From NCBI RefSeq assembly GCF_021484805.1, contig NZ_CP090557.1:2182001-2246000 (forward strand): a DNA stretch of 64,000 bases. The letters are read 5' to 3'. The notes under the pieces were generated by a model that did no database searches, had not been told where the DNA came from, and saw nothing but the letters and a program-made list of their open reading frames with translations. Below are positions 1 to 64,000 of this stretch, in pieces. Both the position numbers and the translations under genes were made by a program. This DNA is from Tellurirhabdus bombi (GTDB taxonomy: Bacteria; Bacteroidota; Bacteroidia; Cytophagales; Spirosomataceae). The stretch's first letter is position 1. Every line of letters starts with the position of its first letter.

Positions 1-1
1 C

Positions 2-1330
2 ATCATCGGGGCTGTGGTTTTGATGGAAACGGTCATTCCCTTCTTCAACGAATTACTGACTATCAGGCTCTATATTTCGTGGGCCGGGGGGCTGCCACTG
101 CTTGCTCTTTCGTGGGTGTTGATTACGCTGCTGGGGGGGCTATATCCGGCTTTTGTGCTATCAAGTTATCGTCCGGTTGACGTGTTGAAAGGCCGGTTTG
201 GTGGGTACGGCAAGGGAGCCTGGCTGCGAAAGTCAATTATTGTGTTCCAGTTTGTTTTGTCGGTGGGGATGATCGTCGGCGTACTGGTCATCCGGCGGCA
301 GATGGACTATTTGCAGACCTACGACTTAGGGCTTCGTAAAGAACAGGTACTGAGCCTTTATTTGCCCGACGATTCGACGGCACGGGCGGGTGCTCCGGCG
401 CTGGCTGATAAGCTGAAAAGTCGCAACGAAATCGGTGAAGTGAGCCTTGGGACAGGTTTGCAGGTAGGAAGTTTATTGCCCATGGCCTCCACCACCATTC
501 TTTCGAACGGAAAGAAGCGCGAGCTGATGAGCAATTACCTGTCTATTGATGACCAATTTCTACCGCTTTTAGGCATTAGACTGAAAGAGGGCCGCAACTT
601 ATCGGCGGCTTCAAAAACCGATCTGAATGGCAGTTTTCTGGTGAACGAAGCTTTTATCAGGATGGCTGGCTGGAAAGAAGGCGTGGGGCAATCCATGGAT
701 GGGTTTGGTCACAAAGGAAAGGTGGTTGGCGTGGTCAAAAACTTTCATTATCGCTCGTTGCATAATCCGGTTGAGCCGTTAGTCCTGATTTACAATACGT
801 TCCCGGCCAATAACCTGATTTTGAAACTGAAGCCGGAAGACCTGCCGATTGTCCAGAATCTCTGGAAAGCGCATTACCCCAATTATCCGTTTGATTATAA
901 GTTTCTGGAAGAATCACTTGCCGCGCAGTACCGCAAAGAGCACATCATGACCGCTGTTTTCAACGGCTTTGCGGCCCTGACCATCGTGGTTTCCTGCCTG
1001 GGACTGTTTGCGCTGACGACCTTCACCACGGAGCGGCGGACCAAAGAAATTGGCATTCGGAAAGTGCTGGGTGCTTCGGTTGTGAGCATCGTGGCGTTGC
1101 TGTCGAAAGATTTTCTAATTCTAATTCTTATCGCCATCTTTATTGCCTCGCCGCTGGCCTGGTATGCCATGGATCAATGGTTGCAGAGCTTCAGTTATCG
1201 GATTACTATTTCGGGGTGGATTTTTGCGCTGGCTGGTAGCCTGGCTCTCTTCACGGCACTTTTAACGGTAAGTTTTCAGTCGCTAAAAGCAGCGTTTATG
1301 AATCCGGTTCGGTCTTTAAAGAATGAATAA
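2..1330 (+). CDS. ABC transporter permease P1 (FtsX/MacB type), 5' end outside window
   Basis: The reading frame is open from the first bases, so this is the C-terminal 442 residues of a permease whose start lies upstream of the window; the GTG at 14 is not a credible start. The visible part covers the end of the first FtsX domain (GLYPAFVLSSYRPVDVLKG), the central membrane helix, the second MacB-like periplasmic domain with the VVKNFHYRSL motif, and the second FtsX domain with TKEIGIRKVLGAS. It ends in NPVRSLKNE, the tail seen with small changes in every permease of the array. The family role is an inner-membrane permease coupled to an ATPase, exporting or mechanically moving envelope substrates. 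The substrate is unknown. A secreted protein gene follows after 30 bp. Confidence 0.93.
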   Translation: MIGAVVLMETVIPFFNELLTIRLYISWAGGLPLLALSWVLITLLGGLYPAFVLSSYRPVDVLKGRFGGYGKGAWLRKSIIVFQFVLSVGMIVGVLVIRRQMDYLQTYDLGLRKEQVLSLYLPDDSTARAGAPALADKLKSRNEIGEVSLGTGLQVGSLLPMASTTILSNGKKRELMSNYLSIDDQFLPLLGIRLKEGRNLSAASKTDLNGSFLVNEAFIRMAGWKEGVGQSMDGFGHKGKVVGVVKNFHYRSLHNPVEPLVLIYNTFPANNLILKLKPEDLPIVQNLWKAHYPNYPFDYKFLEESLAAQYRKEHIMTAVFNGFAALTIVVSCLGLFALTTFTTERRTKEIGIRKVLGASVVSIVALLSKDFLILILIAIFIASPLAWYAMDQWLQSFSYRITISGWIFALAGSLALFTALLTVSFQSLKAAFMNPVRSLKNE

Positions 1331-1360
1331 GAGTCTGTCCAAAATACTCCTAACAAGATC

Positions 1361-1990
1361 ATGAAAACACTACTTACTTTTTTACTGGCCGGACTTAGTT
1401 TCGGCGTACTGGCGCAACGCTCGGTCATGCACAAGGAGGTGGACGACAATGGCAAGCGGCTTCGGATTCGCGTTGACATGGAACAGGGCGACAAGTCGCT
1501 GCATTTCAAGCAGGACTACGACGTTCGGGGAATGACGCCGGAGCAAAAGGCCCGCATTGAAGCTTTTGTGATGGATTCGCTGGGTCTTTCGAACCAGAGC
1601 AAGGCACAAGTTTACGTGCAGGGCAGAGCCGAGGGTTGGGGCCAGGCGGCCAGAAACTACGAAAAAGTAGCGCGGCAAAGTGATGGCTGGGGGAGTAATC
1701 AATCGGCGATCCGAACGAACGGAGCTACGAGTCAGGGCTGGGGCGAAGCCAGACCCACTTACGCTTCAGCAAAGCCCGAAATGGAGCAGGTTATGGGCCG
1801 GATTCCGTATTCGAAGATGATCAAAGAAGACAAAGAAAATAAGCGTCTCTGGATGCATTTTGAGTATAAATTAGACGGTGAGGATAAGGTTTTTGAGCGG
1901 ACTATCAACCTGGAAGGCAAAACCGAGCGGGAAAAGAAACGGCTCATCGAAGAAACTGAGCGTAGCTTGGGGCTGTCCGTGGCGCAGTAA
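1361..1990 (+). CDS. Secreted protein of unknown family with internal duplication
   Basis: I do not recognise the family. The 209-residue product starts with a clear signal peptide (MKTLLTFLLAGLSFGVLAQ), so it is probably periplasmic or surface exposed. Residues about 30-76 and 162-206 look like two copies of one module: each begins with a KRL segment followed by a charged beta-like stretch, then G(M/K)T, a charged helix and SLGL. The linker between them has three GWG motifs (GWGQA, GWGSN, GWGEA). It lies 30 bp after P1 and 94 bp before P2 on the same strand, so it may be cotranscribed with P1. No enzyme motif is visible. Confidence 0.8.
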   Translation: MKTLLTFLLAGLSFGVLAQRSVMHKEVDDNGKRLRIRVDMEQGDKSLHFKQDYDVRGMTPEQKARIEAFVMDSLGLSNQSKAQVYVQGRAEGWGQAARNYEKVARQSDGWGSNQSAIRTNGATSQGWGEARPTYASAKPEMEQVMGRIPYSKMIKEDKENKRLWMHFEYKLDGEDKVFERTINLEGKTEREKKRLIEETERSLGLSVAQ

Positions 1991-2026
1991 CTTAATTAAC
2001 GTTTTTTAACGGCCTGCTTGGCCAAA

Positions 2027-2079
2027 GAGCGTCTATCTTTAGGAGCGTTCAAGACGAACATTCATAAAGGTAGACGCTC
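2027..2079. repeat. Inverted repeat upstream of P2
   Basis: GAGCGTCTA at 2027-2035 is repeated in inverted orientation as TAGACGCTC at 2071-2079, with 35 bp between the arms. The second arm ends 5 bp before the P2 start codon. It could be an operator, or a leader hairpin affecting translation of P2. Which one depends on where transcription starts, and no convincing promoter is visible. Confidence 0.5.
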
Positions 2080-2084
2080 GCTTT

Positions 2085-4490
2085 ATGTTACAGAATTACT
2101 TCAAAATTGCCTGGCGGAATTTAACGACGCACTGGAGCTATACGTCGCTGAATATCATTGGCTTGGCTGCTGGTATGGCAGGCGGATTGCTCATCTTTTT
2201 GTTTCTGCGTCATCATCTCAGTACGGACCGGCATCATGCCAAATTTGACCGGATTTTCCGGGTAGTAACGGACCTGCGCCTGGATGATGGTTCTGTAGAA
2301 CACTATCCAGAAGCGCCTTTGCCGATGGCGAAGACCCTCCGCACCGACTACCCGCAGGTGGAGCAGGCGGCTTACTTGAAGATGAACCGCGAGCTGACTG
2401 TTAGTCTCAAACGACCCGGCCAAACGGCACCCACCCGATTTCTGGAACATAAAAGCACCGCCCTGGTAGAGCCAAAACTATTTGATATTCTGGATTATCG
2501 CTGGCTACGGGGCAATCCGGCCACGGCGCTCCGCGAGCCAAACAGCGTTGTTTTGACTGAATCGTGGGCACGACGGTATTTTGGTAATACTGATCCAATG
2601 GGGCAAACGCTGAATTTAAACCACCTGACCGACGCCAAAGTGACTGGCATTCTGGCCGATCCGCCCAAAACGACCGACCTTGACATTCAGTTGTTTATCT
2701 CCATAAAAACCCTGCCCATCCTGATTCCCGACTATGAGTTAGACAGCTGGTGGGGACTTAGCTCCACCGACCGGGTATACGTAACACTCAAAAATCCGGC
2801 TTCGGTTGGAGCGATGCAGGCGGCCATTCCCGCCCTGCTGAAAAGACAGTTTGGCGACATGGCGCGCTATTACCAGTTTCAGTTTCAGCCACTTGCCGAC
2901 GTCCACTTCGACGTTCAGCGCGTGGTGGGTGGGGCCACGGCCATCCGGCCATCGTTGCTCTGGTCGCTGGGTTTGATTGGCTTATTTCTGGTGCTGACGG
3001 CCTGCATCAATTTCATCAATCTGACCACCGTTCAGGCATTGCGTCGGAGTAAGGAGGTAGGCATTCGCAAGACGCTCGGCAGCACGCGGGGACAATTGAT
3101 TCGGCAATTTTTTATAGAAACAACGCTCATTGTCTTAGTGGCCACCGTTCTGGCACTTTTAATGGTGAAAGTAAGCTTGCCTTTATTCAACCAGTGGTTA
3201 ACGATAAATTTGGGTCTAGGCCTTGAAAGTCAAGTAATTGGCTTTTTTTGTTTGCTGGTTGGATTGGTAATCGTGCTGGCGGGCGCTTATCCCGCCGCCG
3301 TGTTGTCGGGTTTTAGCCCCTGGGCCGCTTTGAAAGGGAAGCTGCCCGCCAAGGCAAGCGGTGGTTACTCCCTGCGCCAATCCCTGATTGTGGTGCAATT
3401 TGTTATCTGTCAGGCCCTGATTGTTGGGGCGCTAGTGGTAGCCACGCAGGTACGTTATCTGCGAACTGCCGAAATTGGTTTCAACAAGGACAATGTAGTG
3501 ATGGTAACTTTGCCCAATACCCAAAAGGCGGCTCGGGAAACGTTCAAAAATAGCCTGTTGGCTTATCCAGAGATCAAATCGATTAGTGCCAGCTACCGGC
3601 CTCCTTCGGCCCAGGTCATGAACGGAGGGTCTTTTAAACTGGGCAACAAGGCCGAGTGGGAAGCTTTTCCGGTGCGGGAGCGTTTGGCCGATGCCGACTA
3701 CCTGACTACCTACGGATTAAAACTGGTGGCAGGCCGCAACATCACGCCGAGCGACACGATTCGGGAGTATCTGGTTAACGAAGCTTTTCTAAAGAAAATA
3801 GGTATTCAGGATCCAAACAAAGTGCTGGGGACGAAAATGCAATACCACCTTTCGCCCGTTGCTGCGCCTATTGTGGGGGTCGTAAAAGACTTCCACCAGC
3901 GCTCGTTGCACGAAGAAATTGCACCTTGTATCATTGCCAGCCACGCGGCCATGTTCCAGCGGGTAGGGATTCGGGTGACGGGGCAAAATCCGTCGCAGAC
4001 CATCCAGCGCATTCGAACGACCTGGGAGCAGCTGTATCCCGATGAAGTCTTTGAATATGAGTACTTAGACAAGCAGTTAGCGCAATTTTATGAAGCAGAA
4101 AACTTGCTGTTTCGCCTGGTAAACACGTTTGCCGGTATTGCCATCCTGATCTGTTGCCTCGGGTTATACGGGCTTATTTCCTTCATTGTCGTGCAGCGGA
4201 CCAAAGAAATTGGCATTCGGAAAGTGCTGGGTGCTTCGGCGGCGGGCATTGTGGCCTTGCTTTCCCGAGATTTCCTCAAACTGGTGGTAATTGCTATAGC
4301 CATTGCCTCACCCATCGCGTGGTGGACGATGAGGCAATGGCTACAGGAATTTGCCTATAAAATTGACCTGGCTTGGTGGATGTTCGCGCTGTCTGGTTTG
4401 TTGGCAGTGTGTATTGCGCTGGCAACCGTCAGTGTCAAAAGCATCAAAGCAGCCCGCATGAATCCAGTGCAGAGTTTACGGGCTGATTAA
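2085..4490 (+). CDS. ABC transporter permease P2 (FtsX/MacB type)
   Basis: This 801-residue permease has the usual layout of the array: N-terminal amphipathic MLQNYFKIAWRNL, a first membrane helix at about 20-42, a periplasmic MacB-like domain, a first FtsX domain (SKEVGIRKTLGS near residue 323), a central helix near 427-450, a second periplasmic domain (VVKDFHQRSL) and a second FtsX domain (TKEIGIRKVLGAS near 706). The tail is NPVQSLRAD. The start is the ATG at 2085 because the conserved N-terminus begins exactly there. A run of more than 40 bases at its EIGIRKVLGAS segment is identical to P1. It converges with the M20 peptidase gene, whose stop is 4 bp away. The substrate is unknown. Confidence 0.94.
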   Translation: MLQNYFKIAWRNLTTHWSYTSLNIIGLAAGMAGGLLIFLFLRHHLSTDRHHAKFDRIFRVVTDLRLDDGSVEHYPEAPLPMAKTLRTDYPQVEQAAYLKMNRELTVSLKRPGQTAPTRFLEHKSTALVEPKLFDILDYRWLRGNPATALREPNSVVLTESWARRYFGNTDPMGQTLNLNHLTDAKVTGILADPPKTTDLDIQLFISIKTLPILIPDYELDSWWGLSSTDRVYVTLKNPASVGAMQAAIPALLKRQFGDMARYYQFQFQPLADVHFDVQRVVGGATAIRPSLLWSLGLIGLFLVLTACINFINLTTVQALRRSKEVGIRKTLGSTRGQLIRQFFIETTLIVLVATVLALLMVKVSLPLFNQWLTINLGLGLESQVIGFFCLLVGLVIVLAGAYPAAVLSGFSPWAALKGKLPAKASGGYSLRQSLIVVQFVICQALIVGALVVATQVRYLRTAEIGFNKDNVVMVTLPNTQKAARETFKNSLLAYPEIKSISASYRPPSAQVMNGGSFKLGNKAEWEAFPVRERLADADYLTTYGLKLVAGRNITPSDTIREYLVNEAFLKKIGIQDPNKVLGTKMQYHLSPVAAPIVGVVKDFHQRSLHEEIAPCIIASHAAMFQRVGIRVTGQNPSQTIQRIRTTWEQLYPDEVFEYEYLDKQLAQFYEAENLLFRLVNTFAGIAILICCLGLYGLISFIVVQRTKEIGIRKVLGASAAGIVALLSRDFLKLVVIAIAIASPIAWWTMRQWLQEFAYKIDLAWWMFALSGLLAVCIALATVSVKSIKAARMNPVQSLRAD

Positions 4491-4494
4491 GAGG

Positions 4495-5802
4495 CTATTT
4501 AGCCAAACCAGCTTCGGCCAGTAAAAGCAGCAAAATCTGTTGTAGACCCAAATGACCCTTGTCATTTAACCACCATTCTTGCAGCGAGTGGGCTCCACCC
4601 GCTTTGCCACCGCTGCCGATGGTAACGGCGGGAACGCCCAGCGAAATAGGAATATTGGCGTTTGTCGAACTAACATCCAGGGCTGGCGAACCGCCGAGAT
4701 AAGTCGAAGCGGCGGCGGCGCGTTGCACCAAAGGCAGCGTTGCGGCAATGGTACCCGATGGCCGGTCACCAATCTTTTTCACGTCTACCGTCAGGTCCGG
4801 ACCGGAGCGTTTGAGGCCGTTTTCTTCTTTCAACGCTTTTTGAACGGCGGCTTGCAGCAGCGCGTCGATGCCGTTGAGCCGTTCCGGGCTTTCGGAGCGC
4901 ATGTCGATTTCCATCCACGATTCATACGGAATGGCGTTGACCGAGGTGCCGCCGCCAATGACGCTCACGCTGTAGGTGGTGCGGATTCCCTGGCGGGTGA
5001 ATTTGTCAGCTTCGGCGGTGAAATAATAAATGGCTTTTCCCAGCGCACTGTGCGGATTTACGATGCCGAAGGCTCCGTAAGAGTGCCCGCCCGGTCCTTT
5101 AAAGGTGATCCGATACCGATGAGACCCCAGTCCACGGTGAACAATTTCATCAATTCCCGAGCCGTCTACGCCAATGTACGAATCAACTTTAGGCCCGCCT
5201 TTGCGGAAAAGGTGCTTCATGCCGCGCAGGTCGCCGAGACCTTCTTCGCCTACCGTGCCCACAAAAAGCACATCGGCATCCGTCTCGATTTTGGCTTTCT
5301 CCATGCCCTTGAGCACGGCAACGAGCGAAACCAGGCCGCGCGTGTCATCGCCCACACCGGGAGCGTACAAGGTGTCGCCTTTTTGCTTGACTTTCACGTC
5401 GGTACCTTCTGGGAAAACGGTGTCGAGGTGGGCTTCAACCATCACGGTTTTCTTGCCGGTGCGCCCCTTGCGCTTGGCAATCACGTTGCTGACCTCATCA
5501 ATCCAGACCGAATCGGCACCCGCCTCTTTCAGCATCTCCGCGTATTTTTTCGCCCGAACCTGCTCTTTGAAGGGCGGCGCGGGAATTTCGGTGAGCATAA
5601 TCAGGTCTTGTTTGGTCTGGGGTTCCAGTTCCATAAAGGTCTGGAACGCCGCCTTAACCGCCGGTCGGGTGGCCAGTGTCTTGATCTCAGCTTCGTAGCG
5701 TTTGTCGATGGTGGGCTTGGGCGCCGTCTCCTGGGCACGAAGCGAGGGCGTTGCCCCAGCCATCAGAAGCAAGCCAAGCGCCAATGTAAATCGATAATTC
5801 AT
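4495..5802 (-). CDS. Secreted M20 family metallopeptidase
   Basis: This is a 435-residue zinc-dependent exopeptidase-like protein of the M20/M25/M40 group. It has the expected metal and catalytic motifs in order: VEAHLDTVF (H-x-D), GVGDDTRG, GTVGEEGLGDLRG (catalytic Glu pair) and the dimerisation-lid segment GPGGHSYGAFG. The ATG at 5802 was chosen because it gives a typical signal peptide (MNYRFTLALGLLLMAGATPSLRAQ); the frame stays open to 5949, but that extension is not signal-like. It probably acts in the periplasm on small peptides or acylated amino acids. It is divergent from P3, with 241 bp between them that hold the P3 control sites. The exact substrate cannot be told. Confidence 0.9.
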   Translation of the reverse strand: MNYRFTLALGLLLMAGATPSLRAQETAPKPTIDKRYEAEIKTLATRPAVKAAFQTFMELEPQTKQDLIMLTEIPAPPFKEQVRAKKYAEMLKEAGADSVWIDEVSNVIAKRKGRTGKKTVMVEAHLDTVFPEGTDVKVKQKGDTLYAPGVGDDTRGLVSLVAVLKGMEKAKIETDADVLFVGTVGEEGLGDLRGMKHLFRKGGPKVDSYIGVDGSGIDEIVHRGLGSHRYRITFKGPGGHSYGAFGIVNPHSALGKAIYYFTAEADKFTRQGIRTTYSVSVIGGGTSVNAIPYESWMEIDMRSESPERLNGIDALLQAAVQKALKEENGLKRSGPDLTVDVKKIGDRPSGTIAATLPLVQRAAAASTYLGGSPALDVSSTNANIPISLGVPAVTIGSGGKAGGAHSLQEWWLNDKGHLGLQQILLLLLAEAGLAK

Positions 5803-5895
5803 AATAGTTGTGAAATGTAAATAATCAAGCTTTAACGAACCTGCTTTTCCATCGGCTAAAATACTGGAAAGTAACCAAGGAAGCAGAAAAGGCCT

Positions 5896-5932
5896 TGTCC
5901 GCAAATGGGCAAGAGCCGTCCGTTTGCGGACA
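5896..5932. promoter_or_regulatory. Twin activator sites upstream of P3 (TGTCC-N6-GGACA type)
   Basis: Two 16-bp imperfect palindromes lie at 5896-5911 (TGTCC, GCAAAT, GGGCA) and 5917-5932 (CGTCC, GTTTGC, GGACA), with starts 21 bp apart. The same arrangement is found upstream of padR, P9 and P13. Position and symmetry suit upstream activator sites for an NtrC-family enhancer-binding protein. That is inference, because no regulator gene is in the window. Confidence 0.75.
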
Positions 5933-5984
5933 TATTGCTGATGTTTCAATTAGGAGTTTGTTGGTAATCAGTTGTTTATATATT

Positions 5985-5999
5985 TGGTATATCATTTGG
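5985..5999 (+). promoter_or_regulatory. Sigma-54-like promoter for P3-P4-P5
   Basis: TGGTATATCATTTGG fits the -24/-12 pattern TGG-N8-TTG; the base after TTG is G rather than the usual C. The -12 G at 5998 is about 73 bp from the centre of the nearer activator site, and the predicted transcript start near 6010 leaves a leader of about 34 bases before the P3 ATG. Nearly the same 15-mer occurs before P9 and P15. Confidence 0.65.
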
Positions 6000-6043
6000 T
6001 CAGTAAAAGAATATTCTGGCTTAATCCACACCTTTGATAAAAT

Positions 6044-8488
6044 ATGCTTCGTAATTATATCAAAATCGCCTTTCGGAATCTGTGGAAATCCAAAGTGTTT
6101 TCTGGAGTCAATATCGCGGGGCTGGCCTTGGGAATCACGGCCTTCGTGCTGATTCTGGAATACATCAGTTTTGAAAAAAGCTACAACCAGTTCCACGCCA
6201 ATTTGCCGACGCTGCACCGCGTCTTGTTGAAATACGGTGGCGATGGACCCGATAATGACTTTGTTCCGGCGGCAATGGCCCCGGCGCTGAAGCTGAATTT
6301 TAGTGAAGTAAACGCTTTTTGTCGCCTGGCTTTTGTCCAGAACGGCATTGTTACGCTTGAAAGCAAGAACACCAAAAAAGGTCTGCAAGCTATCCGGGAA
6401 GCAAATTCGATTTGTGTGGATGGCGACTTTTTCGAGATGTTTTCATTTCCAATCGTAGCCGGTTCGCCTTCCCTGTACGCACCCAACACGGTTGCGATTT
6501 CGGCGTCTAAAGCGAAGGCTTATTTCGGGGCCGAAAATGCCGTGGGTAAAGTCCTGACGCTCAATAACCAGTTTGGTAAAATTGCCTATACCGTTGTGGC
6601 CGTTTTTGCCGACATACCGGCTAATTCCGACCTTCAGTTTGACATGGTGTATTCAATGGCGACGCTAATTACTGCCGCAAAAGAGAGCCATAATGACTGG
6701 GCGCGGCTGGATCGCTGGGAAGGGGCCTTTTCGCAGGCCATTGTGCAGCTTGATCCGCAGGCAAATCCCGCCGTATTCGAAAAGCAGGCCAGTAAGCTGG
6801 TGCAGACCTACCGCCCTAAAACAAATGATCGGATTCGGTTGCAACCGCTTGCTTATTTGCATCTGGGAGCCAGCCTCTCTGATGAGCGGCCAACGGTCGA
6901 GAAGCTGGGTTTTATTTACCTGTTGGGTGGTATTGCGCTCTTAATTCTGACCATCGCCTGGCTGAATTACGTAAATCTGTCTACGGCGGGCGCTTTGAAA
7001 CGGGCCAAAGAGGTAGGCGTGCGGAAGGTAGTTGGGGCTAATCGGGCGCAAATCGCGATGCAGTTTCTGAGCGAGTCTCTCTTGTTAAATCTGCTGGGCT
7101 TTGCATTGGCTGCGGTTCTGATCGGCGTGTTACAAGCGCCTTTCAACGAATTGATTGGCAAGGATTTATCGTTCGATGTGATCGCGCAGGGTCAGGTTTG
7201 GGTACTGGCGTTGGTGGCGGTAGTGATCGGAGCCTTGGCATCGGGGGGCTACGCGGCTTTTGTGTTGTCGGGCTTTCCGGTATTGAGCATCATCAAAGGC
7301 ATTGTTTCCAAAGGAAGAAAGCCGGGTCTGACGGCGACTTCATCGGTGCGCCAGACTTTAGTGGTGGTTCAATTTGCCATTTCCATCGTGCTGATCATCG
7401 CGACGGTGGTGCTGTACCGGCAGCTTTCGTTCATGCAAAACCGAAATCTGGGCATGAATCTCGAGCAGTTGCTGGTCATCAAGGGCGCGGAAGTAGGCGA
7501 TGATGCGACGCGGCAGGCGGGAAAGGTGGCCTTTCGGAACGAGATTGCCCAACTGCCGTATGTGAGCAGCTTCTGTAACTCGGGCAGTGTACCGGGCGGC
7601 TGGTACAACTTCAATTCCGATGGGGTCACTCGAATGAATCCGAACCCCGGCGACGAAAAGAAAAACTACGCCGTGACGTATGCCGACAATCGGTTTATTC
7701 CTACTTATGGCATAAAGCTGGCGGCAGGGGAGAATTTTACGGCTGAAATGTGCGACAAAGCCACCGAAGCAGGCCGCGTTTTACTGAATGAGCGAGCCGT
7801 TAAATCGCTTGGTTTCAGTTCTGCGCAGGCAGCGGTTGGACAAAAGATAAAGTTCAATACGGAGTTTGAAATCGTAGGCGTTATTACAGATTATCACCAC
7901 CAATCGTTGCAGCAAAGCATTGAGCCACTCCTGATCTTTCCGGCTTATCCAGGCAGTAATTACACGCTGCGGCTGAATACAAACGAAATTCAAACCAAAA
8001 TTGCCGGGCTGGAGCAGCGCTACAAACGACTTTTTCCGGGAAATCCATTCGAGTATTATTTCGTCAGTGAAAACTACAACAAACAGTACCAGACCGAACA
8101 AAAATACGGGCGAATCTTCACCACGGCGGCCGGACTGGCGATTTTTATTGCCTGTCTTGGGCTGTTTGGACTAGCCACCTTTACGGCGGAACAACGCACC
8201 AAAGAGATTGGCGTCCGAAAAGTGCTGGGCGCTTCGGCGGGGAGCATTGTGGCGTTGCTCTCGCGGGATTTCCTCAAACTGGTGGTCATTGCCATTATCA
8301 TTGCGACGCCGCTTGCCTGGTACGCCATGAATCGGTGGTTGCAGGATTTTGCCTATCGGGTGGAATTAAGTTGGTGGATGTTCGTACTGGCTGGCGGCAT
8401 TGCGATGCTGATTGCGTTGGCGACAGTTAGTTTCCAGTCGCTGAAGGCGGCTTTGGTGAATCCGGTGAAAAGCCTAAAAAGTGAATAA
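6044..8488 (+). CDS. ABC transporter permease P3 (FtsX/MacB type)
   Basis: This 814-residue permease is the first gene of a tight P3-P4-P5 operon; P4 starts 3 bp after its stop. The layout is standard: MLRNYIKIAFRNL, first helix, periplasmic domain, first FtsX domain with AKEVGVRKVVGA near residue 321, central helix, second periplasmic domain (here ITDYHHQSL instead of the common VVKDFHxxSL), and second FtsX domain with TKEIGVRKVLGAS near 719. The tail is NPVKSLKSE. The last 140 residues or so are almost the same as in P4, down to long identical DNA stretches. Twin activator sites and a sigma-54-like promoter lie just upstream. The substrate is unknown. Confidence 0.94.
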   Translation: MLRNYIKIAFRNLWKSKVFSGVNIAGLALGITAFVLILEYISFEKSYNQFHANLPTLHRVLLKYGGDGPDNDFVPAAMAPALKLNFSEVNAFCRLAFVQNGIVTLESKNTKKGLQAIREANSICVDGDFFEMFSFPIVAGSPSLYAPNTVAISASKAKAYFGAENAVGKVLTLNNQFGKIAYTVVAVFADIPANSDLQFDMVYSMATLITAAKESHNDWARLDRWEGAFSQAIVQLDPQANPAVFEKQASKLVQTYRPKTNDRIRLQPLAYLHLGASLSDERPTVEKLGFIYLLGGIALLILTIAWLNYVNLSTAGALKRAKEVGVRKVVGANRAQIAMQFLSESLLLNLLGFALAAVLIGVLQAPFNELIGKDLSFDVIAQGQVWVLALVAVVIGALASGGYAAFVLSGFPVLSIIKGIVSKGRKPGLTATSSVRQTLVVVQFAISIVLIIATVVLYRQLSFMQNRNLGMNLEQLLVIKGAEVGDDATRQAGKVAFRNEIAQLPYVSSFCNSGSVPGGWYNFNSDGVTRMNPNPGDEKKNYAVTYADNRFIPTYGIKLAAGENFTAEMCDKATEAGRVLLNERAVKSLGFSSAQAAVGQKIKFNTEFEIVGVITDYHHQSLQQSIEPLLIFPAYPGSNYTLRLNTNEIQTKIAGLEQRYKRLFPGNPFEYYFVSENYNKQYQTEQKYGRIFTTAAGLAIFIACLGLFGLATFTAEQRTKEIGVRKVLGASAGSIVALLSRDFLKLVVIAIIIATPLAWYAMNRWLQDFAYRVELSWWMFVLAGGIAMLIALATVSFQSLKAALVNPVKSLKSE

Positions 8489-8491
8489 CTC

Positions 8492-10837
8492 ATGCTACAG
8501 AACTATTTCAAAATTGCCTGGCGGAATCTATGGCGTAACCGTCTGCTGACAACGATCAACGTAACCGGTCTGGCGCTCGGTCTGGCGTGTGCCTTGCTGA
8601 TTGGCCTGTGGGTGAACGACGAATTGAGCTTTAATCGATCCTACAAAAATCTGGATAGCCTGTATGCCGTCAAACTGGTTTATGCGGATGGCCAGGCGGG
8701 CGACAATACATCCGGGCCGCTGGCGGAGGCGCTCAAGGAGAAAGTGCCCGGTATCGAGAAAGCCACCAAGATGACGGTTTGGGATAATCAGTTTCTCATT
8801 AAAGTGGGCCAAAAATCGGGTAAAGAAACCGGAAATTACGTGTCCGATGACTTTTTTGAGGTCTTCCAACTGAACGCTCTACAAGGAAGCCCCAGCCGTG
8901 CGCTTCAATCGCCCAACCAGATTGTCATCAGCCGTAAGCTGGCCATGACGTACTTCAACACCGTTCAGGCGGTGGGACAACGGCTGCAATTGAACGGCGA
9001 CAAGACGTACGTAGTCGGAGCGGTGATCGAAGACATTCCCCAAAATACGTCGGTACACCTGGATTGGTTTGTTAACTTCAAGGTGCAGGAAGAAGACTAC
9101 ATGCGAAATTGGGACAATATAATGTTCAAAACGTATGTTCGGTTAAATCCCGCCGCCACCCAGGAGGGGGCCGAGCGGGCCATGAAAACCCTGTTGGCGC
9201 AAAACAGCAGTGACAAAACCTCCCGGGCCATCCTGCAACCGCTGAAGGACGTGTACCTCTACAGTGATTATGCGAACGGGAAGCCCGTCGGTGGGCGAAT
9301 CGACTACCTGAACGTATACGGATTGGTGGCGATTTTTATCCTGCTGATTGCCTGCGTCAATTTTATGAATCTGGCGACGGCCCGGGCGTCCATGCGGGCC
9401 AAAGAAGTAGGCGTTCGGAAAGTGGTGGGGGCGATGCGCTCTTCACTGGTCAACCAGTTTATGGGCGAGTCGTTACTAGTGAGCTTTGTGGCGGGAATAC
9501 TGGCTGTTCTAATTGCCTGGCTGATGTTGCCAACCATCAATGCGGTGTTTCAAAAAAACCTGGTGCTGGATGGTACCGATCTGAAATTGTGGGGCAGCGG
9601 CCTTGCGCTGGTGATTCTGACGGGATTGGTGGCGGGGAGCTATCCCGCTTTTTTCCTGTCGTCCATGAAGCCGGTGCAGGTTCTCAAAGGCGTATTTAAA
9701 TCGAATCGAAACGGCGCGGGTACATTCCGGCAATCGTTGGTAGTTATTCAGTTTTCGCTGTCTATCTTACTCATCATCAGTATGCTTGTGGTAGGACGGC
9801 AAATGGCGTATGTCCGTACCAAACATCTGGGGCTATCACGGGAAAATGTGCTGTATTTGCCGGTAGAAGGGGAGTTGCGCTCCAAAATGGAAGCGTTTCG
9901 GCAGGAACTGCTGCGTACCAACGCCATCAGCGCCGTAACGGCAACGGGCGAGTTGCCCATTAATATCGGCAGCAGCGCCAGCGGACAACTTCAGTGGCCG
10001 GGCAAAGACCCTACCACCATCGAATCGATCTGGCACATGTGGATCGGCTACGATTTTGTCAAAACCATGAACGTTCAGCTAGCGGGTGGCCGTGATTTTG
10101 ACCCCACTTCACCGGCTGACCAGGCCAATTACCTGATTAACGAATCGGCGGCAAAACTGATGGCATTGAAAAATCCCGTGGGGCAGCCGATTACTTACCA
10201 ATCGAAAAAAGGCCAGATCATTGGCGTGATGAAAGACTTTCACATGAGTTCGCTCCACGAGCCAATCAAACCGCTGATTTTTAGGCTTAAGCCCGATTGG
10301 ACGAATTTCGTATTGGTGAAGACCGCCCCCGGACAAACCGTCGAAGCGATTCAGGCTCTAGAGCAGACGGTACGGAAATTCAATCCCGATTACCCATTTG
10401 AGTATCATTTCCTGAACGAAAACTACGAAAAGCTATACCACAGCGAAACGCTGGTGAATACACTGGTAAATTATTTTGGCGGGCTAGCCATCCTGATTTC
10501 CTGCCTGGGACTGTTTGGACTGGCGGCGTTCACGGCAGAGCGTCGGACTAAGGAAATCGGCGTCCGAAAAGTGCTGGGCGCTTCGGCGGGGAGCATTGTG
10601 GCGCTCTTATCCAGAGATTTTCTGAAGTTAGTTTTTGTCGCTCTGCTCATTGCCACGCCGTTGGCCTGGTATTTCATGGATCGGTGGTTGCAGGATTTTG
10701 CCTATCGGGTAGAATTAAGTTGGTGGATGTTTGTACTGGCCGGTGGCATGGCGATGTTGATCGCGCTGGCGACGGTGAGTTTTCAGTCGCTGAAGGCGGC
10801 TTTGGTAAATCCGGTGAAAAGCTTAAAAAGTGAATAA
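8492..10837 (+). CDS. ABC transporter permease P4 (FtsX/MacB type)
   Basis: This 781-residue permease is the second gene of the P3-P4-P5 operon, 3 bp after P3 and 8 bp before P5. It starts MLQNYFKIAWRNL. The first FtsX domain carries AKEVGVRKVVGAMRSS near residue 303, the second periplasmic domain carries VMKDFHMSSLHEPIKPL, and the second FtsX domain carries TKEIGVRKVLGAS near 685. The first half resembles P5 (both have the GGRIDYL/GGRIEYV segment before the helix and VVGAM), while the C-terminal quarter matches P3, so the gene looks like a mosaic. Close spacing indicates cotranscription and possible translational coupling. Confidence 0.94.
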   Translation: MLQNYFKIAWRNLWRNRLLTTINVTGLALGLACALLIGLWVNDELSFNRSYKNLDSLYAVKLVYADGQAGDNTSGPLAEALKEKVPGIEKATKMTVWDNQFLIKVGQKSGKETGNYVSDDFFEVFQLNALQGSPSRALQSPNQIVISRKLAMTYFNTVQAVGQRLQLNGDKTYVVGAVIEDIPQNTSVHLDWFVNFKVQEEDYMRNWDNIMFKTYVRLNPAATQEGAERAMKTLLAQNSSDKTSRAILQPLKDVYLYSDYANGKPVGGRIDYLNVYGLVAIFILLIACVNFMNLATARASMRAKEVGVRKVVGAMRSSLVNQFMGESLLVSFVAGILAVLIAWLMLPTINAVFQKNLVLDGTDLKLWGSGLALVILTGLVAGSYPAFFLSSMKPVQVLKGVFKSNRNGAGTFRQSLVVIQFSLSILLIISMLVVGRQMAYVRTKHLGLSRENVLYLPVEGELRSKMEAFRQELLRTNAISAVTATGELPINIGSSASGQLQWPGKDPTTIESIWHMWIGYDFVKTMNVQLAGGRDFDPTSPADQANYLINESAAKLMALKNPVGQPITYQSKKGQIIGVMKDFHMSSLHEPIKPLIFRLKPDWTNFVLVKTAPGQTVEAIQALEQTVRKFNPDYPFEYHFLNENYEKLYHSETLVNTLVNYFGGLAILISCLGLFGLAAFTAERRTKEIGVRKVLGASAGSIVALLSRDFLKLVFVALLIATPLAWYFMDRWLQDFAYRVELSWWMFVLAGGMAMLIALATVSFQSLKAALVNPVKSLKSE

Positions 10838-10845
10838 ATACAACT

Positions 10846-13209
10846 ATGCTAACGAACTATCTCAAAATCGCCTGGCGGAATCTTGAGCGAAACCGGCTGT
10901 TCTCACTGATCAATATCCTTGGTTTGGCCCTCGGGATGGCCTGTAGTCTGCTCATTCTGTTTTGGGTGCAGGATGAACTGCGGGTAGATCGCTTTCATGC
11001 CAACAACGACCGCATTTTTCGGGTGATGGAAAACCAGGACTGGGCGGGGCGCGACCTCAGCACCACAACGGCAACGCCGGGTATTCTGGCCGAAAACCTG
11101 AAGCGCGATTTTTCCGAGATAGAGAAGGCTGCCGTGGCGACCTACCAAAGCGAAATCCTGCTAACGGTTGGCAATACGTTTGGGAAAGAAAAAGGACGCT
11201 ATGCCAGCGGCGAATTTCTGGAAATTCTTTCGTTTCCGTTGGTGCAGGGCGATCCACAAACTGCCCTGAAACGCCCGGATGCCATTGTGATTTCGGAAAA
11301 GCTGGCGCGTAAGTATTTCCCCAACCAGAACCCAATCGGGAAAACCATCCGGGTCGATAATACAGACGATATGATGGTGACCGGCGTACTGAAAGAAAAT
11401 ATTCCGTACAACTCGCTGAAATTCGATTACCTGATGTCGTGGGAGCGCTTTTTGAAGCTCAACGAATGGGCCAAAGAGTGGGAAAATAACGGTCCGCATA
11501 CCTACGTGCTACTTAGCAAGCAGGCCGATGCCGATAAAGTCACGCAAAAAATCAGGAATTACATTGAGGTAAAAACCAACAAACGGACGAGCAATATCGA
11601 CCTGTTTCTGTACCCATACAGCGATTATTACCTGTATTCTAATTTTAAAAACGGCGCGCTGGATGGGGGGCGTATTGAGTATGTGCGGTTGTTTGTGATC
11701 GTGGCCATTTTTATTCTGGTCATTGCCTGCATCAACTTCATGAACCTGGCCACGGCGCGGTCGGTGAAACGGGCGAAAGAGGTCGGCGTTCGGAAGGTGG
11801 TGGGGGCTATGCGGCAGACACTGATGGGCCAATTCATTGGTGAATCCCTGTTGATAGCTATCCTGTCTTTGTCGGTTGCCCTGTTGCTGGTTGCCTTGAT
11901 ACTGCCGACGTTCAACACACTTACGGGTAAAGCACTCAACCTCGAACTGGCTGATCCGGCTTTCTGGGCAACCTTGCTCGGACTAACGGCGCTAACCGGA
12001 ATCATATCGGGCAGTTATCCGGCGGTTTTTCTGTCGTCGCTCAATCCAATTGTGGTCTTGAAAGGCGTTTTGAAATTCAAAACCAGCGCGACAATTTTCC
12101 GGAAAGGCCTGGTTGTTTTTCAGTTTTCCTTGTCCATCATTCTAATTGTGGGAATGATTATTATTTACCGCCAGATCCACTATATCCAGAACAAAAACCT
12201 GGGTTTTGATCGCGAAAATCTGGTTTACATGCCCCTGGAAGGCGATCTGAAAGCCAGCTATCCAACCTTCCGAAACGAGTTGTTGACGCAGCCAGGAGTA
12301 AAGGCGGTTAGCTGCGCCTGGGATGATCCGCTTCAGGTGGGCAGTTCGACCATGGGCGTCAACTGGCGCGGAAAAGACACGACCCAGCAGATCTTGTTCA
12401 ACCAGACAGCGGTGTATTACGGGTATTTGAAAACAATGGGTGTTCGGCTGAAAGAAGGCCGGGAGTTTTCGCCGGATTACAGCCTGGATACAACCAATTA
12501 CATCATCAATGAGGCCGCCGCTCGGAAGATTGGGCATAAGAATCCGGTAGGGCAGGAGCTGACTTTCTGGGGCCGCAAAGGGACCATTGTTGGGGTGGTG
12601 AAAGATTACCACATCAATTCGTTGCACGTGGCCATCGAGCCTTTGATTCTGCACATGCAACGCAAAGAATACAGTGGTTACGTGATCGTACGAGCCGAAG
12701 CCGGTCGCACCCGGGAAGCGCTGGCTAATCTGGAAAAAACGTTTAAGAAATTTAATCCGAAGTATCCCTTTGAATACCTGTTTACCGACCAGGAATTTGG
12801 GACTTACTACAAAAGTGAAAACGTGGTTAGTAAGCTGGCTAGTTATTTCGCCGGGCTGGCCATTTTCATTTCCTGCCTTGGCTTGTTTGGACTGGCCACC
12901 TTTACGGCGGAACAGCGCACGAAAGAAATTGGCATCCGTAAAGTGCTCGGGGCCAGTGTCACGACCATCGTGCTAATGCTTTCGAAAGACTTTCTGCAAC
13001 TGGTGCTGGTGGCCTCGGTGGTGGCTCTGCCGGTAGCCTGGTGGGCGCTCAATGGCTGGCTGGAAGGCTTTGCCAACCGCATCGAAATCCAGTGGTGGAT
13101 GTTTGCCCTGGCGGTGTTGGCGGCCCTTTTGATTGCGCTGTTGACCGTTGGTTACCAATCCATCAAGGCGGCCCTGACGAATCCGGTTAAATCCCTTAAA
13201 ACCGAATAG
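10846..13209 (+). CDS. ABC transporter permease P5 (FtsX/MacB type)
   Basis: This 787-residue permease is the last gene of the P3-P4-P5 operon. It starts MLTNYLKIAWRNLERNRLF and has the RFHANNDRIFRV segment after the first helix. The first FtsX domain has AKEVGVRKVVGAMRQT near residue 310; the second periplasmic domain has VVKDYHINSLHVAIEPL; the second FtsX domain has TKEIGIRKVLGAS near 692. The tail is NPVKSLKTE. A GC-rich hairpin with a T-rich tail follows 11 bp after the stop, closing the operon. The function is that of the family, and the cargo is unknown. Confidence 0.94.
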   Translation: MLTNYLKIAWRNLERNRLFSLINILGLALGMACSLLILFWVQDELRVDRFHANNDRIFRVMENQDWAGRDLSTTTATPGILAENLKRDFSEIEKAAVATYQSEILLTVGNTFGKEKGRYASGEFLEILSFPLVQGDPQTALKRPDAIVISEKLARKYFPNQNPIGKTIRVDNTDDMMVTGVLKENIPYNSLKFDYLMSWERFLKLNEWAKEWENNGPHTYVLLSKQADADKVTQKIRNYIEVKTNKRTSNIDLFLYPYSDYYLYSNFKNGALDGGRIEYVRLFVIVAIFILVIACINFMNLATARSVKRAKEVGVRKVVGAMRQTLMGQFIGESLLIAILSLSVALLLVALILPTFNTLTGKALNLELADPAFWATLLGLTALTGIISGSYPAVFLSSLNPIVVLKGVLKFKTSATIFRKGLVVFQFSLSIILIVGMIIIYRQIHYIQNKNLGFDRENLVYMPLEGDLKASYPTFRNELLTQPGVKAVSCAWDDPLQVGSSTMGVNWRGKDTTQQILFNQTAVYYGYLKTMGVRLKEGREFSPDYSLDTTNYIINEAAARKIGHKNPVGQELTFWGRKGTIVGVVKDYHINSLHVAIEPLILHMQRKEYSGYVIVRAEAGRTREALANLEKTFKKFNPKYPFEYLFTDQEFGTYYKSENVVSKLASYFAGLAIFISCLGLFGLATFTAEQRTKEIGIRKVLGASVTTIVLMLSKDFLQLVLVASVVALPVAWWALNGWLEGFANRIEIQWWMFALAVLAALLIALLTVGYQSIKAALTNPVKSLKTE

Positions 13210-13220
13210 CTATGCACACA

Positions 13221-13260
13221 GGCGGAGGTTCGGCAGTCGGCTGTATCTCCGCCTTTTATT
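13221..13260 (+). terminator. Rho-independent terminator after P5
   Basis: GGCGGAG (13221-13227) pairs with CTCCGCC (13247-13253) and is followed by TTTTATT. It directly follows the P3-P4-P5 operon and directly precedes the padR control sites. Confidence 0.75.
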
Positions 13261-13261
13261 C

Positions 13262-13300
13262 TGTTCAATACCGGACAGGATACCTGTACGATTTCGGACA
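13262..13300. promoter_or_regulatory. Twin activator sites upstream of padR-P6-P7
   Basis: Two 16-bp palindromes lie at 13262-13277 (TGTTC, AATACC, GGACA) and 13285-13300 (TGTAC, GATTTC, GGACA), with starts 23 bp apart. They match the sites before P3, P9 and P13 in the arms but not in the central six bases, as expected for a protein reading the arms. Confidence 0.72.
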
Positions 13301-13351
13301 AACTTTGTTACTCAACCTCTAAAATGATGCTTCTGACCAGTTTTTTGAAAT

Positions 13352-13366
13352 TGGCCGCGTATTTGA
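13352..13366 (+). promoter_or_regulatory. Sigma-54-like promoter for padR-P6-P7
   Basis: TGGCCGCGTATTTGA fits TGG-N8-TTG. Its -12 G at 13365 is about 72.5 bp from the centre of the nearer palindrome, the same geometry as at the other three loci. The predicted transcript start near 13377 leaves about 18 bases before the padR ATG. Confidence 0.6.
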
Positions 13367-13394
13367 TCAGCAAAAATAGAACTAATTAATAGCC

Positions 13395-13733
13395 ATGAAA
13401 CGCAGTTACTTAGGCGAGTTTGAGGAGATTGTTCTGTTGACGGTGGCGGTGCTGGAAGGACAGGCTTACGGCGTCGCGCTAACCCATGAGATTATTGAGC
13501 AGACGGGGCGTTCGGTTCGCCTGAACCAGATTCACTCCGCTTTGCAGCGGCTGGAAGAGAAAGGAATGGTTAAATCGGAGATGGGCGAACCAACGGCCGA
13601 ACGCGGTGGCCGGCGGAAACGACTGTTTACGGTAACGGCCTACGGTCGTCGGACATTGCAGGAAATTCAGGAAGTGCGCGTGACTTTGTGGAGCCGCCTC
13701 CTACATCCGTTCAAACCAGCCACCAGTCTATGA
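13395..13733 (+). CDS. PadR family transcriptional regulator
   Basis: This 112-residue protein has the PadR-type winged helix: EFEEIVLLTVAVLEGQAYGVALTHEI, then LNQIHSALQRLEEKGMV (recognition helix region) and the beta wing with RGGRRKRLFTVTAYGRR. Its stop codon overlaps the start of P6 in an ATGA arrangement (ATG 13730, TGA 13731-13733), so the two are translationally coupled. PadR genes next to permeases with an N-terminal prefix domain are a known pairing in Bacteroidota and Acidobacteriota. It probably represses or tunes its own operon in response to a small molecule; the ligand is unknown. Confidence 0.92.
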   Translation: MKRSYLGEFEEIVLLTVAVLEGQAYGVALTHEIIEQTGRSVRLNQIHSALQRLEEKGMVKSEMGEPTAERGGRRKRLFTVTAYGRRTLQEIQEVRVTLWSRLLHPFKPATSL

Positions 13734-16396
13734 GTCCCCAACCTCGTACTGGCGGGCCACCTCGCCTGGCCGACCGCCTGCTCGAACGCTTTTGCGATCC
13801 GTATACACTGGAAGAAATGCAGGGTGATCTGCATGAAGAATTCCAGTATCAGGTTCGGCGCGTGGGCGAACGGCAAGCGCGTTGGCGCTACTGGCGGGAT
13901 GTGCTGGGTTTCTTGAAGCTCCGGGCCAGACAATCGTTCACAAGAAAAAAACAACAAAATACTTACCCAACAACCCCATTAATCAGTCCTGATATGCTAC
14001 GGAATTATCTCAAAATCGCCCTGCGAAATCTGGTTAAACACAAGACGTATTCGGCTATTAATATTGCGGGCTTAGCCACGGGTATGGCCGTTGCAATGCT
14101 CATTGGCCTATGGATATGGGATGAGCTGTCGTTTAATACTTACCACAAAAATTACGACCGCATTGCTCAGGTATGGCAGCATCAGACCAGCAATGGGGAA
14201 GTCTTCACCGGTAAGGCCATACCTTTTCCACTGGGGAAAGAGCTTCAGACGAAATACGGGAGCAGTTTCCAATACGTCGTCATGTCGTCCTGGGAGGGTG
14301 AACACTTCCTGTCATTGGGCGAAAAAAAGATAACCAAAGAAGGCAGTTTTATGGATGTCGATGCGCCCCGGATGCTGACGTTGCACATGCTGAAGGGTTC
14401 GTACGACGGGCTCAAAGAGCCAAACTCTATTCTGCTTTCTGAAACGACTGCCCAAGCCCTTTTCGGCGACCGGGAGCCGCTGAATCAATTGATCAAGATT
14501 GACAATAAAATGGATGTGCGGGTTACGGGGGTTTACGAAGACGTGCCGCACAACGCCCAATACGGTAAGGTGAAGTTTATTGCGCCCTGGGAGCTTTATG
14601 TCGCCTCGGAGAAATGGATTCAGCGGGCGCGCGATAACAGCCATTGGGGTGATAACTCCTTTCAGCTTTTTGTCCAGATTGCTGACAATACAGATTATGA
14701 GTCGGTTAACAAACGCATTTTAAATGCTAAACTGAACAACGTTCCGGCTAACGAAAAAAAGTTCAAGGCAGCGATTGTCCTTAATCCCATGCGAGACTGG
14801 CGGTTGCGTTCGAACTGGGAAAATGGCGTAAAGACCGGCGGGATGATCGATTATGTTTGGTTATTTGGCTTTATCGGCCTTTTTGTGTTGCTGCTGGCCT
14901 GCATTAACTTCATGAATCTGAGCACCGCCCGCAGTGAGAAACGCGCCAAAGAGGTGGGCATTCGCAAAGCGGTTGGTTCCGTTCGAGGCCAGCTGGTGAA
15001 CCAGTTTTTTAGTGAGTCTTTTCTGGTGGTCTTTTTCGCTTTTGGGCTGGCTCTGCTGCTGGTGCTGCTCGTTCTGCCCTGGTTCAATCAGGTGGCTGAC
15101 AAACGGATTACGATGCTATGGACTAACCCGCTGTTCTGGACATTTGGGCTAGGATTTACGCTATTTACTGGTTTTGTGGCAGGTAGTTATCCGGCGCTTT
15201 ATCTGTCTTCTTTCCAACCAGTTAAGGTGCTGAAAGGAACCTTTCGGGCGGGGCGGTTTGCGGCTGTGCCTCGTAAAGTACTGGTCGTGGTGCAGTTTAC
15301 GGTTTCGTTAGCGCTGATTATTGGAACCATCATCATCTATAACCAGATTCAATATTCCAAAAACCGGCCCATCGGCTACAACCGGGACGGCCTGCTAATG
15401 ATTGAGATGAAGTCGCCGGAGTTTTACGGCAAGTTTGACCTACTGCGCACCGAACTCAAAAACGCTGGTGTCATTCAGGAGCTGGCCGAATCATCCAGCC
15501 CGATTACAGACGTATGGTCAAACAGTGGTGGGTTTCACTGGCAGGGCAAAGATCCCAATCTGGATACGGATTTTGGTACGGTCTGGGTCACGCACGAATT
15601 TGGGAAGACAGTGGGCTGGCAATTTAAAGAAGGTCGGGATTTTTCGCGGGAATTTACGTCTGATTCTTCGGCCATTGTCCTGAACGAAGCAGCGGTAAAG
15701 TTCATGAACATCAAGAATCCGGTGGGCACTGTCATTCGCTGGGGTAGCGGGGAGAACATGACGGAATATAAAATAATTGGCGTTATCAAAGACATGCTGA
15801 TGTCGTCGCCGTACGAACCCGTGAAGCAGACGATTTATTTGATGAGTTACCATAACGTCAACTGGATCAACATGAAGCTGAATCCGGCCAAAAGCGCCAA
15901 TGAGTGTCTGACAACCATCGAAGCCGCTTTCAAAAAACACATTCCGACGGCACCCTTCGACTATAAATTTGCCGATGAAGAGTTTGGGAAGAAGTTTGCT
16001 CACGAAGAGCGCATTGGCAAGCTAGCCACCTTCTTTGCGGGCTTAGCCATCTTTATCAGCTGCCTTGGTCTGTTTGGTCTGGCTTCCTTTGTCGCCGAAC
16101 AGCGCACGAAAGAAATTGGTATCCGCAAAGTGCTCGGTGCCAGTGTGCTGAATTTATGGAGCCTGTTATCAAAGGATTTTGTCATACTCGTGATCATCGC
16201 GTTCGTGATTGCTACGCCTACGGCCTGGTATTTTATGAGCCACTGGCTGGATCAATACGAGTACCGCTCTGAAATTTCGTGGTGGATATTCGTCGCCTCG
16301 GGCATTGGTACGTTAGTCGTGACCTTGTTGACGGTTAGTTTTCAGAGTATTAAAGCAGCGCTGATTAATCCGGTAAAATCACTTCGGTCCGAATAA
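13730..16396 (+). CDS. ABC transporter permease P6 with N-terminal permease prefix domain
   Basis: The product has 888 residues if the ATG overlapping the padR stop is used; the frame is open back to 13688 but coupling favours 13730. Residues about 8-65 form a cytoplasmic prefix (ADRLLERFCDPYTLEEMQGDLHEEF, then RYWRDVLGFLK) that resembles permease prefix domain 2. The standard permease starts at MLRNYLKIALRNL (internal ATG 13994). FtsX motifs are AKEVGIRKAVGS near residue 406 and TKEIGIRKVLGAS near 793. Unlike most of the array, the second periplasmic domain has IKDMLMSSPYEP where others have VKDFHxxSL. P7 follows after 32 bp and carries the same prefix. Confidence 0.93.
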   Translation: MSPQPRTGGPPRLADRLLERFCDPYTLEEMQGDLHEEFQYQVRRVGERQARWRYWRDVLGFLKLRARQSFTRKKQQNTYPTTPLISPDMLRNYLKIALRNLVKHKTYSAINIAGLATGMAVAMLIGLWIWDELSFNTYHKNYDRIAQVWQHQTSNGEVFTGKAIPFPLGKELQTKYGSSFQYVVMSSWEGEHFLSLGEKKITKEGSFMDVDAPRMLTLHMLKGSYDGLKEPNSILLSETTAQALFGDREPLNQLIKIDNKMDVRVTGVYEDVPHNAQYGKVKFIAPWELYVASEKWIQRARDNSHWGDNSFQLFVQIADNTDYESVNKRILNAKLNNVPANEKKFKAAIVLNPMRDWRLRSNWENGVKTGGMIDYVWLFGFIGLFVLLLACINFMNLSTARSEKRAKEVGIRKAVGSVRGQLVNQFFSESFLVVFFAFGLALLLVLLVLPWFNQVADKRITMLWTNPLFWTFGLGFTLFTGFVAGSYPALYLSSFQPVKVLKGTFRAGRFAAVPRKVLVVVQFTVSLALIIGTIIIYNQIQYSKNRPIGYNRDGLLMIEMKSPEFYGKFDLLRTELKNAGVIQELAESSSPITDVWSNSGGFHWQGKDPNLDTDFGTVWVTHEFGKTVGWQFKEGRDFSREFTSDSSAIVLNEAAVKFMNIKNPVGTVIRWGSGENMTEYKIIGVIKDMLMSSPYEPVKQTIYLMSYHNVNWINMKLNPAKSANECLTTIEAAFKKHIPTAPFDYKFADEEFGKKFAHEERIGKLATFFAGLAIFISCLGLFGLASFVAEQRTKEIGIRKVLGASVLNLWSLLSKDFVILVIIAFVIATPTAWYFMSHWLDQYEYRSEISWWIFVASGIGTLVVTLLTVSFQSIKAALINPVKSLRSE

Positions 16397-16428
16397 AGTC
16401 GGCGCGATCTTACTTAAAACCAAAAGCA

Positions 16429-19104
16429 ATGACGCCCAGACCCCAACCCGTCGAACCGCCCCGCCTGGCCGACCGCCTGCTGACCTTTTTTTGTGACTCG
16501 CAGCTGCTGGAAGAAATTCAGGGCGACCTGCACGAAGAATTTCAGTACCAGGTCCGGCGGGTGGGCGAACGGCAAGCGCGTTGGCGCTACTGGCGCGATG
16601 TGCTGGGGTTTCTGAAACCATTTGCTGGCCAACAAAAACGAGATGAGTACCCAAGACCTACTTTTTTCAGTTCTGATATGATACGGAATTACCTTAAGAT
16701 CGCTTTTCGTACCCTTCGCAAGCAGCAGGGTTTTACGTTCATCAACATTGTTGGGCTGGCTGTGGGGCTGGCCTGCTGCCTGCTGATTACGCTTTATGTG
16801 GTCGATGAACTGAGCTTCGACCGCTACCACGAAAAAGCGGCCCGGATTTACCGGATTAACTCCGATATCAAGTTCGGCGGAAACGATATGCACATGGCGG
16901 TGGCGCCTGACCCGATGGGGCCAACCTTGCTGAAGGATTATCCGCAGGTCGAGACTTTTGTGCGGTTGCACGGGCGGGGCACCTGGCTGGTTAAGCGGAC
17001 CGGGCAGCCTACTAATCGGCAAGAGAAAGACATCATCTTTGCCGATTCGACGCTCTTCGATGTGTTTACGCTGCCGCTGGTGGCGGGCAATCCTAAACAG
17101 GCACTGACCGAACCCAACACCGTTGTTATCAGTGAGTCGGCTGCCAAGCGCTATTTTGGCAACCAGAATCCGATGGGGCAGTCCCTGACGCTTGACAATC
17201 GCCTACCCTGCCGGGTAACGGGTGTAATGCAGGACATGCCCACCAACTCCCATTTCCGGACGGACTTTTTTGTGTGTATGCGAAGCGACGATTATCCCTG
17301 GGGAAACTGGTTAAGCCATAATCACCATACGTACGTTGTTTTGAAAGAAGGTGTTGATTATCAGAAATTCAACCAAAATTTTGAGACCATTCTCCAGAAG
17401 TACATGAGTCCGCAGGCGCAGCAGGTTTTCGGTGCGTCACTGGGCCAATTGCGCGCATCCGGCACACGCATAAAATACTCCCTGATTCCGCTGACGGACA
17501 TTCATTTGCGCTCCAAACAAAATATCGAATTGGCGCCGAACAGTGATATTCAGTATATCTACATTTTCTCGGCGGTGGCGATTTTCGTGCTGCTGATTGC
17601 CTGCATCAATTTTATGAATCTTTCGACGGCCCGGTCGTCCAATCGGGCCAAGGAAGTGGGCGTTCGGAAAGTGCTGGGATCGGTAAAAGGACAACTAATC
17701 GGGCAATTTATGACAGAATCGGTGCTAATGGCCACGCTGGCGATGGCCCTGGCCCTGCTTCTGGTCGCGCTGGTTCTGCCCTTTTTCAATGAACTTTCAA
17801 CCAAACAATTAACGCTACATAGTCTCATTGTTCCGCAATTTTTGCCTCTTTTGGGCAGCCTACCGCTGGTAGTTGGTTTTCTGGCGGGCATCTATCCGGC
17901 GTTTTTCCTTTCTTCGTTCCGGCCCATCAGCGTCTTAAAAGGCAAGGTAAATCTAGGCTTCAGAAGCGTCGGTTTACGCAGCGGTCTGGTGGTTTTTCAG
18001 TTCATGATGTCGGTAATTCTGATTGTAGGAACGATTGTGGTTTATCGGCAGATCAATTTTATTCAAACCACCAAACTAGGATTCAAACGCGATCAGGTTC
18101 TGACGATCAACGAAGCATATGCGCTGGGCAATCAGGTGCAGGCCTTCAGGGAGGAAGTTCTGAAACTGCCGGGTGTCGTCACGGGTTCAATCTCGGGCTA
18201 TCTGCCGGTCCCATCGGATCGAAGCGATAGCGGCATGTTCCCGGAAGGCCAGGTCGACCAGAGCAAAGCGGTTTCTTCGCAGCAGTGGGCAGTCGATGCG
18301 GACTACATTCCGACGCTGGGTATGGAACTAGCGCAGGGCCGAAATTTCTCGCGGGAATCCATTGCTGATTCTTCCGCCATTATTTTGAACGAAACGGCGG
18401 TTAAAACCTTTGGATTCAAAAATCCCATTGGCAAGCGGATCATGCGGATGACTGACAATGAGGGGAAGCAATTCAAAACGTATACGGTAATAGGTGTTGT
18501 GAAAAACTTCCATTTTGAGTCGCTGCGGCAGAATATCGGTTCGGTCGCTTTAATCATGGAACCTTCTCTGGGCGCGATTTCATTCCGGCTCAACGGGCCG
18601 AATATTCCGGGTCTGGTCAAGCAGGTAGAAGCGAAATGGCGGCAGATGGCACCGGGGATGCCGTTTGATTATTATTTTCTGGAGGATAGTTTCGACACCA
18701 TGTATCGCGCTGAGCAGCGGGTGGGGCAGATTGTGTTGGTGTTTTCCGTACTTGCCATTCTGATTGCCTGTCTGGGGTTGTTTGGGTTAGCCGCTTTCAT
18801 GGCCGAACAGCGCACGAAGGAAATTGGCGTTCGGAAAGTGCTGGGAGCCAGCACGGCCAGCATTGTTGGCTTGTTGTCGAAGGATTTTCTCAAACTCGTC
18901 CTGATCGCCATTCTTGTGGCAACGCCGATTGCCTGGTATGGGATGAACCAGTGGCTGAAGGATTTCGCCTATAAAATTGACGTACCGTGGTGGGTCTTTG
19001 CGCTGGCGGGGTTTGTTGCCGTGGCCATCGCATTTGTAACCGTGTCGTTCCAGTCCATCAAAGCCGCTTTTATGAATCCTGTGAAGAGCTTACGGGCAGA
19101 ATGA
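16429..19104 (+). CDS. ABC transporter permease P7 with N-terminal permease prefix domain
   Basis: This 891-residue permease is the second of the pair with a prefix domain. Residues about 9-64 (ADRLLTFFCDSQLLEEIQGDL, then RYWRDVLGFLKP) match the P6 prefix, including a 35-base identical DNA block, so the prefixes were duplicated or converted recently. The permease proper begins at MIRNYLKIAFRTL (internal ATG 16678). FtsX motifs are AKEVGVRKVLGS near residue 406 and TKEIGVRKVLGAS near 796; the second periplasmic domain has VVKNFHFESL. The tail is NPVKSLRAE. It is probably in one transcript with padR and P6. The cargo is unknown. Confidence 0.93.
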   Translation: MTPRPQPVEPPRLADRLLTFFCDSQLLEEIQGDLHEEFQYQVRRVGERQARWRYWRDVLGFLKPFAGQQKRDEYPRPTFFSSDMIRNYLKIAFRTLRKQQGFTFINIVGLAVGLACCLLITLYVVDELSFDRYHEKAARIYRINSDIKFGGNDMHMAVAPDPMGPTLLKDYPQVETFVRLHGRGTWLVKRTGQPTNRQEKDIIFADSTLFDVFTLPLVAGNPKQALTEPNTVVISESAAKRYFGNQNPMGQSLTLDNRLPCRVTGVMQDMPTNSHFRTDFFVCMRSDDYPWGNWLSHNHHTYVVLKEGVDYQKFNQNFETILQKYMSPQAQQVFGASLGQLRASGTRIKYSLIPLTDIHLRSKQNIELAPNSDIQYIYIFSAVAIFVLLIACINFMNLSTARSSNRAKEVGVRKVLGSVKGQLIGQFMTESVLMATLAMALALLLVALVLPFFNELSTKQLTLHSLIVPQFLPLLGSLPLVVGFLAGIYPAFFLSSFRPISVLKGKVNLGFRSVGLRSGLVVFQFMMSVILIVGTIVVYRQINFIQTTKLGFKRDQVLTINEAYALGNQVQAFREEVLKLPGVVTGSISGYLPVPSDRSDSGMFPEGQVDQSKAVSSQQWAVDADYIPTLGMELAQGRNFSRESIADSSAIILNETAVKTFGFKNPIGKRIMRMTDNEGKQFKTYTVIGVVKNFHFESLRQNIGSVALIMEPSLGAISFRLNGPNIPGLVKQVEAKWRQMAPGMPFDYYFLEDSFDTMYRAEQRVGQIVLVFSVLAILIACLGLFGLAAFMAEQRTKEIGVRKVLGASTASIVGLLSKDFLKLVLIAILVATPIAWYGMNQWLKDFAYKIDVPWWVFALAGFVAVAIAFVTVSFQSIKAAFMNPVKSLRAE

Positions 19105-19180
19105 GTAAGCGACTGGTGAAGAATAAAGAAAGAAAGGCGATTTTCCGGTATATTTCCCGAAAATTTAGTTCAATTACTCG

Positions 19181-20278
19181 ATGGAACGTTTCAGAAAATC
19201 CCTTTTTGCCTTTATTCTTTTAACACTGTCTTTCTCCGGGCTTCAGGCGCAAAAACCAGCGGTGGATTACTCGACCCGGCTGGCGCTGATTCAGAAAAAC
19301 ATTGATCAGGTTTTCTATATGCCCCAAACAGGGCTGTATCTGGAAACCAATGATCCGGCGCATAACGAAAAACCAAATTCGTACCTGTGGCCTTTGTGCG
19401 CGCTGTATCAGGCGACCAACGAACGGGAAGTGCTGGAACCGTCCAAAAACTACATGGCTCCGGTCAGGAAGGCCATCGAACAGTACCACAACACGGTTCC
19501 GCCGGTTCCTGGTTATCAGGCTTATATCCGAAAAGCAGGCGTGGACACGCGGTTTTACGACGATAATCAGTGGATTGGTATTACCGCGCTGGATGCCTAT
19601 AATCGGACGCAAAAGAAAGATTACCTAACGCTCGGCGAGGATATTTACCGCTTTATGATGGTTGGCTACGACCAGGCTGCCGGGGGCGGAATCTACTGGA
19701 AAGAAGACGACAAAACCACTAAAAACACCTGCTCGAATGGCCCGGGCATTTTGGTTGCGCTAGAATTGTACCGCATCACCAAACAGAAAGCTTATCTGGA
19801 TAAGGCCGTGCTATTGTACGATTGGACTAACAAACACCTGCTTGCGCCGGAAGGCGTTTATTACGATGCAATCAAGTTGCCCAGCCTACGCATCGATTCG
19901 GCGCGGTACACCTACAACACCGGCACCATGCTACAGGCCAACGCGCTGTTGTACAAACTGACCAAAAAACAAGCCTATCTAACCGAGGCGCAGCGGTTGG
20001 CAAAAACTGCCAAAGCCTACTTTTACCGGAACAATAAACTGCCTCATGACTACTGGTTTAATGCCGTATTGTTGCGGGGCTATCTGGAATTATACAGCAT
20101 CGACAAGGACAAGAGCCGCTTGCAGTTTTTCATCGATGATGCCGAGCGTATCTGGCAAGAGGAACGCGATGCGGCCACCAACCTGCTTGGTCGGCACACC
20201 TGGAAAACCCTGATCGATCAGGCGGCCATGCTGGAAATCTACGCCCGGCTGGAGCTGCTACAGAACCGGAAGAAGTAA
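19181..20278 (+). CDS. Secreted glycoside hydrolase family 76-like protein (alpha-1,6-mannanase type)
   Basis: This 365-residue protein has a signal peptide (MERFRKSLFAFILLTLSFSGLQAQ) and an alpha/alpha-barrel-like pattern of repeated helical segments. The segment RFYDDNQWIGITALDAY carries an Asp-Asp pair (residues 127-128), which is the catalytic pair expected for GH76 endo-alpha-1,6-mannanases. YNTGTMLQANALLYKLTKKQAYL is another family-like segment. It probably acts on mannan-type polysaccharide outside the cytoplasm. It sits between P7 (76 bp upstream) and P8 (74 bp downstream) on the same strand without an evident terminator, so cotranscription is possible. There is no SusC/SusD pair nearby, so it is not in a standard polysaccharide utilisation locus. 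Confidence 0.85.
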   Translation: MERFRKSLFAFILLTLSFSGLQAQKPAVDYSTRLALIQKNIDQVFYMPQTGLYLETNDPAHNEKPNSYLWPLCALYQATNEREVLEPSKNYMAPVRKAIEQYHNTVPPVPGYQAYIRKAGVDTRFYDDNQWIGITALDAYNRTQKKDYLTLGEDIYRFMMVGYDQAAGGGIYWKEDDKTTKNTCSNGPGILVALELYRITKQKAYLDKAVLLYDWTNKHLLAPEGVYYDAIKLPSLRIDSARYTYNTGTMLQANALLYKLTKKQAYLTEAQRLAKTAKAYFYRNNKLPHDYWFNAVLLRGYLELYSIDKDKSRLQFFIDDAERIWQEERDAATNLLGRHTWKTLIDQAAMLEIYARLELLQNRKK

Positions 20279-20315
20279 GCAAAATAAGCTTAACTTTTTT
20301 TAACAGACTGATGAA

Positions 20316-20355
20316 CATGGCTGTGCGTAGCTTGCCGCAAAATCGTACAGCCATG
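20316..20355 (+). repeat. Inverted repeat that includes the P8 start codon
   Basis: CATGGCTGT at 20316-20324 is repeated exactly in inverted orientation as ACAGCCATG at 20347-20355, with 22 bases between. The P8 start ATG (20353-20355) is the end of the second arm, and an in-frame upstream ATG (20317) lies in the first arm. In the mRNA this 9-bp stem would bury the start codon. Confidence 0.55.
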
Positions 20356-22755
20356 CTTCAGAACTACTTTAAAATTGCCTGGAGAAACCTCATTCGCCGT
20401 AAATTTTACGTGCTGGTGACACTGCTGGGCCTGAGCATTTCCATCACTTTCGCGCTTCTGATCGGGAGTTACATCAGCGGCGAACTACAGGTAAACCGAA
20501 CGCTCCGAAATGCGGAACAACAATGGCTGGTCCAGAGTCGCTGGAAAAGCCCCGGCATGGGCAACGAAATTGCTTCGCTGGCACCACTCGGACCAACGCT
20601 GAAAAGCCAGTATCCAACGCTGGTGGCAAATTACTACCGATTGTACGGCGTTACGGCCATTGTTTCTCAGGGACAGACGCACTTTCGGGAATCGATTCAG
20701 GTAGGCGATTCGACGCTGCTTCCGATGTTTGGTTTCCCCTTGTTGCACGGCAACCCTAAAACGGCGCTTCAACAACCCAACACGATTGTCCTGACCGCCG
20801 AAAAAGCCCGGAAATTTTTCGGAACAACCGACGTTTTGAATCGCTCCCTGACGGTGCAGACGCCCGTTGGCGGCAAACAGGTTTTTACGGTTACGGGAGT
20901 GCTGGAAGACTTGCCTCCGAACTCCGTAACCCAGCTTTTTGCCATGCCCGATGGCCTGTTTATTCCGATGCGGAACGCGGGCTATTTCATGGACCCGGCG
21001 GGTATGGAATCGTGGCAGAATAATACCATCGTCACCTACGTGGAATTGCGGAACGAAGCTTCTCCGACGGAGTTAACCCGCGCCATTTCGCAGCTGATTG
21101 CGGCCAATGCGCCGGAACACATCAAAACCAATTTTCAGCCTTATCTGATTTCGCTACCCGATCATCACCTGAAAGCAAACAACGGGCTTATTGAAAAACT
21201 GATCCTGACCCTGAGTCTGGTCGCTGTTTTTATTCTCCTGATGGCGGTGGTCAATTTTGTCAATATCACCATTGGTACGTCGGCTTCGCGGCTGCGGGAA
21301 ATTGGCGTCCGGAAAGCGTTGGGTGGTCAGAAAAAGCAGATCGCAGCCCAGTTTCTGACCGAAGCCTTGATGCTGACCGGAATGGCGGTGCTGCTGGGAT
21401 TGATTGGGTATGAATTGGGTCGGTCGGCCTTTGCGCAAGTTCTGGGTAAGCCGATCGTGTCGCTGCTCGACTGGTCGGGGTATGCCTTCCTGGCCGCTTT
21501 GTCGCTCTTGCTATTGGTGGGTTTGCTGGCGGGGGGCTATCCAGCTTTTGTGCTGGCGGCATTGCCATCCGTAGAAACCATCAAAGGGAAACTAACGGCA
21601 GTATCGCAGCCGCTTGGCCTGCGCCGAACACTCATTATTTTTCAGTTTACGGTGGCGATTGCGGTCTTTATTAGCGCGGTGGTGATTGCTCGGCAGGTGG
21701 CTTATTTCTTTGACAAAACGCTTGGTTATCAGAAAGAACAGGTGCTGGCCATAACCTCCGTACCGCGCGACTGGTCGAAGGAAGGGGTGGAGCGGATGCA
21801 ACTGGTCCGCAACCGCTTTACGCGCATTCCGGGCGTGCGGAGTGCAAGCCTTTCCTTCGAAATTCCCGACGGGGCGAGCGAAGGCAACGCCAATATGTTC
21901 GTGGAAGGGCAGGACAGCACGCAGGCAATAACCACCCAGTTGCTAAGCACCGATGAGCAGTTTACGGAAACCTACCAGATGCGGATGGCTGCCGGTCAGT
22001 TTTTTGGGAAAACGTACGACCAGGATCGCATTGTACTGAACGAGGCCGCCGCCCGTGCGCTGGGCTGGAAAAAACCGGTGGACGCCTTGGGCAAGCGGGT
22101 GCGGCTCGCGGGAATGGGCAGTGCCACTGTGAGTGGTGTGGTGCAAAACTTTCATTTTAGCTCCCTGCGCGATGCCATTCAGCCGTTGGCTTTCTTCGAT
22201 GTTCGAACGTCTACTATTTACCGGTACCTATCTTTCAAGCTGGAGGCTGACCGGATACCGGAGACGATCAGCGCGGTGCAGCAGGAGTGGACAAAAACAT
22301 TCCCCGACGCTCCATTTGAATATAAATTCATGGATGACACCCTGCAGAAACTTTACCAGACCGAAACACAGCTACGCGCGGCGGCCCGTCTGGCAACCGC
22401 GCTGGCGTTAATTATTGTGTTGCTGGGTGTATTGGGATTGGTTTCGCTGAACGTCACGCAGCGGACCAAGGAAATCGGGATCAGGAAAGTACTGGGTGCT
22501 TCGGTTCCGCACATCATCGGGCTGTTTCTGCGGGAATTTGTTTCGGTAATCATCGTGGCCAACCTGATTGCCTGGCCGCTGGCCTACTGGCTGCTGAACA
22601 ACTGGCTTTCGCGGTTTGCTTACCGCCAGGAAATAAGCTGGCAGCCCTTCGCTTTAGTCGCGGTTGTCCTGGTTTTGCTAACGGCAGGGCTCGTTAGTTT
22701 GCAAACGATAAAAACGGCCTTACTGAATCCGGTGAAAAGTCTTAAAACAGAGTAA
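20353..22755 (+). CDS. ABC transporter permease P8 (FtsX/MacB type, divergent)
   Basis: This 800-residue permease starts at ATG 20353 (MLQNYFKIAWRNL); in-frame ATGs at 20311 and 20317 would add a few residues without family support. It is one of the more divergent members: the first periplasmic domain lacks the usual FDRYHxxxxRIYRV segment after helix 1, and the first FtsX motif is LREIGVRKALGG near residue 315, with a charged GQKKQ following. The second half has VVQNFHFSSL and TKEIGIRKVLGAS near 705, and the tail is NPVKSLKTE. A hairpin encloses its start codon. The next permease, P9, has its own promoter 177 bp on. Confidence 0.93.
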   Translation: MLQNYFKIAWRNLIRRKFYVLVTLLGLSISITFALLIGSYISGELQVNRTLRNAEQQWLVQSRWKSPGMGNEIASLAPLGPTLKSQYPTLVANYYRLYGVTAIVSQGQTHFRESIQVGDSTLLPMFGFPLLHGNPKTALQQPNTIVLTAEKARKFFGTTDVLNRSLTVQTPVGGKQVFTVTGVLEDLPPNSVTQLFAMPDGLFIPMRNAGYFMDPAGMESWQNNTIVTYVELRNEASPTELTRAISQLIAANAPEHIKTNFQPYLISLPDHHLKANNGLIEKLILTLSLVAVFILLMAVVNFVNITIGTSASRLREIGVRKALGGQKKQIAAQFLTEALMLTGMAVLLGLIGYELGRSAFAQVLGKPIVSLLDWSGYAFLAALSLLLLVGLLAGGYPAFVLAALPSVETIKGKLTAVSQPLGLRRTLIIFQFTVAIAVFISAVVIARQVAYFFDKTLGYQKEQVLAITSVPRDWSKEGVERMQLVRNRFTRIPGVRSASLSFEIPDGASEGNANMFVEGQDSTQAITTQLLSTDEQFTETYQMRMAAGQFFGKTYDQDRIVLNEAAARALGWKKPVDALGKRVRLAGMGSATVSGVVQNFHFSSLRDAIQPLAFFDVRTSTIYRYLSFKLEADRIPETISAVQQEWTKTFPDAPFEYKFMDDTLQKLYQTETQLRAAARLATALALIIVLLGVLGLVSLNVTQRTKEIGIRKVLGASVPHIIGLFLREFVSVIIVANLIAWPLAYWLLNNWLSRFAYRQEISWQPFALVAVVLVLLTAGLVSLQTIKTALLNPVKSLKTE

Positions 22756-22784
22756 ATAAGTCGCTTAATTTCCGACAGAAGTCC

Positions 22785-22822
22785 TGTCCGCAAATGGCCG
22801 AAAAATCGTCCGTTTGCGGACA
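22785..22822. promoter_or_regulatory. Twin activator sites upstream of P9
   Basis: Palindromes lie at 22785-22800 (TGTCC, GCAAAT, GGCCG; right arm weak) and 22807-22822 (CGTCC, GTTTGC, GGACA), with starts 22 bp apart. The second site is identical to the second site upstream of P3, and the first nearly so. This is far more conserved than the surrounding intergenic DNA. Confidence 0.75.
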
Positions 22823-22876
22823 GTTTTGTTTGTTTTTAGTTTGTTAATATGCTGATAGTTAGGGATGTATTTTTTG

Positions 22877-22891
22877 TGGTATAAGATTTGG
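22877..22891 (+). promoter_or_regulatory. Sigma-54-like promoter for P9
   Basis: TGGTATAAGATTTGG fits TGG-N8-TTG and differs from the P3 promoter at only two positions. The -12 G at 22890 is about 75.5 bp from the centre of the nearer activator site. The predicted transcript start near 22902 lies after the upstream GTG/ATG-like extension at 22888, which supports the P9 start at 22933. Confidence 0.65.
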
Positions 22892-22932
22892 GAAGTTGCT
22901 CTTATCGCGTCCACACTAATCTTCTTCCCTCC

Positions 22933-25344
22933 ATGCTGCTTAACTACTTTACGGTTGCTTTTCGAAACCTGATTCGGCACAGAGCCTTTTCAATCATCAA
23001 CATTACGGGCTTAGCCATTGGCATTGCCGCTTGTCTGCTGATTCTGCAATACGTGGTCTTTGAGCTAAGTTATGACAAGTTTCACGCAAAAAGCGCCCGG
23101 ATTTACCGCGTCCAGCAGAATCGGTATGAGGAAGGAAAATTGAGCACACAATGGGCTGCCGGTGCCTACGCGGTGGGAAATTCGTTCAAGGATGCTTTTC
23201 CCGAAGTGGAGGATTACGTCAAGCTTATTCAGCAACAGTCATTGATGGCTGATTATAAGCATAAAAACATCAAGCTTGAAAAAGGGTTTATTGCCAGTCC
23301 GTCGTTCTTTTCCGTATTTTCCTACCCACTTGTGGCTGGTAATCCTAAAGTCGCCCTGGAAAAACCCTACACCCTTGTTCTCGCCAAGTCGGCGGCGCAG
23401 CGTTTGTTCGGAACTGAGAATGCAGTCGGGAAAGCCGTTCGGCTGAATAACCGGGAGGCTTTTGAAGTAACGGGTGTTTATGAGGACATGCCCGCTAATA
23501 CGCATCTGAAAGCGGATTATTTGATTTCCTACGCGACATTCATAACGCAGGCAGGGAAGGACAGTAAGCCCGACGAAGCCTGGGATTGGGACGGCTGTTT
23601 AACCTATCTTCTCCTGAAGCCCAGTGCAAATGCCCAGGCGCTTGAAGCCAAGTTTCCGGGTCTGGTGAAAAAGTTGATCGACAACGAGCCGACCCAAACG
23701 CATACGTCGGTGTCGTATCAGCTACAGCCGCTGCGCGATATTCATTTGTATTCGCACCTGATGATGGAGGCCGAAACCAACGGTGATGGACAAACGGTCT
23801 ATTTACTGCTAGGAATCGCTTTTTTCATCATCGTTATTGCCTGGGTTAATTACATCAATCTGGCTACGGCGCGGGCGCTCAATCGGGCCAAAGAGGTGGG
23901 CGTGCGGAAAGCAGTTGGTTCGTTGCGGAGCCAGTTGATCACTCAATTTATTACCGAGTCGGCCGTACTCAACGCCATTGCCGTTTTGTTGGCGCTAGGA
24001 ATCGTCGCTTTAGGCATTCCCATTTTTAACGATTTGTCGGGCCAGCAGCTAACCCTTTCCCTGCTCGAAAACGGAACGTTCTGGCTTTCTTTGTCGGCCC
24101 TTTTCCTGCTGGGGACTTTCCTGTCGGGGCTTTATCCGGCCTTTGTTTTGTCGGGCTTCAAGCCGGTTGAAGTGCTAAAAGGCAAGGTCGCCAACGCGCG
24201 TCAGGGAATTTTGCTCCGAAAATCACTGGTTGTGCTTCAGTTTGCCGCTTCGCTGTTTTTGCTGGTAGGAACGCTGGCTGTTTTTCGCCAGATTCAGTTT
24301 ATGCGGGCCCAAAAGCTGGGGCTAGACATTGAACAGACCCTGATTATCAGGCCACCTCTGGTAAGCAACGATTCGACGTATTTGCAGCAGATGCAGGCGT
24401 TTAAAGAAGAGCTAACCCGCTTTGCAGCCATTCGCAGCGTTTCAGCCTCTACCACCATTCCCGGCCAGCCGGTTATCTGGAACGCGGGTGGAATTAAGGT
24501 GCTCGGAACTGAACGTAGCAGCCAATACCGGGTTATCGGAGTTGATTATGACTACTTGAAAACATATGGGTTAAAACTTATTAGCGGACGAAATTTTGCC
24601 AAAGAATTCGGCTCCGATCCGAAAGCACTCATTTTTAACAAAATGGCCGTGAAACAACTAGGCTTCGACAAACCCGAAGAGGCGATTGGCAAGCAGATTG
24701 ATTTCTGGGGGGAAACCTTTACGCTGGTCGGGGTGGTGGATAATTTCCACCAGCAGTCTTTGCGGGAAGCTTACGAACCGCTGATTCTGCGGCTCATCCC
24801 GGATGTAAAAGGCTATTTTTCCGTTAAAATGATGGCCGGTCAATCCGCTCAGATGGTTTCCACCCTGAAAAGTGCCTGGAATCAATTTTTCCCCGGAAAC
24901 CCGTTTGAATACTTTTTCCTGGACCAGCATTTTAATGATCAATACCGCGCCGATCAGCGATTCGGACAAGTGTTCGGCTTTTTCACCGCGTTGGCGATTC
25001 TGGTGGCCTGTCTCGGTCTATTCGGGCTGGCTTCGTTCACGACGATGCAGCGGACCAAAGAAATCGGCATTCGGAAAGTGCTGGGCGCGTCGGTCGGCGA
25101 AATCCTGCGGTTGCTGTACAAAGATTTTGCCGTTCTGGTCCTTGTTAGCTCCGTCATTGCCACGCCGTTGGCCTGGTATGCCATTAGCCAGTGGCTACAG
25201 AGTTACGCCTTCCGGGTCGATCAGCCCTGGTGGGTCTTTGTCGTGCCTCTCTTTGTCGTTATGCTGGTTGCCTTGGCTACCGTTAGTTTCCAGTCGGTAA
25301 AAGCGGCCCTGACGAACCCAGTGAAAAGCCTCAAGACGGAATAA
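22933..25344 (+). CDS. ABC transporter permease P9 (FtsX/MacB type)
   Basis: This 803-residue permease uses ATG 22933, where the conserved MLLNYFTVAFRNL begins and after the predicted transcript start. It has YDKFHAKSARIYRV after helix 1, AKEVGVRKAVGS near residue 318, a central helix, VVDNFHQQSLREAYEPL in the second periplasmic domain, and TKEIGIRKVLGAS near 708. The tail is NPVKSLKTE. It resembles P3 in the first half (the WVNYINLATARALNRAKE region and the spacing). It leads a P9-P10-P11 group with gaps of 73 and 63 bp, closed by a strong terminator. The substrate is unknown. Confidence 0.94.
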   Translation: MLLNYFTVAFRNLIRHRAFSIINITGLAIGIAACLLILQYVVFELSYDKFHAKSARIYRVQQNRYEEGKLSTQWAAGAYAVGNSFKDAFPEVEDYVKLIQQQSLMADYKHKNIKLEKGFIASPSFFSVFSYPLVAGNPKVALEKPYTLVLAKSAAQRLFGTENAVGKAVRLNNREAFEVTGVYEDMPANTHLKADYLISYATFITQAGKDSKPDEAWDWDGCLTYLLLKPSANAQALEAKFPGLVKKLIDNEPTQTHTSVSYQLQPLRDIHLYSHLMMEAETNGDGQTVYLLLGIAFFIIVIAWVNYINLATARALNRAKEVGVRKAVGSLRSQLITQFITESAVLNAIAVLLALGIVALGIPIFNDLSGQQLTLSLLENGTFWLSLSALFLLGTFLSGLYPAFVLSGFKPVEVLKGKVANARQGILLRKSLVVLQFAASLFLLVGTLAVFRQIQFMRAQKLGLDIEQTLIIRPPLVSNDSTYLQQMQAFKEELTRFAAIRSVSASTTIPGQPVIWNAGGIKVLGTERSSQYRVIGVDYDYLKTYGLKLISGRNFAKEFGSDPKALIFNKMAVKQLGFDKPEEAIGKQIDFWGETFTLVGVVDNFHQQSLREAYEPLILRLIPDVKGYFSVKMMAGQSAQMVSTLKSAWNQFFPGNPFEYFFLDQHFNDQYRADQRFGQVFGFFTALAILVACLGLFGLASFTTMQRTKEIGIRKVLGASVGEILRLLYKDFAVLVLVSSVIATPLAWYAISQWLQSYAFRVDQPWWVFVVPLFVVMLVALATVSFQSVKAALTNPVKSLKTE

Positions 25345-25417
25345 ATAGTCGGCTACCGGATTCTTTATTGCCATAGTACTTTATTTATCCGAACAGATCT
25401 AAACAACTAAACAACAA

Positions 25418-27844
25418 ATGCTACGTAACTACTTCAAAATTGCCTGGCGAAACTTGATGAAGAGCAAGATTTTCTCGTTCATCAACGTCGTTGGACTAGC
25501 CGTTGGTTTGACGTGCTGTATCCTGATTGCTGCCTTTGTAACGGATGAGTTGAGTTATGATCGGTATCCAGCTCAGGCGGAGCAGATTTACCGAGTTGAA
25601 TTACACCTAACTGAAAATGAGAGCGTAACTGATTTTTCGAATGTAGACGGGGCAGTTGGCCCGGGCATAAAGGAGGCTTTCCCGGAGGTGCAGAATGTTA
25701 CTCGTCTGTTGCCGAGGGGAGACGTTTTCATGCGTTACGAAGATAAGCAGTTTAAGGAAAAAACCATCGCCTTTGTTGATTCCAACTTTCTGGAAATCTT
25801 CTCGCTTCCGCTGTCGGAGGGCGATCGCAAAACGGCACTCAGGGAACCGGGGTCAATTGTCGTTACCAGAGCATTTGCGCAAAAATATTTTGGAAATGGC
25901 CCCGCGCTGGGTAAAGCAATCCTGTTTGGGAAAAGTGAAGAGGTTCGTAAAGTGACGGGCGTCATCGAAAAAATTCCCGGCAACACGCATTTTCACTTCG
26001 ATGCTTTTTTGAGTACGGCTGATCTGGGCCAGCGGCAACCTACCTGGAGTAACGTTGGATTTTACACGTACATCGTTCTGGATAAAAACGCAGATCCGGC
26101 AAAACTGGAAGCCAAATTTCCGCAATTGGTGGCCAAGCACGTGGTTCCAGAAATACAGCGCGATATGGGCGTCAGTCTGGCCGAAGCCCAAAAGTCGGTC
26201 AATACGTTTCGCTTTTTTCTCCTGCCGTTGACGGACATTCACCTGCATTCTGCTTCGAAGTTCGAACTGGCGGCAAATGGCAATATTAATTCGGTTTATA
26301 TTTTCAGCATTCTGGCCGTTTTTATTCTGCTCCTGGCGATTGTCAATTTTACCAACTTATCGACGGCCAGTGCTGCGGGACGCGCTAAAGAAATTGGGAT
26401 CCGAAAGGTAATGGGTTCGGTCAAGGCGCAGTTGATTAACCAGTTCCTGCTCGAATCCATTTTGCTTACGTTTCTGGCCCTGCTGCTCGCCGTGCTGGCC
26501 AGTAGTCTGTTGTTGCCTTATTTCAATCAACTGGCCGGGAAAGAAATTCTGCTCCCTAGCCTGTTGTCGGTACGAAATCTCGTTTTGATGTTGGTCTTTG
26601 GCCTTGGCGTGGGGGTCCTGGCAGGGGCTTATCCGGCTTTTTTGCTTTCGCTATCCAAAATCACGGCGGTTTTGAAAGGCGGGTCCACCTTACAGGCGAG
26701 TCGGCGCAGTGCGTTACGAAGTGGCCTGGTTGTCTTTCAGTTTGCCATTTCCGGGACGTTGATCATCGCCACAACGGTGGCTTACCAGCAATTGCATTTC
26801 ATGCAGAATAAAACGGTCGGGTATGACAAAGACCAGGTTTTGGTGATTCAGGATTCCTACATGCTGGGTCAGAATGAAAAAGTATTCAAACAGCAACTGC
26901 TCGGAGATAGTCGCGTCATTCAGGCGAGTGTTTCGGGAAATGTTCCGGTAGGTCTGGGCAGCGGCACGGAAGGCACGCAGATTTACGCGAAACGAGAGCA
27001 GGGCAACGAGCAGCGCGCCGAAATTCAGACGGGTGTTTACCGGGTAGATGAGGACTACCTCGCTACTTTGGGCATACAATTGAAAGCAGGACGGTTTCTT
27101 TCGAAAGAATTTTTGAGCGATACGGCAGCGGCCATCATCAACGAAACGGCTGTTCGCGAATTAGGTCTGGGAAAAACCAGCCCCATCGGTAAAAAGATTG
27201 TTCGTTCCGGGCAAAGGGAGTTTACCATCGTTGGCGTGGTGAAGGACTTTCATTACACATCTACCCGGCAAAAAATTGCGCCGCTGGTGATGTTATCCAT
27301 GCGCAATTCTGGGGCGATTCTGGTAAAAGTCAAAGCCACGGACGTTGCGGAGCTGGTGGCTTCGTTCAAGCAGCAATGGGCCGCCTTTAATCCGCCTGCC
27401 CCTTTTACGTACACGTTTCTGGACGATCGTTTTGAGTCCTTGTACGAAAGTGAACAGAAGACCAGCCAATTGTTCACCATCTTCGCGGTGATATCGATTG
27501 TTATTGCCTGTCTGGGCTTGTTTGGGCTGGCGGCCTTTACCGCCGAGAGTCGCACGAAGGAGATTGGCGTTCGAAAGGTGTTGGGTGCCTCGGTGCCAAA
27601 TATCATTTTGCTCCTCTCCGGTGATTTCCTGAAGCTGGTGCTCATTGCCATCGTTATCGCGTCGCCGCTGGCGTGGTTCGCCATGAATCGCTGGCTGGAA
27701 GATTTTGCCTACCGGGTCGAAATTAGCTGGTGGGTCTTTGCACTGGCGGGTGTTCTGGCCGTTGTCATTGCGTTTGTAACCGTGAGCTTTCAGAGCGTCA
27801 AAGCCGCGTTGACAAATCCCGTGAAAAGCCTGAAGGCCGAATAG
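25418..27844 (+). CDS. ABC transporter permease P10 (FtsX/MacB type)
   Basis: This 808-residue permease starts MLRNYFKIAWRNLMKSKIF. It has YDRYPAQAEQIYRV after helix 1, VTGVIEKIPGNTHFHFDAF in the first periplasmic domain, AKEIGIRKVMGS near residue 322, VVKDFHYTSTRQKIAPL in the second periplasmic domain and TKEIGVRKVLGAS near 713. The tail is NPVKSLKAE. It is closest in style to P7 (STLQASRRSALRSGLVVFQFAIS compared with the P7 LRSGLVVFQFMMS stretch). It lies 73 bp after P9, with no strong promoter seen in the gap, so cotranscription is likely. Confidence 0.94.
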   Translation: MLRNYFKIAWRNLMKSKIFSFINVVGLAVGLTCCILIAAFVTDELSYDRYPAQAEQIYRVELHLTENESVTDFSNVDGAVGPGIKEAFPEVQNVTRLLPRGDVFMRYEDKQFKEKTIAFVDSNFLEIFSLPLSEGDRKTALREPGSIVVTRAFAQKYFGNGPALGKAILFGKSEEVRKVTGVIEKIPGNTHFHFDAFLSTADLGQRQPTWSNVGFYTYIVLDKNADPAKLEAKFPQLVAKHVVPEIQRDMGVSLAEAQKSVNTFRFFLLPLTDIHLHSASKFELAANGNINSVYIFSILAVFILLLAIVNFTNLSTASAAGRAKEIGIRKVMGSVKAQLINQFLLESILLTFLALLLAVLASSLLLPYFNQLAGKEILLPSLLSVRNLVLMLVFGLGVGVLAGAYPAFLLSLSKITAVLKGGSTLQASRRSALRSGLVVFQFAISGTLIIATTVAYQQLHFMQNKTVGYDKDQVLVIQDSYMLGQNEKVFKQQLLGDSRVIQASVSGNVPVGLGSGTEGTQIYAKREQGNEQRAEIQTGVYRVDEDYLATLGIQLKAGRFLSKEFLSDTAAAIINETAVRELGLGKTSPIGKKIVRSGQREFTIVGVVKDFHYTSTRQKIAPLVMLSMRNSGAILVKVKATDVAELVASFKQQWAAFNPPAPFTYTFLDDRFESLYESEQKTSQLFTIFAVISIVIACLGLFGLAAFTAESRTKEIGVRKVLGASVPNIILLLSGDFLKLVLIAIVIASPLAWFAMNRWLEDFAYRVEISWWVFALAGVLAVVIAFVTVSFQSVKAALTNPVKSLKAE

Positions 27845-27907
27845 AGGAAATCTGGTTTGTTTCTATTAAATCTGAAATCTACCACCTACTATACCTACAC
27901 ACGGCAT

Positions 27908-30358
27908 ATGCTCAAGAACTATCTTAAAATTGCGTATCGAAACCTAATCAGGCAGAAAGGCTTTTCGGCGATCAACATTACAGGCCTCACCGTTGGGCTT
28001 ACCTGCTGCTGTTTGATCGTCTTGTTTGTGCGGCATGAATTGAGCTACGATACCTTCCAGAAAAAATACGACCGCATCTACCGGATTACGTACCTGCCGA
28101 AATTCGCGGGACTAACGGAACCGCTGGCATTAACCCCGCCGCCGGTCTCGCCTTTGCTGACGGAAGCCTTCTCGGAAATCGAAAGATCAGCGCGTGTATA
28201 CCGCAGCAGCGCCACCATTGAAGTGCCTAACCAACGGCATGAAAATCCGCTCAAATTCGATGAAGAGCGTTTCTTCTTCGGAGACTCGACCCTATTGGAT
28301 ATTTTCTCGTTCCAGTTCCGGCAGGGCGATCCGCGTACGGCGCTGAAAGACAAGTTCACCGTGGTTATCACCGACGAAATTGCCGCCAAGTATTTCGGGT
28401 CTGAAAATCCGTTGGGAAAAACGCTGCTTTACGAAGGGAAGCACCCGTTGCGGGTGACGGGCGTGGTGGATAAATTCCCGGATAACTCGCATATCCACCT
28501 GGATTTGCTGGCTAATTATGAGACCATGTTCGCGACGGAAAGCGAAACGGCCCGCCAAAATCTTCCGCAAAATTGGGTCATTTCGCACGGCTATACGTAT
28601 GTTCTGCTCCGACCGGGCCGTTCGCCAGAGACAGTGAATGCGCGTTTTCCGCAGTTTTTGATGACTCATGCCGATAAAGAATTGGCGAAAGACATTGTGT
28701 ATAAGCTGGAAGCCATGAAGGATTTTCACCTTCGGTCCGACGCGCAGAACACCCCCGAAGCACCGGGCAGCCTGACTTATCTGTACATTTTTGTCGGTAT
28801 TGCCTTGATTACGCTGCTAATCGCCTGCATCAACTTCGTGAATCTGTCAACGGCGCGGTCGCTGAAACGGGCGAAGGAGGTGGGCATTCGAAAAGTATTG
28901 GGCAGCGAAAAAAAGCAGTTAATTGCGCAATTTTTGGGTGAATCCATGCTGTTGAGTTTCATTGCGTTGGCTCTGACTTTTGTGGCAATTGCGCTGTTAT
29001 TACCCGCTCTGAACAACCTGACCGGCAAGCAATTTACGCTAGGTTACGTCCTGAATGACGGCTGGTTTGTGGCTGCCTTTGTTGGAATTGCGCTGCTGAC
29101 GGGGCTGCTTTCCGGTAGTTACCCCGCCTTTTTTGTATCCGGTTTTCAGCCCATCGCCACGTTGAAAGGAAGTTTTATAAGCCGTAAGGCCAAGGGTGGG
29201 GCCGTGCGTCAATTACTGCTTGGCGTGCAGTTTGTGGCTTCCATTGCCTTGATTATCGGTGCTTTGGTTACGTTTCAGCAGTTGCGCTACGTGCAGAACC
29301 AGCCGTTGGGGTTTAAAAAAGACTTTATTATCACGGCCAATACTCGAAACGAAAAAATTACCAATGTATTCGCGAATCGAACCGACAGCACGTATTATCG
29401 TCTGAGGACGTTCCGGGATATTTTGCTGAAAAACCCGCAGATTCAGCAGGTTACCTTATCAACGGGGGGCATGGGAGCCGGGTCGGTTCGGCGCAATGTG
29501 GTACCGGAAGGCCGTACCAGCGATGATCTGCTGTTCATTGGAGCGATGGGCGTAGATTTTAATTTTGCCCAGACGTACGGTCTTAAATTCGTAGCAGGGC
29601 GGGATCTGTCTGAAGATTTCCCGACCGATAAAACGGAGGGTTTTCTGATCAACGAGACGGGGGTCAAACAATTAGGCTGGAAAACGGCGGCGGAAGCCGT
29701 TGGGAAGTCGCTCAATCTGGAAGGCAAGCAGGGCAAAATTGTCGGAGTACTGAAAGATTTTCATAACCAATCGCTGCAAAATCCCATCGAAGGCATGTTG
29801 CTGACCATCGATCAGCCCTTATTAAGGCTGTTTTCCATCAAGATAAACACCCAGAACAGCGCTGAAACTATTAAGGTGATTCAAAAAGAGTGGGATCGGT
29901 ATTTCCCGGAAAAAGAATTTGCGTATGAATTTCTGGATCAGACCATCGAGCGTCTGTATGAGCGCGAGCAGCGATTTGGCAAGCTCATTGGCTATTTTGC
30001 CGGTCTGGCTATCTTGATTTCCTGCCTTGGTTTGTACGGACTGGTGGCACTAGTAACGCAGCAGAAAACTAAGGAAATCGGCATTCGCAAAGTGCTGGGC
30101 GCGTCGGTTGGCAGCATCGTCGGGCTCTTGTCGCGGGATTTTGTTCTGCTGGTTGTGGCGTCTCTGGTTATAGCCTCGCCGCTCGCGTGGTGGGTCATGA
30201 ACGACTGGCTAAAAGGGTTCGCTTACCGCATTGACCTGGCGTGGTGGATTTTTGCGCTGGCGGGGCTGCTGGTTGTAGTCGTAACGTTGCTGACGGTGAG
30301 TCTCCAAAGCATCAAGGCCGCTTTAATTAATCCGGTGAAGAGTCTACGGAGCGAATAA
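27908..30358 (+). CDS. ABC transporter permease P11 (FtsX/MacB type)
   Basis: This 816-residue permease uses ATG 27908 (MLKNYLKIAYRNLIRQKGF); the 17 residues upstream in frame lack any family match. It has YDTFQKKYDRIYRI after helix 1, AKEVGIRKVLGSEKKQ near residue 322, VLKDFHNQSLQNPIEGM in the second periplasmic domain and TKEIGIRKVLGAS near 721, where the preceding segment is VTQQK rather than the common TAEQR. The tail is NPVKSLRSE. It is the last permease of the left array and converges with the DUF1080 gene across a bidirectional terminator. Confidence 0.94.
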   Translation: MLKNYLKIAYRNLIRQKGFSAINITGLTVGLTCCCLIVLFVRHELSYDTFQKKYDRIYRITYLPKFAGLTEPLALTPPPVSPLLTEAFSEIERSARVYRSSATIEVPNQRHENPLKFDEERFFFGDSTLLDIFSFQFRQGDPRTALKDKFTVVITDEIAAKYFGSENPLGKTLLYEGKHPLRVTGVVDKFPDNSHIHLDLLANYETMFATESETARQNLPQNWVISHGYTYVLLRPGRSPETVNARFPQFLMTHADKELAKDIVYKLEAMKDFHLRSDAQNTPEAPGSLTYLYIFVGIALITLLIACINFVNLSTARSLKRAKEVGIRKVLGSEKKQLIAQFLGESMLLSFIALALTFVAIALLLPALNNLTGKQFTLGYVLNDGWFVAAFVGIALLTGLLSGSYPAFFVSGFQPIATLKGSFISRKAKGGAVRQLLLGVQFVASIALIIGALVTFQQLRYVQNQPLGFKKDFIITANTRNEKITNVFANRTDSTYYRLRTFRDILLKNPQIQQVTLSTGGMGAGSVRRNVVPEGRTSDDLLFIGAMGVDFNFAQTYGLKFVAGRDLSEDFPTDKTEGFLINETGVKQLGWKTAAEAVGKSLNLEGKQGKIVGVLKDFHNQSLQNPIEGMLLTIDQPLLRLFSIKINTQNSAETIKVIQKEWDRYFPEKEFAYEFLDQTIERLYEREQRFGKLIGYFAGLAILISCLGLYGLVALVTQQKTKEIGIRKVLGASVGSIVGLLSRDFVLLVVASLVIASPLAWWVMNDWLKGFAYRIDLAWWIFALAGLLVVVVTLLTVSLQSIKAALINPVKSLRSE

Positions 30359-30365
30359 GGTGGCC

Positions 30366-30402
30366 TTTTCTGGTTGGGCGCTTTATAGGCCCAACCAGAA
30401 AA
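30366..30402. terminator. Bidirectional terminator between P11 and DUF1080
   Basis: A perfect 14-bp stem (30366-30379 with 30389-30402) and a 9-base loop lie between two convergent genes. The arms start and end in TTTT/AAAA runs, so it can work for both strands. Confidence 0.85.
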
Positions 30403-30406
30403 GAAG

Positions 30407-31054
30407 CTATTTTTTGGTGAGTTCCATCAACCGAATATTCCGCCAGCGCACTTCCATTGGACGCTCTACCTTAGTGCCGTGTACTTGCAGGGCAATAAAG
30501 CCGGTGGTTGCCAGTGTATCGGTATAATCGGTGGTTTTTACGCCGTTCAGGAATATTTTGACAGATTTCCCCCAGGCTTCGATGCGGTATTTATTCCAGT
30601 CGTGCTTTTTATACGCTTTTTGACCGGCCGGATTGTCTTTGAGGTTAACCAGCCAGGCCCGCCGGGCTTCGTCGTACAGGCCACCGCTCCAGGCCCGGGT
30701 AGAGGCGTCGATTTCGGCCTGGTAGCCGTGTACGCGCCCATTTTTGTAGGAGGGTAGACTCTGGCTCCGAAACTGAATCCCCGAATTCATGGCGGTGTCC
30801 ATCTTGGCCTCCAGCTCCAGAACAAAATCATCGTAATTCCTATCCGTACACAAAAACGTGTTCTGCGAATTGGGTTTGGAAGTGCCCACAATCTCGCCGT
30901 TTTCAATGCGGTAGTCATTCTTCACTTTTTCACCCCGGATGGTCCAGCCGGAGAAATCTTTCCCGTTAAAGAGAGAAACCCACTTGTCCTTTTCAGGTGC
31001 GATAAAGGCAGCCAGAAACAGCAGATTGAGTAAGGCAAAAGATGCTTTTTTCAT
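30407..31054 (-). CDS. Secreted DUF1080 (3-keto-disaccharide hydrolase domain) protein
   Basis: This 215-residue protein has an N-terminal signal-like segment (MKKASFALLNLLFLAAFIA) and one concanavalin-like DUF1080 domain filling the rest: WVSLFNGKDFSGWTIRG at the start, then NYDDFVLELEAKMD, NSGIQFRSQS, VHGYQAEID, and the end strand VRWRNIRLMEL. These are hallmark segments of the family, members of which cleave 3-keto-glycosides. The length is normal for a single-domain member. It is probably periplasmic and takes part in sugar breakdown. Its neighbours do not form an obvious pathway with it. Confidence 0.92.
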   Translation of the reverse strand: MKKASFALLNLLFLAAFIAPEKDKWVSLFNGKDFSGWTIRGEKVKNDYRIENGEIVGTSKPNSQNTFLCTDRNYDDFVLELEAKMDTAMNSGIQFRSQSLPSYKNGRVHGYQAEIDASTRAWSGGLYDEARRAWLVNLKDNPAGQKAYKKHDWNKYRIEAWGKSVKIFLNGVKTTDYTDTLATTGFIALQVHGTKVERPMEVRWRNIRLMELTKK

Positions 31055-31124
31055 GAGCGCGGTTGGTTAATTGCAGCGTTTACTAAAGTCTGGAAAAAGC
31101 ATAATCTACCCGGTTTGCGGCTGG

Positions 31125-31712
31125 CTACTGGCTAGCGTCGGGAGCAGCAAAAATCTTTTTGTCGGTGATCAGCTCCCGGTGCTCTTCCAGAAATTGCTTG
31201 AACAACCGGATCTCTTCCATCTGCTTTTCAATTGGATGCGTGAGCGAATAACTTTCCACGTAAACATCCTTGAAGTCGGTAATCAGGTATTCCATTAGGC
31301 GAATGCCGCGTTTTTTCAGGGCGTGGAGGTACAGATTCTGGTGGTTGTGCACGAAGCGGTTGGGCTGGTAGGACGCCGTGGTTTTAATATCAACAGCTTT
31401 GAACTTACCGATCAGATCGACATAGCCATAAAACAGAACATCATCGATCTGGTACGTGCAGTACACCTGGGTTTCGACGATGGGGCGGGGGAGAAGCTTG
31501 CGGATTTTTTGCAGAATGTCAACGCTGAACTGCTCTTCGCCCTCACCTTTGACAACGGCATCTTCAAAACGGGTGCCTCGTTCCTGCGCAACAGTGGTTG
31601 GGCTTGGAACGCGGTTAATGGTATCGAGCAGTTGCTGAGCCCCAAAATTGGCTCCGTTCAGGTAACGGGAAAAGGTATTCAGCAAGGTTGGGTAGAAGCG
31701 GTATCGAATCAT
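31125..31712 (-). CDS. PD-(D/E)XK nuclease superfamily protein
   Basis: This 195-residue protein looks like a small RecB/Cas4-type nuclease. Visible motifs are ERGTRFEDAV (Glu 45 and Glu 50), YGYVDLIG (Asp 99) and AVDIKTT (Asp 108, Lys 110), which together match the G-x-x-hE, D and D-x-K series of PD-(D/E)XK enzymes. There is no helicase or CRISPR gene nearby, so its role in the cell is unclear; DNA repair or defence are the usual options. Directly upstream, between the DMT gene stop and this start, lies a 19-bp-arm inverted repeat that would be in its leader. Confidence 0.75.
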   Translation of the reverse strand: MIRYRFYPTLLNTFSRYLNGANFGAQQLLDTINRVPSPTTVAQERGTRFEDAVVKGEGEEQFSVDILQKIRKLLPRPIVETQVYCTYQIDDVLFYGYVDLIGKFKAVDIKTTASYQPNRFVHNHQNLYLHALKKRGIRLMEYLITDFKDVYVESYSLTHPIEKQMEEIRLFKQFLEEHRELITDKKIFAAPDASQ

Positions 31713-31715
31713 AAA

Positions 31716-31779
31716 ACCATAGACTTTAGTCCGTCAACAAGACAGATGCGGTTTGTGTTCACGGACCAAAGTCTATGGT
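31716..31779. repeat. Long inverted repeat (19-base arms) before the nuclease gene
   Basis: The arms are at 31716-31734 and 31761-31779, with 18 of 19 positions complementary and a 26-base loop. In RNA from the - strand the single mismatch becomes a G-U pair. It fills almost the whole space between the DMT transporter stop and the nuclease start. There is no T-run after it, so it is not a textbook terminator. Confidence 0.85.
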
Positions 31780-31783
31780 AGAA

Positions 31784-32227
31784 TCAGTTTTTAACCACCA
31801 GTATGGCACCCACAAGAACGAGTACTACGCCCAGAAGTCGCCAGCCATTAGCTGAATGCTGCACGAACCCCATCAGGCCATAATGATCGTAGATAACGGC
31901 CGCAATGAGCTGGCCAGCGATGCTCAGGCAAAGCAGGCTGGCTACGCCAACGCGCGGGACGGCCACAATAACCGTAACGATGTAGAACGCGCCTAGCAGG
32001 CCACCCGTCCATTTCCACCAGCTAATTTGCCGGACCGCTTCGAGCGTTGGTATTGGACCACCAATGATTAGTTGAAGACCAATAAGCGAGAAAAAACCAA
32101 TGGCAAAAGAGCCGACGGCCGCTAGTAGGGGATTGGACAGTCCTTGCCGGAGCTGAGAATTAACCCCCGATTGAGTGCTGTTGGCCACCCCGGTCAGAAA
32201 CGCAAAAAGGTAATATAAAATCGCCAT
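31784..32227 (-). CDS. DMT family transporter (YdcZ/DUF606 type)
   Basis: This 147-residue hydrophobic protein has about five membrane segments: AILYYLFAFLTGVANSTQSG, a segment around LLAAVGSFAIGFFSLIGLQLI, WTGGLLGAFYIVTVIVAVP, VASLLCLSIAGQLIAAVIYDHYGLMGF and LLGVVLVLVGAILVV. The motif NSTQSGVNSQLRQGLSNPLLAA is typical of the short YdcZ (DUF606) branch of the drug/metabolite transporter superfamily, and the length is normal. It starts 5 bp after the manA stop, so the two are probably cotranscribed. The substrate is unknown. Confidence 0.88.
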   Translation of the reverse strand: MAILYYLFAFLTGVANSTQSGVNSQLRQGLSNPLLAAVGSFAIGFFSLIGLQLIIGGPIPTLEAVRQISWWKWTGGLLGAFYIVTVIVAVPRVGVASLLCLSIAGQLIAAVIYDHYGLMGFVQHSANGWRLLGVVLVLVGAILVVKN

Positions 32228-32232
32228 ATTGC

Positions 32233-33210
32233 TTACGGAACATACGACTCCAGCAACGTCATCTCACCATCTGGAATCAGGGTGATTTGCTTGATGGCGG
32301 CGGGGATAAGAGCGCATTCACCCGTGCGCAAACTGGTTTGAGCCCCTTCGGCCTGGATGGTGACACCGCCCCCGACGCAGACCAGAATCACAAACGAATC
32401 GATGTGGGCATAGTCGTGCATCACTTCCTGATCAAAATGGATCACATTGGTCGTGAAATACGGACAACTAACCGCATTGACACTCTGGTTCAGCCGCGAT
32501 TCGTAGTGGGTTTTGTAATCGTCGTAATGTTTGTAATCAATGGCGTCGACGGCGAGTTCGGTGTGCAGTTCCCGCGTCTGGCCTTTATCGTCTTTCCGGT
32601 CAAAATCGTAGATGCGGTAGGTAATGTCGGAGGTTTGCTGAATTTCGGCCAGCAAGCAACCCTTACCGATGTAGTGAACGCGGCCTGCGGGCAGAAAAAA
32701 TACATCACCTTCCTCGACTTTCTCCATGTTCAGGATATCGGGCAAGGTATTTTCTTCCACTGCTTTGATGTATTCTTCGCGGCTCACTTCCCGGTTAAAA
32801 CCCGAGTTCAGCTCAGCCCCTTCGTCGGCCTGAAGGATATACCACATTTCGGTTTTTCCGAAGCTGTTATGCCGTTTTTTCGCCAGTTCGTCGTTCGGGT
32901 GTACCTGAATCGACAGATCGTCGTTGGCATCGATGAACTTCACCAGCAGGGGAAAGGTGTCGCCGAATTTTTCGTAAACATGCGCTCCCACCAGATCCCC
33001 TTTGTGTTCAGCCAGAAGCGCTTCCAGACTTTGGCCTTTTAGCGCTCCTTCTTTCACCACGGAGACGTTGCCCTCCACGCCCGAAATTTCCCAGGTTTCG
33101 CCGCAGTTGGGCAGGGGAGAAAAATCTTTTCCGAGAACCGTTTTAATTTTCTGGCCGCCCCAGATTTTGTCTTTGAAAATGGTTTCAAACGTGAGTGGAT
33201 AGAGAGACAT
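32233..33210 (-). CDS. manA: Mannose-6-phosphate isomerase, type I
   Basis: This 325-residue cupin-type isomerase interconverts mannose-6-phosphate and fructose-6-phosphate in the cytoplasm. It has FKDKIWGGQKIKTVLGK near the N-terminus, DDLSIQVHPND and KTEMWYILQADEGAEL (zinc-binding His and Glu), GDVFFLPAGRVHYIGKGCLLAEIQQTSDITYRIYDF (second cupin strand set) and a C-terminal cupin with ECALIPAA. The length fits the short bacterial class. It lies upstream of the DMT transporter and downstream of the ArgE-like gene (26 bp), all on the - strand. Confidence 0.93.
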   Translation of the reverse strand: MSLYPLTFETIFKDKIWGGQKIKTVLGKDFSPLPNCGETWEISGVEGNVSVVKEGALKGQSLEALLAEHKGDLVGAHVYEKFGDTFPLLVKFIDANDDLSIQVHPNDELAKKRHNSFGKTEMWYILQADEGAELNSGFNREVSREEYIKAVEENTLPDILNMEKVEEGDVFFLPAGRVHYIGKGCLLAEIQQTSDITYRIYDFDRKDDKGQTRELHTELAVDAIDYKHYDDYKTHYESRLNQSVNAVSCPYFTTNVIHFDQEVMHDYAHIDSFVILVCVGGGVTIQAEGAQTSLRTGECALIPAAIKQITLIPDGEMTLLESYVP

Positions 33211-33236
33211 AGTGTTTGTTTTAGTGTTTCGGCTAG

Positions 33237-34319
33237 TTACAGAACTTGCTCCAGCATACGAATATACAATTCGACGCCCTGTTCAATTTCCCGCAAATAA
33301 ATAAATTCATCGGCCGTATGCGAACGCTCCGAATGGCCCGGACCGCATTTCAGCGAAGGACAGTCGAGCAGCGCCTGGTCGGAGGTGGTGGGCGAGCCGT
33401 AGGTCTCCCGGCCCAGCCAGATTCCGGCCTTCACGATGGGGTGATCCTCCGGAATACTCGACGGTTTCAGCCGAATTGAGCGCGGCTTGACTTCCGATTG
33501 AATGTGACGCTGAATGGTTTCAACAATCTCTTCCAGGGTGTATTGCTCGGTGGCCCGAACGTCAATGGTAAAGCTGCACGCATCGGGCACCACGTTGTGC
33601 TGCGAACCAGCATTGATCACCGTCACGGACATTTTGATGGGTCCCAGCGTGGGCGACACTTTTGGAAACTGATAATTCGTAATCCATTCGATGTCTTTCA
33701 GGGCTTTGTAGATGGCATTTTCGCCTTCGTTGCGGGCCGCGTGTCCCGATTTTCCGTGCGCTACGCAGTCAAGCACCAGCAAGCCTTTTTCGGCAATAGC
33801 CAGGTGCATCTGGGTTGGTTCGCCCACAATGGCAAAGCTGATGGGAGGCATCTCGGGCAGAATGAGTTCCAGCCCTTCGCGGCCCGAAATTTCTTCTTCA
33901 GCCGTAGCCGCCAGGATCAGGTTATAAGCCATATCCTGCTTTTTATAAAAATGGCAGAAGGCGGCGATAAGCGACACCAGACAACCGCCGGCATCGTTGC
34001 TACCCAGACCATACAGTTTTCCTTCGCGTTCGAGCGGTTTGAACGGATCGAGTTTCCAGGAAGGATTGGGTTTCACCGTGTCGTGGTGAGAGTTCAGCAG
34101 AATCGTTGGCTTGGCCGGATCGAAATAACGATTGTGCGTCCAGATGTTATTTTTGGTTCGTTTGTAAGGAATACCGTGTTCCTGGAAAAACTGCTCGATC
34201 AGCTGGGCAGTTTTTGCTTCTTCGCGGCTGAAAGACGGCGTTGCAATCAGGCGTTTTAGCAGATAGATGGCTGATTCTGTAATGGTTTCCAACGAGTAGG
34301 CCGTTAATTGTGAAATCAT
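33237..34319 (-). CDS. M20 family deacylase, ArgE-like (N-acetyl- or N-succinyl-amino acid deacylase)
   Basis: This 360-residue cytoplasmic zinc hydrolase has the motifs TILLNSHHDTVKPN (metal His and Asp), GLGSNDAGGCLVSL (bridging Asp), LAATAEEEISGREG (catalytic Glu pair), GKSGHAARNEGENAIYKA (lid) and CGPGHSERSHTADEFIYLRE (C-terminal metal His). In Bacteroidota the closest biochemical role is arginine synthesis, removing the acyl group from acetyl- or succinyl-ornithine/citrulline. No other arg genes are in the window, so the specific substrate is inferred. It is distinct from the secreted M20 protein at 4495-5802. Confidence 0.86.
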   Translation of the reverse strand: MISQLTAYSLETITESAIYLLKRLIATPSFSREEAKTAQLIEQFFQEHGIPYKRTKNNIWTHNRYFDPAKPTILLNSHHDTVKPNPSWKLDPFKPLEREGKLYGLGSNDAGGCLVSLIAAFCHFYKKQDMAYNLILAATAEEEISGREGLELILPEMPPISFAIVGEPTQMHLAIAEKGLLVLDCVAHGKSGHAARNEGENAIYKALKDIEWITNYQFPKVSPTLGPIKMSVTVINAGSQHNVVPDACSFTIDVRATEQYTLEEIVETIQRHIQSEVKPRSIRLKPSSIPEDHPIVKAGIWLGRETYGSPTTSDQALLDCPSLKCGPGHSERSHTADEFIYLREIEQGVELYIRMLEQVL

Positions 34320-34374
34320 ATCCTCTTCAAGTACAAGTTACAAATGCCAGTCTCAGACGGTGTTCTGAGGTGGT

Positions 34375-35265
34375 TTACTCTTCATAAAATTTAATGCCTT
34401 TTTCGCGCAAAAATTGCTTGATGACATCAACGTGTATGCATTCTCCGACGTTCAGAAACGGATAATTGGAGACAATTGTTTTCCGGCCATTGATAATCAC
34501 TTCCTCATCCACCACGTCGAGCTTCAAATGCAGGTGACGGGTGGCACTTTGCAGGCCGTAGACAGTGCCGTTGGTATCGAAAAGCGGACCGCCGCTCTGA
34601 CCAGGGAGGCCCGGTGTACTCATTTCAACGCTCGAAAGCACCCCATTGTTATCCGTGCGTAAGCGGGTCACGATACCATCTACCGGAAAATAAGGCGTAT
34701 TGGAGCGCCCTTCCGTGTTCCATTCAATTTCGTCTTTTTCTTTGTTGTATTGGTGATTCTTGAATTCAGGAAAGGGATAACCCAACCGGCACAGTGATTT
34801 TCCTGGCTTGATCTTCCGGCTGTCTTTCAGAAAAACGGCGTGCGAATTATACTGAATCTGTTTATACCCCAAAAACTGGATAATGGCCAGATCGTATGTG
34901 GGGTGCATGTGCAGCTCAAAAGCGGGTTCTTCACTGTCAACCGTATTCGGAAATTTATGGCGAAGCTGAACGATCGTTCCGGGCTTCAAATCGTATTTTT
35001 TCTCTAAGTCAACCAGTTTGCGATCGAACTGTTTATCCCGCAAAATCGACTGACGCTCACCCAGGAAGTTGAGGTGATTCTGACGATATTTTTCAGGATT
35101 GATGAGGCTTTCGGCAACGTGCTTGCAGGTAATGGCGCAACCGAATTCATTCACAAAAAACAGGGTTGAGCTGGTCCGGTTAATTATGCTACCGCCGTAG
35201 GCGCGGCTGATTGTCAGAATGGGCCGTAAAAATGTACTTATTCGCTCAATGGCTTCAACAAACAT
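34375..35265 (-). CDS. Trypsin-like serine protease domain protein
   Basis: This 296-residue protein has the full chymotrypsin-fold triad in order: His 49 in AITCKHVAES, Asp 125 in TYDLAIIQFLG and Ser 224 in GLPGQSGGPLFD followed by GTVYGLQSA. No signal peptide or PDZ domain is visible, so it is probably cytoplasmic and not a DegP/HtrA homologue in architecture. Stand-alone trypsin-like domains without a signal often occur in stress or defence contexts; nothing next to it supports a specific role. The last residues (KGIKFYEE) are polar. Confidence 0.85.
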   Translation of the reverse strand: MFVEAIERISTFLRPILTISRAYGGSIINRTSSTLFFVNEFGCAITCKHVAESLINPEKYRQNHLNFLGERQSILRDKQFDRKLVDLEKKYDLKPGTIVQLRHKFPNTVDSEEPAFELHMHPTYDLAIIQFLGYKQIQYNSHAVFLKDSRKIKPGKSLCRLGYPFPEFKNHQYNKEKDEIEWNTEGRSNTPYFPVDGIVTRLRTDNNGVLSSVEMSTPGLPGQSGGPLFDTNGTVYGLQSATRHLHLKLDVVDEEVIINGRKTIVSNYPFLNVGECIHVDVIKQFLREKGIKFYEE

Positions 35266-35383
35266 AGTTAGGGGTCAAAACAGAGGCGCAAGATACGCTG
35301 GTAATGAATAATGAGCAATGAACCAAGGTACCGCAAAGGTCACTTTTAGGGGTTCAGAGCCCATTATTCATTGCATTTTAATC

Positions 35384-36223
35384 TTACTTGCACTCGGCCA
35401 GAATTCGCTGGTGGTTGGTAATGTAGGCATCATCACCGGCTTTCTTGGCTAACTCCAGACCGGCAGTGGCATCGGCTCTGGCCGACTTGCAGTCTCCCAT
35501 TTTGGCGGCAATCTTTCCGCGCAGGTAATACGTCCAGTATTCTTTCTGAGTTTCAATGACTTTGCTGGCCCATTCGTGGGCTTGTTTCAAGTCACGGTTG
35601 TTCTGGTAATAATAGTCAGCAGCGGCAAAAAACACGTCTGACTTGGCGGCTGGATTGGCCGTTTGCTCCTTGATCTGCGCCATAATTTTTTCGTCTGGAT
35701 TGTTCTCCATCGGAAATTTGACTTCTACGTTTTCCCAGCGCAGCGCCAGCATGGCTTTGGTAGCCGTAAAATCGGTAAATTCAATCGTGAAGGCTTCGGC
35801 AGGCGTCGTTAGTTTGGTTGGCTTTACCGTAAAACGGAGAACATCATTTTCGGGCTTATACTCAAACGAACCAAACGAATTGGCGCTTTTGCTCAAAATA
35901 ACAGTCCACTCGGTCGGGTTGGGAATGGTGAACAAGGCGTAGGAACCAGCCGCTACGTTTTGCCCGTTCACGAGCATATCTTCCGAAAATGTAAGTTTAG
36001 TGGCCTGGTTGGCTCCCGTCCGCCAGACTTTGCCGTAAGGGAGCTGTTCGCCAAACATTTTCCGGCCTTTCAGTGAGGGGCGGCTGTAGTTAACCGAAAC
36101 TTTAGAGAGTCCAACCACCTGCGAAACTGAAGCCGCTGGGCTGGGTTGGGGCGTTTGAATCTGGGCGTAGCTAAGTGAGCCGAGGCCAAGGGCCAGCACC
36201 AGCGTAAGGATGGATTTTTTCAT
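35384..36223 (-). CDS. Secreted DUF2911 domain protein
   Basis: This 279-residue protein has the start chosen at ATG 36223, which gives a clean signal peptide (MKKSILTLVLALGLGSLSYAQ); the 11 residues upstream in frame are not signal-like. The DUF2911 domain spans about 30-180: VSVNYSRPSLKGRKMFGEQLPYGKVWRTGANQATKLTF, VNGQNVAAGSYALFTIPN and WTVILSK are the typical segments. A helical TPR-like C-terminus follows (ADYYYQNNRDLKQAHEWASKVIE, then YYLRGKIAAKMGDCKSARADATAGLELAKKAG). The function of the family is unknown. It is common in Bacteroidota and likely periplasmic. Confidence 0.92.
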   Translation of the reverse strand: MKKSILTLVLALGLGSLSYAQIQTPQPSPAASVSQVVGLSKVSVNYSRPSLKGRKMFGEQLPYGKVWRTGANQATKLTFSEDMLVNGQNVAAGSYALFTIPNPTEWTVILSKSANSFGSFEYKPENDVLRFTVKPTKLTTPAEAFTIEFTDFTATKAMLALRWENVEVKFPMENNPDEKIMAQIKEQTANPAAKSDVFFAAADYYYQNNRDLKQAHEWASKVIETQKEYWTYYLRGKIAAKMGDCKSARADATAGLELAKKAGDDAYITNHQRILAECK

Positions 36224-36412
36224 GGTTTCAAAAAGAGCGATTGGTTTTGGGTGCAATTTACGGCTCGGCTCGGTTTTTAGAGACTAGTTTCGGATAAGCG
36301 GGACCAAAACGCAACGTGACCAGAAGCAAATTCTTTTCTCCCCATAACCTGACTCCCGTAAACAACCCATGCCTTAGCGAGTTACTATATGCATAATAAA
36401 ATCAATTGCGTT

Positions 36413-36673
36413 ATGGAAGATCAATCGAAAGAAGACCAAATCAGAGCAAAACAAGCTATATCACCAGCTGGACTGGCCGATCAGTCTGGCGATGCAAAGG
36501 GTGGAGTTGGTAGTGAGCTGCCGGATGAAGAAATTCCGGAAGTGCCAATTACCGAGATCGAGGAGAACTACCTGGACGAAAATGATAACCTGGATGGGGT
36601 ACGTCAGACGCACCCAAACCGCAATACGGACAAGCCGGACTTAGACAAGCCGGCTTACGGAGGCGGTCACTAA
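36413..36673 (+). CDS. Small acidic hypothetical protein
   Basis: The product has 86 residues from ATG 36413 (94 if ATG 36389 is used). It is strongly acidic, with PDEEIPEVPITEIEENYLDENDNLDG in the middle and a Gly/Pro/Asp-rich end (TDKPDLDKPAYGGGH). No membrane segment, signal or known domain is visible, and it is likely disordered. It is followed 8 bp later by a strong hairpin terminator, which supports it being a real transcribed gene. I cannot assign a function. Confidence 0.65.
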   Translation: MEDQSKEDQIRAKQAISPAGLADQSGDAKGGVGSELPDEEIPEVPITEIEENYLDENDNLDGVRQTHPNRNTDKPDLDKPAYGGGH

Positions 36674-36681
36674 AAAAGAAT

Positions 36682-36709
36682 CATCGGATGGGTCATAACC
36701 CATCCGATG
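36682..36709. terminator. Bidirectional terminator between small acidic protein and rtcB
   Basis: A perfect 12-bp stem (36682-36693 with 36698-36709) with a 4-base loop is preceded by AAAAAAG and followed by TTTATG. It lies between convergent genes and directly abuts the rtcB stop. Confidence 0.88.
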
Positions 36710-36710
36710 T

Positions 36711-38132
36711 TTATGAGTCCATGCGTACAATCTGGGGCTGGAACGTTCCGAGAACATCCACCAGATTTTGCTGAAAACTCATGACCTGGTTAATGTCTTT
36801 ATAAGCCATCGGAGCTTCGTCGAGACCGCCACCGATCAAAGTGATTCCCTGTTCTTTGAGGGCAGCGTTCATCTGCGAATGCGTAATGCTGTTTTTGGCC
36901 GCTGTTCGCGACATGCGCCGTCCTGCTCCGTGCGAGGCTGAATCGAGTGCAGTTGCTTCGCCCTTTCCCTGAACGATAAACCCCGGCTGCGTCATCGACC
37001 CCGGAATAACCCCCAAGACGCCTTTCCCAGCGGGTGTAGCACCTTTGCGATGCACAATCAATTCCCGGCCTTCGTGCATTTCCTTCCAGGCGAAATTATG
37101 GTGATTTTCAACCATTTTAAGCGGGTTTTCACCCAGCGCGCGCGCTACTTTGCGGTGAATCTGGTGGTGACAGGCCGACGCGTAATCTCCGGCCAGATTC
37201 ATGCTAAGCCAGTATTGTTGCCCTTCTTCTGAATCCAGCGACAGCCAGGCCAGGTGTTTTGCCTCGCGGGGCAGAGGCGTTTTGTGCATGGCCAATTTCG
37301 TGAAATGATCCGCGATGGACGCACCTAATCCGCGCGAACCCGAATGCGACAAGAGCGCCAGATAGGTGCCCGGTGGAACCTTAAAGTCATCGTCATCCTG
37401 ATTCGATGCCGTAATTTCGACAATACCGAATTCGGCGAAGTGATTGCCGGAGCCCGAGGTGCCAATCTGCCGAACGGCCTTATGATGCAGGCTACGCAGA
37501 AGCGGAATTTCCTGAAACGCTTTTCGGGCCAGGACCTCGTCATCCATTGGTTTGGAAAATTCCTGCCCTGCCCCAAACAGGGTCTCGCGTTGCAGAATAT
37601 TTTTCAGACGGCTTACATCGCTGTGCACGAGCTGGGCGGGTAAATCATAAATACTCAGGCACATCCGGCAGCCAATATCGACGCCAACCCCAAAGGGAAT
37701 CACCGCGTTTTCGGCGGCTAGCACGCCTCCAATGGGCAACCCGTACCCTTGATGCGCATCCGGCATCAAGGCTCCCGCCGCCGTAATGGGCAACCGCATG
37801 GCAACTTCCATTTGATTGATGGCCCCCGCTTCGATGTGATCAGCCCCAAAAACCGTATATTCTTTTCGCTCTTCATTCAGAGGGATTTCCACATAAGGTT
37901 TGCCGGCATTAGCTGGCTTCTCGACCAGTTCGGCAGCGATTTTACTCAGGGTTGCATTGTGAATATAATCTTCTGGATTTTCCAGCACTTTTTGAAGCAG
38001 GTCTATGGCTTCTTGCTGCTTTGTATGCTTGAAGTTTTGCTGCATAACGGCAAGCGCAATGCTGATTACTTTGCCTTCTGGATAGCCAATTCGACGAAGG
38101 TCTTTTCCGGTTAAATGAAGCTTTGTTGCCAT
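36711..38132 (-). CDS. rtcB: RtcB family RNA-splicing ligase
   Basis: The product has 473 residues from ATG 38132 (MATKLHLTGKDLRRIGYPEGK); the frame extends 8 codons further without support. RtcB joins RNA 2',3'-cyclic phosphate or 3'-phosphate ends to 5'-OH ends using GTP and Mn2+. Family motifs seen are GVGVDIGCRM (metal-binding Cys), GTSGSGNHFAEFG, LLSHSGSRGLGASI, HHNFAWKE and SHGAGRRMSR (region of the guanylylated His). It is typical of the shorter bacterial group that includes an N-terminal extension. No rtcA or rtcR is next to it, so the usual RNA-repair operon is absent here. Confidence 0.93.
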   Translation of the reverse strand: MATKLHLTGKDLRRIGYPEGKVISIALAVMQQNFKHTKQQEAIDLLQKVLENPEDYIHNATLSKIAAELVEKPANAGKPYVEIPLNEERKEYTVFGADHIEAGAINQMEVAMRLPITAAGALMPDAHQGYGLPIGGVLAAENAVIPFGVGVDIGCRMCLSIYDLPAQLVHSDVSRLKNILQRETLFGAGQEFSKPMDDEVLARKAFQEIPLLRSLHHKAVRQIGTSGSGNHFAEFGIVEITASNQDDDDFKVPPGTYLALLSHSGSRGLGASIADHFTKLAMHKTPLPREAKHLAWLSLDSEEGQQYWLSMNLAGDYASACHHQIHRKVARALGENPLKMVENHHNFAWKEMHEGRELIVHRKGATPAGKGVLGVIPGSMTQPGFIVQGKGEATALDSASHGAGRRMSRTAAKNSITHSQMNAALKEQGITLIGGGLDEAPMAYKDINQVMSFQQNLVDVLGTFQPQIVRMDS

Positions 38133-38265
38133 TTTATTAGGAATTGAACACAACAACTAAACGGTTTTAATCCGTAAGCGGCCCAAAAAGTTAGGCAAAT
38201 ATTCGCTTATCAATGCGTATTTTTCCGGTCTAAAAAAGCGCTGTTTAAACCTTGTTGCTTTCAAA

Positions 38266-38850
38266 ATGACACCAACGTTTTTTACTACCCAGTCGGAATT
38301 GAGGGCGTGGTTTATGGAAAATCACGAGAAGGAAACGGAATTATTGGTTGGATTCTATAAAGTTGGGGCGGGAAAAGCCAGTATAACCTGGTCGGAGTCC
38401 GTTGACGAAGCCATCTGTTTCGGGTGGATTGACGGTGTTCGGAGATCCATTGATGAAACCAGTTACATGATTCGGTTTACACCGCGTAAAGCGAAAAGCA
38501 TCTGGAGCGCCGTTAACATCAAGAAGGTGCAAGATCTTTCCAGTCTGGGACTTATGGCTCCGGCGGGACTAGCTGCTTTTGAAAAGCGGGAAGAATCAAA
38601 GTCGAAAGTATATTCTTTTGAGCAGGATTCCGTTCAACTGGATGCAATTGCGGAGGCTACTTTTCGGCAAAATGAGGCGGCGTGGACCTGGTTTAACACC
38701 CAGGCCCCATCGTACCGGAAAGCGGCTATCTGGTGGGTAATGAGTGCCAAACAGGAAGTAACGAAACAAAAGCGACTGACCGAACTGATTCAGGATTCGG
38801 AGGAACGCGTCCGGCTTAAACAGTTCAGTCGGACTACCGCTTCTAAGTAG
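38266..38850 (+). CDS. YdeI/OmpD-associated family protein
   Basis: This 194-residue cytoplasmic protein has the characteristic family segments: FFTTQSELRAWFMENHEKETELLVGFYK, then ITWSESVDEAICFGWIDGVRRSIDETSYMIRFTPRKAKSIWSAVNIKKVQ, and a helical C-terminus YRKAAIWWVMSAKQEVTKQKRLTELIQDSEE. The biochemical function is not known; family members have been linked to bacteriocin or peptide stress. The gene stands alone and its end overlaps a hairpin terminator. Confidence 0.9.
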   Translation: MTPTFFTTQSELRAWFMENHEKETELLVGFYKVGAGKASITWSESVDEAICFGWIDGVRRSIDETSYMIRFTPRKAKSIWSAVNIKKVQDLSSLGLMAPAGLAAFEKREESKSKVYSFEQDSVQLDAIAEATFRQNEAAWTWFNTQAPSYRKAAIWWVMSAKQEVTKQKRLTELIQDSEERVRLKQFSRTTASK

Positions 38851-38861
38851 TCCGCCTTTTA
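38830..38861 (+). terminator. Terminator at the end of the YdeI-like gene
   Basis: CGGACTAC (38830-38837) pairs with GTAGTCCG (38847-38854), followed by CCTTTTATTAT. The stem spans the stop codon. Confidence 0.7.
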
Positions 38862-38864
38862 TTA

Positions 38865-39404
38865 TCAGGCAGTAATCAGTAGGCCAACTTTTGTAGGGTG
38901 ATCCTGCACCTGCTCATCTGAACGTAAATTACGCATAAGCCAGATGATCATTAGGTCACCCGCGGCGGCCAGGGTGAAGAAAGTCCCAAACGCCAGCAAA
39001 CCGATGTTATTGAAAAACAAAGCGGCGGCATACGGAGCGAGGCCCATCACAATCAGCGGCATTAACACAACCAGGCGGTATTGACCTGCCCGCATCGGCA
39101 CAACGCTATGGCAGTAGGGCGTAAGGCTTTTCCATTGTACGCCAAATTTAACCTGCCGCCAGGAAACTCCACCGTGCCAGATTGCGGTCAGACCGTGAAT
39201 TAATTCGTGGAGAACAACACCGGCAAACAGAACAACGATGATTAACACGTACATCGTTGGCGAGGACATAAGCCGTGACTTATCCAATCCCCACATCCAG
39301 TAAAAAGGGGCTAGAAGCGCAGGAAAACCAACCAGAAAAGCGAGGAATCCGTAAATCTGGGCGTTAAATGAGGACATGGTCAGGTTTTGTGTCGGGCGTA
39401 TCAT
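38865..39404 (-). CDS. DUF3267-like membrane protein with HELIH zinc-protease motif
   Basis: This protein has 179 residues from ATG 39404 (MIRPTQNLTMSS); ATG 39377 is the alternative, and the frame back to 39509 is not credible. It has four or so membrane segments: YGFLAFLVGFPALLAPFYWMW, YVLIIVVLFAGVVLHELIHGL, LVVLMPLIVMGLAPYAAALFF and IGLLAFGTFFTLAAAGDLMIIWLM. HELIHG (His 66, Glu 67, His 70) sits in the second helix, as in metalloprotease-like DUF3267 proteins. The residues GDLMIIW near the end could give the third ligand. The substrate is unknown and the catalytic activity unproven. Confidence 0.85.
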   Translation of the reverse strand: MIRPTQNLTMSSFNAQIYGFLAFLVGFPALLAPFYWMWGLDKSRLMSSPTMYVLIIVVLFAGVVLHELIHGLTAIWHGGVSWRQVKFGVQWKSLTPYCHSVVPMRAGQYRLVVLMPLIVMGLAPYAAALFFNNIGLLAFGTFFTLAAAGDLMIIWLMRNLRSDEQVQDHPTKVGLLITA

Positions 39405-39551
39405 GCTTTTTGATGTCTGATGAGTTGAAACAGGATGCTTGTCTGTCAATCGATGCATCAAAAGTAAACGCCACCCACCGGGCCGACAACGAAGTGGGAC
39501 CAAGTCCAATAGGTTTGGGATGAAACTCGTCAGGTTTGGGATTTCGTTTGC

Positions 39552-39848
39552 TTATTGGCGACGGATAGACGTTAACCGAATGAAACCACACTGCGGATTG
39601 TCCAGTGACCGTTGCGCAACCGATTTTTCGTAGCGAACCCAGACTGTTAGGTTATTTTGCTGAAATTCCGTCGGGACATTCAGCGCGCGTAAGTTTCCCT
39701 TTTCGCCTTTTAAAGTCCAGGATGTGCCGCAGGGAGTTGTGCTGCTATCGTACGAGAGTATGGTAACCAATTCTTCTTTCGCGTCAACATTACGGTCGCA
39801 GCCAATCAGGAAACACAAAACCCAGCAATAACTTAGTATTCGTTGCAT
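39552..39848 (-). CDS. Small putative lipoprotein
   Basis: This 98-residue protein has a lipoprotein-type signal: MQRILSYCWVLCFLIGC, with the lipobox FLIGC and Cys 17 as the predicted lipidated residue. The rest is a short beta-rich domain with two more Cys (TPCGTSW and NPQCGF) that could form a disulphide. I do not recognise the family. It lies 72 bp after the kinase start side and upstream of the DUF3267 gene on the same strand, with no clear functional link to either. Confidence 0.72.
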   Translation of the reverse strand: MQRILSYCWVLCFLIGCDRNVDAKEELVTILSYDSSTTPCGTSWTLKGEKGNLRALNVPTEFQQNNLTVWVRYEKSVAQRSLDNPQCGFIRLTSIRRQ

Positions 39849-39920
39849 AATTAATCGTTTTAAAGAAGAGCCCCAGCGGGCTCGTTTAGTTGGAAAAGAG
39901 GGCGAAATTCTGCCTTAGAT

Positions 39921-41393
39921 TCAGGAAGGCAGGGCTTTCTCAAAGGCCTGATACGCTTTTTGATAGACCTCGTGACAAGCTGGATCAGGTTTGAATGTCC
40001 GTCCAAATTGCACGAAATGCATCGTTTCCTGAATGGTTTGCGTGGTGCCAATGGCTTTCATAGTCAGTAAGATAGCGCCAATTGAACCGCTTTCGTTGCT
40101 GTCATTCAACCGAACGGGAACCCCAAAAATATCGGCCATCATTTGCACCCATTCATCCGATTGGGCAAATCCGCCGTTCGCATGAATAACGCGGGTTGGC
40201 CCTGTATGTTGAGCGAGCAGCGTTTGAATGCGAAGCAGGTTGAACAAGACGCCTTCGAGAGCCGCCCGGGCAAAATGCGCCCGTGTATGTAGCCAGGAAA
40301 CGTTCAGGTAAGCGCCCTTGGCGTGGGCATCCCAAAGCGGCGCCCGCTCGCCTTGCAGGTAAGGCAAAAACAGCAACCCTTCGGAGCCCGCCGGAATCGT
40401 GGCCGCTTCGTGCAAGACCTCTTCGGTTTCCTGTTTCGTCAGGTGTTCAGAAAGCCACTGGAGGACGTTGGCACCGTTGTTGGTAGGGCCACCGACAATG
40501 TAATACGGACTACGCTCGTCTGCGTCCAGGATATAGCTAAACAGGCGTGCCTGTGGATCGCGCAGGGGCTGCGAGCAGGTTTGCCGGATGGCACCGCTCG
40601 TTCCAATGGTGATGGTAGTAATGCCCGACTCGATGGCCCCAGCTCCCAGGTTTGCCAGACAACCATCCGAGGCGCCAATCACCAGCCGGACACCATCGGG
40701 CAACTCCGTTTCCGAGAGAGCAGAGGCTTTGTGGTAGGTAACGATGTGGGTGGTTGGGACAGGCTCAGAAAGCTGGTCGGTTTGGATGCCAATCTGGTTC
40801 AAGGCAGGCGTATACCAAGTCAGCGAAGTCGCGTCAAACAGGCCGGTCGCCGTGGCAATGGAATAGTCAATTTGGTATAAGCCAGTTAGTTGGTGCCAGA
40901 GATATTCCTTGATGGAAATAATTTTATCCGTTTTGTCCAACACCTCCGGCTGCTGATCGCGAAACCAAAGTAATTTGCAGAAAGGGGCCATTGGATGGAC
41001 AGGAATTCCTGTATGATGGTATAAGTCGCGAACCAGTTCTGGTTGCTCTTCTTTCAGGCGCTCAACCTGCGTTTCCGAGCGGTTATCAGACCAAATCAAT
41101 ACATTGGTTAAAGGCTTACCAGCGGCGTCTACCGCCAACATGCTATGCATACCAGCACTAAATCCGATGGCTTCGATAGTAATCTGATGTTGACTTACTT
41201 CCAGGCAAACTTCATCAACAACCTGACGAAAGGCTTGCCAGACTTCGGTAATCAACTGTTCGCAATAGCCGGTTTCGGGGTAATAAGTCGTTACGGGAGC
41301 CGATGACTGGGCGATAATTGAGCCATTCTGAGGGCTAAAAGCGAGGCATTTAACATTTGTGGTACCAATATCGACGCCGAGAATGCAGGTCAT
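39921..41393 (-). CDS. FGGY family carbohydrate kinase (gluconokinase/xylulokinase type)
   Basis: This 490-residue two-domain sugar kinase shows the ATPase fold: GVDIGTTNVKCLAF (phosphate 1), IGFSAGMHSMLAVDAAGKPL, IWSDNRSE, then VIGASDGCLANLGAGAIESGITTITIGTSGAIR (phosphate 2) and GPTRVIHANGGFAQSDEWVQMMADIFGVPV (adenosine motif). It phosphorylates a sugar or sugar acid with ATP in the cytoplasm. The sequence style is closest to gluconokinases of the FGGY family; xylulose is the alternative. No dehydrogenase, symporter or regulator for gluconate is next to it, so the substrate is not settled. The length is normal. Confidence 0.88.
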   Translation of the reverse strand: MTCILGVDIGTTNVKCLAFSPQNGSIIAQSSAPVTTYYPETGYCEQLITEVWQAFRQVVDEVCLEVSQHQITIEAIGFSAGMHSMLAVDAAGKPLTNVLIWSDNRSETQVERLKEEQPELVRDLYHHTGIPVHPMAPFCKLLWFRDQQPEVLDKTDKIISIKEYLWHQLTGLYQIDYSIATATGLFDATSLTWYTPALNQIGIQTDQLSEPVPTTHIVTYHKASALSETELPDGVRLVIGASDGCLANLGAGAIESGITTITIGTSGAIRQTCSQPLRDPQARLFSYILDADERSPYYIVGGPTNNGANVLQWLSEHLTKQETEEVLHEAATIPAGSEGLLFLPYLQGERAPLWDAHAKGAYLNVSWLHTRAHFARAALEGVLFNLLRIQTLLAQHTGPTRVIHANGGFAQSDEWVQMMADIFGVPVRLNDSNESGSIGAILLTMKAIGTTQTIQETMHFVQFGRTFKPDPACHEVYQKAYQAFEKALPS

Positions 41394-41466
41394 GAGTCAG
41401 AAGTAGAGCGCGGGAATAATCAGAAATTGAATCGTATATTTCGGTAAAAATAGCTAAACCCGCCCA

Positions 41467-43026
41467 ATGAGAATTTGCCTTCCTCATTTTTCTTACCAAT
41501 TACTTATTGTTTACTTCTTTATCGGGGCTGCCTGCGGTTTACTATTCATTGGCTGTGGACAAACGCAAGATGCAGCGCAATTGTCCGGTAAAGACTTGGC
41601 CAAGACCTATTGCGCCAGCTGTCACCAATTTCCTGAGCCGAATTTACTGCCAAAACAGCTTTGGGAAACAAAAATTCTGCCCAAAATGGGACTGCGGTTG
41701 GGCATTCTGTCGGATACCGCTTCACTGGCCAACCAGATGACTGAACAGGAAGACTACCAGCACGGGATTAAAATGGGCGTTTTTCCCGCTCAGCCAGTCT
41801 TGGCGCGGGCGGATTGGCTAAAGTTAGTGCGGTATTACCTGGAAAACGCGCCGAAGGAATTGCCCCGTCAAGCGGCCAAATCAGCCATTGCGGTTGCTCT
41901 GCCCCTGTTTCAGGTACACAAGCCCAAGCAACCTCTGGAAGCACTGATAACGGGTATTGGGTTCGATTCGAGCGCGCAGGAAATCATTTTGAGTAACCGA
42001 CGGGGTTTGGTTTACTGGCTCAGTCCGAAGCTACAGGGGCTTGATTCAGTGTCGGTAGGTAGCGCAGCGGCCAGTATTCAGGCGCGTCGGGGCGGACAGG
42101 TTGATCTGCTGAGTATGGGCATCATGGACCCCAATGACGATTCTGTCGGAAGCTGGATGTCCGTACAGCGGGCAAATAAAACGCCAAAGCTGGCCGTTGT
42201 CGTGCCCAAACTGCATCGTCCGGTTGACGCCGCCTTTGCCGACTTCAACCGAGATGGGCAGGAGGATATGGTTGTTTGCCAATTTGGACACCTGACCGGA
42301 AAATTAAGCTGGTTTGAACGAAAAGCGAATACCTACCAGGAGCATGTATTAGAGGCAGTTCCGGGAGCGCGGCGCGTTGTTGTTCGGGATGTGAATCGGG
42401 ATGGGTGGCCGGATCTTGTTGTCTTGTTGACGCAGGGCGACGAGCAGGTAGCTATTTACTACAATGAAAAAAATGGCACTTCGTTTCGGAAAGAAACGGT
42501 TTTGCGCTTTCCGCCGGTATACGGGTCCAGTTATTTCGAACTGGCTGATATAGACCAGGATGGGGATGAAGATTTGATTTATACCAATGGCGACAATGCC
42601 GACTATTCGTATGCGCTGAAGCCTTACCACGGAATTCGTATCTACCAGAATGACGGCCATTTCCGCTTCAAACAAGCCTGGTTTTATCCCCTGTACGGCG
42701 CGACTCAAAGCCAGGCCGGGGATTTTGACGGTGACGGTGATATTGATTTTGCGACTATTGCCTTTTTTCCGGACTTTGCCCAGAAGCCGCTGGAGAATTT
42801 TGTTTATTTTGAGAACAAGGGAAATCTGAAATTTGCGCCTCAAACCTTCGCCGGTTCAGACCAGGGCCGCTGGTTAACCATAAAGGCGGCCGATGTTGAT
42901 CAGGATGGTGATTTAGATGTATTACTGGGGTCTTTTTTCCGGGCTGTCAGCCCTACGCCCCCTGATTTTCAGGAGCGTTGGCGACAAGCACCTGGTGTTT
43001 TTTTGCTAGAAAATAAGCGATATTAA
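41467..43026 (+). CDS. Lipoprotein with c-type cytochrome motif and FG-GAP/VCBS repeats
   Basis: This 519-residue surface or periplasmic protein starts with a lipoprotein signal (lipobox LFIGC, Cys 30). A haem-binding motif CASCH (Cys 49, Cys 52, His 53) follows soon after, then a beta-propeller-like region with repeated calcium-binding loops of the D-x-(D/N)-x-DG-x-x-D type: DFNRDGQED, DVNRDGWPD, DIDQDGDED, DFDGDGDID and DVDQDGDLD. This combination of a short cytochrome region with FG-GAP/VCBS repeats is common in Bacteroidota and Planctomycetota, where the role is unknown; electron transfer or binding of a surface polymer are guesses. It is monocistronic by position. Confidence 0.88.
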   Translation: MRICLPHFSYQLLIVYFFIGAACGLLFIGCGQTQDAAQLSGKDLAKTYCASCHQFPEPNLLPKQLWETKILPKMGLRLGILSDTASLANQMTEQEDYQHGIKMGVFPAQPVLARADWLKLVRYYLENAPKELPRQAAKSAIAVALPLFQVHKPKQPLEALITGIGFDSSAQEIILSNRRGLVYWLSPKLQGLDSVSVGSAAASIQARRGGQVDLLSMGIMDPNDDSVGSWMSVQRANKTPKLAVVVPKLHRPVDAAFADFNRDGQEDMVVCQFGHLTGKLSWFERKANTYQEHVLEAVPGARRVVVRDVNRDGWPDLVVLLTQGDEQVAIYYNEKNGTSFRKETVLRFPPVYGSSYFELADIDQDGDEDLIYTNGDNADYSYALKPYHGIRIYQNDGHFRFKQAWFYPLYGATQSQAGDFDGDGDIDFATIAFFPDFAQKPLENFVYFENKGNLKFAPQTFAGSDQGRWLTIKAADVDQDGDLDVLLGSFFRAVSPTPPDFQERWRQAPGVFLLENKRY

Positions 43027-43239
43027 AAACCATTAATCGACTTACCGGTTACTCAGTTCTTGTAAGTTTACTATTTGTGCAGAATGGTTACTTTAATGCT
43101 TGATTGTCAAGGTTTAACCACTAGTCAGCCGTTTGTTAAAAGAGGGTTAAAGTCTTATTAAAATCTACTGAATGCGTTGTAAGATTGGCTTGTTATTAGC
43201 AATTTTGGATAGATATAACACGCTCCCTTTCGAAAACAT

Positions 43240-43419
43240 ATGAATTACGACCGCTATTTTCTCATCAATTGCATGATGGGTGATGAGTTGTATAAGGAAA
43301 AGAACAAAAAAAAGGCCACTGTTTCATCCAGTGCTGTTGAAAAGCAATTTAATCTGCTCGCGCAGAAGCCACTGGACAAATATATTCGTAGCGGTATGCC
43401 CTGGTTACGCGCCTGGTAG
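43240..43419 (+). CDS. Small basic hypothetical protein (59 residues)
   Basis: ATG 43240 opens a frame of 59 codons ending at TAG 43419. The product begins MNYDRYFLINCMMGDELYKEK, has a Lys-rich stretch (KNKKKATVSSSAVEK) and ends DKYIRSGMPWLRAW. No domain is recognised. It sits alone in the 409-bp space between the FG-GAP gene and the CrtA-like gene. The 213 bp upstream (43027-43239) are AT-rich and hold no other frame or clear promoter that I can support. Length and codon pattern are plausible for a real gene, but there is no independent support. Confidence 0.4.
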   Translation: MNYDRYFLINCMMGDELYKEKNKKKATVSSSAVEKQFNLLAQKPLDKYIRSGMPWLRAW

Positions 43420-43435
43420 CCGCTTTTCACTTCAT

Positions 43436-44179
43436 CTAATTCGTTTCGGTAAAGATTTTTTGCTTCGTTTGATCCAGAATGTTAGCGAAAAACCCTTCAC
43501 TATCGATTACGACAAAACGCGCAAATAACTCTTCTTTATACCAGCGTTTTGTTCTTGTGCGTTGAACAATTTCTTTATGGCCGCTTTGCCGGTAAGCAAA
43601 TTGTTCAATGACTTTAGGATCGTTCCAGATACTTATTGTACACTGCTGAACAACAGGCTTTTCTCCAACGCCAATAGCAAAGAGTAAGGCGGAGTCGTGC
43701 TTTTTTAAGTGCGCACGTGCCTGTGGAACATACCGCCAGAAATCGAGTAAAGCACCCGTGCGGATGGTCGCACGCGTGAGGACCAGAATGGGTTTAGCAG
43801 CATCCTGCGCTGCGATGGGTTGGCCTTTCGGGAAAGGATCGCTACCGTCCCAACTGCCATGCGAGCGAAGCGGCTGCAACCATAGTGTCCCTGTTTCAGT
43901 AGTGCCTGTTACATACTGGCTCCAGGCAGCCGAGGTAAAAAATTGGCGGGCTGCTTCGGGCGTATCCCAAACGGCCAAAAATACATAGGTTGAGAAATCA
44001 GGTATCAAACCAAAGCTTTTCCCACTTCCCATCAATTTTTGAAAGCCGAGTCCTTTCGTTTGGAAAGGTTGCCAAATCCAGCGTCCCATGTTGGCAAAAG
44101 CCCGGTATCGGTAGCGTAAAGAATACCGCAAGATGGTAAACGTAACAACAGGTTGCTTTTTCTCAGATAGGACGTCCAT
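43436..44179 (-). CDS. CrtA-like (spheroidene monooxygenase family) protein
   Basis: This 247-residue protein starts at ATG 44179 (MDVLSEKKQPVVTFTILRY); a TTG at 44218 would extend it to the stop of the upstream gene. The pattern resembles spheroidene monooxygenase-like proteins: LGFQKLMGSGKSFGLIPDFSTYVFLAVWDTPEAARQFF, then LTRATIRTGALLDFWRYVPQA and a C-terminal WNDPKVIEQFAYRQSGHKEIVQRTRTKRWYKEELFARF. These are two ferredoxin-like halves of the dimeric alpha/beta barrel type. CrtA proteins oxygenate carotenoids, but no other carotenoid gene is in the window, so this may be a relative with another substrate. It follows the DUF3592-like gene closely. Confidence 0.8.
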   Translation of the reverse strand: MDVLSEKKQPVVTFTILRYSLRYRYRAFANMGRWIWQPFQTKGLGFQKLMGSGKSFGLIPDFSTYVFLAVWDTPEAARQFFTSAAWSQYVTGTTETGTLWLQPLRSHGSWDGSDPFPKGQPIAAQDAAKPILVLTRATIRTGALLDFWRYVPQARAHLKKHDSALLFAIGVGEKPVVQQCTISIWNDPKVIEQFAYRQSGHKEIVQRTRTKRWYKEELFARFVVIDSEGFFANILDQTKQKIFTETN

Positions 44180-44218
44180 TTGTGTACTACTCCAAAACCA
44201 ACCGTAATTGTTTGCCAA

Positions 44219-45172
44219 CTAGCGAGAATATTTGCTTCTGGACTTAAAAAAAGTATTCCACCAGAGAATAATAAAAAGGATCCAGAAGAATAAAGGCACC
44301 AGGATTTTCAGGTAATCGCCGGGATAAGTGGCCGACATAAAGTCATCCAGTGCCTCGTCGTGGAGCACCCGCAACCGGCTTTGGGGCTTTAAAACATCGT
44401 ATTCATCTTCGGTAATGGGGGCCACTCTTTCCTGGTTTTGATAGCGAAAAACAACTTCGTAATTGTACTGCTTGAAGCTGCTGCTCCGACTATGGCCAAC
44501 GCTGTGGCGGTCTGTTTCCAGAACGGTTACCTCCATGGGCTTTCCATTAACCCGAATGCGCTGGTAATACCGGTAGTAAGTCACGGTTTCGTAGGTAAAA
44601 AACAAGGCCGCTGCGCCCAGAGCAAGCAACAAAGTAAAGCGGGCAATCTGCTGGGGAAAAGTCCAGCCGGTCAGGCCAACTACCACGCCGCCTGCGTAGA
44701 AGAAAAGAAAAAGAAGAATGAACAGGAACCCGCCCAGCATTTTGTGTTCGGTACTGAGCGTGTGAAGAGAACTCCAACGAATCAAACGCGAAACAAGGCG
44801 GGACGAGTTAGCCTTTTGTACCGTTGGCACTTGTCGAAATTCGTCTACTTGCGGGTGGTAAAGCAACTGAATATAGTCGCCTTCGTTTGCCCAGGTTGTG
44901 TCAAAAACATAGCGGGTAGTGTAGCGTTTATTTTTGTAATCGAACGAAAGGTAAACGCTTTGGCCCAGGTCAAACCAGGTGCGTCGCTCCGAATCGACTG
45001 CCTTGACTTGCACCCGAACCCGTTCTCCTGCTTCGGTAAATTGCCTGTCGAGTCGGGCTTCCCCATAAAAATGCCAGAGTAGCCAAGCGACAAAAGCAAG
45101 AAACGCAATTATAATGAAGGACCAAATTAGCGCATATAATCGCCCGACAAAGCGTATAAGTGACTGAAACAT
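44219..45172 (-). CDS. DUF3592-like membrane protein
   Basis: This 317-residue protein has an N-terminal helix (ALIWSFIIIAFLAFVAWLLW), two central helices (MLGGFLFILLFLFFYAGGVVVGL and FTLLLALGAAALFFTYETVTYY) and a C-terminal helix (ILVPLFFWILFIILWWN). Between them are two beta-rich modules that look like a duplicate: one with SVYLSFDYKNKRYTTRYVF and DYIQLLYHP, the other with YNYEVVFRYQNQERVAPI and SRLRVLHDE. This pattern fits DUF3592 proteins. The function is unknown. It is upstream of the CrtA-like gene on the same strand, probably in one transcript. Confidence 0.8.
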   Translation of the reverse strand: MFQSLIRFVGRLYALIWSFIIIAFLAFVAWLLWHFYGEARLDRQFTEAGERVRVQVKAVDSERRTWFDLGQSVYLSFDYKNKRYTTRYVFDTTWANEGDYIQLLYHPQVDEFRQVPTVQKANSSRLVSRLIRWSSLHTLSTEHKMLGGFLFILLFLFFYAGGVVVGLTGWTFPQQIARFTLLLALGAAALFFTYETVTYYRYYQRIRVNGKPMEVTVLETDRHSVGHSRSSSFKQYNYEVVFRYQNQERVAPITEDEYDVLKPQSRLRVLHDEALDDFMSATYPGDYLKILVPLFFWILFIILWWNTFFKSRSKYSR

Positions 45173-45272
45173 GGTGCATTAACTAGGTTAAAGAACCGTT
45201 CTTGAGAACTGTTTATCAAGGTAAACGAATGCTTTTGGAAAGAGAAGAATTGTTTTTTAAGCGTGCGTAATT

Positions 45273-45301
45273 TTTGAGTAAGAGTCGCTTGGCTATCTTT
45301 G
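45273..45301 (+). promoter_or_regulatory. Bacteroidota-type housekeeping promoter for pyrB
   Basis: TTTG at 45273-45276 and TATCTTTG at 45294-45301 fit the -33/-7 pattern of Bacteroidota (TTTG and TAnnTTTG) with a 17-base spacer. The predicted transcript start near 45307 falls before ATG 45326 but after the earlier frame opening at 45299, which supports the pyrB start chosen here. Confidence 0.6.
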
Positions 45302-45325
45302 CAAAACTTTCCTCTGCTATTCGTT

Positions 45326-46246
45326 ATGCAACATCTCAGCGTTCGACACCTGCTGGGTATTAAAAACCTGACCGAAAATGATATCCAGCTTATTCTGGAA
45401 ACGGCGGGTCAGTTCAAAGAAGTCATCAACCGCCCCATTAAAAAAGTGCCTTCGCTGCGCGATGTGACGATTGCGAACGTTTTCTTCGAGAATTCAACGC
45501 GGACGCGGCTTTCTTTTGAATTGGCGGAAAAGCGTCTTTCGGCGGATGTCGTTAATTTTTCGGCCTCGGGAAGCTCCGTCAAAAAAGGGGAAACATTGCT
45601 GGATACGGTCAATAATATCCTGGCGATGAAAGTTGATATGATTGTGATGCGCCATAGCAGCCCGGGCGCTCCGCATTACCTGTCGACCCGCATTGCGGCC
45701 AATGTGGTTAATGCGGGTGACGGAACGCACGAACACCCCACGCAAGCCCTGCTTGATTCTTTTTCGATCCGGCAAAAACTAGGGGACGTGGCCGGAAAAC
45801 GCGTGGCCATCATCGGTGATATTCTGCACTCCCGCGTGGCCTTATCGAATATTTTTTGCCTACAGAAGCAAGGGGCAGAGGTGATGGTATGTGGGCCAAC
45901 AACCCTGATACCCAAATACATTTCTGCGTTAGGTGTGAAAATATCGCACAATGTCCGGGAAGCGTTGCAATGGTGTGACGTAGCCAATGTATTGCGCATT
46001 CAGTTGGAGCGGATGCAGATCAAATACTTTCCTTCGCTGCGGGAATACTCGCTGTATTTTGGGATTAGCAAAAAATTGCTGGACGAGCTGGACCGGCCCA
46101 TTGTATTGATGCACCCCGGCCCGATCAATCGCGGCGTGGAATTAACCTCCGACGCGGCAGATTCCCACCACAGCATTATCCTCGATCAGGTTGAAAACGG
46201 CGTTGCCGTTCGGATGGCCGTTTTGTACCAATTGGCTCAATTGTAA
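45326..46246 (+). CDS. pyrB: Aspartate carbamoyltransferase catalytic subunit
   Basis: This 306-residue cytoplasmic enzyme forms N-carbamoyl-aspartate from carbamoyl phosphate and aspartate in pyrimidine synthesis. The signature FFENSTRTRLSFELAEKRL binds carbamoyl phosphate; HPTQALLDSFSI and HPGPINRGVE are further active-site segments. The start ATG 45326 gives MQHLSVRHLLGIKNL, typical for PyrB, and lies downstream of a matching promoter. No pyrI or pyrC is adjacent, so it is a stand-alone gene, which is usual in Bacteroidota. A hairpin overlapping its last codons serves as terminator. Confidence 0.95.
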   Translation: MQHLSVRHLLGIKNLTENDIQLILETAGQFKEVINRPIKKVPSLRDVTIANVFFENSTRTRLSFELAEKRLSADVVNFSASGSSVKKGETLLDTVNNILAMKVDMIVMRHSSPGAPHYLSTRIAANVVNAGDGTHEHPTQALLDSFSIRQKLGDVAGKRVAIIGDILHSRVALSNIFCLQKQGAEVMVCGPTTLIPKYISALGVKISHNVREALQWCDVANVLRIQLERMQIKYFPSLREYSLYFGISKKLLDELDRPIVLMHPGPINRGVELTSDAADSHHSIILDQVENGVAVRMAVLYQLAQL

Positions 46247-46263
46247 GTACCTGAGCCAATTGG
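46228..46263. terminator. Terminator between pyrB and gpsA
   Basis: A perfect 12-bp stem (46228-46239 with 46252-46263) has a 12-base loop that contains the pyrB stop codon and is followed by AATCTTTATTT. It separates two convergent genes. Confidence 0.75.
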
Positions 46264-46268
46264 AATCT

Positions 46269-47267
46269 TTATTTAAGAAGCGCCCTTAACGCACTTGTCT
46301 CGGCAACAGGCGACGCTTTCTCGTAGAGAATATTATAAACCATATTCGTGATTGGCATATCGACTTTGTAATGCTGATTGATGACGTGAATGCTTTTTGC
46401 CGCGTAGTAGCCTTCGGCAATCATGTTCATTTCCATTTGGGCCGACTGCACGCTGTAGCCGCGCCCGATCAGGTGGCCAAACGTACGATTCCGGCTGAAG
46501 GGAGAGTAAGCCGTTACCAGCAAATCACCCAGGTAGGCCGAACCACTTAAATCACGGTGTTTGGGATAAATAGCATCGACAAACCGCTTGATTTCCTGCA
46601 TGGCATTGGACACCAAAACAGCCTGAAAATTATCACCGAAGCCCAAACCGTGGGTGATTCCGCAGGCGAGGGCAATGATGTTCTTCATGACGGCGCAATA
46701 CTCAACCCCGTAAATATCATCGATGGGAGAGGCCTGAACAAACCGGCAGCTCAGCAGTTCGGCTACGCTGGCGGCGCAGTCAAGGCCGGTTGAGGCAATA
46801 GTTAGGTAGGAATGCTTTTCCAGCGCTACTTCTTCGGCGTGGCAAGGACCCGCGATGACCGCCAGTTTTTGCGCTGGAACGTCGAACTCCTGCTCCATCC
46901 AATCGGTCACCAGCACATTCTTTTCGGGAACCATGCCTTTGATGGCCGATACAATGCACTTATCCGCGAAATTTTCGGCTTTTAATCCTTTCAATGCTTC
47001 GCTGACGAAGGCCGCAGGTACGGCTAGAATAACGTACTGACTATCCCGCAAGGCTTCCTTGATCTTCATACAGACCCGCACCTTGCGCGAGCTAATCTGA
47101 ACGTCGCTGAGGTAACTCGGATTGTGATGAAATTTTTTGATGTGGTCGGCGTCGGTTTTGCTTCGCATCCACCAGCGAATCTGCACATTACTTTCCGAAA
47201 GCATTTTAATGAGAGCGGTGGCCCAGCTACCTCCTCCTACGACCGTTATTCGAGCGGGTTGATTCAT
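46269..47267 (-). CDS. gpsA: NAD(P)H-dependent glycerol-3-phosphate dehydrogenase
   Basis: This 332-residue enzyme reduces dihydroxyacetone phosphate to glycerol-3-phosphate for phospholipid synthesis. The start is ATG 47267 (MNQPARITVVGGGSWATALIKML), which puts the nucleotide-binding GGGSWATA close to the N-terminus as usual; the frame upstream to 47312 is part of a hairpin region. Other motifs are IVSAIKGMVPE, AVIAGPCHAEEV, ACGITHGLGFGDNFQAVLVSNAMQEI and SGSAYLGDLLVTAYSPFSRNRTFG. The length is normal. Its leader has a long purine-rich inverted repeat. Confidence 0.94.
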   Translation of the reverse strand: MNQPARITVVGGGSWATALIKMLSESNVQIRWWMRSKTDADHIKKFHHNPSYLSDVQISSRKVRVCMKIKEALRDSQYVILAVPAAFVSEALKGLKAENFADKCIVSAIKGMVPEKNVLVTDWMEQEFDVPAQKLAVIAGPCHAEEVALEKHSYLTIASTGLDCAASVAELLSCRFVQASPIDDIYGVEYCAVMKNIIALACGITHGLGFGDNFQAVLVSNAMQEIKRFVDAIYPKHRDLSGSAYLGDLLVTAYSPFSRNRTFGHLIGRGYSVQSAQMEMNMIAEGYYAAKSIHVINQHYKVDMPITNMVYNILYEKASPVAETSALRALLK

Positions 47268-47280
47268 GGAGTAAAAAAAA

Positions 47281-47357
47281 GAAGAAAGCAGGAAAGGAGA
47301 AAGGAAAAGCAAAAAGGATTATTTCCTGTTCGCCTCGTTTCTCTTTTCCTGCTCTTC
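47281..47357 (-). repeat. Purine-rich imperfect inverted repeat in the gpsA leader
   Basis: The arm 47281-47302 (purine-rich on +) is complementary to 47338-47357 at 19 of 20 positions, with a 2-base bulge and about 35 bases of loop. It ends 14 bp from the gpsA ATG, so it would be in the leader if transcription starts further upstream. It may be a transcription or translation control structure, or a decayed repeat. Confidence 0.55.
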
Positions 47358-47432
47358 GTTCGCTAGCTGCTACCGCTTATTTTCCGGTCAGCTTATGCTA
47401 CATAGATAAAGCCTGTAAACTCACTAGTTGTA

Positions 47433-48848
47433 TCAGTTTTCAGCTTCTTTCTCAGGCTTTTTATTCTTATTCGGATCGCGTTTGGCAATCGCATCGCCGC
47501 TGTTCAGCTTTTTCGAGACCGCTATGAAGGGCCCCGAGACAATTTGATCGCCTTCTTTCAAGCCAGAAACAATTTCAATGTTTTCGAAATCACTGATGCC
47601 CGTTTTAACTTCCCGCTGAACCGCCTTCCCATTTTCGTTGACAAAAACGATTTCCTTGATTTCCTCTTTCTTGGCCGGCGCAGCTTTTGACTCCTCGGGT
47701 TTGTTGTTATTGCCCTCCTGGTTAGGCGTGGCATTCATGGCTTCCTGCGCCGCTCCCCGCGTAGTAACCGCCGCAATCGGAATGGCCAGCACTTTGGTTT
47801 TCCGTTCGGTAATCACTTCCACCGAAGCGGTCATACCCGGTTTGAGGGGCGATGTTTTTCGACCTTTCTGCGTCAGTAAATCTTTGTATGAGCTATTCAA
47901 AACTTTGATACGCACTTCAAACTCCGTAACGGCATCAGTTGACAGCGAAGCACTGGCCGCGGAGGTGCTACTACCCAAACCGTTGGCGGTGTTCGCAATT
48001 TCGGTAACGAGCCCTTTGAACTTGCGGCCGGTAGTGGAGTACGAGTCTACGTCGATATCAACCGAATCGCCCAGACTAACCCGGACAATATCGTTTTCGT
48101 TGACGTTAACCCGAACTTCCATATTATTAAGGTTAGCGATCCGCATGATTTCCGTACCCGCCATTTGCGATGTACCTACCACGCGCTCACCCAACTCAAT
48201 ATTTAACTTGGAAACCGTTCCGTTCACGGGCGCATAGATGGTCGTTTTCCGCAGGTTCTCGTTAGCATCCCGCAAGCTGGCATCAGCACCCTGAATGTTA
48301 AACTGAGCTGCTCGAACGTTTGCCTGCGCGGATTCTACATCCTGTTTGGCAACGTTATAGTCAGCCTCAGCCTGCTCAAAATCAGACGTTGGAATTACTT
48401 TTTCGGCCAACAGTTTACGCTGGCGTTCATAATTGGCCTTGGCGCGAACAAGGCGTGCTTCCGACTGAGAAACCAGCGCTTTCGACTGCTCGTACTGGGC
48501 CCGACTGGAGTTCACCGTAGCGCGGGCGCGGGCCAGGAGGGATTCGTAGTTGTCTGGTCGAATTTTGACTAACAACTGTCCTTGCTTCACCGAATCACCT
48601 TCCGCGACATACAGCCCAATAATTTCACCAGAAACGTCCGGGCTTATTTTTACTTCAACTTCCGGCTGAACGCGTCCGGAAGCGCTAACACGTTCGATAA
48701 TGTCGGCTCTTTTAACTGCCGCAAAGTCAACTTCTGTCGGTTTGGTCTGGCCAATCAAGCCAGCTTGTTTGGCGCCTACTAGGCCGGCAATGAGTAGCAC
48801 GACAATACCACCCAGAATCCACCAGATACGATTTGATTTACGCTTCAT
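47433..48848 (-). CDS. Efflux periplasmic adaptor (HlyD/MacA type)
   Basis: This 471-residue membrane fusion protein has an N-terminal anchor helix (IWWILGGIVVLLIAGLVGAKQAG), a biotinyl-lipoyl half (VEVKISPDVSGEIIGLYVAEGDSVKQGQLLVKI), an alpha-helical hairpin of about 120 residues (YESLLARARATVNSSRAQYEQSKALVSQSEARLVRAKANYERQRKLLAEK, and on), the second lipoyl half (TIYAPVNGTVSKLNIELGERV) and beta-barrel parts. A polar Asn/Pro/Lys/Glu-rich insert lies near residue 385 (PNQEGNNNKPEESKAAP). It joins an inner-membrane permease to TolC. It is 101 bp after the TolC gene on the same strand, and the ATPase and P12/P13 lie just upstream, fitting a MacAB-TolC-like machine. Confidence 0.93.
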   Translation of the reverse strand: MKRKSNRIWWILGGIVVLLIAGLVGAKQAGLIGQTKPTEVDFAAVKRADIIERVSASGRVQPEVEVKISPDVSGEIIGLYVAEGDSVKQGQLLVKIRPDNYESLLARARATVNSSRAQYEQSKALVSQSEARLVRAKANYERQRKLLAEKVIPTSDFEQAEADYNVAKQDVESAQANVRAAQFNIQGADASLRDANENLRKTTIYAPVNGTVSKLNIELGERVVGTSQMAGTEIMRIANLNNMEVRVNVNENDIVRVSLGDSVDIDVDSYSTTGRKFKGLVTEIANTANGLGSSTSAASASLSTDAVTEFEVRIKVLNSSYKDLLTQKGRKTSPLKPGMTASVEVITERKTKVLAIPIAAVTTRGAAQEAMNATPNQEGNNNKPEESKAAPAKKEEIKEIVFVNENGKAVQREVKTGISDFENIEIVSGLKEGDQIVSGPFIAVSKKLNSGDAIAKRDPNKNKKPEKEAEN

Positions 48849-48949
48849 TATTGCTTAGGTAATTGGAGAATTCAAGTTATTTGGCAAATAAAACAAAAAA
48901 ATATGGATTGCCTGACTAATGATTTATTTCGTCCAACCACCTAATCACC

Positions 48950-50449
48950 TTAAAATGTTAAAGGGCGGTTCTGGTAGAAATCTAAGATTTTAGTCCGGAA
49001 AATATAATCGTATTTCGCCTGCACCAGATCAGCCCGCGATTTATCCAAATTGGTTTTGGCGATGTTGTAATCGACGGAATTAAAAGCACCGGCATTAAAA
49101 CGGCTCTCCGCCGCTCTGAATGCCTGGGCGAAAGACTCTACCTGAATTTGCGTAGCCTGGTACCGATTGGAAGCAGCCAGCATGTTGGTATACGCTGTTT
49201 CGATGTTCTGCCGTAGCGTCAAGCGTGTGTTATCCGCCGTAATTTCGGATGACTTCTGGGTAATAATGGCCGATGTGACTAAGTTCCGGTTTCTCGAATA
49301 ATTAAAAATGGGAATATTCAGGCTAAACACCAATGACCGGTTGAAATTATTTCGGATCTGTTGGCCAAAAGTAGTCGGAACGGCAGTAAATATAGGATCA
49401 GTTGAGAATACCGGATATGGATTGTTATCGACAATTACAAAGTTTTCCGTTCGTCTCGGCTCCTGTAGCGCACTAACTACCCGGCGGAAACCTGTGTTCG
49501 AATAGACGGAGTTTAAGCTACCATTAACCGAAAGGGTAGGATACAAGCGGCTTTTAGCTACCTGCACACCCATTGCATCCGCTCTAACCTGCAAATCAGA
49601 GGCTTTCACGTCCGGCATAAACTGCAAAGCCGTTTCGTAAACCTGCTGCGCTGTCGATGGATACGCCGCAACAGAAGGATCGTCAAGTTGATACCGTTCT
49701 ACTTCCACTTCTCTGGGAGCGGGTGTTCCCGACGGAATGTTCATGGCCTGCAACAAAGCCAGTTTCGCCAAGTCTACGTTGTTTTGGGCATTTACAATGG
49801 CTAGCTGGTCGTTAGCTACCTGCGCCCGAATGGTGTATAAATCGGCTTCGGCTAATGTACCCGCACTAACCAGCTTTTGGGTCCGCTCTTCCTGAGAACG
49901 GGACGCCTCTACTTGCCGACGGGCAATTTCCAACTGCTCTGTATACGTTAGGACATTCAGGTAATTTTGGACTACTGTAATTGAGATCGTATTCTGGGTT
50001 GCAAACAAATTTTGCTGCGATGCCTCTAGCGACAGCTTACTTTGTTTGACGGCATTTTGGAGCGCAAAACCATTGAAAATGGTTAGGGTAGAAGAGGCCT
50101 GGAAATTGTTTGATCGGAACGTCTGGTTAACAAATTCGTTGGAGGCCTGGTCAATGCTATAACCCCCATTAAAAGCCTGATTCGCGAATAAGTTTGCGTT
50201 CGGATAGCGGTTGAGCTTTGCCTGTTGCAGGGACAGGCTGTTGTTCTGCACATTTAATTGCTGCTGCCGAATCTGAAGGTTATTCTGCAAAGCAATTTCG
50301 ATACACTGCTTAAGAGAGTATCGTTCAGCAGGTTGGTTCTGCACTGTTGTCTGAGCAAATGCGGCATTTACGGCCACAAAACTCATTAACCCTACTCCTC
50401 TACGCAGAAACTGATAAACCATTGTCTTCATCATGGCTACGCTTTTCAT
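48950..50449 (-). CDS. TolC family outer membrane efflux protein
   Basis: The product has 499 residues from ATG 50449 (a TTG at 50455 is less likely, and ATG 50434 is possible). A signal peptide ends around AAFAQ. Two OEP repeats follow: SLKQCIEIALQNNLQIRQQQLNVQNNSLSLQQAKLNRYPNANLFANQAFN starts the first, and SRLYPTLSVNGSLNSVYS starts the second, with long coiled helices ending FRAAESRFNAGAFNSVDYNIAKTNLDKSRADLVQAKYDYIFRTKILDFY. It forms the outer membrane duct of a tripartite export system. The adaptor is directly downstream. It is divergent from the aminotransferase, only 52 bp apart, so the promoters overlap. Confidence 0.93.
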   Translation of the reverse strand: MKSVAMMKTMVYQFLRRGVGLMSFVAVNAAFAQTTVQNQPAERYSLKQCIEIALQNNLQIRQQQLNVQNNSLSLQQAKLNRYPNANLFANQAFNGGYSIDQASNEFVNQTFRSNNFQASSTLTIFNGFALQNAVKQSKLSLEASQQNLFATQNTISITVVQNYLNVLTYTEQLEIARRQVEASRSQEERTQKLVSAGTLAEADLYTIRAQVANDQLAIVNAQNNVDLAKLALLQAMNIPSGTPAPREVEVERYQLDDPSVAAYPSTAQQVYETALQFMPDVKASDLQVRADAMGVQVAKSRLYPTLSVNGSLNSVYSNTGFRRVVSALQEPRRTENFVIVDNNPYPVFSTDPIFTAVPTTFGQQIRNNFNRSLVFSLNIPIFNYSRNRNLVTSAIITQKSSEITADNTRLTLRQNIETAYTNMLAASNRYQATQIQVESFAQAFRAAESRFNAGAFNSVDYNIAKTNLDKSRADLVQAKYDYIFRTKILDFYQNRPLTF

Positions 50450-50501
50450 CTTCAATGTTAAAAACTATCTTGTGGTCTGACTATTCTTTTTTGTATAAGC
50501 G

Positions 50502-51368
50502 GTGAATATACGAACCAACGCGGTTTATAATGGTGATGTCCTACCACAGAATGGGGGAGAACTTTCGTTTACAAACCGGGCATTTCAATACGGAGATGGT
50601 TTGTTTGAAACCATTCGGTATGAAGCGGGCAAACTTTGGTACTGGTCTGATCATTTCGACCGGCTCAGTCGCGGCATGCACGCCTTACGTATGATTGCAC
50701 CTACGCAATTTTCCGAAGAGCGGATTTACCAAATTATTTTCCAACTGCTGGACCAAAACGGAGCGGGTAACCAACCCATCTACATCAAGCTACAGGTCTG
50801 GCGTAAACCCGGTGGCCTTTATACACCTACCCGGCATGAAATCGATTACCTGATTACTACCCGCCCTGGTCAGCCTTTCTCCGTGACAGAGAAAGAAAAA
50901 GTAGGCATTTTCGAGGATTTTCGGTTAAACCTTACCCCCGTTTCGGCCTACAAAACCGTTAATGCCCTGCCCTACGTACTCGCCGGTATGGCAAGGCTGG
51001 AACAGGGCGTTGACGACGTGATTTTACTCGACACCGACGGAAATCTAAGCGAATGCCTGGCCTCAAACCTGTTTTGGTACAAGAACCAGACCATCTATAC
51101 GCCTTCGTTGCAAACGGGCTGTATCGATGGAATCATGCGGAAACAAATCCTTCGTCTGGGACAACAGCTCGGTCTTCCGATTCACCAGGGATTGTACAAA
51201 CCCGAGGCGTTGAGCGAGGCCGAAGCCGTTTTTTGTACCAATGCCGCCGGTGTTCAATGGTTCCGAAGCGTAGACAGTCCGCTCGTGAACAATCCGTTTC
51301 CCTGGGTGATGTCCGACGAAAACCCGCTAGGCATCCTGTTGACTCAGCTTCGTCTCGGAAGATTCTAG
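50502..51368 (+). CDS. Class IV aminotransferase (branched-chain or aminodeoxychorismate lyase-like)
   Basis: This 288-residue PLP enzyme of fold type IV uses a GTG start at 50502 because an in-frame TAA lies just 4 bp upstream. Visible are FTNRAFQYGDGLFETIRYEAGK (substrate Arg/Tyr region), VSAYKTVNALPYVLAGM (catalytic Lys in AYKTVN), VDDVILLDTDGNLSECLASNLFWYKNQTIYTP (cofactor Glu loop) and CIDGIMRKQILRL. Bacteroidota usually have several paralogs, so the substrate cannot be fixed. It lies on the opposite strand between TolC and the ATPase, and its end overlaps the ATPase gene end by 42 bp tail to tail. No export role is implied. Confidence 0.88.
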   Translation: MNIRTNAVYNGDVLPQNGGELSFTNRAFQYGDGLFETIRYEAGKLWYWSDHFDRLSRGMHALRMIAPTQFSEERIYQIIFQLLDQNGAGNQPIYIKLQVWRKPGGLYTPTRHEIDYLITTRPGQPFSVTEKEKVGIFEDFRLNLTPVSAYKTVNALPYVLAGMARLEQGVDDVILLDTDGNLSECLASNLFWYKNQTIYTPSLQTGCIDGIMRKQILRLGQQLGLPIHQGLYKPEALSEAEAVFCTNAAGVQWFRSVDSPLVNNPFPWVMSDENPLGILLTQLRLGRF

Positions 51369-52022
51369 CCAGCCATCTTTCAGGTGCAGAACTCGGTTGC
51401 CGTATTCCGCGTTTACTTCCGAGTGCGTCACCTGTACGATGGTTACGCCGTCTTCTTTGTTCAATTTCTTGAACAGTTCCATAATCTCTTTTGCCTGGTC
51501 GGAATGAAGATTTCCGGTTGGTTCATCCGCGAAAATAACCCGGGGCTGGGCAGCAATGGCGCGGGCAATTCCGACCAACTGTTGCTGACCACCCGACAAC
51601 TGGCTCGGGAAAAGATCTTTTTTGCCTACAATGTTGAATCGGTCGAGCAGGTCGGCAACGCGGCTTTTGCGTTCGGAACCCGATAAGCCTTTGTAAAGCA
51701 ATGGCGTTTCGATGTTTTCATACACCGTTAGTTCGTCAATCAGGTGGTAAGCCTGAAACACAAAACCAATGTGGTTGCGGTGCAGGTCAGTCCGGCGCTT
51801 CTCCGATAGCTTCTGAACGGGTTGATCCAGGAAAAGATACTCTCCTTCGGAAGGCTCTTCTAACAAGCCCAGAATATGCAGCAGGGTTGATTTGCCCGAA
51901 CCAGACGGCCCCATGATCGACACAAATTCTCCCTCCTTAATTTCAAGTGATACATTCCGTAGCACGTAATTGCGGCCAAAACCAACGGGATAGTATTTGG
52001 AGACGTTATTCAGTACAATCAT
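51327..52022 (-). CDS. ABC transporter ATP-binding protein (LolD/MacB type)
   Basis: This 231-residue ATPase has Walker A GPSGSGKST (residues 38-46), signature LSGGQQQ (142-148), Walker B VIFADEP (162-168), and the H-loop VTHS near 200. It is of the MacB/LolD/FtsE class and is the only ABC ATPase in the window, lying 26 bp after P12 in the same operon (P13-P12-ATPase). It is the natural partner of P12 and P13, and could also energise other orphan permeases; that is inference. The C-terminal 14 codons overlap the end of the aminotransferase gene on the other strand. Confidence 0.95.
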   Translation of the reverse strand: MIVLNNVSKYYPVGFGRNYVLRNVSLEIKEGEFVSIMGPSGSGKSTLLHILGLLEEPSEGEYLFLDQPVQKLSEKRRTDLHRNHIGFVFQAYHLIDELTVYENIETPLLYKGLSGSERKSRVADLLDRFNIVGKKDLFPSQLSGGQQQLVGIARAIAAQPRVIFADEPTGNLHSDQAKEIMELFKKLNKEDGVTIVQVTHSEVNAEYGNRVLHLKDGWLESSETKLSQQDA

Positions 52023-52048
52023 AAAATTTATGTATAAATGTCTTTTAA

Positions 52049-54436
52049 TTATTCACTTCGTAAACTATCCGCCGGATTGGCCTGTGCCGCCCGGTAGGTT
52101 TTAATTCCAATGGTCAAACTACCAATAATTAGCATCAGGCCAAAACATAGTCCCAGTGTTTCGAAGCCGATGTCAACGTGGTAGGCAAAATTTCGTATAA
52201 AAAAGTTGCCGATAAAATACCCCGACGGCAAGGCAATCACACCCGCAATGATCAACAGCCGCACAAAATCCCAAGACAGCAACCAGCTAATCTGACTAAC
52301 CTGCGCGCCCATTACTTTGCGAATACCAATCTCTTTAATGCGGGTTTCAGTCGTATAAATCACCATACCCAACAAGCCCAGACACGCAATGGACAGAGCC
52401 AGTCCAATCAGCAGGAGCAGCACATGCAAATCTTCGTAATGTCCGTGGCGGTCTTCCAGATACGTATCATACCATTGGCCATCAAACGAACCGTAGCGAT
52501 GAAGCTGCTTCCAAATCTGCCGGGTTGCCGCCAGCACATTTTCTTCGGACCCTCTGGCTACAGCCACGTTAACGTAGCGAAAGCGATCGGGGGAATAACG
52601 CACAATTAGCGGCTTAATCGACCAGGCAAAGGTGGTATACTGAAAGTCTTTGAGTACACCAGCAACCTGAACTTCCTCGTTGTTATTGAGCCAGATGGTT
52701 TGCCCAACGGCGGCACGCGCATCGTCCAGACCAAATTTTCGTACGGCCTCTTCGTTGATCAGTACCAGGCGACTAGCCGAATCGGTATGCGTTTGCGGCA
52801 GATTCTGTCCGGCAGCCAGCGTTAATTGCATGGTGGGCACAAAACCAGCATCGGCCGCGATCACAAAAGATGCGGAAGAGTCGTCGGCTGACCGTTGCCG
52901 CCGGACGATGGCACCATCACCACCGTGGTCGCCCAGCATGATCGACAGGGGAGAAACGCCCTCAACGCCCGAAATTTTGGCCAATTCATTGGCTAATCGC
53001 TGTACAGGAACATCGTGCAGCGGAATGTTTAGTACACCATCACGCCGGAACCCATAATCAGCATTGGCCATGTAGCGCTGTTGCCGAGTCATGGTTACCA
53101 ACAGAATCACGGCGGTTAGTGTCAGAGCAAACTGAATAACAATCAGGCTCTTACGCAGAGAGATGCCACGTAGAACCCGCAAGCCTGTCTGGCTTCGTAA
53201 GACCATTGCTGGCTGGAAACCAGAGAGTACCCGCGCCGGAATGAGGCCCGCCACCAAACCCGTGAATAGACTAAAAGCAATAAAGATAAGCCAGAGCCGA
53301 CCATCTTCCCGAACGCCACCAATAAACCATTGTTGGATGGCTGCCATCGGCTTCACGATCTGTAACATGGCATAGGACAGCCCCAATGAGAATAAGGACA
53401 GGATTAGGGATTCCGCCATGAATTGCCCCATGAGCTGCCAGCGCAAGGCACCAACCACCTTGCGGATACCCACTTCCCGCGCCCGACTGAGCGAGCGGGC
53501 CAGCGTTAAGTTGACGTAATTAAAACCGGCCAGCAACAAGGTAAGTAAACAGACTCCCATCTCAATAGTCAAGGCGATGCGATCAGGCTCGTGGGTGCCG
53601 TTGTACAATTGCTGACGCGCGGGAGAAAAATTCGTAAGCGCCTGGGTAAGAAACGTGTAGTCCTTGTCGCCTTCGTTGGGTCTGTTGGCCGGATGCAGTT
53701 GCAGGCCCTGCGTAACGCGATTGCTTACCGACGTAACGGCCTTTTGAAGTAAGTCTGCCGGTGTTCCGGGTTTTAAAAGCACGTATGTATAAGCTGTTCG
53801 GTAGTCGCGCCAGTCGTTTGCCGACTGCTCTGTGAAAGAAGCGGGCGGCATGGCAACCAACAGATCAAACCGTAAATGCGATTGATTAAACGCATCATCG
53901 ACAACACCCACCACCGTAAACGCGCCTAAGCTGCTGTGCTGTAGGGTCTGACCAATGGGGCTGGCTTTACCAAAAAGGCGTTCCGCTGTTTTCGGGCTGA
54001 GGACTGCCGTTTTCGGTTCGGTGGCGTATTGACCCTGCCGTAATTTAAACCCAAAAATGGAAAAGAAAGAAGGATCAACGGCCCGCAGCAGCAGGTTATT
54101 AAAGCGTTTGTGGCTAACGTCAATTTCGCCGTAATGCCGAATAACGCGCGCGGTGGATTCGACGAAATCATAGCCGCTCTTCAATTCGCCAGCCAGCGGA
54201 ATGGGAGAGGAGGCAAACAAAGAACGATTATTCCCCTGATCGGTAACATCGGTCAGAACGCGGTAAATGCGCTCCCGGTTGGGGTGGAAATCATCGTAGT
54301 CGTACGCGCCTTTGATGTGCGTTAGCGCCACCAGACAGACCATAATGCCCGCTGCTAGTCCAAAGATATTAATGAACGAAAACAGCTTGTGTTTCCAGAG
54401 GTTACGAAGAGCGATTTTAAAATAGTTGCGGATCAT
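52049..54436 (-). CDS. ABC transporter permease P12 (FtsX/MacB type), next to the ATPase
   Basis: This 795-residue permease is the second gene of the P13-P12-ATPase operon, 41 bp after P13. It starts MIRNYFKIALRNLWKHKLF, with DDFHPNRERIYRV after helix 1 and AREVGIRKVVGALRWQ near residue 318. In the second half the motif is IKEIGIRKVMGAQVSQ near 699 rather than VLGAS, and the tail is NPADSLRSE rather than NPVKSL, so it stands apart from the orphan members. VLKDFQYTTF replaces VVKDFHxxSL. These differences, together with direct linkage to the ATPase, suggest it is the true MacB-like partner. Substrate unknown. Confidence 0.94.
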   Translation of the reverse strand: MIRNYFKIALRNLWKHKLFSFINIFGLAAGIMVCLVALTHIKGAYDYDDFHPNRERIYRVLTDVTDQGNNRSLFASSPIPLAGELKSGYDFVESTARVIRHYGEIDVSHKRFNNLLLRAVDPSFFSIFGFKLRQGQYATEPKTAVLSPKTAERLFGKASPIGQTLQHSSLGAFTVVGVVDDAFNQSHLRFDLLVAMPPASFTEQSANDWRDYRTAYTYVLLKPGTPADLLQKAVTSVSNRVTQGLQLHPANRPNEGDKDYTFLTQALTNFSPARQQLYNGTHEPDRIALTIEMGVCLLTLLLAGFNYVNLTLARSLSRAREVGIRKVVGALRWQLMGQFMAESLILSLFSLGLSYAMLQIVKPMAAIQQWFIGGVREDGRLWLIFIAFSLFTGLVAGLIPARVLSGFQPAMVLRSQTGLRVLRGISLRKSLIVIQFALTLTAVILLVTMTRQQRYMANADYGFRRDGVLNIPLHDVPVQRLANELAKISGVEGVSPLSIMLGDHGGDGAIVRRQRSADDSSASFVIAADAGFVPTMQLTLAAGQNLPQTHTDSASRLVLINEEAVRKFGLDDARAAVGQTIWLNNNEEVQVAGVLKDFQYTTFAWSIKPLIVRYSPDRFRYVNVAVARGSEENVLAATRQIWKQLHRYGSFDGQWYDTYLEDRHGHYEDLHVLLLLIGLALSIACLGLLGMVIYTTETRIKEIGIRKVMGAQVSQISWLLSWDFVRLLIIAGVIALPSGYFIGNFFIRNFAYHVDIGFETLGLCFGLMLIIGSLTIGIKTYRAAQANPADSLRSE

Positions 54437-54477
54437 GGTTGTAAGGATCAGGTAAATATGGGTTAGAACCGGAGCTA

Positions 54478-56898
54478 TTATTCACTTCGTAAACTCTTCA
54501 CTGGATTCATCAGCGCCGCTTTGACGCTATGGAAGCTAACGGTTAACAAGGCGATCAGAATGGCCAGACTACCCGATAGCAGGAAAACCCACCAAGGAAC
54601 ATCGATTCTATAGGCAAAATCCTGTAACCACTTGTCGATGGCATACCACGCAACCGGCGAAGCCAAGATAATAGAAAGAAAAACCAATTTAAGAAAGCTC
54701 TGCGAAAGCAACGCAACAATTCCTGGAACGGAGGCTCCCAGTACTTTCCGGATGCCAATTTCTTTAGTCCGTTGCTCAATGGTTAGGAGCGCAATGGCAA
54801 ACAAGCCCATGCACGACAGTACAACAGTAATGGCGGCGGCAATGCTGAAAATCGTTGATAATCGCTCTTCCCGTTTGTACCAGCGGTCGGTATTTTCGCT
54901 CAGAAACGAAGCCATAAACTCCGACCGTGGAGCCAGCTCTTTGTACAGCGCCTTCAACTGATCCATCGTGGAAACCATGTTTTGACGCGTTACCCGAACC
55001 AGAATGTAGTCGAGGTCATCCCGCCGCTGGATGTGCATGGTGATGGGCTTAACCTTCTGGTGGAGAGCATACAAATGAATATCCGGAATAACGCCAATAA
55101 CCTGGTAATAAACCCCGCCGCTATCGGTTTGGAAGCGGGCTCCAACCGGCGTTTTCTCATCCAGCGCTTTAGCCATGCTAGCCGAAATAATCACCGAGGA
55201 AACCGAGTCCGTTGCGTATTGAGGGCTAAACTCCCGGCCAGCCAGCAGTTTGATGCCGAGTGTTTTTAGGTAATCGTAATCGACGCGCACCCAATCGGTA
55301 GCTACTTCGTGACCTTTGTGCATGAAGCCCGAAATACTTCGTGAACTGCTTCCGTCGCGGCCACGACCCAGGTTAACGCCTGTTCCGGTTACGCCCAAAA
55401 CGTTTGGATTCGTGGCCAATCGAGTGCGCATCAGAGTAAGGAGTGCATTGCCATCGTTGTCGTTTCCAACGGGAATGCTAATGACTTGCTCTTCGTCGAA
55501 GCCCAGCGGTTTATCCCGCAGGTAACGAAGCTGTTGCAAAATAACCAACGTGCAGGTGATGAGTAAACAGGCTAGGGCAAATTGTGCCACAATCAGGGAG
55601 TTGCGCAGTGCTCCTGGCTTTTGGGGAGATAACTTTCCCTTCAGAACGGTTACAATATTGAAGCGGGTTAATGCCACTGCCGGATAGCCGCCAGTCAGCA
55701 AGGTTATGGCTAGAAAACCTCCCAGAATCACTAGCAACGAAGCCGGGCTATAAATCAACGCAAGCGTCAGGCCGGACTTGAAAAGGGTGTTATAGGCGGG
55801 CAGCAGCAAGCTAACCAGGAGCAATCCGAAAGCCAATCCTGCAAGGCACGTCAAGACCGATTCGCTCCAGAGTTGAACAAATAACTGGCGGGGCAGGGCA
55901 CCAAGCGTTTTACGAACGCCCACTTCCTTAGCCCGCGTGAAAATGCGTGCCAGCGATAAATTTACGTAGTTGATACCGGCAATGGCCAGGATAAACAGGC
56001 CAATCAGCACCAGTGTGTAGACATAAAGCTGTTCCGTGCCCGAGCCTTCTACTTTTTGCGTATCGAGGTGGACATCGAGCAGCGGTTGCAACCGCAAGCT
56101 GAACAACTCGCCCTGGCTGTCGGGCTTAGCGCCGTTCTGCTTCATTTCGCGTATGTTCTGCTGGTAATATTTCGCAGTAAAGGGCCGTAACCGCTTTTCC
56201 ATCGTTGCCTGGTCTACATCAGGGCGCAGCTTAACAAAAACTTCGTGGTTGGCCTGGTCCCAGCGCCCTTTGCCTTCGGCGTAACTGGGTGAATTTTCAA
56301 TCCGAATGAAGGCATCGTATTCAATGGTCGAATTTTTAGGCGCATCGGCTACCACACCCGTCACGACGTAATCTTTCCAGACGCCATTGGAGCCAATCCG
56401 GACTGTTTTACCCATAGGACTGGCGTTGCCAAAAATATCATTTGCTGTGTTTTCGCTGATAACAAGGCTACTGAGGCTATTCAGAGCCGTTTGTGAGCTT
56501 CCCTGCTTTAAGGGGAACGAAAACATCTCCAGAAAATCGGCGTCTGTGCAACGAACCTGTTTCCGCAGTTGCTTGTCACCGTATTGAATAACGCTCGATC
56601 CCCACATGATGCGGGCGGCCTTCTCGACTTCTGGAAACTCCTGCTTTAACGTGGGGACCAGGGGAAAGGGCATCGTCTCCGATTTGCTGACGCCTTCGGG
56701 ATCGTTGCTAACGGAATAAGTGCGGAAAATCTGGTTGGCATTCGTGTGAAATTCGTCGTAAGACCACTCAAACCAGGCTGTTAGAAAAAGAAGAACGCTA
56801 CTCCCAAAAGCAACCGCCAGACCGACTACGTTGATGGCGGTGGTCAGGCGATTTTTCCAAAGGTTCCGAAAGGCTATTTTGAGGTAATTACGAATCAT
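54478..56898 (-). CDS. ABC transporter permease P13 (FtsX/MacB type)
   Basis: This 806-residue permease uses ATG 56898 (MIRNYLKIAFRNLWKNRL), with an AGGA about 8 bases upstream; GTG 56904 is an alternative that adds two residues. AKEVGVRKTLGALPRQ lies near residue 322 and TKEIGIRKVLGAS near 712. The second periplasmic domain has VIPDIHLYALHQKVKPI instead of VVKDFHxxSL. The tail is NPVKSLRSE. It leads the operon with P12 and the ATPase, and has twin activator sites plus a sigma-54-like promoter with the best -24 match in the window (TGGCACG). Confidence 0.94.
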   Translation of the reverse strand: MIRNYLKIAFRNLWKNRLTTAINVVGLAVAFGSSVLLFLTAWFEWSYDEFHTNANQIFRTYSVSNDPEGVSKSETMPFPLVPTLKQEFPEVEKAARIMWGSSVIQYGDKQLRKQVRCTDADFLEMFSFPLKQGSSQTALNSLSSLVISENTANDIFGNASPMGKTVRIGSNGVWKDYVVTGVVADAPKNSTIEYDAFIRIENSPSYAEGKGRWDQANHEVFVKLRPDVDQATMEKRLRPFTAKYYQQNIREMKQNGAKPDSQGELFSLRLQPLLDVHLDTQKVEGSGTEQLYVYTLVLIGLFILAIAGINYVNLSLARIFTRAKEVGVRKTLGALPRQLFVQLWSESVLTCLAGLAFGLLLVSLLLPAYNTLFKSGLTLALIYSPASLLVILGGFLAITLLTGGYPAVALTRFNIVTVLKGKLSPQKPGALRNSLIVAQFALACLLITCTLVILQQLRYLRDKPLGFDEEQVISIPVGNDNDGNALLTLMRTRLATNPNVLGVTGTGVNLGRGRDGSSSRSISGFMHKGHEVATDWVRVDYDYLKTLGIKLLAGREFSPQYATDSVSSVIISASMAKALDEKTPVGARFQTDSGGVYYQVIGVIPDIHLYALHQKVKPITMHIQRRDDLDYILVRVTRQNMVSTMDQLKALYKELAPRSEFMASFLSENTDRWYKREERLSTIFSIAAAITVVLSCMGLFAIALLTIEQRTKEIGIRKVLGASVPGIVALLSQSFLKLVFLSIILASPVAWYAIDKWLQDFAYRIDVPWWVFLLSGSLAILIALLTVSFHSVKAALMNPVKSLRSE

Positions 56899-56931
56899 AT
56901 GCACGTCCTGTTTATGACTGCATACACTAAA

Positions 56932-56946
56932 ACAACGGACGTGCCA
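56932..56946 (-). promoter_or_regulatory. Sigma-54-like promoter for P13-P12-ATPase
   Basis: On the - strand the sequence reads TGGCACGTCCGTTGT. TGGCACG is the textbook -24 element and TTG the -12 core. The -12 G at 56933 is about 75.5 bp from the centre of the nearer activator site. The predicted transcript start near 56921 leaves a short leader to the ATG at 56898. Confidence 0.7.
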
Positions 56947-57000
56947 ACAAAAGTAAATAGCTGAAGAATAGTTTATTACCTAAAAATTAAAGCGGGGTTT

Positions 57001-57037
57001 TGTCCGAATATGGACAGGGTTTGTCCGCTTGTGAACA
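57001..57037. promoter_or_regulatory. Twin activator sites upstream of P13
   Basis: Palindromes lie at 57001-57016 (TGTCC, GAATAT, GGACA, a perfect arm pair) and 57022-57037 (TGTCC, GCTTGT, GAACA), with starts 21 bp apart. These are the best copies of the motif in the window and define the consensus TGTCC-N6-GGACA. Confidence 0.78.
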
Positions 57038-57074
57038 GGTCAGCTATAAGCGGTTGGGTGGGCCTAAAATACGC

Positions 57075-57102
57075 GCGGGAAACCAGAATTCTGGTTTCCC
57101 GC
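57075..57102. terminator. 28-bp perfect palindrome, probable terminator of the DUF4097-like gene
   Basis: The two 14-base arms (57075-57088 and 57089-57102) are fully complementary with no loop. It lies 28 bp after the stop of the - strand gene, and on that strand is followed by TATTTTAGG. It also marks the outer border of the P13 control region. Confidence 0.65.
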
Positions 57103-57130
57103 AGAAGCTCAACAAAGATTTATTTCGACG

Positions 57131-58165
57131 TTACTGGTTTACATACACGTTGCCGCTTCCGGCTGAAATCTGAACCGGAACGCCACCACCGTTAAGGCGG
57201 CCCCGAACATGGTCTTTTTCCATAGTACCATCGAAGCTACGGAGGGCGCCAGTTGCTACGCGGTTGCCGCGCAGTTCAATGTCCATGCCTTTATCCATTG
57301 GTAAGTTCACCCGAACGCTGCCCGCTGAAGTAGATAACCGCAGAAATTCGCCCAGTTTCCGAATGTCGGCGTCAATACCGCCCGCGCTGGTTTCTGCCCG
57401 AATGCTGCCCGTAATGTCGCGGAGGCGAATGCTACCACCGGATGTGCTGGCCATCAGTTCGCCATCGGCGCCATCCACGTTGACGCTTCCGCCGCTCGTA
57501 CGAGCCTGAATCATGCCTTTCAAATCTTGCAGATGGATGCTGCCTCCGCTGGTTTTCAGGCGCAGATCTCCGCTCGAGTTTTTGGCGTGGATAGAGCCGC
57601 CGCTGGTGGTTAGCTCGATGTCTTTGCGGCAATCGTCGAGATGGATACTTCCTCCTGAAGTCCGGCCCCGAACGGTTCCTTCTATGTCTACCAGGTGCAG
57701 GCTGCCGCCGCTGGTCTGGAAATTCTGCTGCCCATTGAGGTGGGAAATGCGGATGCTACCACCACTGGTTTTCAGGTCAGTCGCTATGGTGCGGGGAACA
57801 AATACCTTGAAGGCAATGCTTACAGAACGCTTCCAGTCCTGATTGTTTTGATGCCGTTTGGCTGTGGCGACAACGGTGTTGCCTTCGGTAGTAATTGAAA
57901 TGTCGTAGTCTCTTAATCGATCTTCAAGCTCAGACTGGCTAAGCCGGTCGTTACCGTTGTTGGCACGAACGTACATCTCAACTTTAGCACCGCTATTTTG
58001 GCTGCCTTCTACGGTAATGCTGCCGCCCGAAGTCTGAACGCGGACGTTATTATAGTTACCGGAGAAATTTTGCGTTTTATAAGGCTGCTCGTTCGACGAC
58101 TGGGCGAAGGCACCGCTGGCAGCAAATACGGCCGTTGCGAGAAAGGTGTTTTGGAGAAATTTCAT
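57131..58165 (-). CDS. Secreted DUF4097-like protein with 18-residue TSGGSI repeats
   Basis: This 344-residue protein has a signal peptide (MKFLQNTFLATAVFAASGAFAQ). From about residue 45, and densely from 130 to 280, it repeats an 18-residue unit beginning TSGGS(I/L/V) followed by a beta strand, with about ten copies (for example TSGGSLHLVDIEGTVRGR and TSGGSIHLQDLKGMIQAR). The later copies drift to TSAGGI and TSAGSV. Such repeats fit a beta-solenoid as in DUF4097 putative adhesins. It is probably surface or periplasmic. It lies upstream of the P13 control region on the same strand, separated by a palindromic terminator, so it is not in the P13 operon. Confidence 0.9.
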   Translation of the reverse strand: MKFLQNTFLATAVFAASGAFAQSSNEQPYKTQNFSGNYNNVRVQTSGGSITVEGSQNSGAKVEMYVRANNGNDRLSQSELEDRLRDYDISITTEGNTVVATAKRHQNNQDWKRSVSIAFKVFVPRTIATDLKTSGGSIRISHLNGQQNFQTSGGSLHLVDIEGTVRGRTSGGSIHLDDCRKDIELTTSGGSIHAKNSSGDLRLKTSGGSIHLQDLKGMIQARTSGGSVNVDGADGELMASTSGGSIRLRDITGSIRAETSAGGIDADIRKLGEFLRLSTSAGSVRVNLPMDKGMDIELRGNRVATGALRSFDGTMEKDHVRGRLNGGGVPVQISAGSGNVYVNQ

Positions 58166-58341
58166 AGTGTTGTTGTCTTTGTGGTAACTGGATGATGTTT
58201 AAACACAGCCGATAGTTGCATGGGGTTTAGAAAAAAGATTGCGCAGTAACTACACTTTATTATTATGTGGAATTGTTATAAATAAGCGATAAGTAATTGA
58301 TAATAATGCGTTATTTGCAAGAAAGATAGCCTTGCCATTGC

Positions 58342-58887
58342 ATGAATCGTAAAAACGCGTTAAAAACTATATTGGCCGGAGCCGTAACATTGCCAACGGT
58401 GACCACTGCGCAAGCGGACTTGGCGCGGGATATTCGGGCGGAGTTTGCTGCTGCCTGGGATCGTTCCTGCCAATATACCCTGACGGTGTTCAACCAGATA
58501 CCCGAAGAGCGTTTGGATTACCGTTATACGCCCGAATCGTTTAGTTTTCGCACGCAATTTGTGCATTGCATTGTTTTTACGGCGGCTCAGTTGGCTGGTC
58601 GGCTAGACCTGAAAAATCCGTACGAGGGCAAAACAAACGAATATTGGAATAAGCTAACGAAAGCCGCGCTGGCAACTGATATTCAGAAGTTTTACGACTG
58701 GGTAAAACAAACCATGACGGGTTTACCGGACAAAGCACTGCTGGAAACAGAGAACTACGCGGGTGAGGAAATGCCCAAATGGCGGGTTTTCTACGCCCTG
58801 GAAAATCACATTATCCATCACCGGGGGCAGGCTATCTGCTATATTCGGTTGAATGGTATTACGCCCGAAGGATACATCGGCTGGTAA
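58342..58887 (+). CDS. DinB family protein
   Basis: This 181-residue four-helix-bundle protein has the DinB pattern: DIRAEFAAAWDRSCQYTLTVFNQIPEERLDYRYTPESFSFRTQFVHCIVFTAAQLAG and the last helix ALENHIIHHRGQAICYIRLNGITPEGY. His in FVH and in the NHIIHHRGQ segment are the likely metal ligands. Members are often metal-dependent thiol transferases or unknown. The N-terminal 25 residues (NALKTILAGAVTLPTVTTAQA) look like a signal peptide, which is unusual for DinB but frequent in Bacteroidota. It is a single gene with its own terminator. Confidence 0.9.
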   Translation: MNRKNALKTILAGAVTLPTVTTAQADLARDIRAEFAAAWDRSCQYTLTVFNQIPEERLDYRYTPESFSFRTQFVHCIVFTAAQLAGRLDLKNPYEGKTNEYWNKLTKAALATDIQKFYDWVKQTMTGLPDKALLETENYAGEEMPKWRVFYALENHIIHHRGQAICYIRLNGITPEGYIGW

Positions 58888-58895
58888 GAACAAAA

Positions 58896-58921
58896 CCAGC
58901 ACGGTATCACTGCCGTGCTGG
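58896..58921. terminator. Bidirectional terminator between DinB and P14
   Basis: A perfect 9-bp stem (58896-58904 with 58913-58921) with an 8-base loop lies between two convergent genes. It is preceded by CAAAA, giving a T-run for the - strand transcript of P14. Confidence 0.75.
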
Positions 58922-58934
58922 ATAGGCTGCTTTC

Positions 58935-61358
58935 TTATTCAGCCCGCAGGCTCTTCACTGGATTTCGGGTGGCTGCTCTGATGCTTTGGAAGCTTACTGT
59001 CAGCAGGGCTATACTCACGGCAAGCAGACCGGCCAGACCAAACATCCACCACTTAATATCAATTTTATAGGCAAAGTCTTCGAGCCAGTCGCTCATGACA
59101 TACCAGGCTAGCGGCGATGCCAGCACGAAGCCAATCACCACCAATTTGACAAAATCCAACGAGAAAAGACCGAAGATGCTAGCGACCGAAGCGCCCAGCA
59201 CTTTCCGGATTCCGACCTCTTTGGTGCGGGCTTCGGCCATGTAGGCCACTACACCGTAGAGGCCCAAACAACCGATAAAAATGGCAATCGAAGCGAGGAG
59301 TTTAAAAAGCTGGAACATCCGTTCTTCGCTCTCGTAGAATTTGGCCAATTGCGCGTCAACAAATTGGTATTTGAATAAATGATCGGGAAATGTAGCGGTC
59401 CAATCTTTCTCAATCTGGCTAATGAGCTGATTTAGATTACCTATTCCCCCCGAACGGGTATTTAGACGAACGCCCAGGCTACTATAATTATCCCTGTAGG
59501 ACGAAAGCAAGCAGGGTTCCGTCTTCCGGTGCAGGGAAAACGTGTTGAAGTCTTTTACAACACCGACGATAGGCAGCTTTGGACTATCTGCGCCAAGCCT
59601 AATCAGCTGTCCGAGAGCCTGCTGTGGATTTTTGAAATTCATTCGTTCCACAAAAGTCTCATTGACAATGACTTCGCGCATGGTGTCGGCAGACTGATAC
59701 ATCCGGCCAGCAATTAGTTTAAGCCCGTAAGTACGCACATAAGCCGTGTCGGCGGGGCGCATCACAACCCCAAAATCAGCTTCTTTGTCTGCATTACCCA
59801 GGCGAAAACTGGATTTCCAGTTGCCATTAGCAGAAGGTGCAGACATGCCATAACTCAACGACTGAATAGCCGGGTATGTCGCTAATTTGGCTTTTAAGGC
59901 CGATAGCTTTGCCGAATTTTTGTCGGGGATTGGTAAGGTGAAGATGGCCTCTTTGGTAAAACCCAGATCCGCTGAGCGAAAATACTCCATCTGGTTATAC
60001 ACGATAATGGTGCCAATAACCAGGGTTTGCGAAATAGTAAACTGAAGAACGATCAAAGCTCGTCGTAGCGAAAGCTGGCCGGTTTTTCCCGTTTTCAATT
60101 TGCCTTTCAGGGCCAGAGCGGGCTGATAACCCGACAAGACCAACGCCGGATAAAAGCCGGCCAACAGCGTCGTAAGACAAGCCAGCAAAAAGAGAAAACC
60201 AATCACAAGTGGCTCCGTTAGTGAAAAACTCTCCGGCTTGATGTTCATCAGGTCCGCCACGTAGGGAATAGAAAGTTGGGCCAGTAACAGCGATAGCACC
60301 AAGGCGCAGCTAGTCAGAAAAGCAGTTTCACCCAAAAATTGACGGACTAGCTGCATCCGCGAGCTGCCAAGAACCTTGCGCACGCCCACTTCTTTGGCCC
60401 GCCGAAGAGCTTGTGCGGTTGCCATGTTGATGAAGTTTACGCAAGCCGTAATGAGGATAAACAAACCAATCAGGCCCATGGCCCAAATCAGCTCTTTACC
60501 CACCGAACGCTCGCTGTAAATGCTCATCTTAGTGGCAAAATGAATGTCTTTCAAGGGTTGAAGCTCAAACGTTTCTTCGCGTGCCTCCTCGGGACTTTTG
60601 TACTTTTGGCTGAAGGCAACCAGTTGTCCTTCTACTTGTTGGGCCGAAAGCGACTTAGGCAGAACCATGTAGATTTGTGCTCCACTGTAAGATGAATGCC
60701 AGTCTTCCCAATCGGTATTGGGGCCGTATTCCTTCAAAGAAGCGAAGGAAAGCATAATGCCAAACGGAAAATCAGTCGTTACCGGTGGCGTGGCGACGAG
60801 GCCCGTAACGGTGAAATCCATTCGGTTGGCAACCCGGAGTATTTTGCCAATGGGGTTGGCAGAGCCGAAATATTTTTGTGCCATCGCCTCCGTCAAGACC
60901 ACCGAATTTGGATTTTGCAAAGACGTTGCCGGGCTGCCTTTCAACCAGGTGTAATCGAAGATGTTGAAATATTCAGGCTCGATAAAAGCCAAGTTATCGG
61001 ATTCTTCCTGAAACTTCTTAATCTGTCCGTTCACCTTTGTGGCGACGATATTATTCAGGCTTGTAACGAGGGTAACGTTTTTTTTCAGCTCCGGGAAATC
61101 ACTCCGCAAGGCACTGATGACAGGCATCGGCATGCCTACGTTGAAGCCATCAAAATTCGCTGACTGGTAATGGGTTACCAAACGAAACGTTTGATCAGCC
61201 TGGCTGTGGTGGCGATCAAAGCTAAGTTCGTAGCGAATAGACACAAAAAGGAGCAAACAGCACGTTAATCCCAAAGAAAGCCCGGCGATGTTCAGAACTG
61301 AATAATTCCAGTTTCGCCGAAGGTTGCGGAAGGCGGTGGTGAAATAGTTACGTAGCAT
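58935..61358 (-). CDS. ABC transporter permease P14 (FtsX/MacB type)
   Basis: This 807-residue permease starts MLRNYFTTAFRNLRRNWNYSVLNIAGLSLG. AKEVGVRKVLGSSRMQ lies near residue 321, VVKDFNTFSLHRKTEPCL in the second periplasmic domain, and TKEVGIRKVLGAS near 713. The tail is NPVKSLRAE. It is closest to P2: both have DRHHSQADQTFR-like or TDRHHAKFDRIFR segments, the IFDYTWLKGSP/ILDYRWLRGNP stretch and VVTDLRLDD-like openings. It stands alone: a 15-bp stem terminator separates it from P15, and no activator-site pair is seen in the short 46-bp space before it. Confidence 0.94.
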   Translation of the reverse strand: MLRNYFTTAFRNLRRNWNYSVLNIAGLSLGLTCCLLLFVSIRYELSFDRHHSQADQTFRLVTHYQSANFDGFNVGMPMPVISALRSDFPELKKNVTLVTSLNNIVATKVNGQIKKFQEESDNLAFIEPEYFNIFDYTWLKGSPATSLQNPNSVVLTEAMAQKYFGSANPIGKILRVANRMDFTVTGLVATPPVTTDFPFGIMLSFASLKEYGPNTDWEDWHSSYSGAQIYMVLPKSLSAQQVEGQLVAFSQKYKSPEEAREETFELQPLKDIHFATKMSIYSERSVGKELIWAMGLIGLFILITACVNFINMATAQALRRAKEVGVRKVLGSSRMQLVRQFLGETAFLTSCALVLSLLLAQLSIPYVADLMNIKPESFSLTEPLVIGFLFLLACLTTLLAGFYPALVLSGYQPALALKGKLKTGKTGQLSLRRALIVLQFTISQTLVIGTIIVYNQMEYFRSADLGFTKEAIFTLPIPDKNSAKLSALKAKLATYPAIQSLSYGMSAPSANGNWKSSFRLGNADKEADFGVVMRPADTAYVRTYGLKLIAGRMYQSADTMREVIVNETFVERMNFKNPQQALGQLIRLGADSPKLPIVGVVKDFNTFSLHRKTEPCLLSSYRDNYSSLGVRLNTRSGGIGNLNQLISQIEKDWTATFPDHLFKYQFVDAQLAKFYESEERMFQLFKLLASIAIFIGCLGLYGVVAYMAEARTKEVGIRKVLGASVASIFGLFSLDFVKLVVIGFVLASPLAWYVMSDWLEDFAYKIDIKWWMFGLAGLLAVSIALLTVSFQSIRAATRNPVKSLRAE

Positions 61359-61404
61359 TTGTTATTTAGTCGTTGGAGTTTGATGCGCTGGATTCATTTA
61401 TAGC

Positions 61405-61446
61405 GAAATTAAGCCCGTAGGGTACCTGGCTTACGGGCTTAATTTC
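61405..61446 (-). terminator. Terminator after P15
   Basis: A perfect 15-bp stem (61405-61419 with 61432-61446) has a 12-base loop. It lies 11 bp after the P15 stop, with AT-rich ends to the arms. Confidence 0.82.
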
Positions 61447-61457
61447 ACGCTTGTTAC

Positions 61458-63917
61458 TTATTCGTTTTTTAAGCTTTTTACCGGATTCATCAGGGCCGCT
61501 TTGATGCTCTGGAAACTGACTGTCGCAAACGCAATCAGCACCGCCATACTACCAGCCAGGGCAAATATCCACCAACTGATGTCAATTTTATAGGCAAAAT
61601 CTTCCAGCCAGCGATTCATAACGTACCAGGCCAGCGGAATAGCCAAGATAATGGCGATCAAAACGAGTTTGAGAAAGTCTTTGGAAAGCAGGGCCACAAT
61701 GTTGGAAACGGAAGCACCCAGCACCTTCCGTACCCCGATTTCTTTGGTGCGCTGTTCGGCGGCGAAAGTGGTTAGTCCAAAAAGTCCCAGACAGGCAATA
61801 AAGATGGCCAGCGTTGTAAAGATGCCGAACACCCGACCTGTTTGCTGATCCGTGCGGTAAGCATTGCTAAATTCATTATCCAGAAATGTATAATCAAGCG
61901 GCGTATCGGGCGAAAAGTGTTTCCACTGGGCCTCAATCTTTTTGAGAGCCGGTTCAAGTTGCCCCGCCCGGAGACGTACAACCAGGTAAGAATTAGGCAC
62001 TTCGTATGATTTGGAAGAAGTATGAAACAGCGCAAAAGGCACCATGGCTGAGCGCACCGATTCCATGTCAAAATCCTTCATGACACCAATCACTTTATAA
62101 GGTTGCATGTCGCCGCCGGGATAGATCAGTGTTTGGCCAATCGGGTTTTTCCAGCCAATCTGTTTGACTGCCGTTTCGTTCAGGATTACGGAGAGCGAGT
62201 CGGAGAAAGCTTCGGAAAAATTTCGCCCCTGCACCAATTTAAGTCCTAGCGTCGGGACAAGCTGATAATCGGTCATAAACGAATAGAGAGCGAGGTCTTT
62301 CGCAACCTGTTTTTCCCCCCTTGCCACTGGATTGTAGAAATCGCCAAAGCCACCCTGTAGCGGAACACTGGACGAAATGCTGGCGTTGATGACTTCCGCC
62401 GAGCGGGTCAGTTCCTGCCGGAATGCTTCGCCATTCGTTCCGAGGCGGTTTGCGTTGCGAATCACCAGTACATTTTCCTTGTTGAGACCCAGCTCTTTGT
62501 TCTGCGCAAAACGCAACTGACTGAACACCACAATCGTGCCGATGATAAGCGCCGTTGATACGGAAAACTGGAAGACGACCAGCCCGTTTCGAATTAGCCG
62601 GTGGGCCAGGGAAGTCTTTAGGATGCCGTTTTTGAGCGTTTGAACTGGGTTGAAAGAGGTCAGGTAAAACGCGGGGTAACTACCTGCCAGCAGCCCAACC
62701 ACCAGGACCAGTGCGCCAATCAGGCTTAAAATGTCGGGCGTGAGCAGACTCTGCGTGGTAAAATTCTTGCTGGCCAATTGATTAAAAAAGGGCAACGTCA
62801 GCAGGACCAGACCAATGCCCAGGGTAGTTGCCGCCAGGCTATAAAGCAGGGATTCGGTCAGAAACTGGCCAACAAGCGTGCTTTTGTAGGAGCCTAGTAC
62901 TTTCCGAACGCCGACTTCCTTGGCCCTTTTGACGGAGCGGGCGGTCGACAAATTCATGAAATTCACGCAGGCCAGAATAATGATAAAAACGGCGACTACC
63001 GAGAACGTCATGACCTGTTTACGGTCGCCCAAATTGGTGTAGGAGGTCATGACTTCGCTCGAGTGCAGGTGCACTTTCGTCAGCGGTTGAAGCTGTAGCT
63101 CCCAGCGGCCTCCTTTCGTCAGGAACTCGGGCTGGCCAATGCGCTTAAAGGTCGTTTCCGCGTATTTTTTGACCATGCCCGGTAGCTTAGCACCCAGCGC
63201 CTGCACCTGACCAGGCTGGCTAGCCACGTTCTCGTTCAGCCGAACGTAGGTGGCCACATTCAGCCACACCCAGCTCCAGTCGAAGTATTGCACCACGCTG
63301 TAGGTTTTCATGGGCGTCAGGAAATCAAACTTAACCGAGGATTGGGAAGGGACGTCGGCCAGAATAGCCGTTACTTTAAAGGGCTGTTTATCAACCCGTA
63401 AAACTTGCCCCATTGCGTCCTGCTTCCCAAAATATTTCTGGGCCATGCGGTTTGTCAGAACCAGTGAATTAGGCTCAAGCAAGCAGGTTGCAGGATTCCC
63501 GGCTACCAGCCGAAAGCGGAATACATCCAGAAAATTGGAGTCCACCGCCATGATGTTTGGTTCGGTAAAGGAATGCTCGATTTTGCCCAATTTTTCGCGT
63601 TGTACCACGGCGTCGGTAGGCTGAAAAGTGCGCGTATAGGTCTCAATTTCGGGAAATTCGCGGACCAGCGTTTTGCCCGCGGGCGTGGGCGAGCTACTGG
63701 CCGTAAAGTCACTTCCGCCAAAATTACCGGATGTATTGACTTGATAAATTCGCTCCGCGTTGGGCAAAAACCGGTCATATGCCAGCTCATCTTTCACGAA
63801 AAGAACAATCAGCAAACAACTGGCTACACCAACCGCCAGACCAAACAAATTGATAAACGAGTAGGTCGTTTGGGTGCGTAAATTCCGCAGCGCAATTCTG
63901 AGATAGTTTAGGAACAT
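61458..63917 (-). CDS. ABC transporter permease P15 (FtsX/MacB type)
   Basis: This 819-residue permease uses ATG 63917 (MFLNYLRIALRNLRTQTTYSFINLFGLAVG); the frame is open to 63971 but the 18 extra residues are not family-like, and the predicted transcript start is near 63970. It has YDRFLPNAERIYQV after helix 1, AKEVGVRKVLGSYKST near residue 331, VMKDFDMESVRSAMVPF in the second periplasmic domain and TKEIGVRKVLGAS near 724. The tail is NPVKSLKNE. A sigma-54-like element lies at the window edge. It has its own terminator, so it is probably monocistronic. Confidence 0.94.
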   Translation of the reverse strand: MFLNYLRIALRNLRTQTTYSFINLFGLAVGVASCLLIVLFVKDELAYDRFLPNAERIYQVNTSGNFGGSDFTASSSPTPAGKTLVREFPEIETYTRTFQPTDAVVQREKLGKIEHSFTEPNIMAVDSNFLDVFRFRLVAGNPATCLLEPNSLVLTNRMAQKYFGKQDAMGQVLRVDKQPFKVTAILADVPSQSSVKFDFLTPMKTYSVVQYFDWSWVWLNVATYVRLNENVASQPGQVQALGAKLPGMVKKYAETTFKRIGQPEFLTKGGRWELQLQPLTKVHLHSSEVMTSYTNLGDRKQVMTFSVVAVFIIILACVNFMNLSTARSVKRAKEVGVRKVLGSYKSTLVGQFLTESLLYSLAATTLGIGLVLLTLPFFNQLASKNFTTQSLLTPDILSLIGALVLVVGLLAGSYPAFYLTSFNPVQTLKNGILKTSLAHRLIRNGLVVFQFSVSTALIIGTIVVFSQLRFAQNKELGLNKENVLVIRNANRLGTNGEAFRQELTRSAEVINASISSSVPLQGGFGDFYNPVARGEKQVAKDLALYSFMTDYQLVPTLGLKLVQGRNFSEAFSDSLSVILNETAVKQIGWKNPIGQTLIYPGGDMQPYKVIGVMKDFDMESVRSAMVPFALFHTSSKSYEVPNSYLVVRLRAGQLEPALKKIEAQWKHFSPDTPLDYTFLDNEFSNAYRTDQQTGRVFGIFTTLAIFIACLGLFGLTTFAAEQRTKEIGVRKVLGASVSNIVALLSKDFLKLVLIAIILAIPLAWYVMNRWLEDFAYKIDISWWIFALAGSMAVLIAFATVSFQSIKAALMNPVKSLKNE

Positions 63918-63980
63918 AGAAAAGCAGCAGGTTAAATCTGGGTGTACAATAACCAGTTGATCATTGGCCAAAATATAAGT

Positions 63981-63995
63981 CCAAATGCTATACCA
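63981..63995 (-). promoter_or_regulatory. Sigma-54-like promoter for P15
   Basis: On the - strand the sequence reads TGGTATAGCATTTGG, almost the same as the P3 and P9 promoters. Its -12 G is at 63982 and the predicted transcript start near 63970. The activator sites expected some 65-100 bp upstream fall outside the window. Confidence 0.6.
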
Positions 63996-64000
63996 GAATA

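Follow-up and report, generated by a model that had tools for sequence, protein, structure and literature searches.

Comparative analysis of a PadR-headed permease operon in Tellurirhabdus bombi suggests an activator-driven, self-repressed module with PadR-matched permease prefixes

What controls a permease operon that opens with its own PadR-type regulator gene, and what is the N-terminal prefix domain of its permeases for? The locus lies in the window, that is, the whole stretch of 64,000 nucleotides of the T. bombi contig NZ_CP090557.1 that was analysed, and comprises three genes on the + strand: padR (13395-13733), which the open reading frame list, Pfam, predicted structure and Foldseek identify as coding for a 112 aa winged-helix repressor, and two FtsX/MacB-type permease genes with a prefix, P6 (13730-16396), ATGA-coupled to padR, and P7 (16429-19104), assigned from the open reading frame list and profile matches. 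The padR product belongs to PadR family PF03551 (38.5 bits, cut-off 27); its AlphaFold model has a pLDDT of 89, with PadR structures as best Foldseek matches, and helices are predicted at residues 8-20, 26-37, 43-55 and 82-103. The whole genome (4.94 Mb, one contig) holds four PadR matches, three of them above cut-off, and the closest named-genome relatives of this PadR come from Spirosoma, Runella, Dyadobacter and Larkinella. The padR 3′ end reads CTATGA, its ATG at 13730 being in frame with P6 and within the padR end at 13733, which confirms the ATGA overlap of the original prediction. P6 could also start in frame at a GTG (13688); an in-frame ATGA overlap is present in 94 of 240 related operons, the window counted in.

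TIGR03433 and TIGR03434 genes adjoin in Acidobacteria. The prefixes of P6 and P7 match NF038404 above its cut-off, but the proteins described here score below the cut-offs of these two models: PadR reaches 35.9 bits with padR_acidobact TIGR03433 (curated cut-off 101.8), and P6 and P7 reach 283.5 and 333.7 bits with the ADOP permease model TIGR03434 (cut-off 622.3). PADLOC models returned no match to PadR, P6 or P7 at E 0.01, and neither Rfam families nor tRNA genes were found in the window. Upstream of the operon, an imperfect inverted repeat (13220-13254, no strand assigned; 15-nt arms, 80% complementary, 5-nt loop) is perhaps the end of the preceding transcript. Downstream, a glycoside hydrolase family 76 gene (19181-20278) lies between P7 and the next permease gene.

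The promoter region carries two activator-type sites, TGTTCAATACCGGACA (13262-13277, + strand) and TGTACGATTTCGGACA (13285-13300, + strand), spaced 23 bp start-to-start, and a sigma-54-type promoter TTGGCC-N5-TTTG (13351-13365). Its -24 element TTGGCC (13351-13356, + strand), taken from the window row of the promoter alignment, has C at the sixth base, where relatives mostly have A; the -12 element TTTG (13362-13365, + strand) is supported by the alignment and the information profile. Single sites are not enriched either in the window (29 with up to 3 mismatches vs 24.5 expected) or in the genome (152 with up to 2 mismatches vs 201 for a reversed-pattern control). The twin layout is conserved: considering the 239 operons for which 200 bp or more of upstream sequence was available (one with less was dropped), twin pairing occurs in 195 upstream regions and in none after one shuffle each, a sigma-54-like promoter is found by score in 216 and in 24 after one shuffle each, and 192 operons have both, bearing out the twin sites and sigma-54-like promoter proposed ahead of this operon. 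No such promoter was found by score in 22 of 145 operons, including all 14 of PadR clades 1 and 5. The -24 element follows the first twin site at distances that fall into two clusters, 88-91 and 98-102 bp, which differ by about one helical turn; in the window the distance is 89 bp.

An activator with Response_reg, Sigma54_activat and HTH_8 domains is encoded in the genome beside another twin site. Its gene and that of a histidine kinase lie about 36 kb from padR and diverge from genes for an HlyD protein, an ABC ATPase and permeases. The ATPase of the original prediction is not encoded in the padR operon, this ABC ATPase gene belonging to a different one. With -24/-12 elements, paired upstream sites and a REC-AAA-HTH activator in the same genome, the promoter conforms to the sigma-54 enhancer type, and we infer that this response regulator binds the twin sites. 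Twin sites and sigma-54-type promoters at genome positions 854855 and 2410553 precede genes not for permeases but for short secreted-looking proteins, of which one bears a Por secretion tail; the regulon of the activator may accordingly extend beyond transport. A Toastrack-type DUF4097 protein (57131-58165 of the window, - strand), a domain that the PSP paper ties to HAAS-PadR systems, is encoded near twin-site-controlled permeases.

The original prediction advised looking for a PadR operator between 13300 and 13395, and this interval contains a strong candidate: the 26-bp imperfect dyad ATTTGATCAGCAAAAATAGAACTAAT (13361-13386, + strand), centred between 13373 and 13374, which overlaps the -12 element and the predicted start site and co-varies with the putative PadR recognition helix. 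In a profile aligned on the -24 element (86 operons), information is high at GGC and TTTG and carries on as far as a TAAT located 21 bases downstream of the -12 G, dropping almost to zero within two further bases. A dyad scan places the best symmetry centre at 13373/13374 (0.496 complementary; next centre 0.425); the consensus is symmetric, and there is no compensatory excess in the dyad (0.496 observed vs 0.492 from column composition). PadR distances correlate with element distances at 0.54, spacers giving 0.05-0.18. Mutual information with the element (122 operons) peaks at PadR Q45, H31, I34, N44, S48, L43 and A49, with z values as high as 12.5, against at most 4.8 at promoter-spacer positions. 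The strongest coupling in a joint PadR-prefix-promoter global model (216 operons) is between Q45 and base 18, a pair that also ranks first of 2204 tests for same-branch changes on the tree (5 vs 0.64 expected), followed by V41-17 and A49-26, N44-17 ranking sixth. The profile, the mutual information and the global model drew on the operons with an anchored promoter, 86 of 145, 122 of 145 and 216 of 240, respectively. Q45 falls within the predicted helix 43-55, the third helix, and in PadR structures alpha 3 is named the recognition helix (PMC3506622).

Scored with a matrix built from these same promoters, window included, the window element reaches 22.7, PadR operons average 16.6 and shuffled elements reach at most 13.6; of the 216 elements, 207 have positive scores. 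In two Emticicia operons that lack a prefix, the promoter is kept and the element is not (-14.3 and -3.5), while two operons whose PadR is about 76-79% identical to theirs score 23.2. Two loci with no prefix permease next to PadR, L176 and L051, have moderate elements (9.3 and 7.0). It could be argued that the 26-bp element is an extended sigma-54 core or start-region signal instead of an operator, given that it is conserved and touches the -12 element. The element, however, varies by PadR clade and is coupled to residues of the recognition helix. Scores of -10 to -55 were obtained for nine further twin-site promoters in the genome, some of which may be misanchored because their core scores are low. 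In addition, a similar 26-bp dyad, ATTTG...CAAAT, stands without a sigma-54 -24 element just upstream of position 4001 before the PadR genes of L149 and L156, where it was seen by eye and could not be placed by the operator score. We regard a core signal as very improbable and favour a PadR operator. In a PadR clade without the sigma-54 layout (five loci), TTTTACATACA boxes occur upstream of padR and are perhaps that clade's own operator on another promoter type. Promoter layout, operator co-variation and scores thus lend comparative sequence support to the dual control that had been suggested, by an activator and by the operon's own PadR.

Turning to the prefix, P6 residues 10-63 (13757-13918, + strand) and P7 residues 10-70 (16456-16638, + strand) belong to NCBIfam permease prefix domain 2 (NF038404), with 90.2 and 98.9 bits against a curated cut-off of 35. 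A genome-wide NF038404 search matched these two prefixes only, so the earlier statement that P6 and P7 share a domain missing from all other permeases holds. In the MacB topology, an N-terminal extension ahead of the first membrane helix is expected to be cytoplasmic. The predicted structure of the P7 prefix has three helices (12-21, 24-44 and 47-66; pLDDT 70, pTM 0.49) and matched no PDB structure at E < 0.001; by sequence, nothing significant was found in the PDB. An acidic DNA mimic is ruled out by the median net charge of +4 (329 prefixes).

The arrangement resembles the HAAS-PadR dyad, where a stand-alone PadR likewise adjoins a membrane protein, in that case one with an N-terminal three-helix domain (PMC11237479). 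That proposal was derived from gene neighbourhoods together with domain analysis; it includes fusions of HAAS to FtsX-like/MacB permeases and offers an alternative to two-component signalling (PMC11237479). The prefix, though, is not recognised as HAAS: only 1 of 59 prefixes gave a Pfam match, at a non-significant E of 0.013; hhalign profile comparison, against only 13 Bacteroidota HAAS rows, returned a probability of 1.4% and E 0.038; and the GxP motif of HAAS helix 3, counted as G.P past position 35 of the matched stretch, occurs in 13 of 329 prefixes. HAAS comparison rows in this last count ended before the motif (2 of 13 positive), the longer translations having it, by eye, in 12 of 13. 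We therefore liken the prefix to the dyad without filing it under HAAS. Further departures from the published dyad, as far as its description was consulted, are the sigma-54-type PadR promoter with an overlapping candidate operator and the operon-specific prefixes. By analogy, the prefix-PadR pair may work like the HAAS-PadR signalling pair. As a positive control for the published dyad, a PadR-like frame lies immediately upstream of 11 of 15 HAAS matches in Bacteroidota.

The prefix is present in at least 17 of 59 relatives searched. Across the 75 regions fetched around the matches listed, plus the window, a PadR gene heads 78 of 88 co-directional prefix runs, coupling the prefix to a stand-alone PadR gene as in the HAAS dyad. 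Runs hold one to seven permeases, with a single prefix permease behind PadR in 47 of 88, some of these cut by region ends. Ten runs lack a PadR head: five are at or beside region or contig ends (two of them in one region), one is no more than a short remnant, in L051 the PadR gene lies on the opposite strand, and three have no PadR directly ahead. Both search profiles, PadR and prefix, derive from loci selected by their prefix, and a fairer count starts from PadR: in the best 80 named-genome loci by likeness to the query, picked without regard to the prefix, a prefix permease directly follows the matched PadR in 75 (76 if any PadR of the locus is accepted). The exceptions are two Emticicia loci with prefix-less permeases, the Larkinella loci L149 and L156, where a different gene type comes next, and L176. 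In an enlarged set, 265 of 272 PadR-headed runs show the pairing, duplicates counted, some genes appearing twice because named and unnamed loci overlap in genomes. Among family genomes, all 14 prefix-positive ones in the matches listed are also PadR-positive, as are 119 of 222 overall.

Within an operon, the prefixes resemble each other far more than the permease bodies do. Same-operon permease pairs have 78% prefix and 39% body identity (89 pairs, 29 operons), and pairs from different operons of one genome 42% and 35% (677 pairs); P6 and P7 follow with 72% and 38%. At body identities of 0.35-0.40, prefix identity is 0.80 within and 0.43 between operons. Of 63 multi-permease operons, one gave no value; in the other 62, prefixes are more alike within the operon than they are, on average, to those of other operons, and in 36 of the 63 they are closer to each other than to the best match in any other locus. 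Third bases of fourfold codons behave in the same way, with identities within operons of 0.68 for prefixes and 0.35 for bodies, and between operons of 0.38 and 0.32. The excess begins with the prefix and ends some 85-90 residues later. Bodies of 600 aa or less were dropped (189 of 234 permeases kept), as were operons identical in PadR and prefix (145 of 156 kept; 240 of 265 in the enlarged set). Plain tandem duplication was rejected as the source, as it would not make the prefix young where the body is old; the probable cause is that the prefix segment has undergone conversion or recombination. A limited literature search returned no report of such a tag being homogenised across an operon on divergent transporters, nothing that looks related for gene conversion with permease and PadR, and no occurrence of the phrase 'permease prefix domain'.

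Near-identical prefixes within an operon are also what a pairing tag would show, and the cytoplasmic position expected from the MacB topology would suit a module that docks an ABC ATPase or pairs the operon's permeases, with PadR following passively. Such a module is nonetheless unlikely, given the many runs with a single prefix permease behind PadR and the prefix-less state of the genome's other permeases; many permeases of the window lack the prefix, so ATPase docking is presumably no general permease need. Moreover, across operons the prefix correlates with PadR and not with the body. In 138 operons, PadR-prefix distances correlate at r 0.60 (largest of 999 shuffles 0.09), PadR-body at 0.29 and the prefix with its own body at 0.25, this last falling to a partial correlation of 0.10 given PadR. 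For the second permease (62 operons) PadR-prefix r is 0.67, and PadR against the intervening first body gives 0.15.

These figures could also arise from linkage only, PadR and prefix being co-inherited neighbours without contact and the prefix having an unrelated role, for example in membrane insertion. Neighbouring DNA is inherited jointly, and within single genomes (200 operon pairs) the PadR-prefix r of 0.298 is surpassed by the largest shuffle (0.346) and does not exceed that of PadR-body (0.320). In 100 disjoint pairs, sister-pair contrasts pick out no contact, with no excess for helix-turn-helix residues and prefix (0.001) or operator (-0.011); since neither gave an excess, the test is weak for both alike. 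Against linkage, the second permease's prefix tracks PadR across an intervening body that does not, and same-operon prefixes match each other where bodies do not. We consider linkage only improbable, if somewhat less so than the ATPase or pairing module, and retain the prefix as a PadR partner. Residue-level tests of that partnership are mixed. Normalised mutual information of PadR is alike for prefix columns (mean 0.074) and body columns (0.070), and same-branch PadR-prefix changes fall short of expectation on average (mean z -0.62, 4788 tests). The leading pairs are A49-F61 and N44-F61 (4 vs 0.5 expected each) and N44-E37 (5 vs 0.9), and H31-Y40 has 10 vs 4.1 expected; the PadR residues in these top pairs are those of the putative operator-reading face.

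Taken together, we think it probable that the operon is an activator-driven, self-repressed transporter module whose prefix is a partner of its own PadR. A two-component response regulator of the sigma-54 enhancer class would bind the twin sites and drive the promoter, as the conserved layout suggests, and PadR would bind the 26-bp dyad over the -12/start region and block it, in line with the co-variation. The prefix of each permease, predicted to form three helices, would be the specific partner of the operon's PadR, kept matched to it and copied among the permease genes, presumably by recombination. With roughly even chances, the prefix would tether or sequester PadR, so that permease amount or state sets the free repressor. 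From near-exclusive pairing, operon-specific prefixes and co-evolution, the prefix is most likely PadR's partner module; the original prediction that it docks PadR stands to that extent, the residue-level part being divided. A stricter version takes the prefix for an operon-specific address tag, carried by gene conversion onto unrelated permease bodies, that docks the PadR DNA-reading helix and competes with the operator for that one face; this version we hold to be doubtful, though less so than linkage only.

Parts of this scheme have precedents. Listeria LltR is a PadR repressor that mainly regulates its own operon, where a DUF1700 membrane protein gene follows as a permease gene does here; an FtsX permease or sigma-54 promoter is not mentioned in the consulted parts of that report (PMC6624303). 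LmrR and other small PadR repressors are likewise small winged-helix proteins controlling transporters through inverted-repeat operators (ATGT/ACAT, 8-10 nt apart), but LmrR responds to drugs, where we propose a protein partner at a sigma-54-type promoter (PMC3506622, PMC4235314). Sigma-54 regulation of FtsX-like COG0577 permeases, Bacteroidia included, was reported in 2025, the consulted text making no mention of a PadR layer (PMC12316311).

With a candidate operator mapped, specificity residues named, and 240 distinct PadR-prefix sets plus possible loss cases available from nature, prefix-PadR recognition can be tested directly through swaps of cognate and non-cognate partners. The P6 and P7 transporters may thus help control their own production and, if the address-tag reading is true, membrane-inserted transporters would count themselves and release their own activator-driven promoter.
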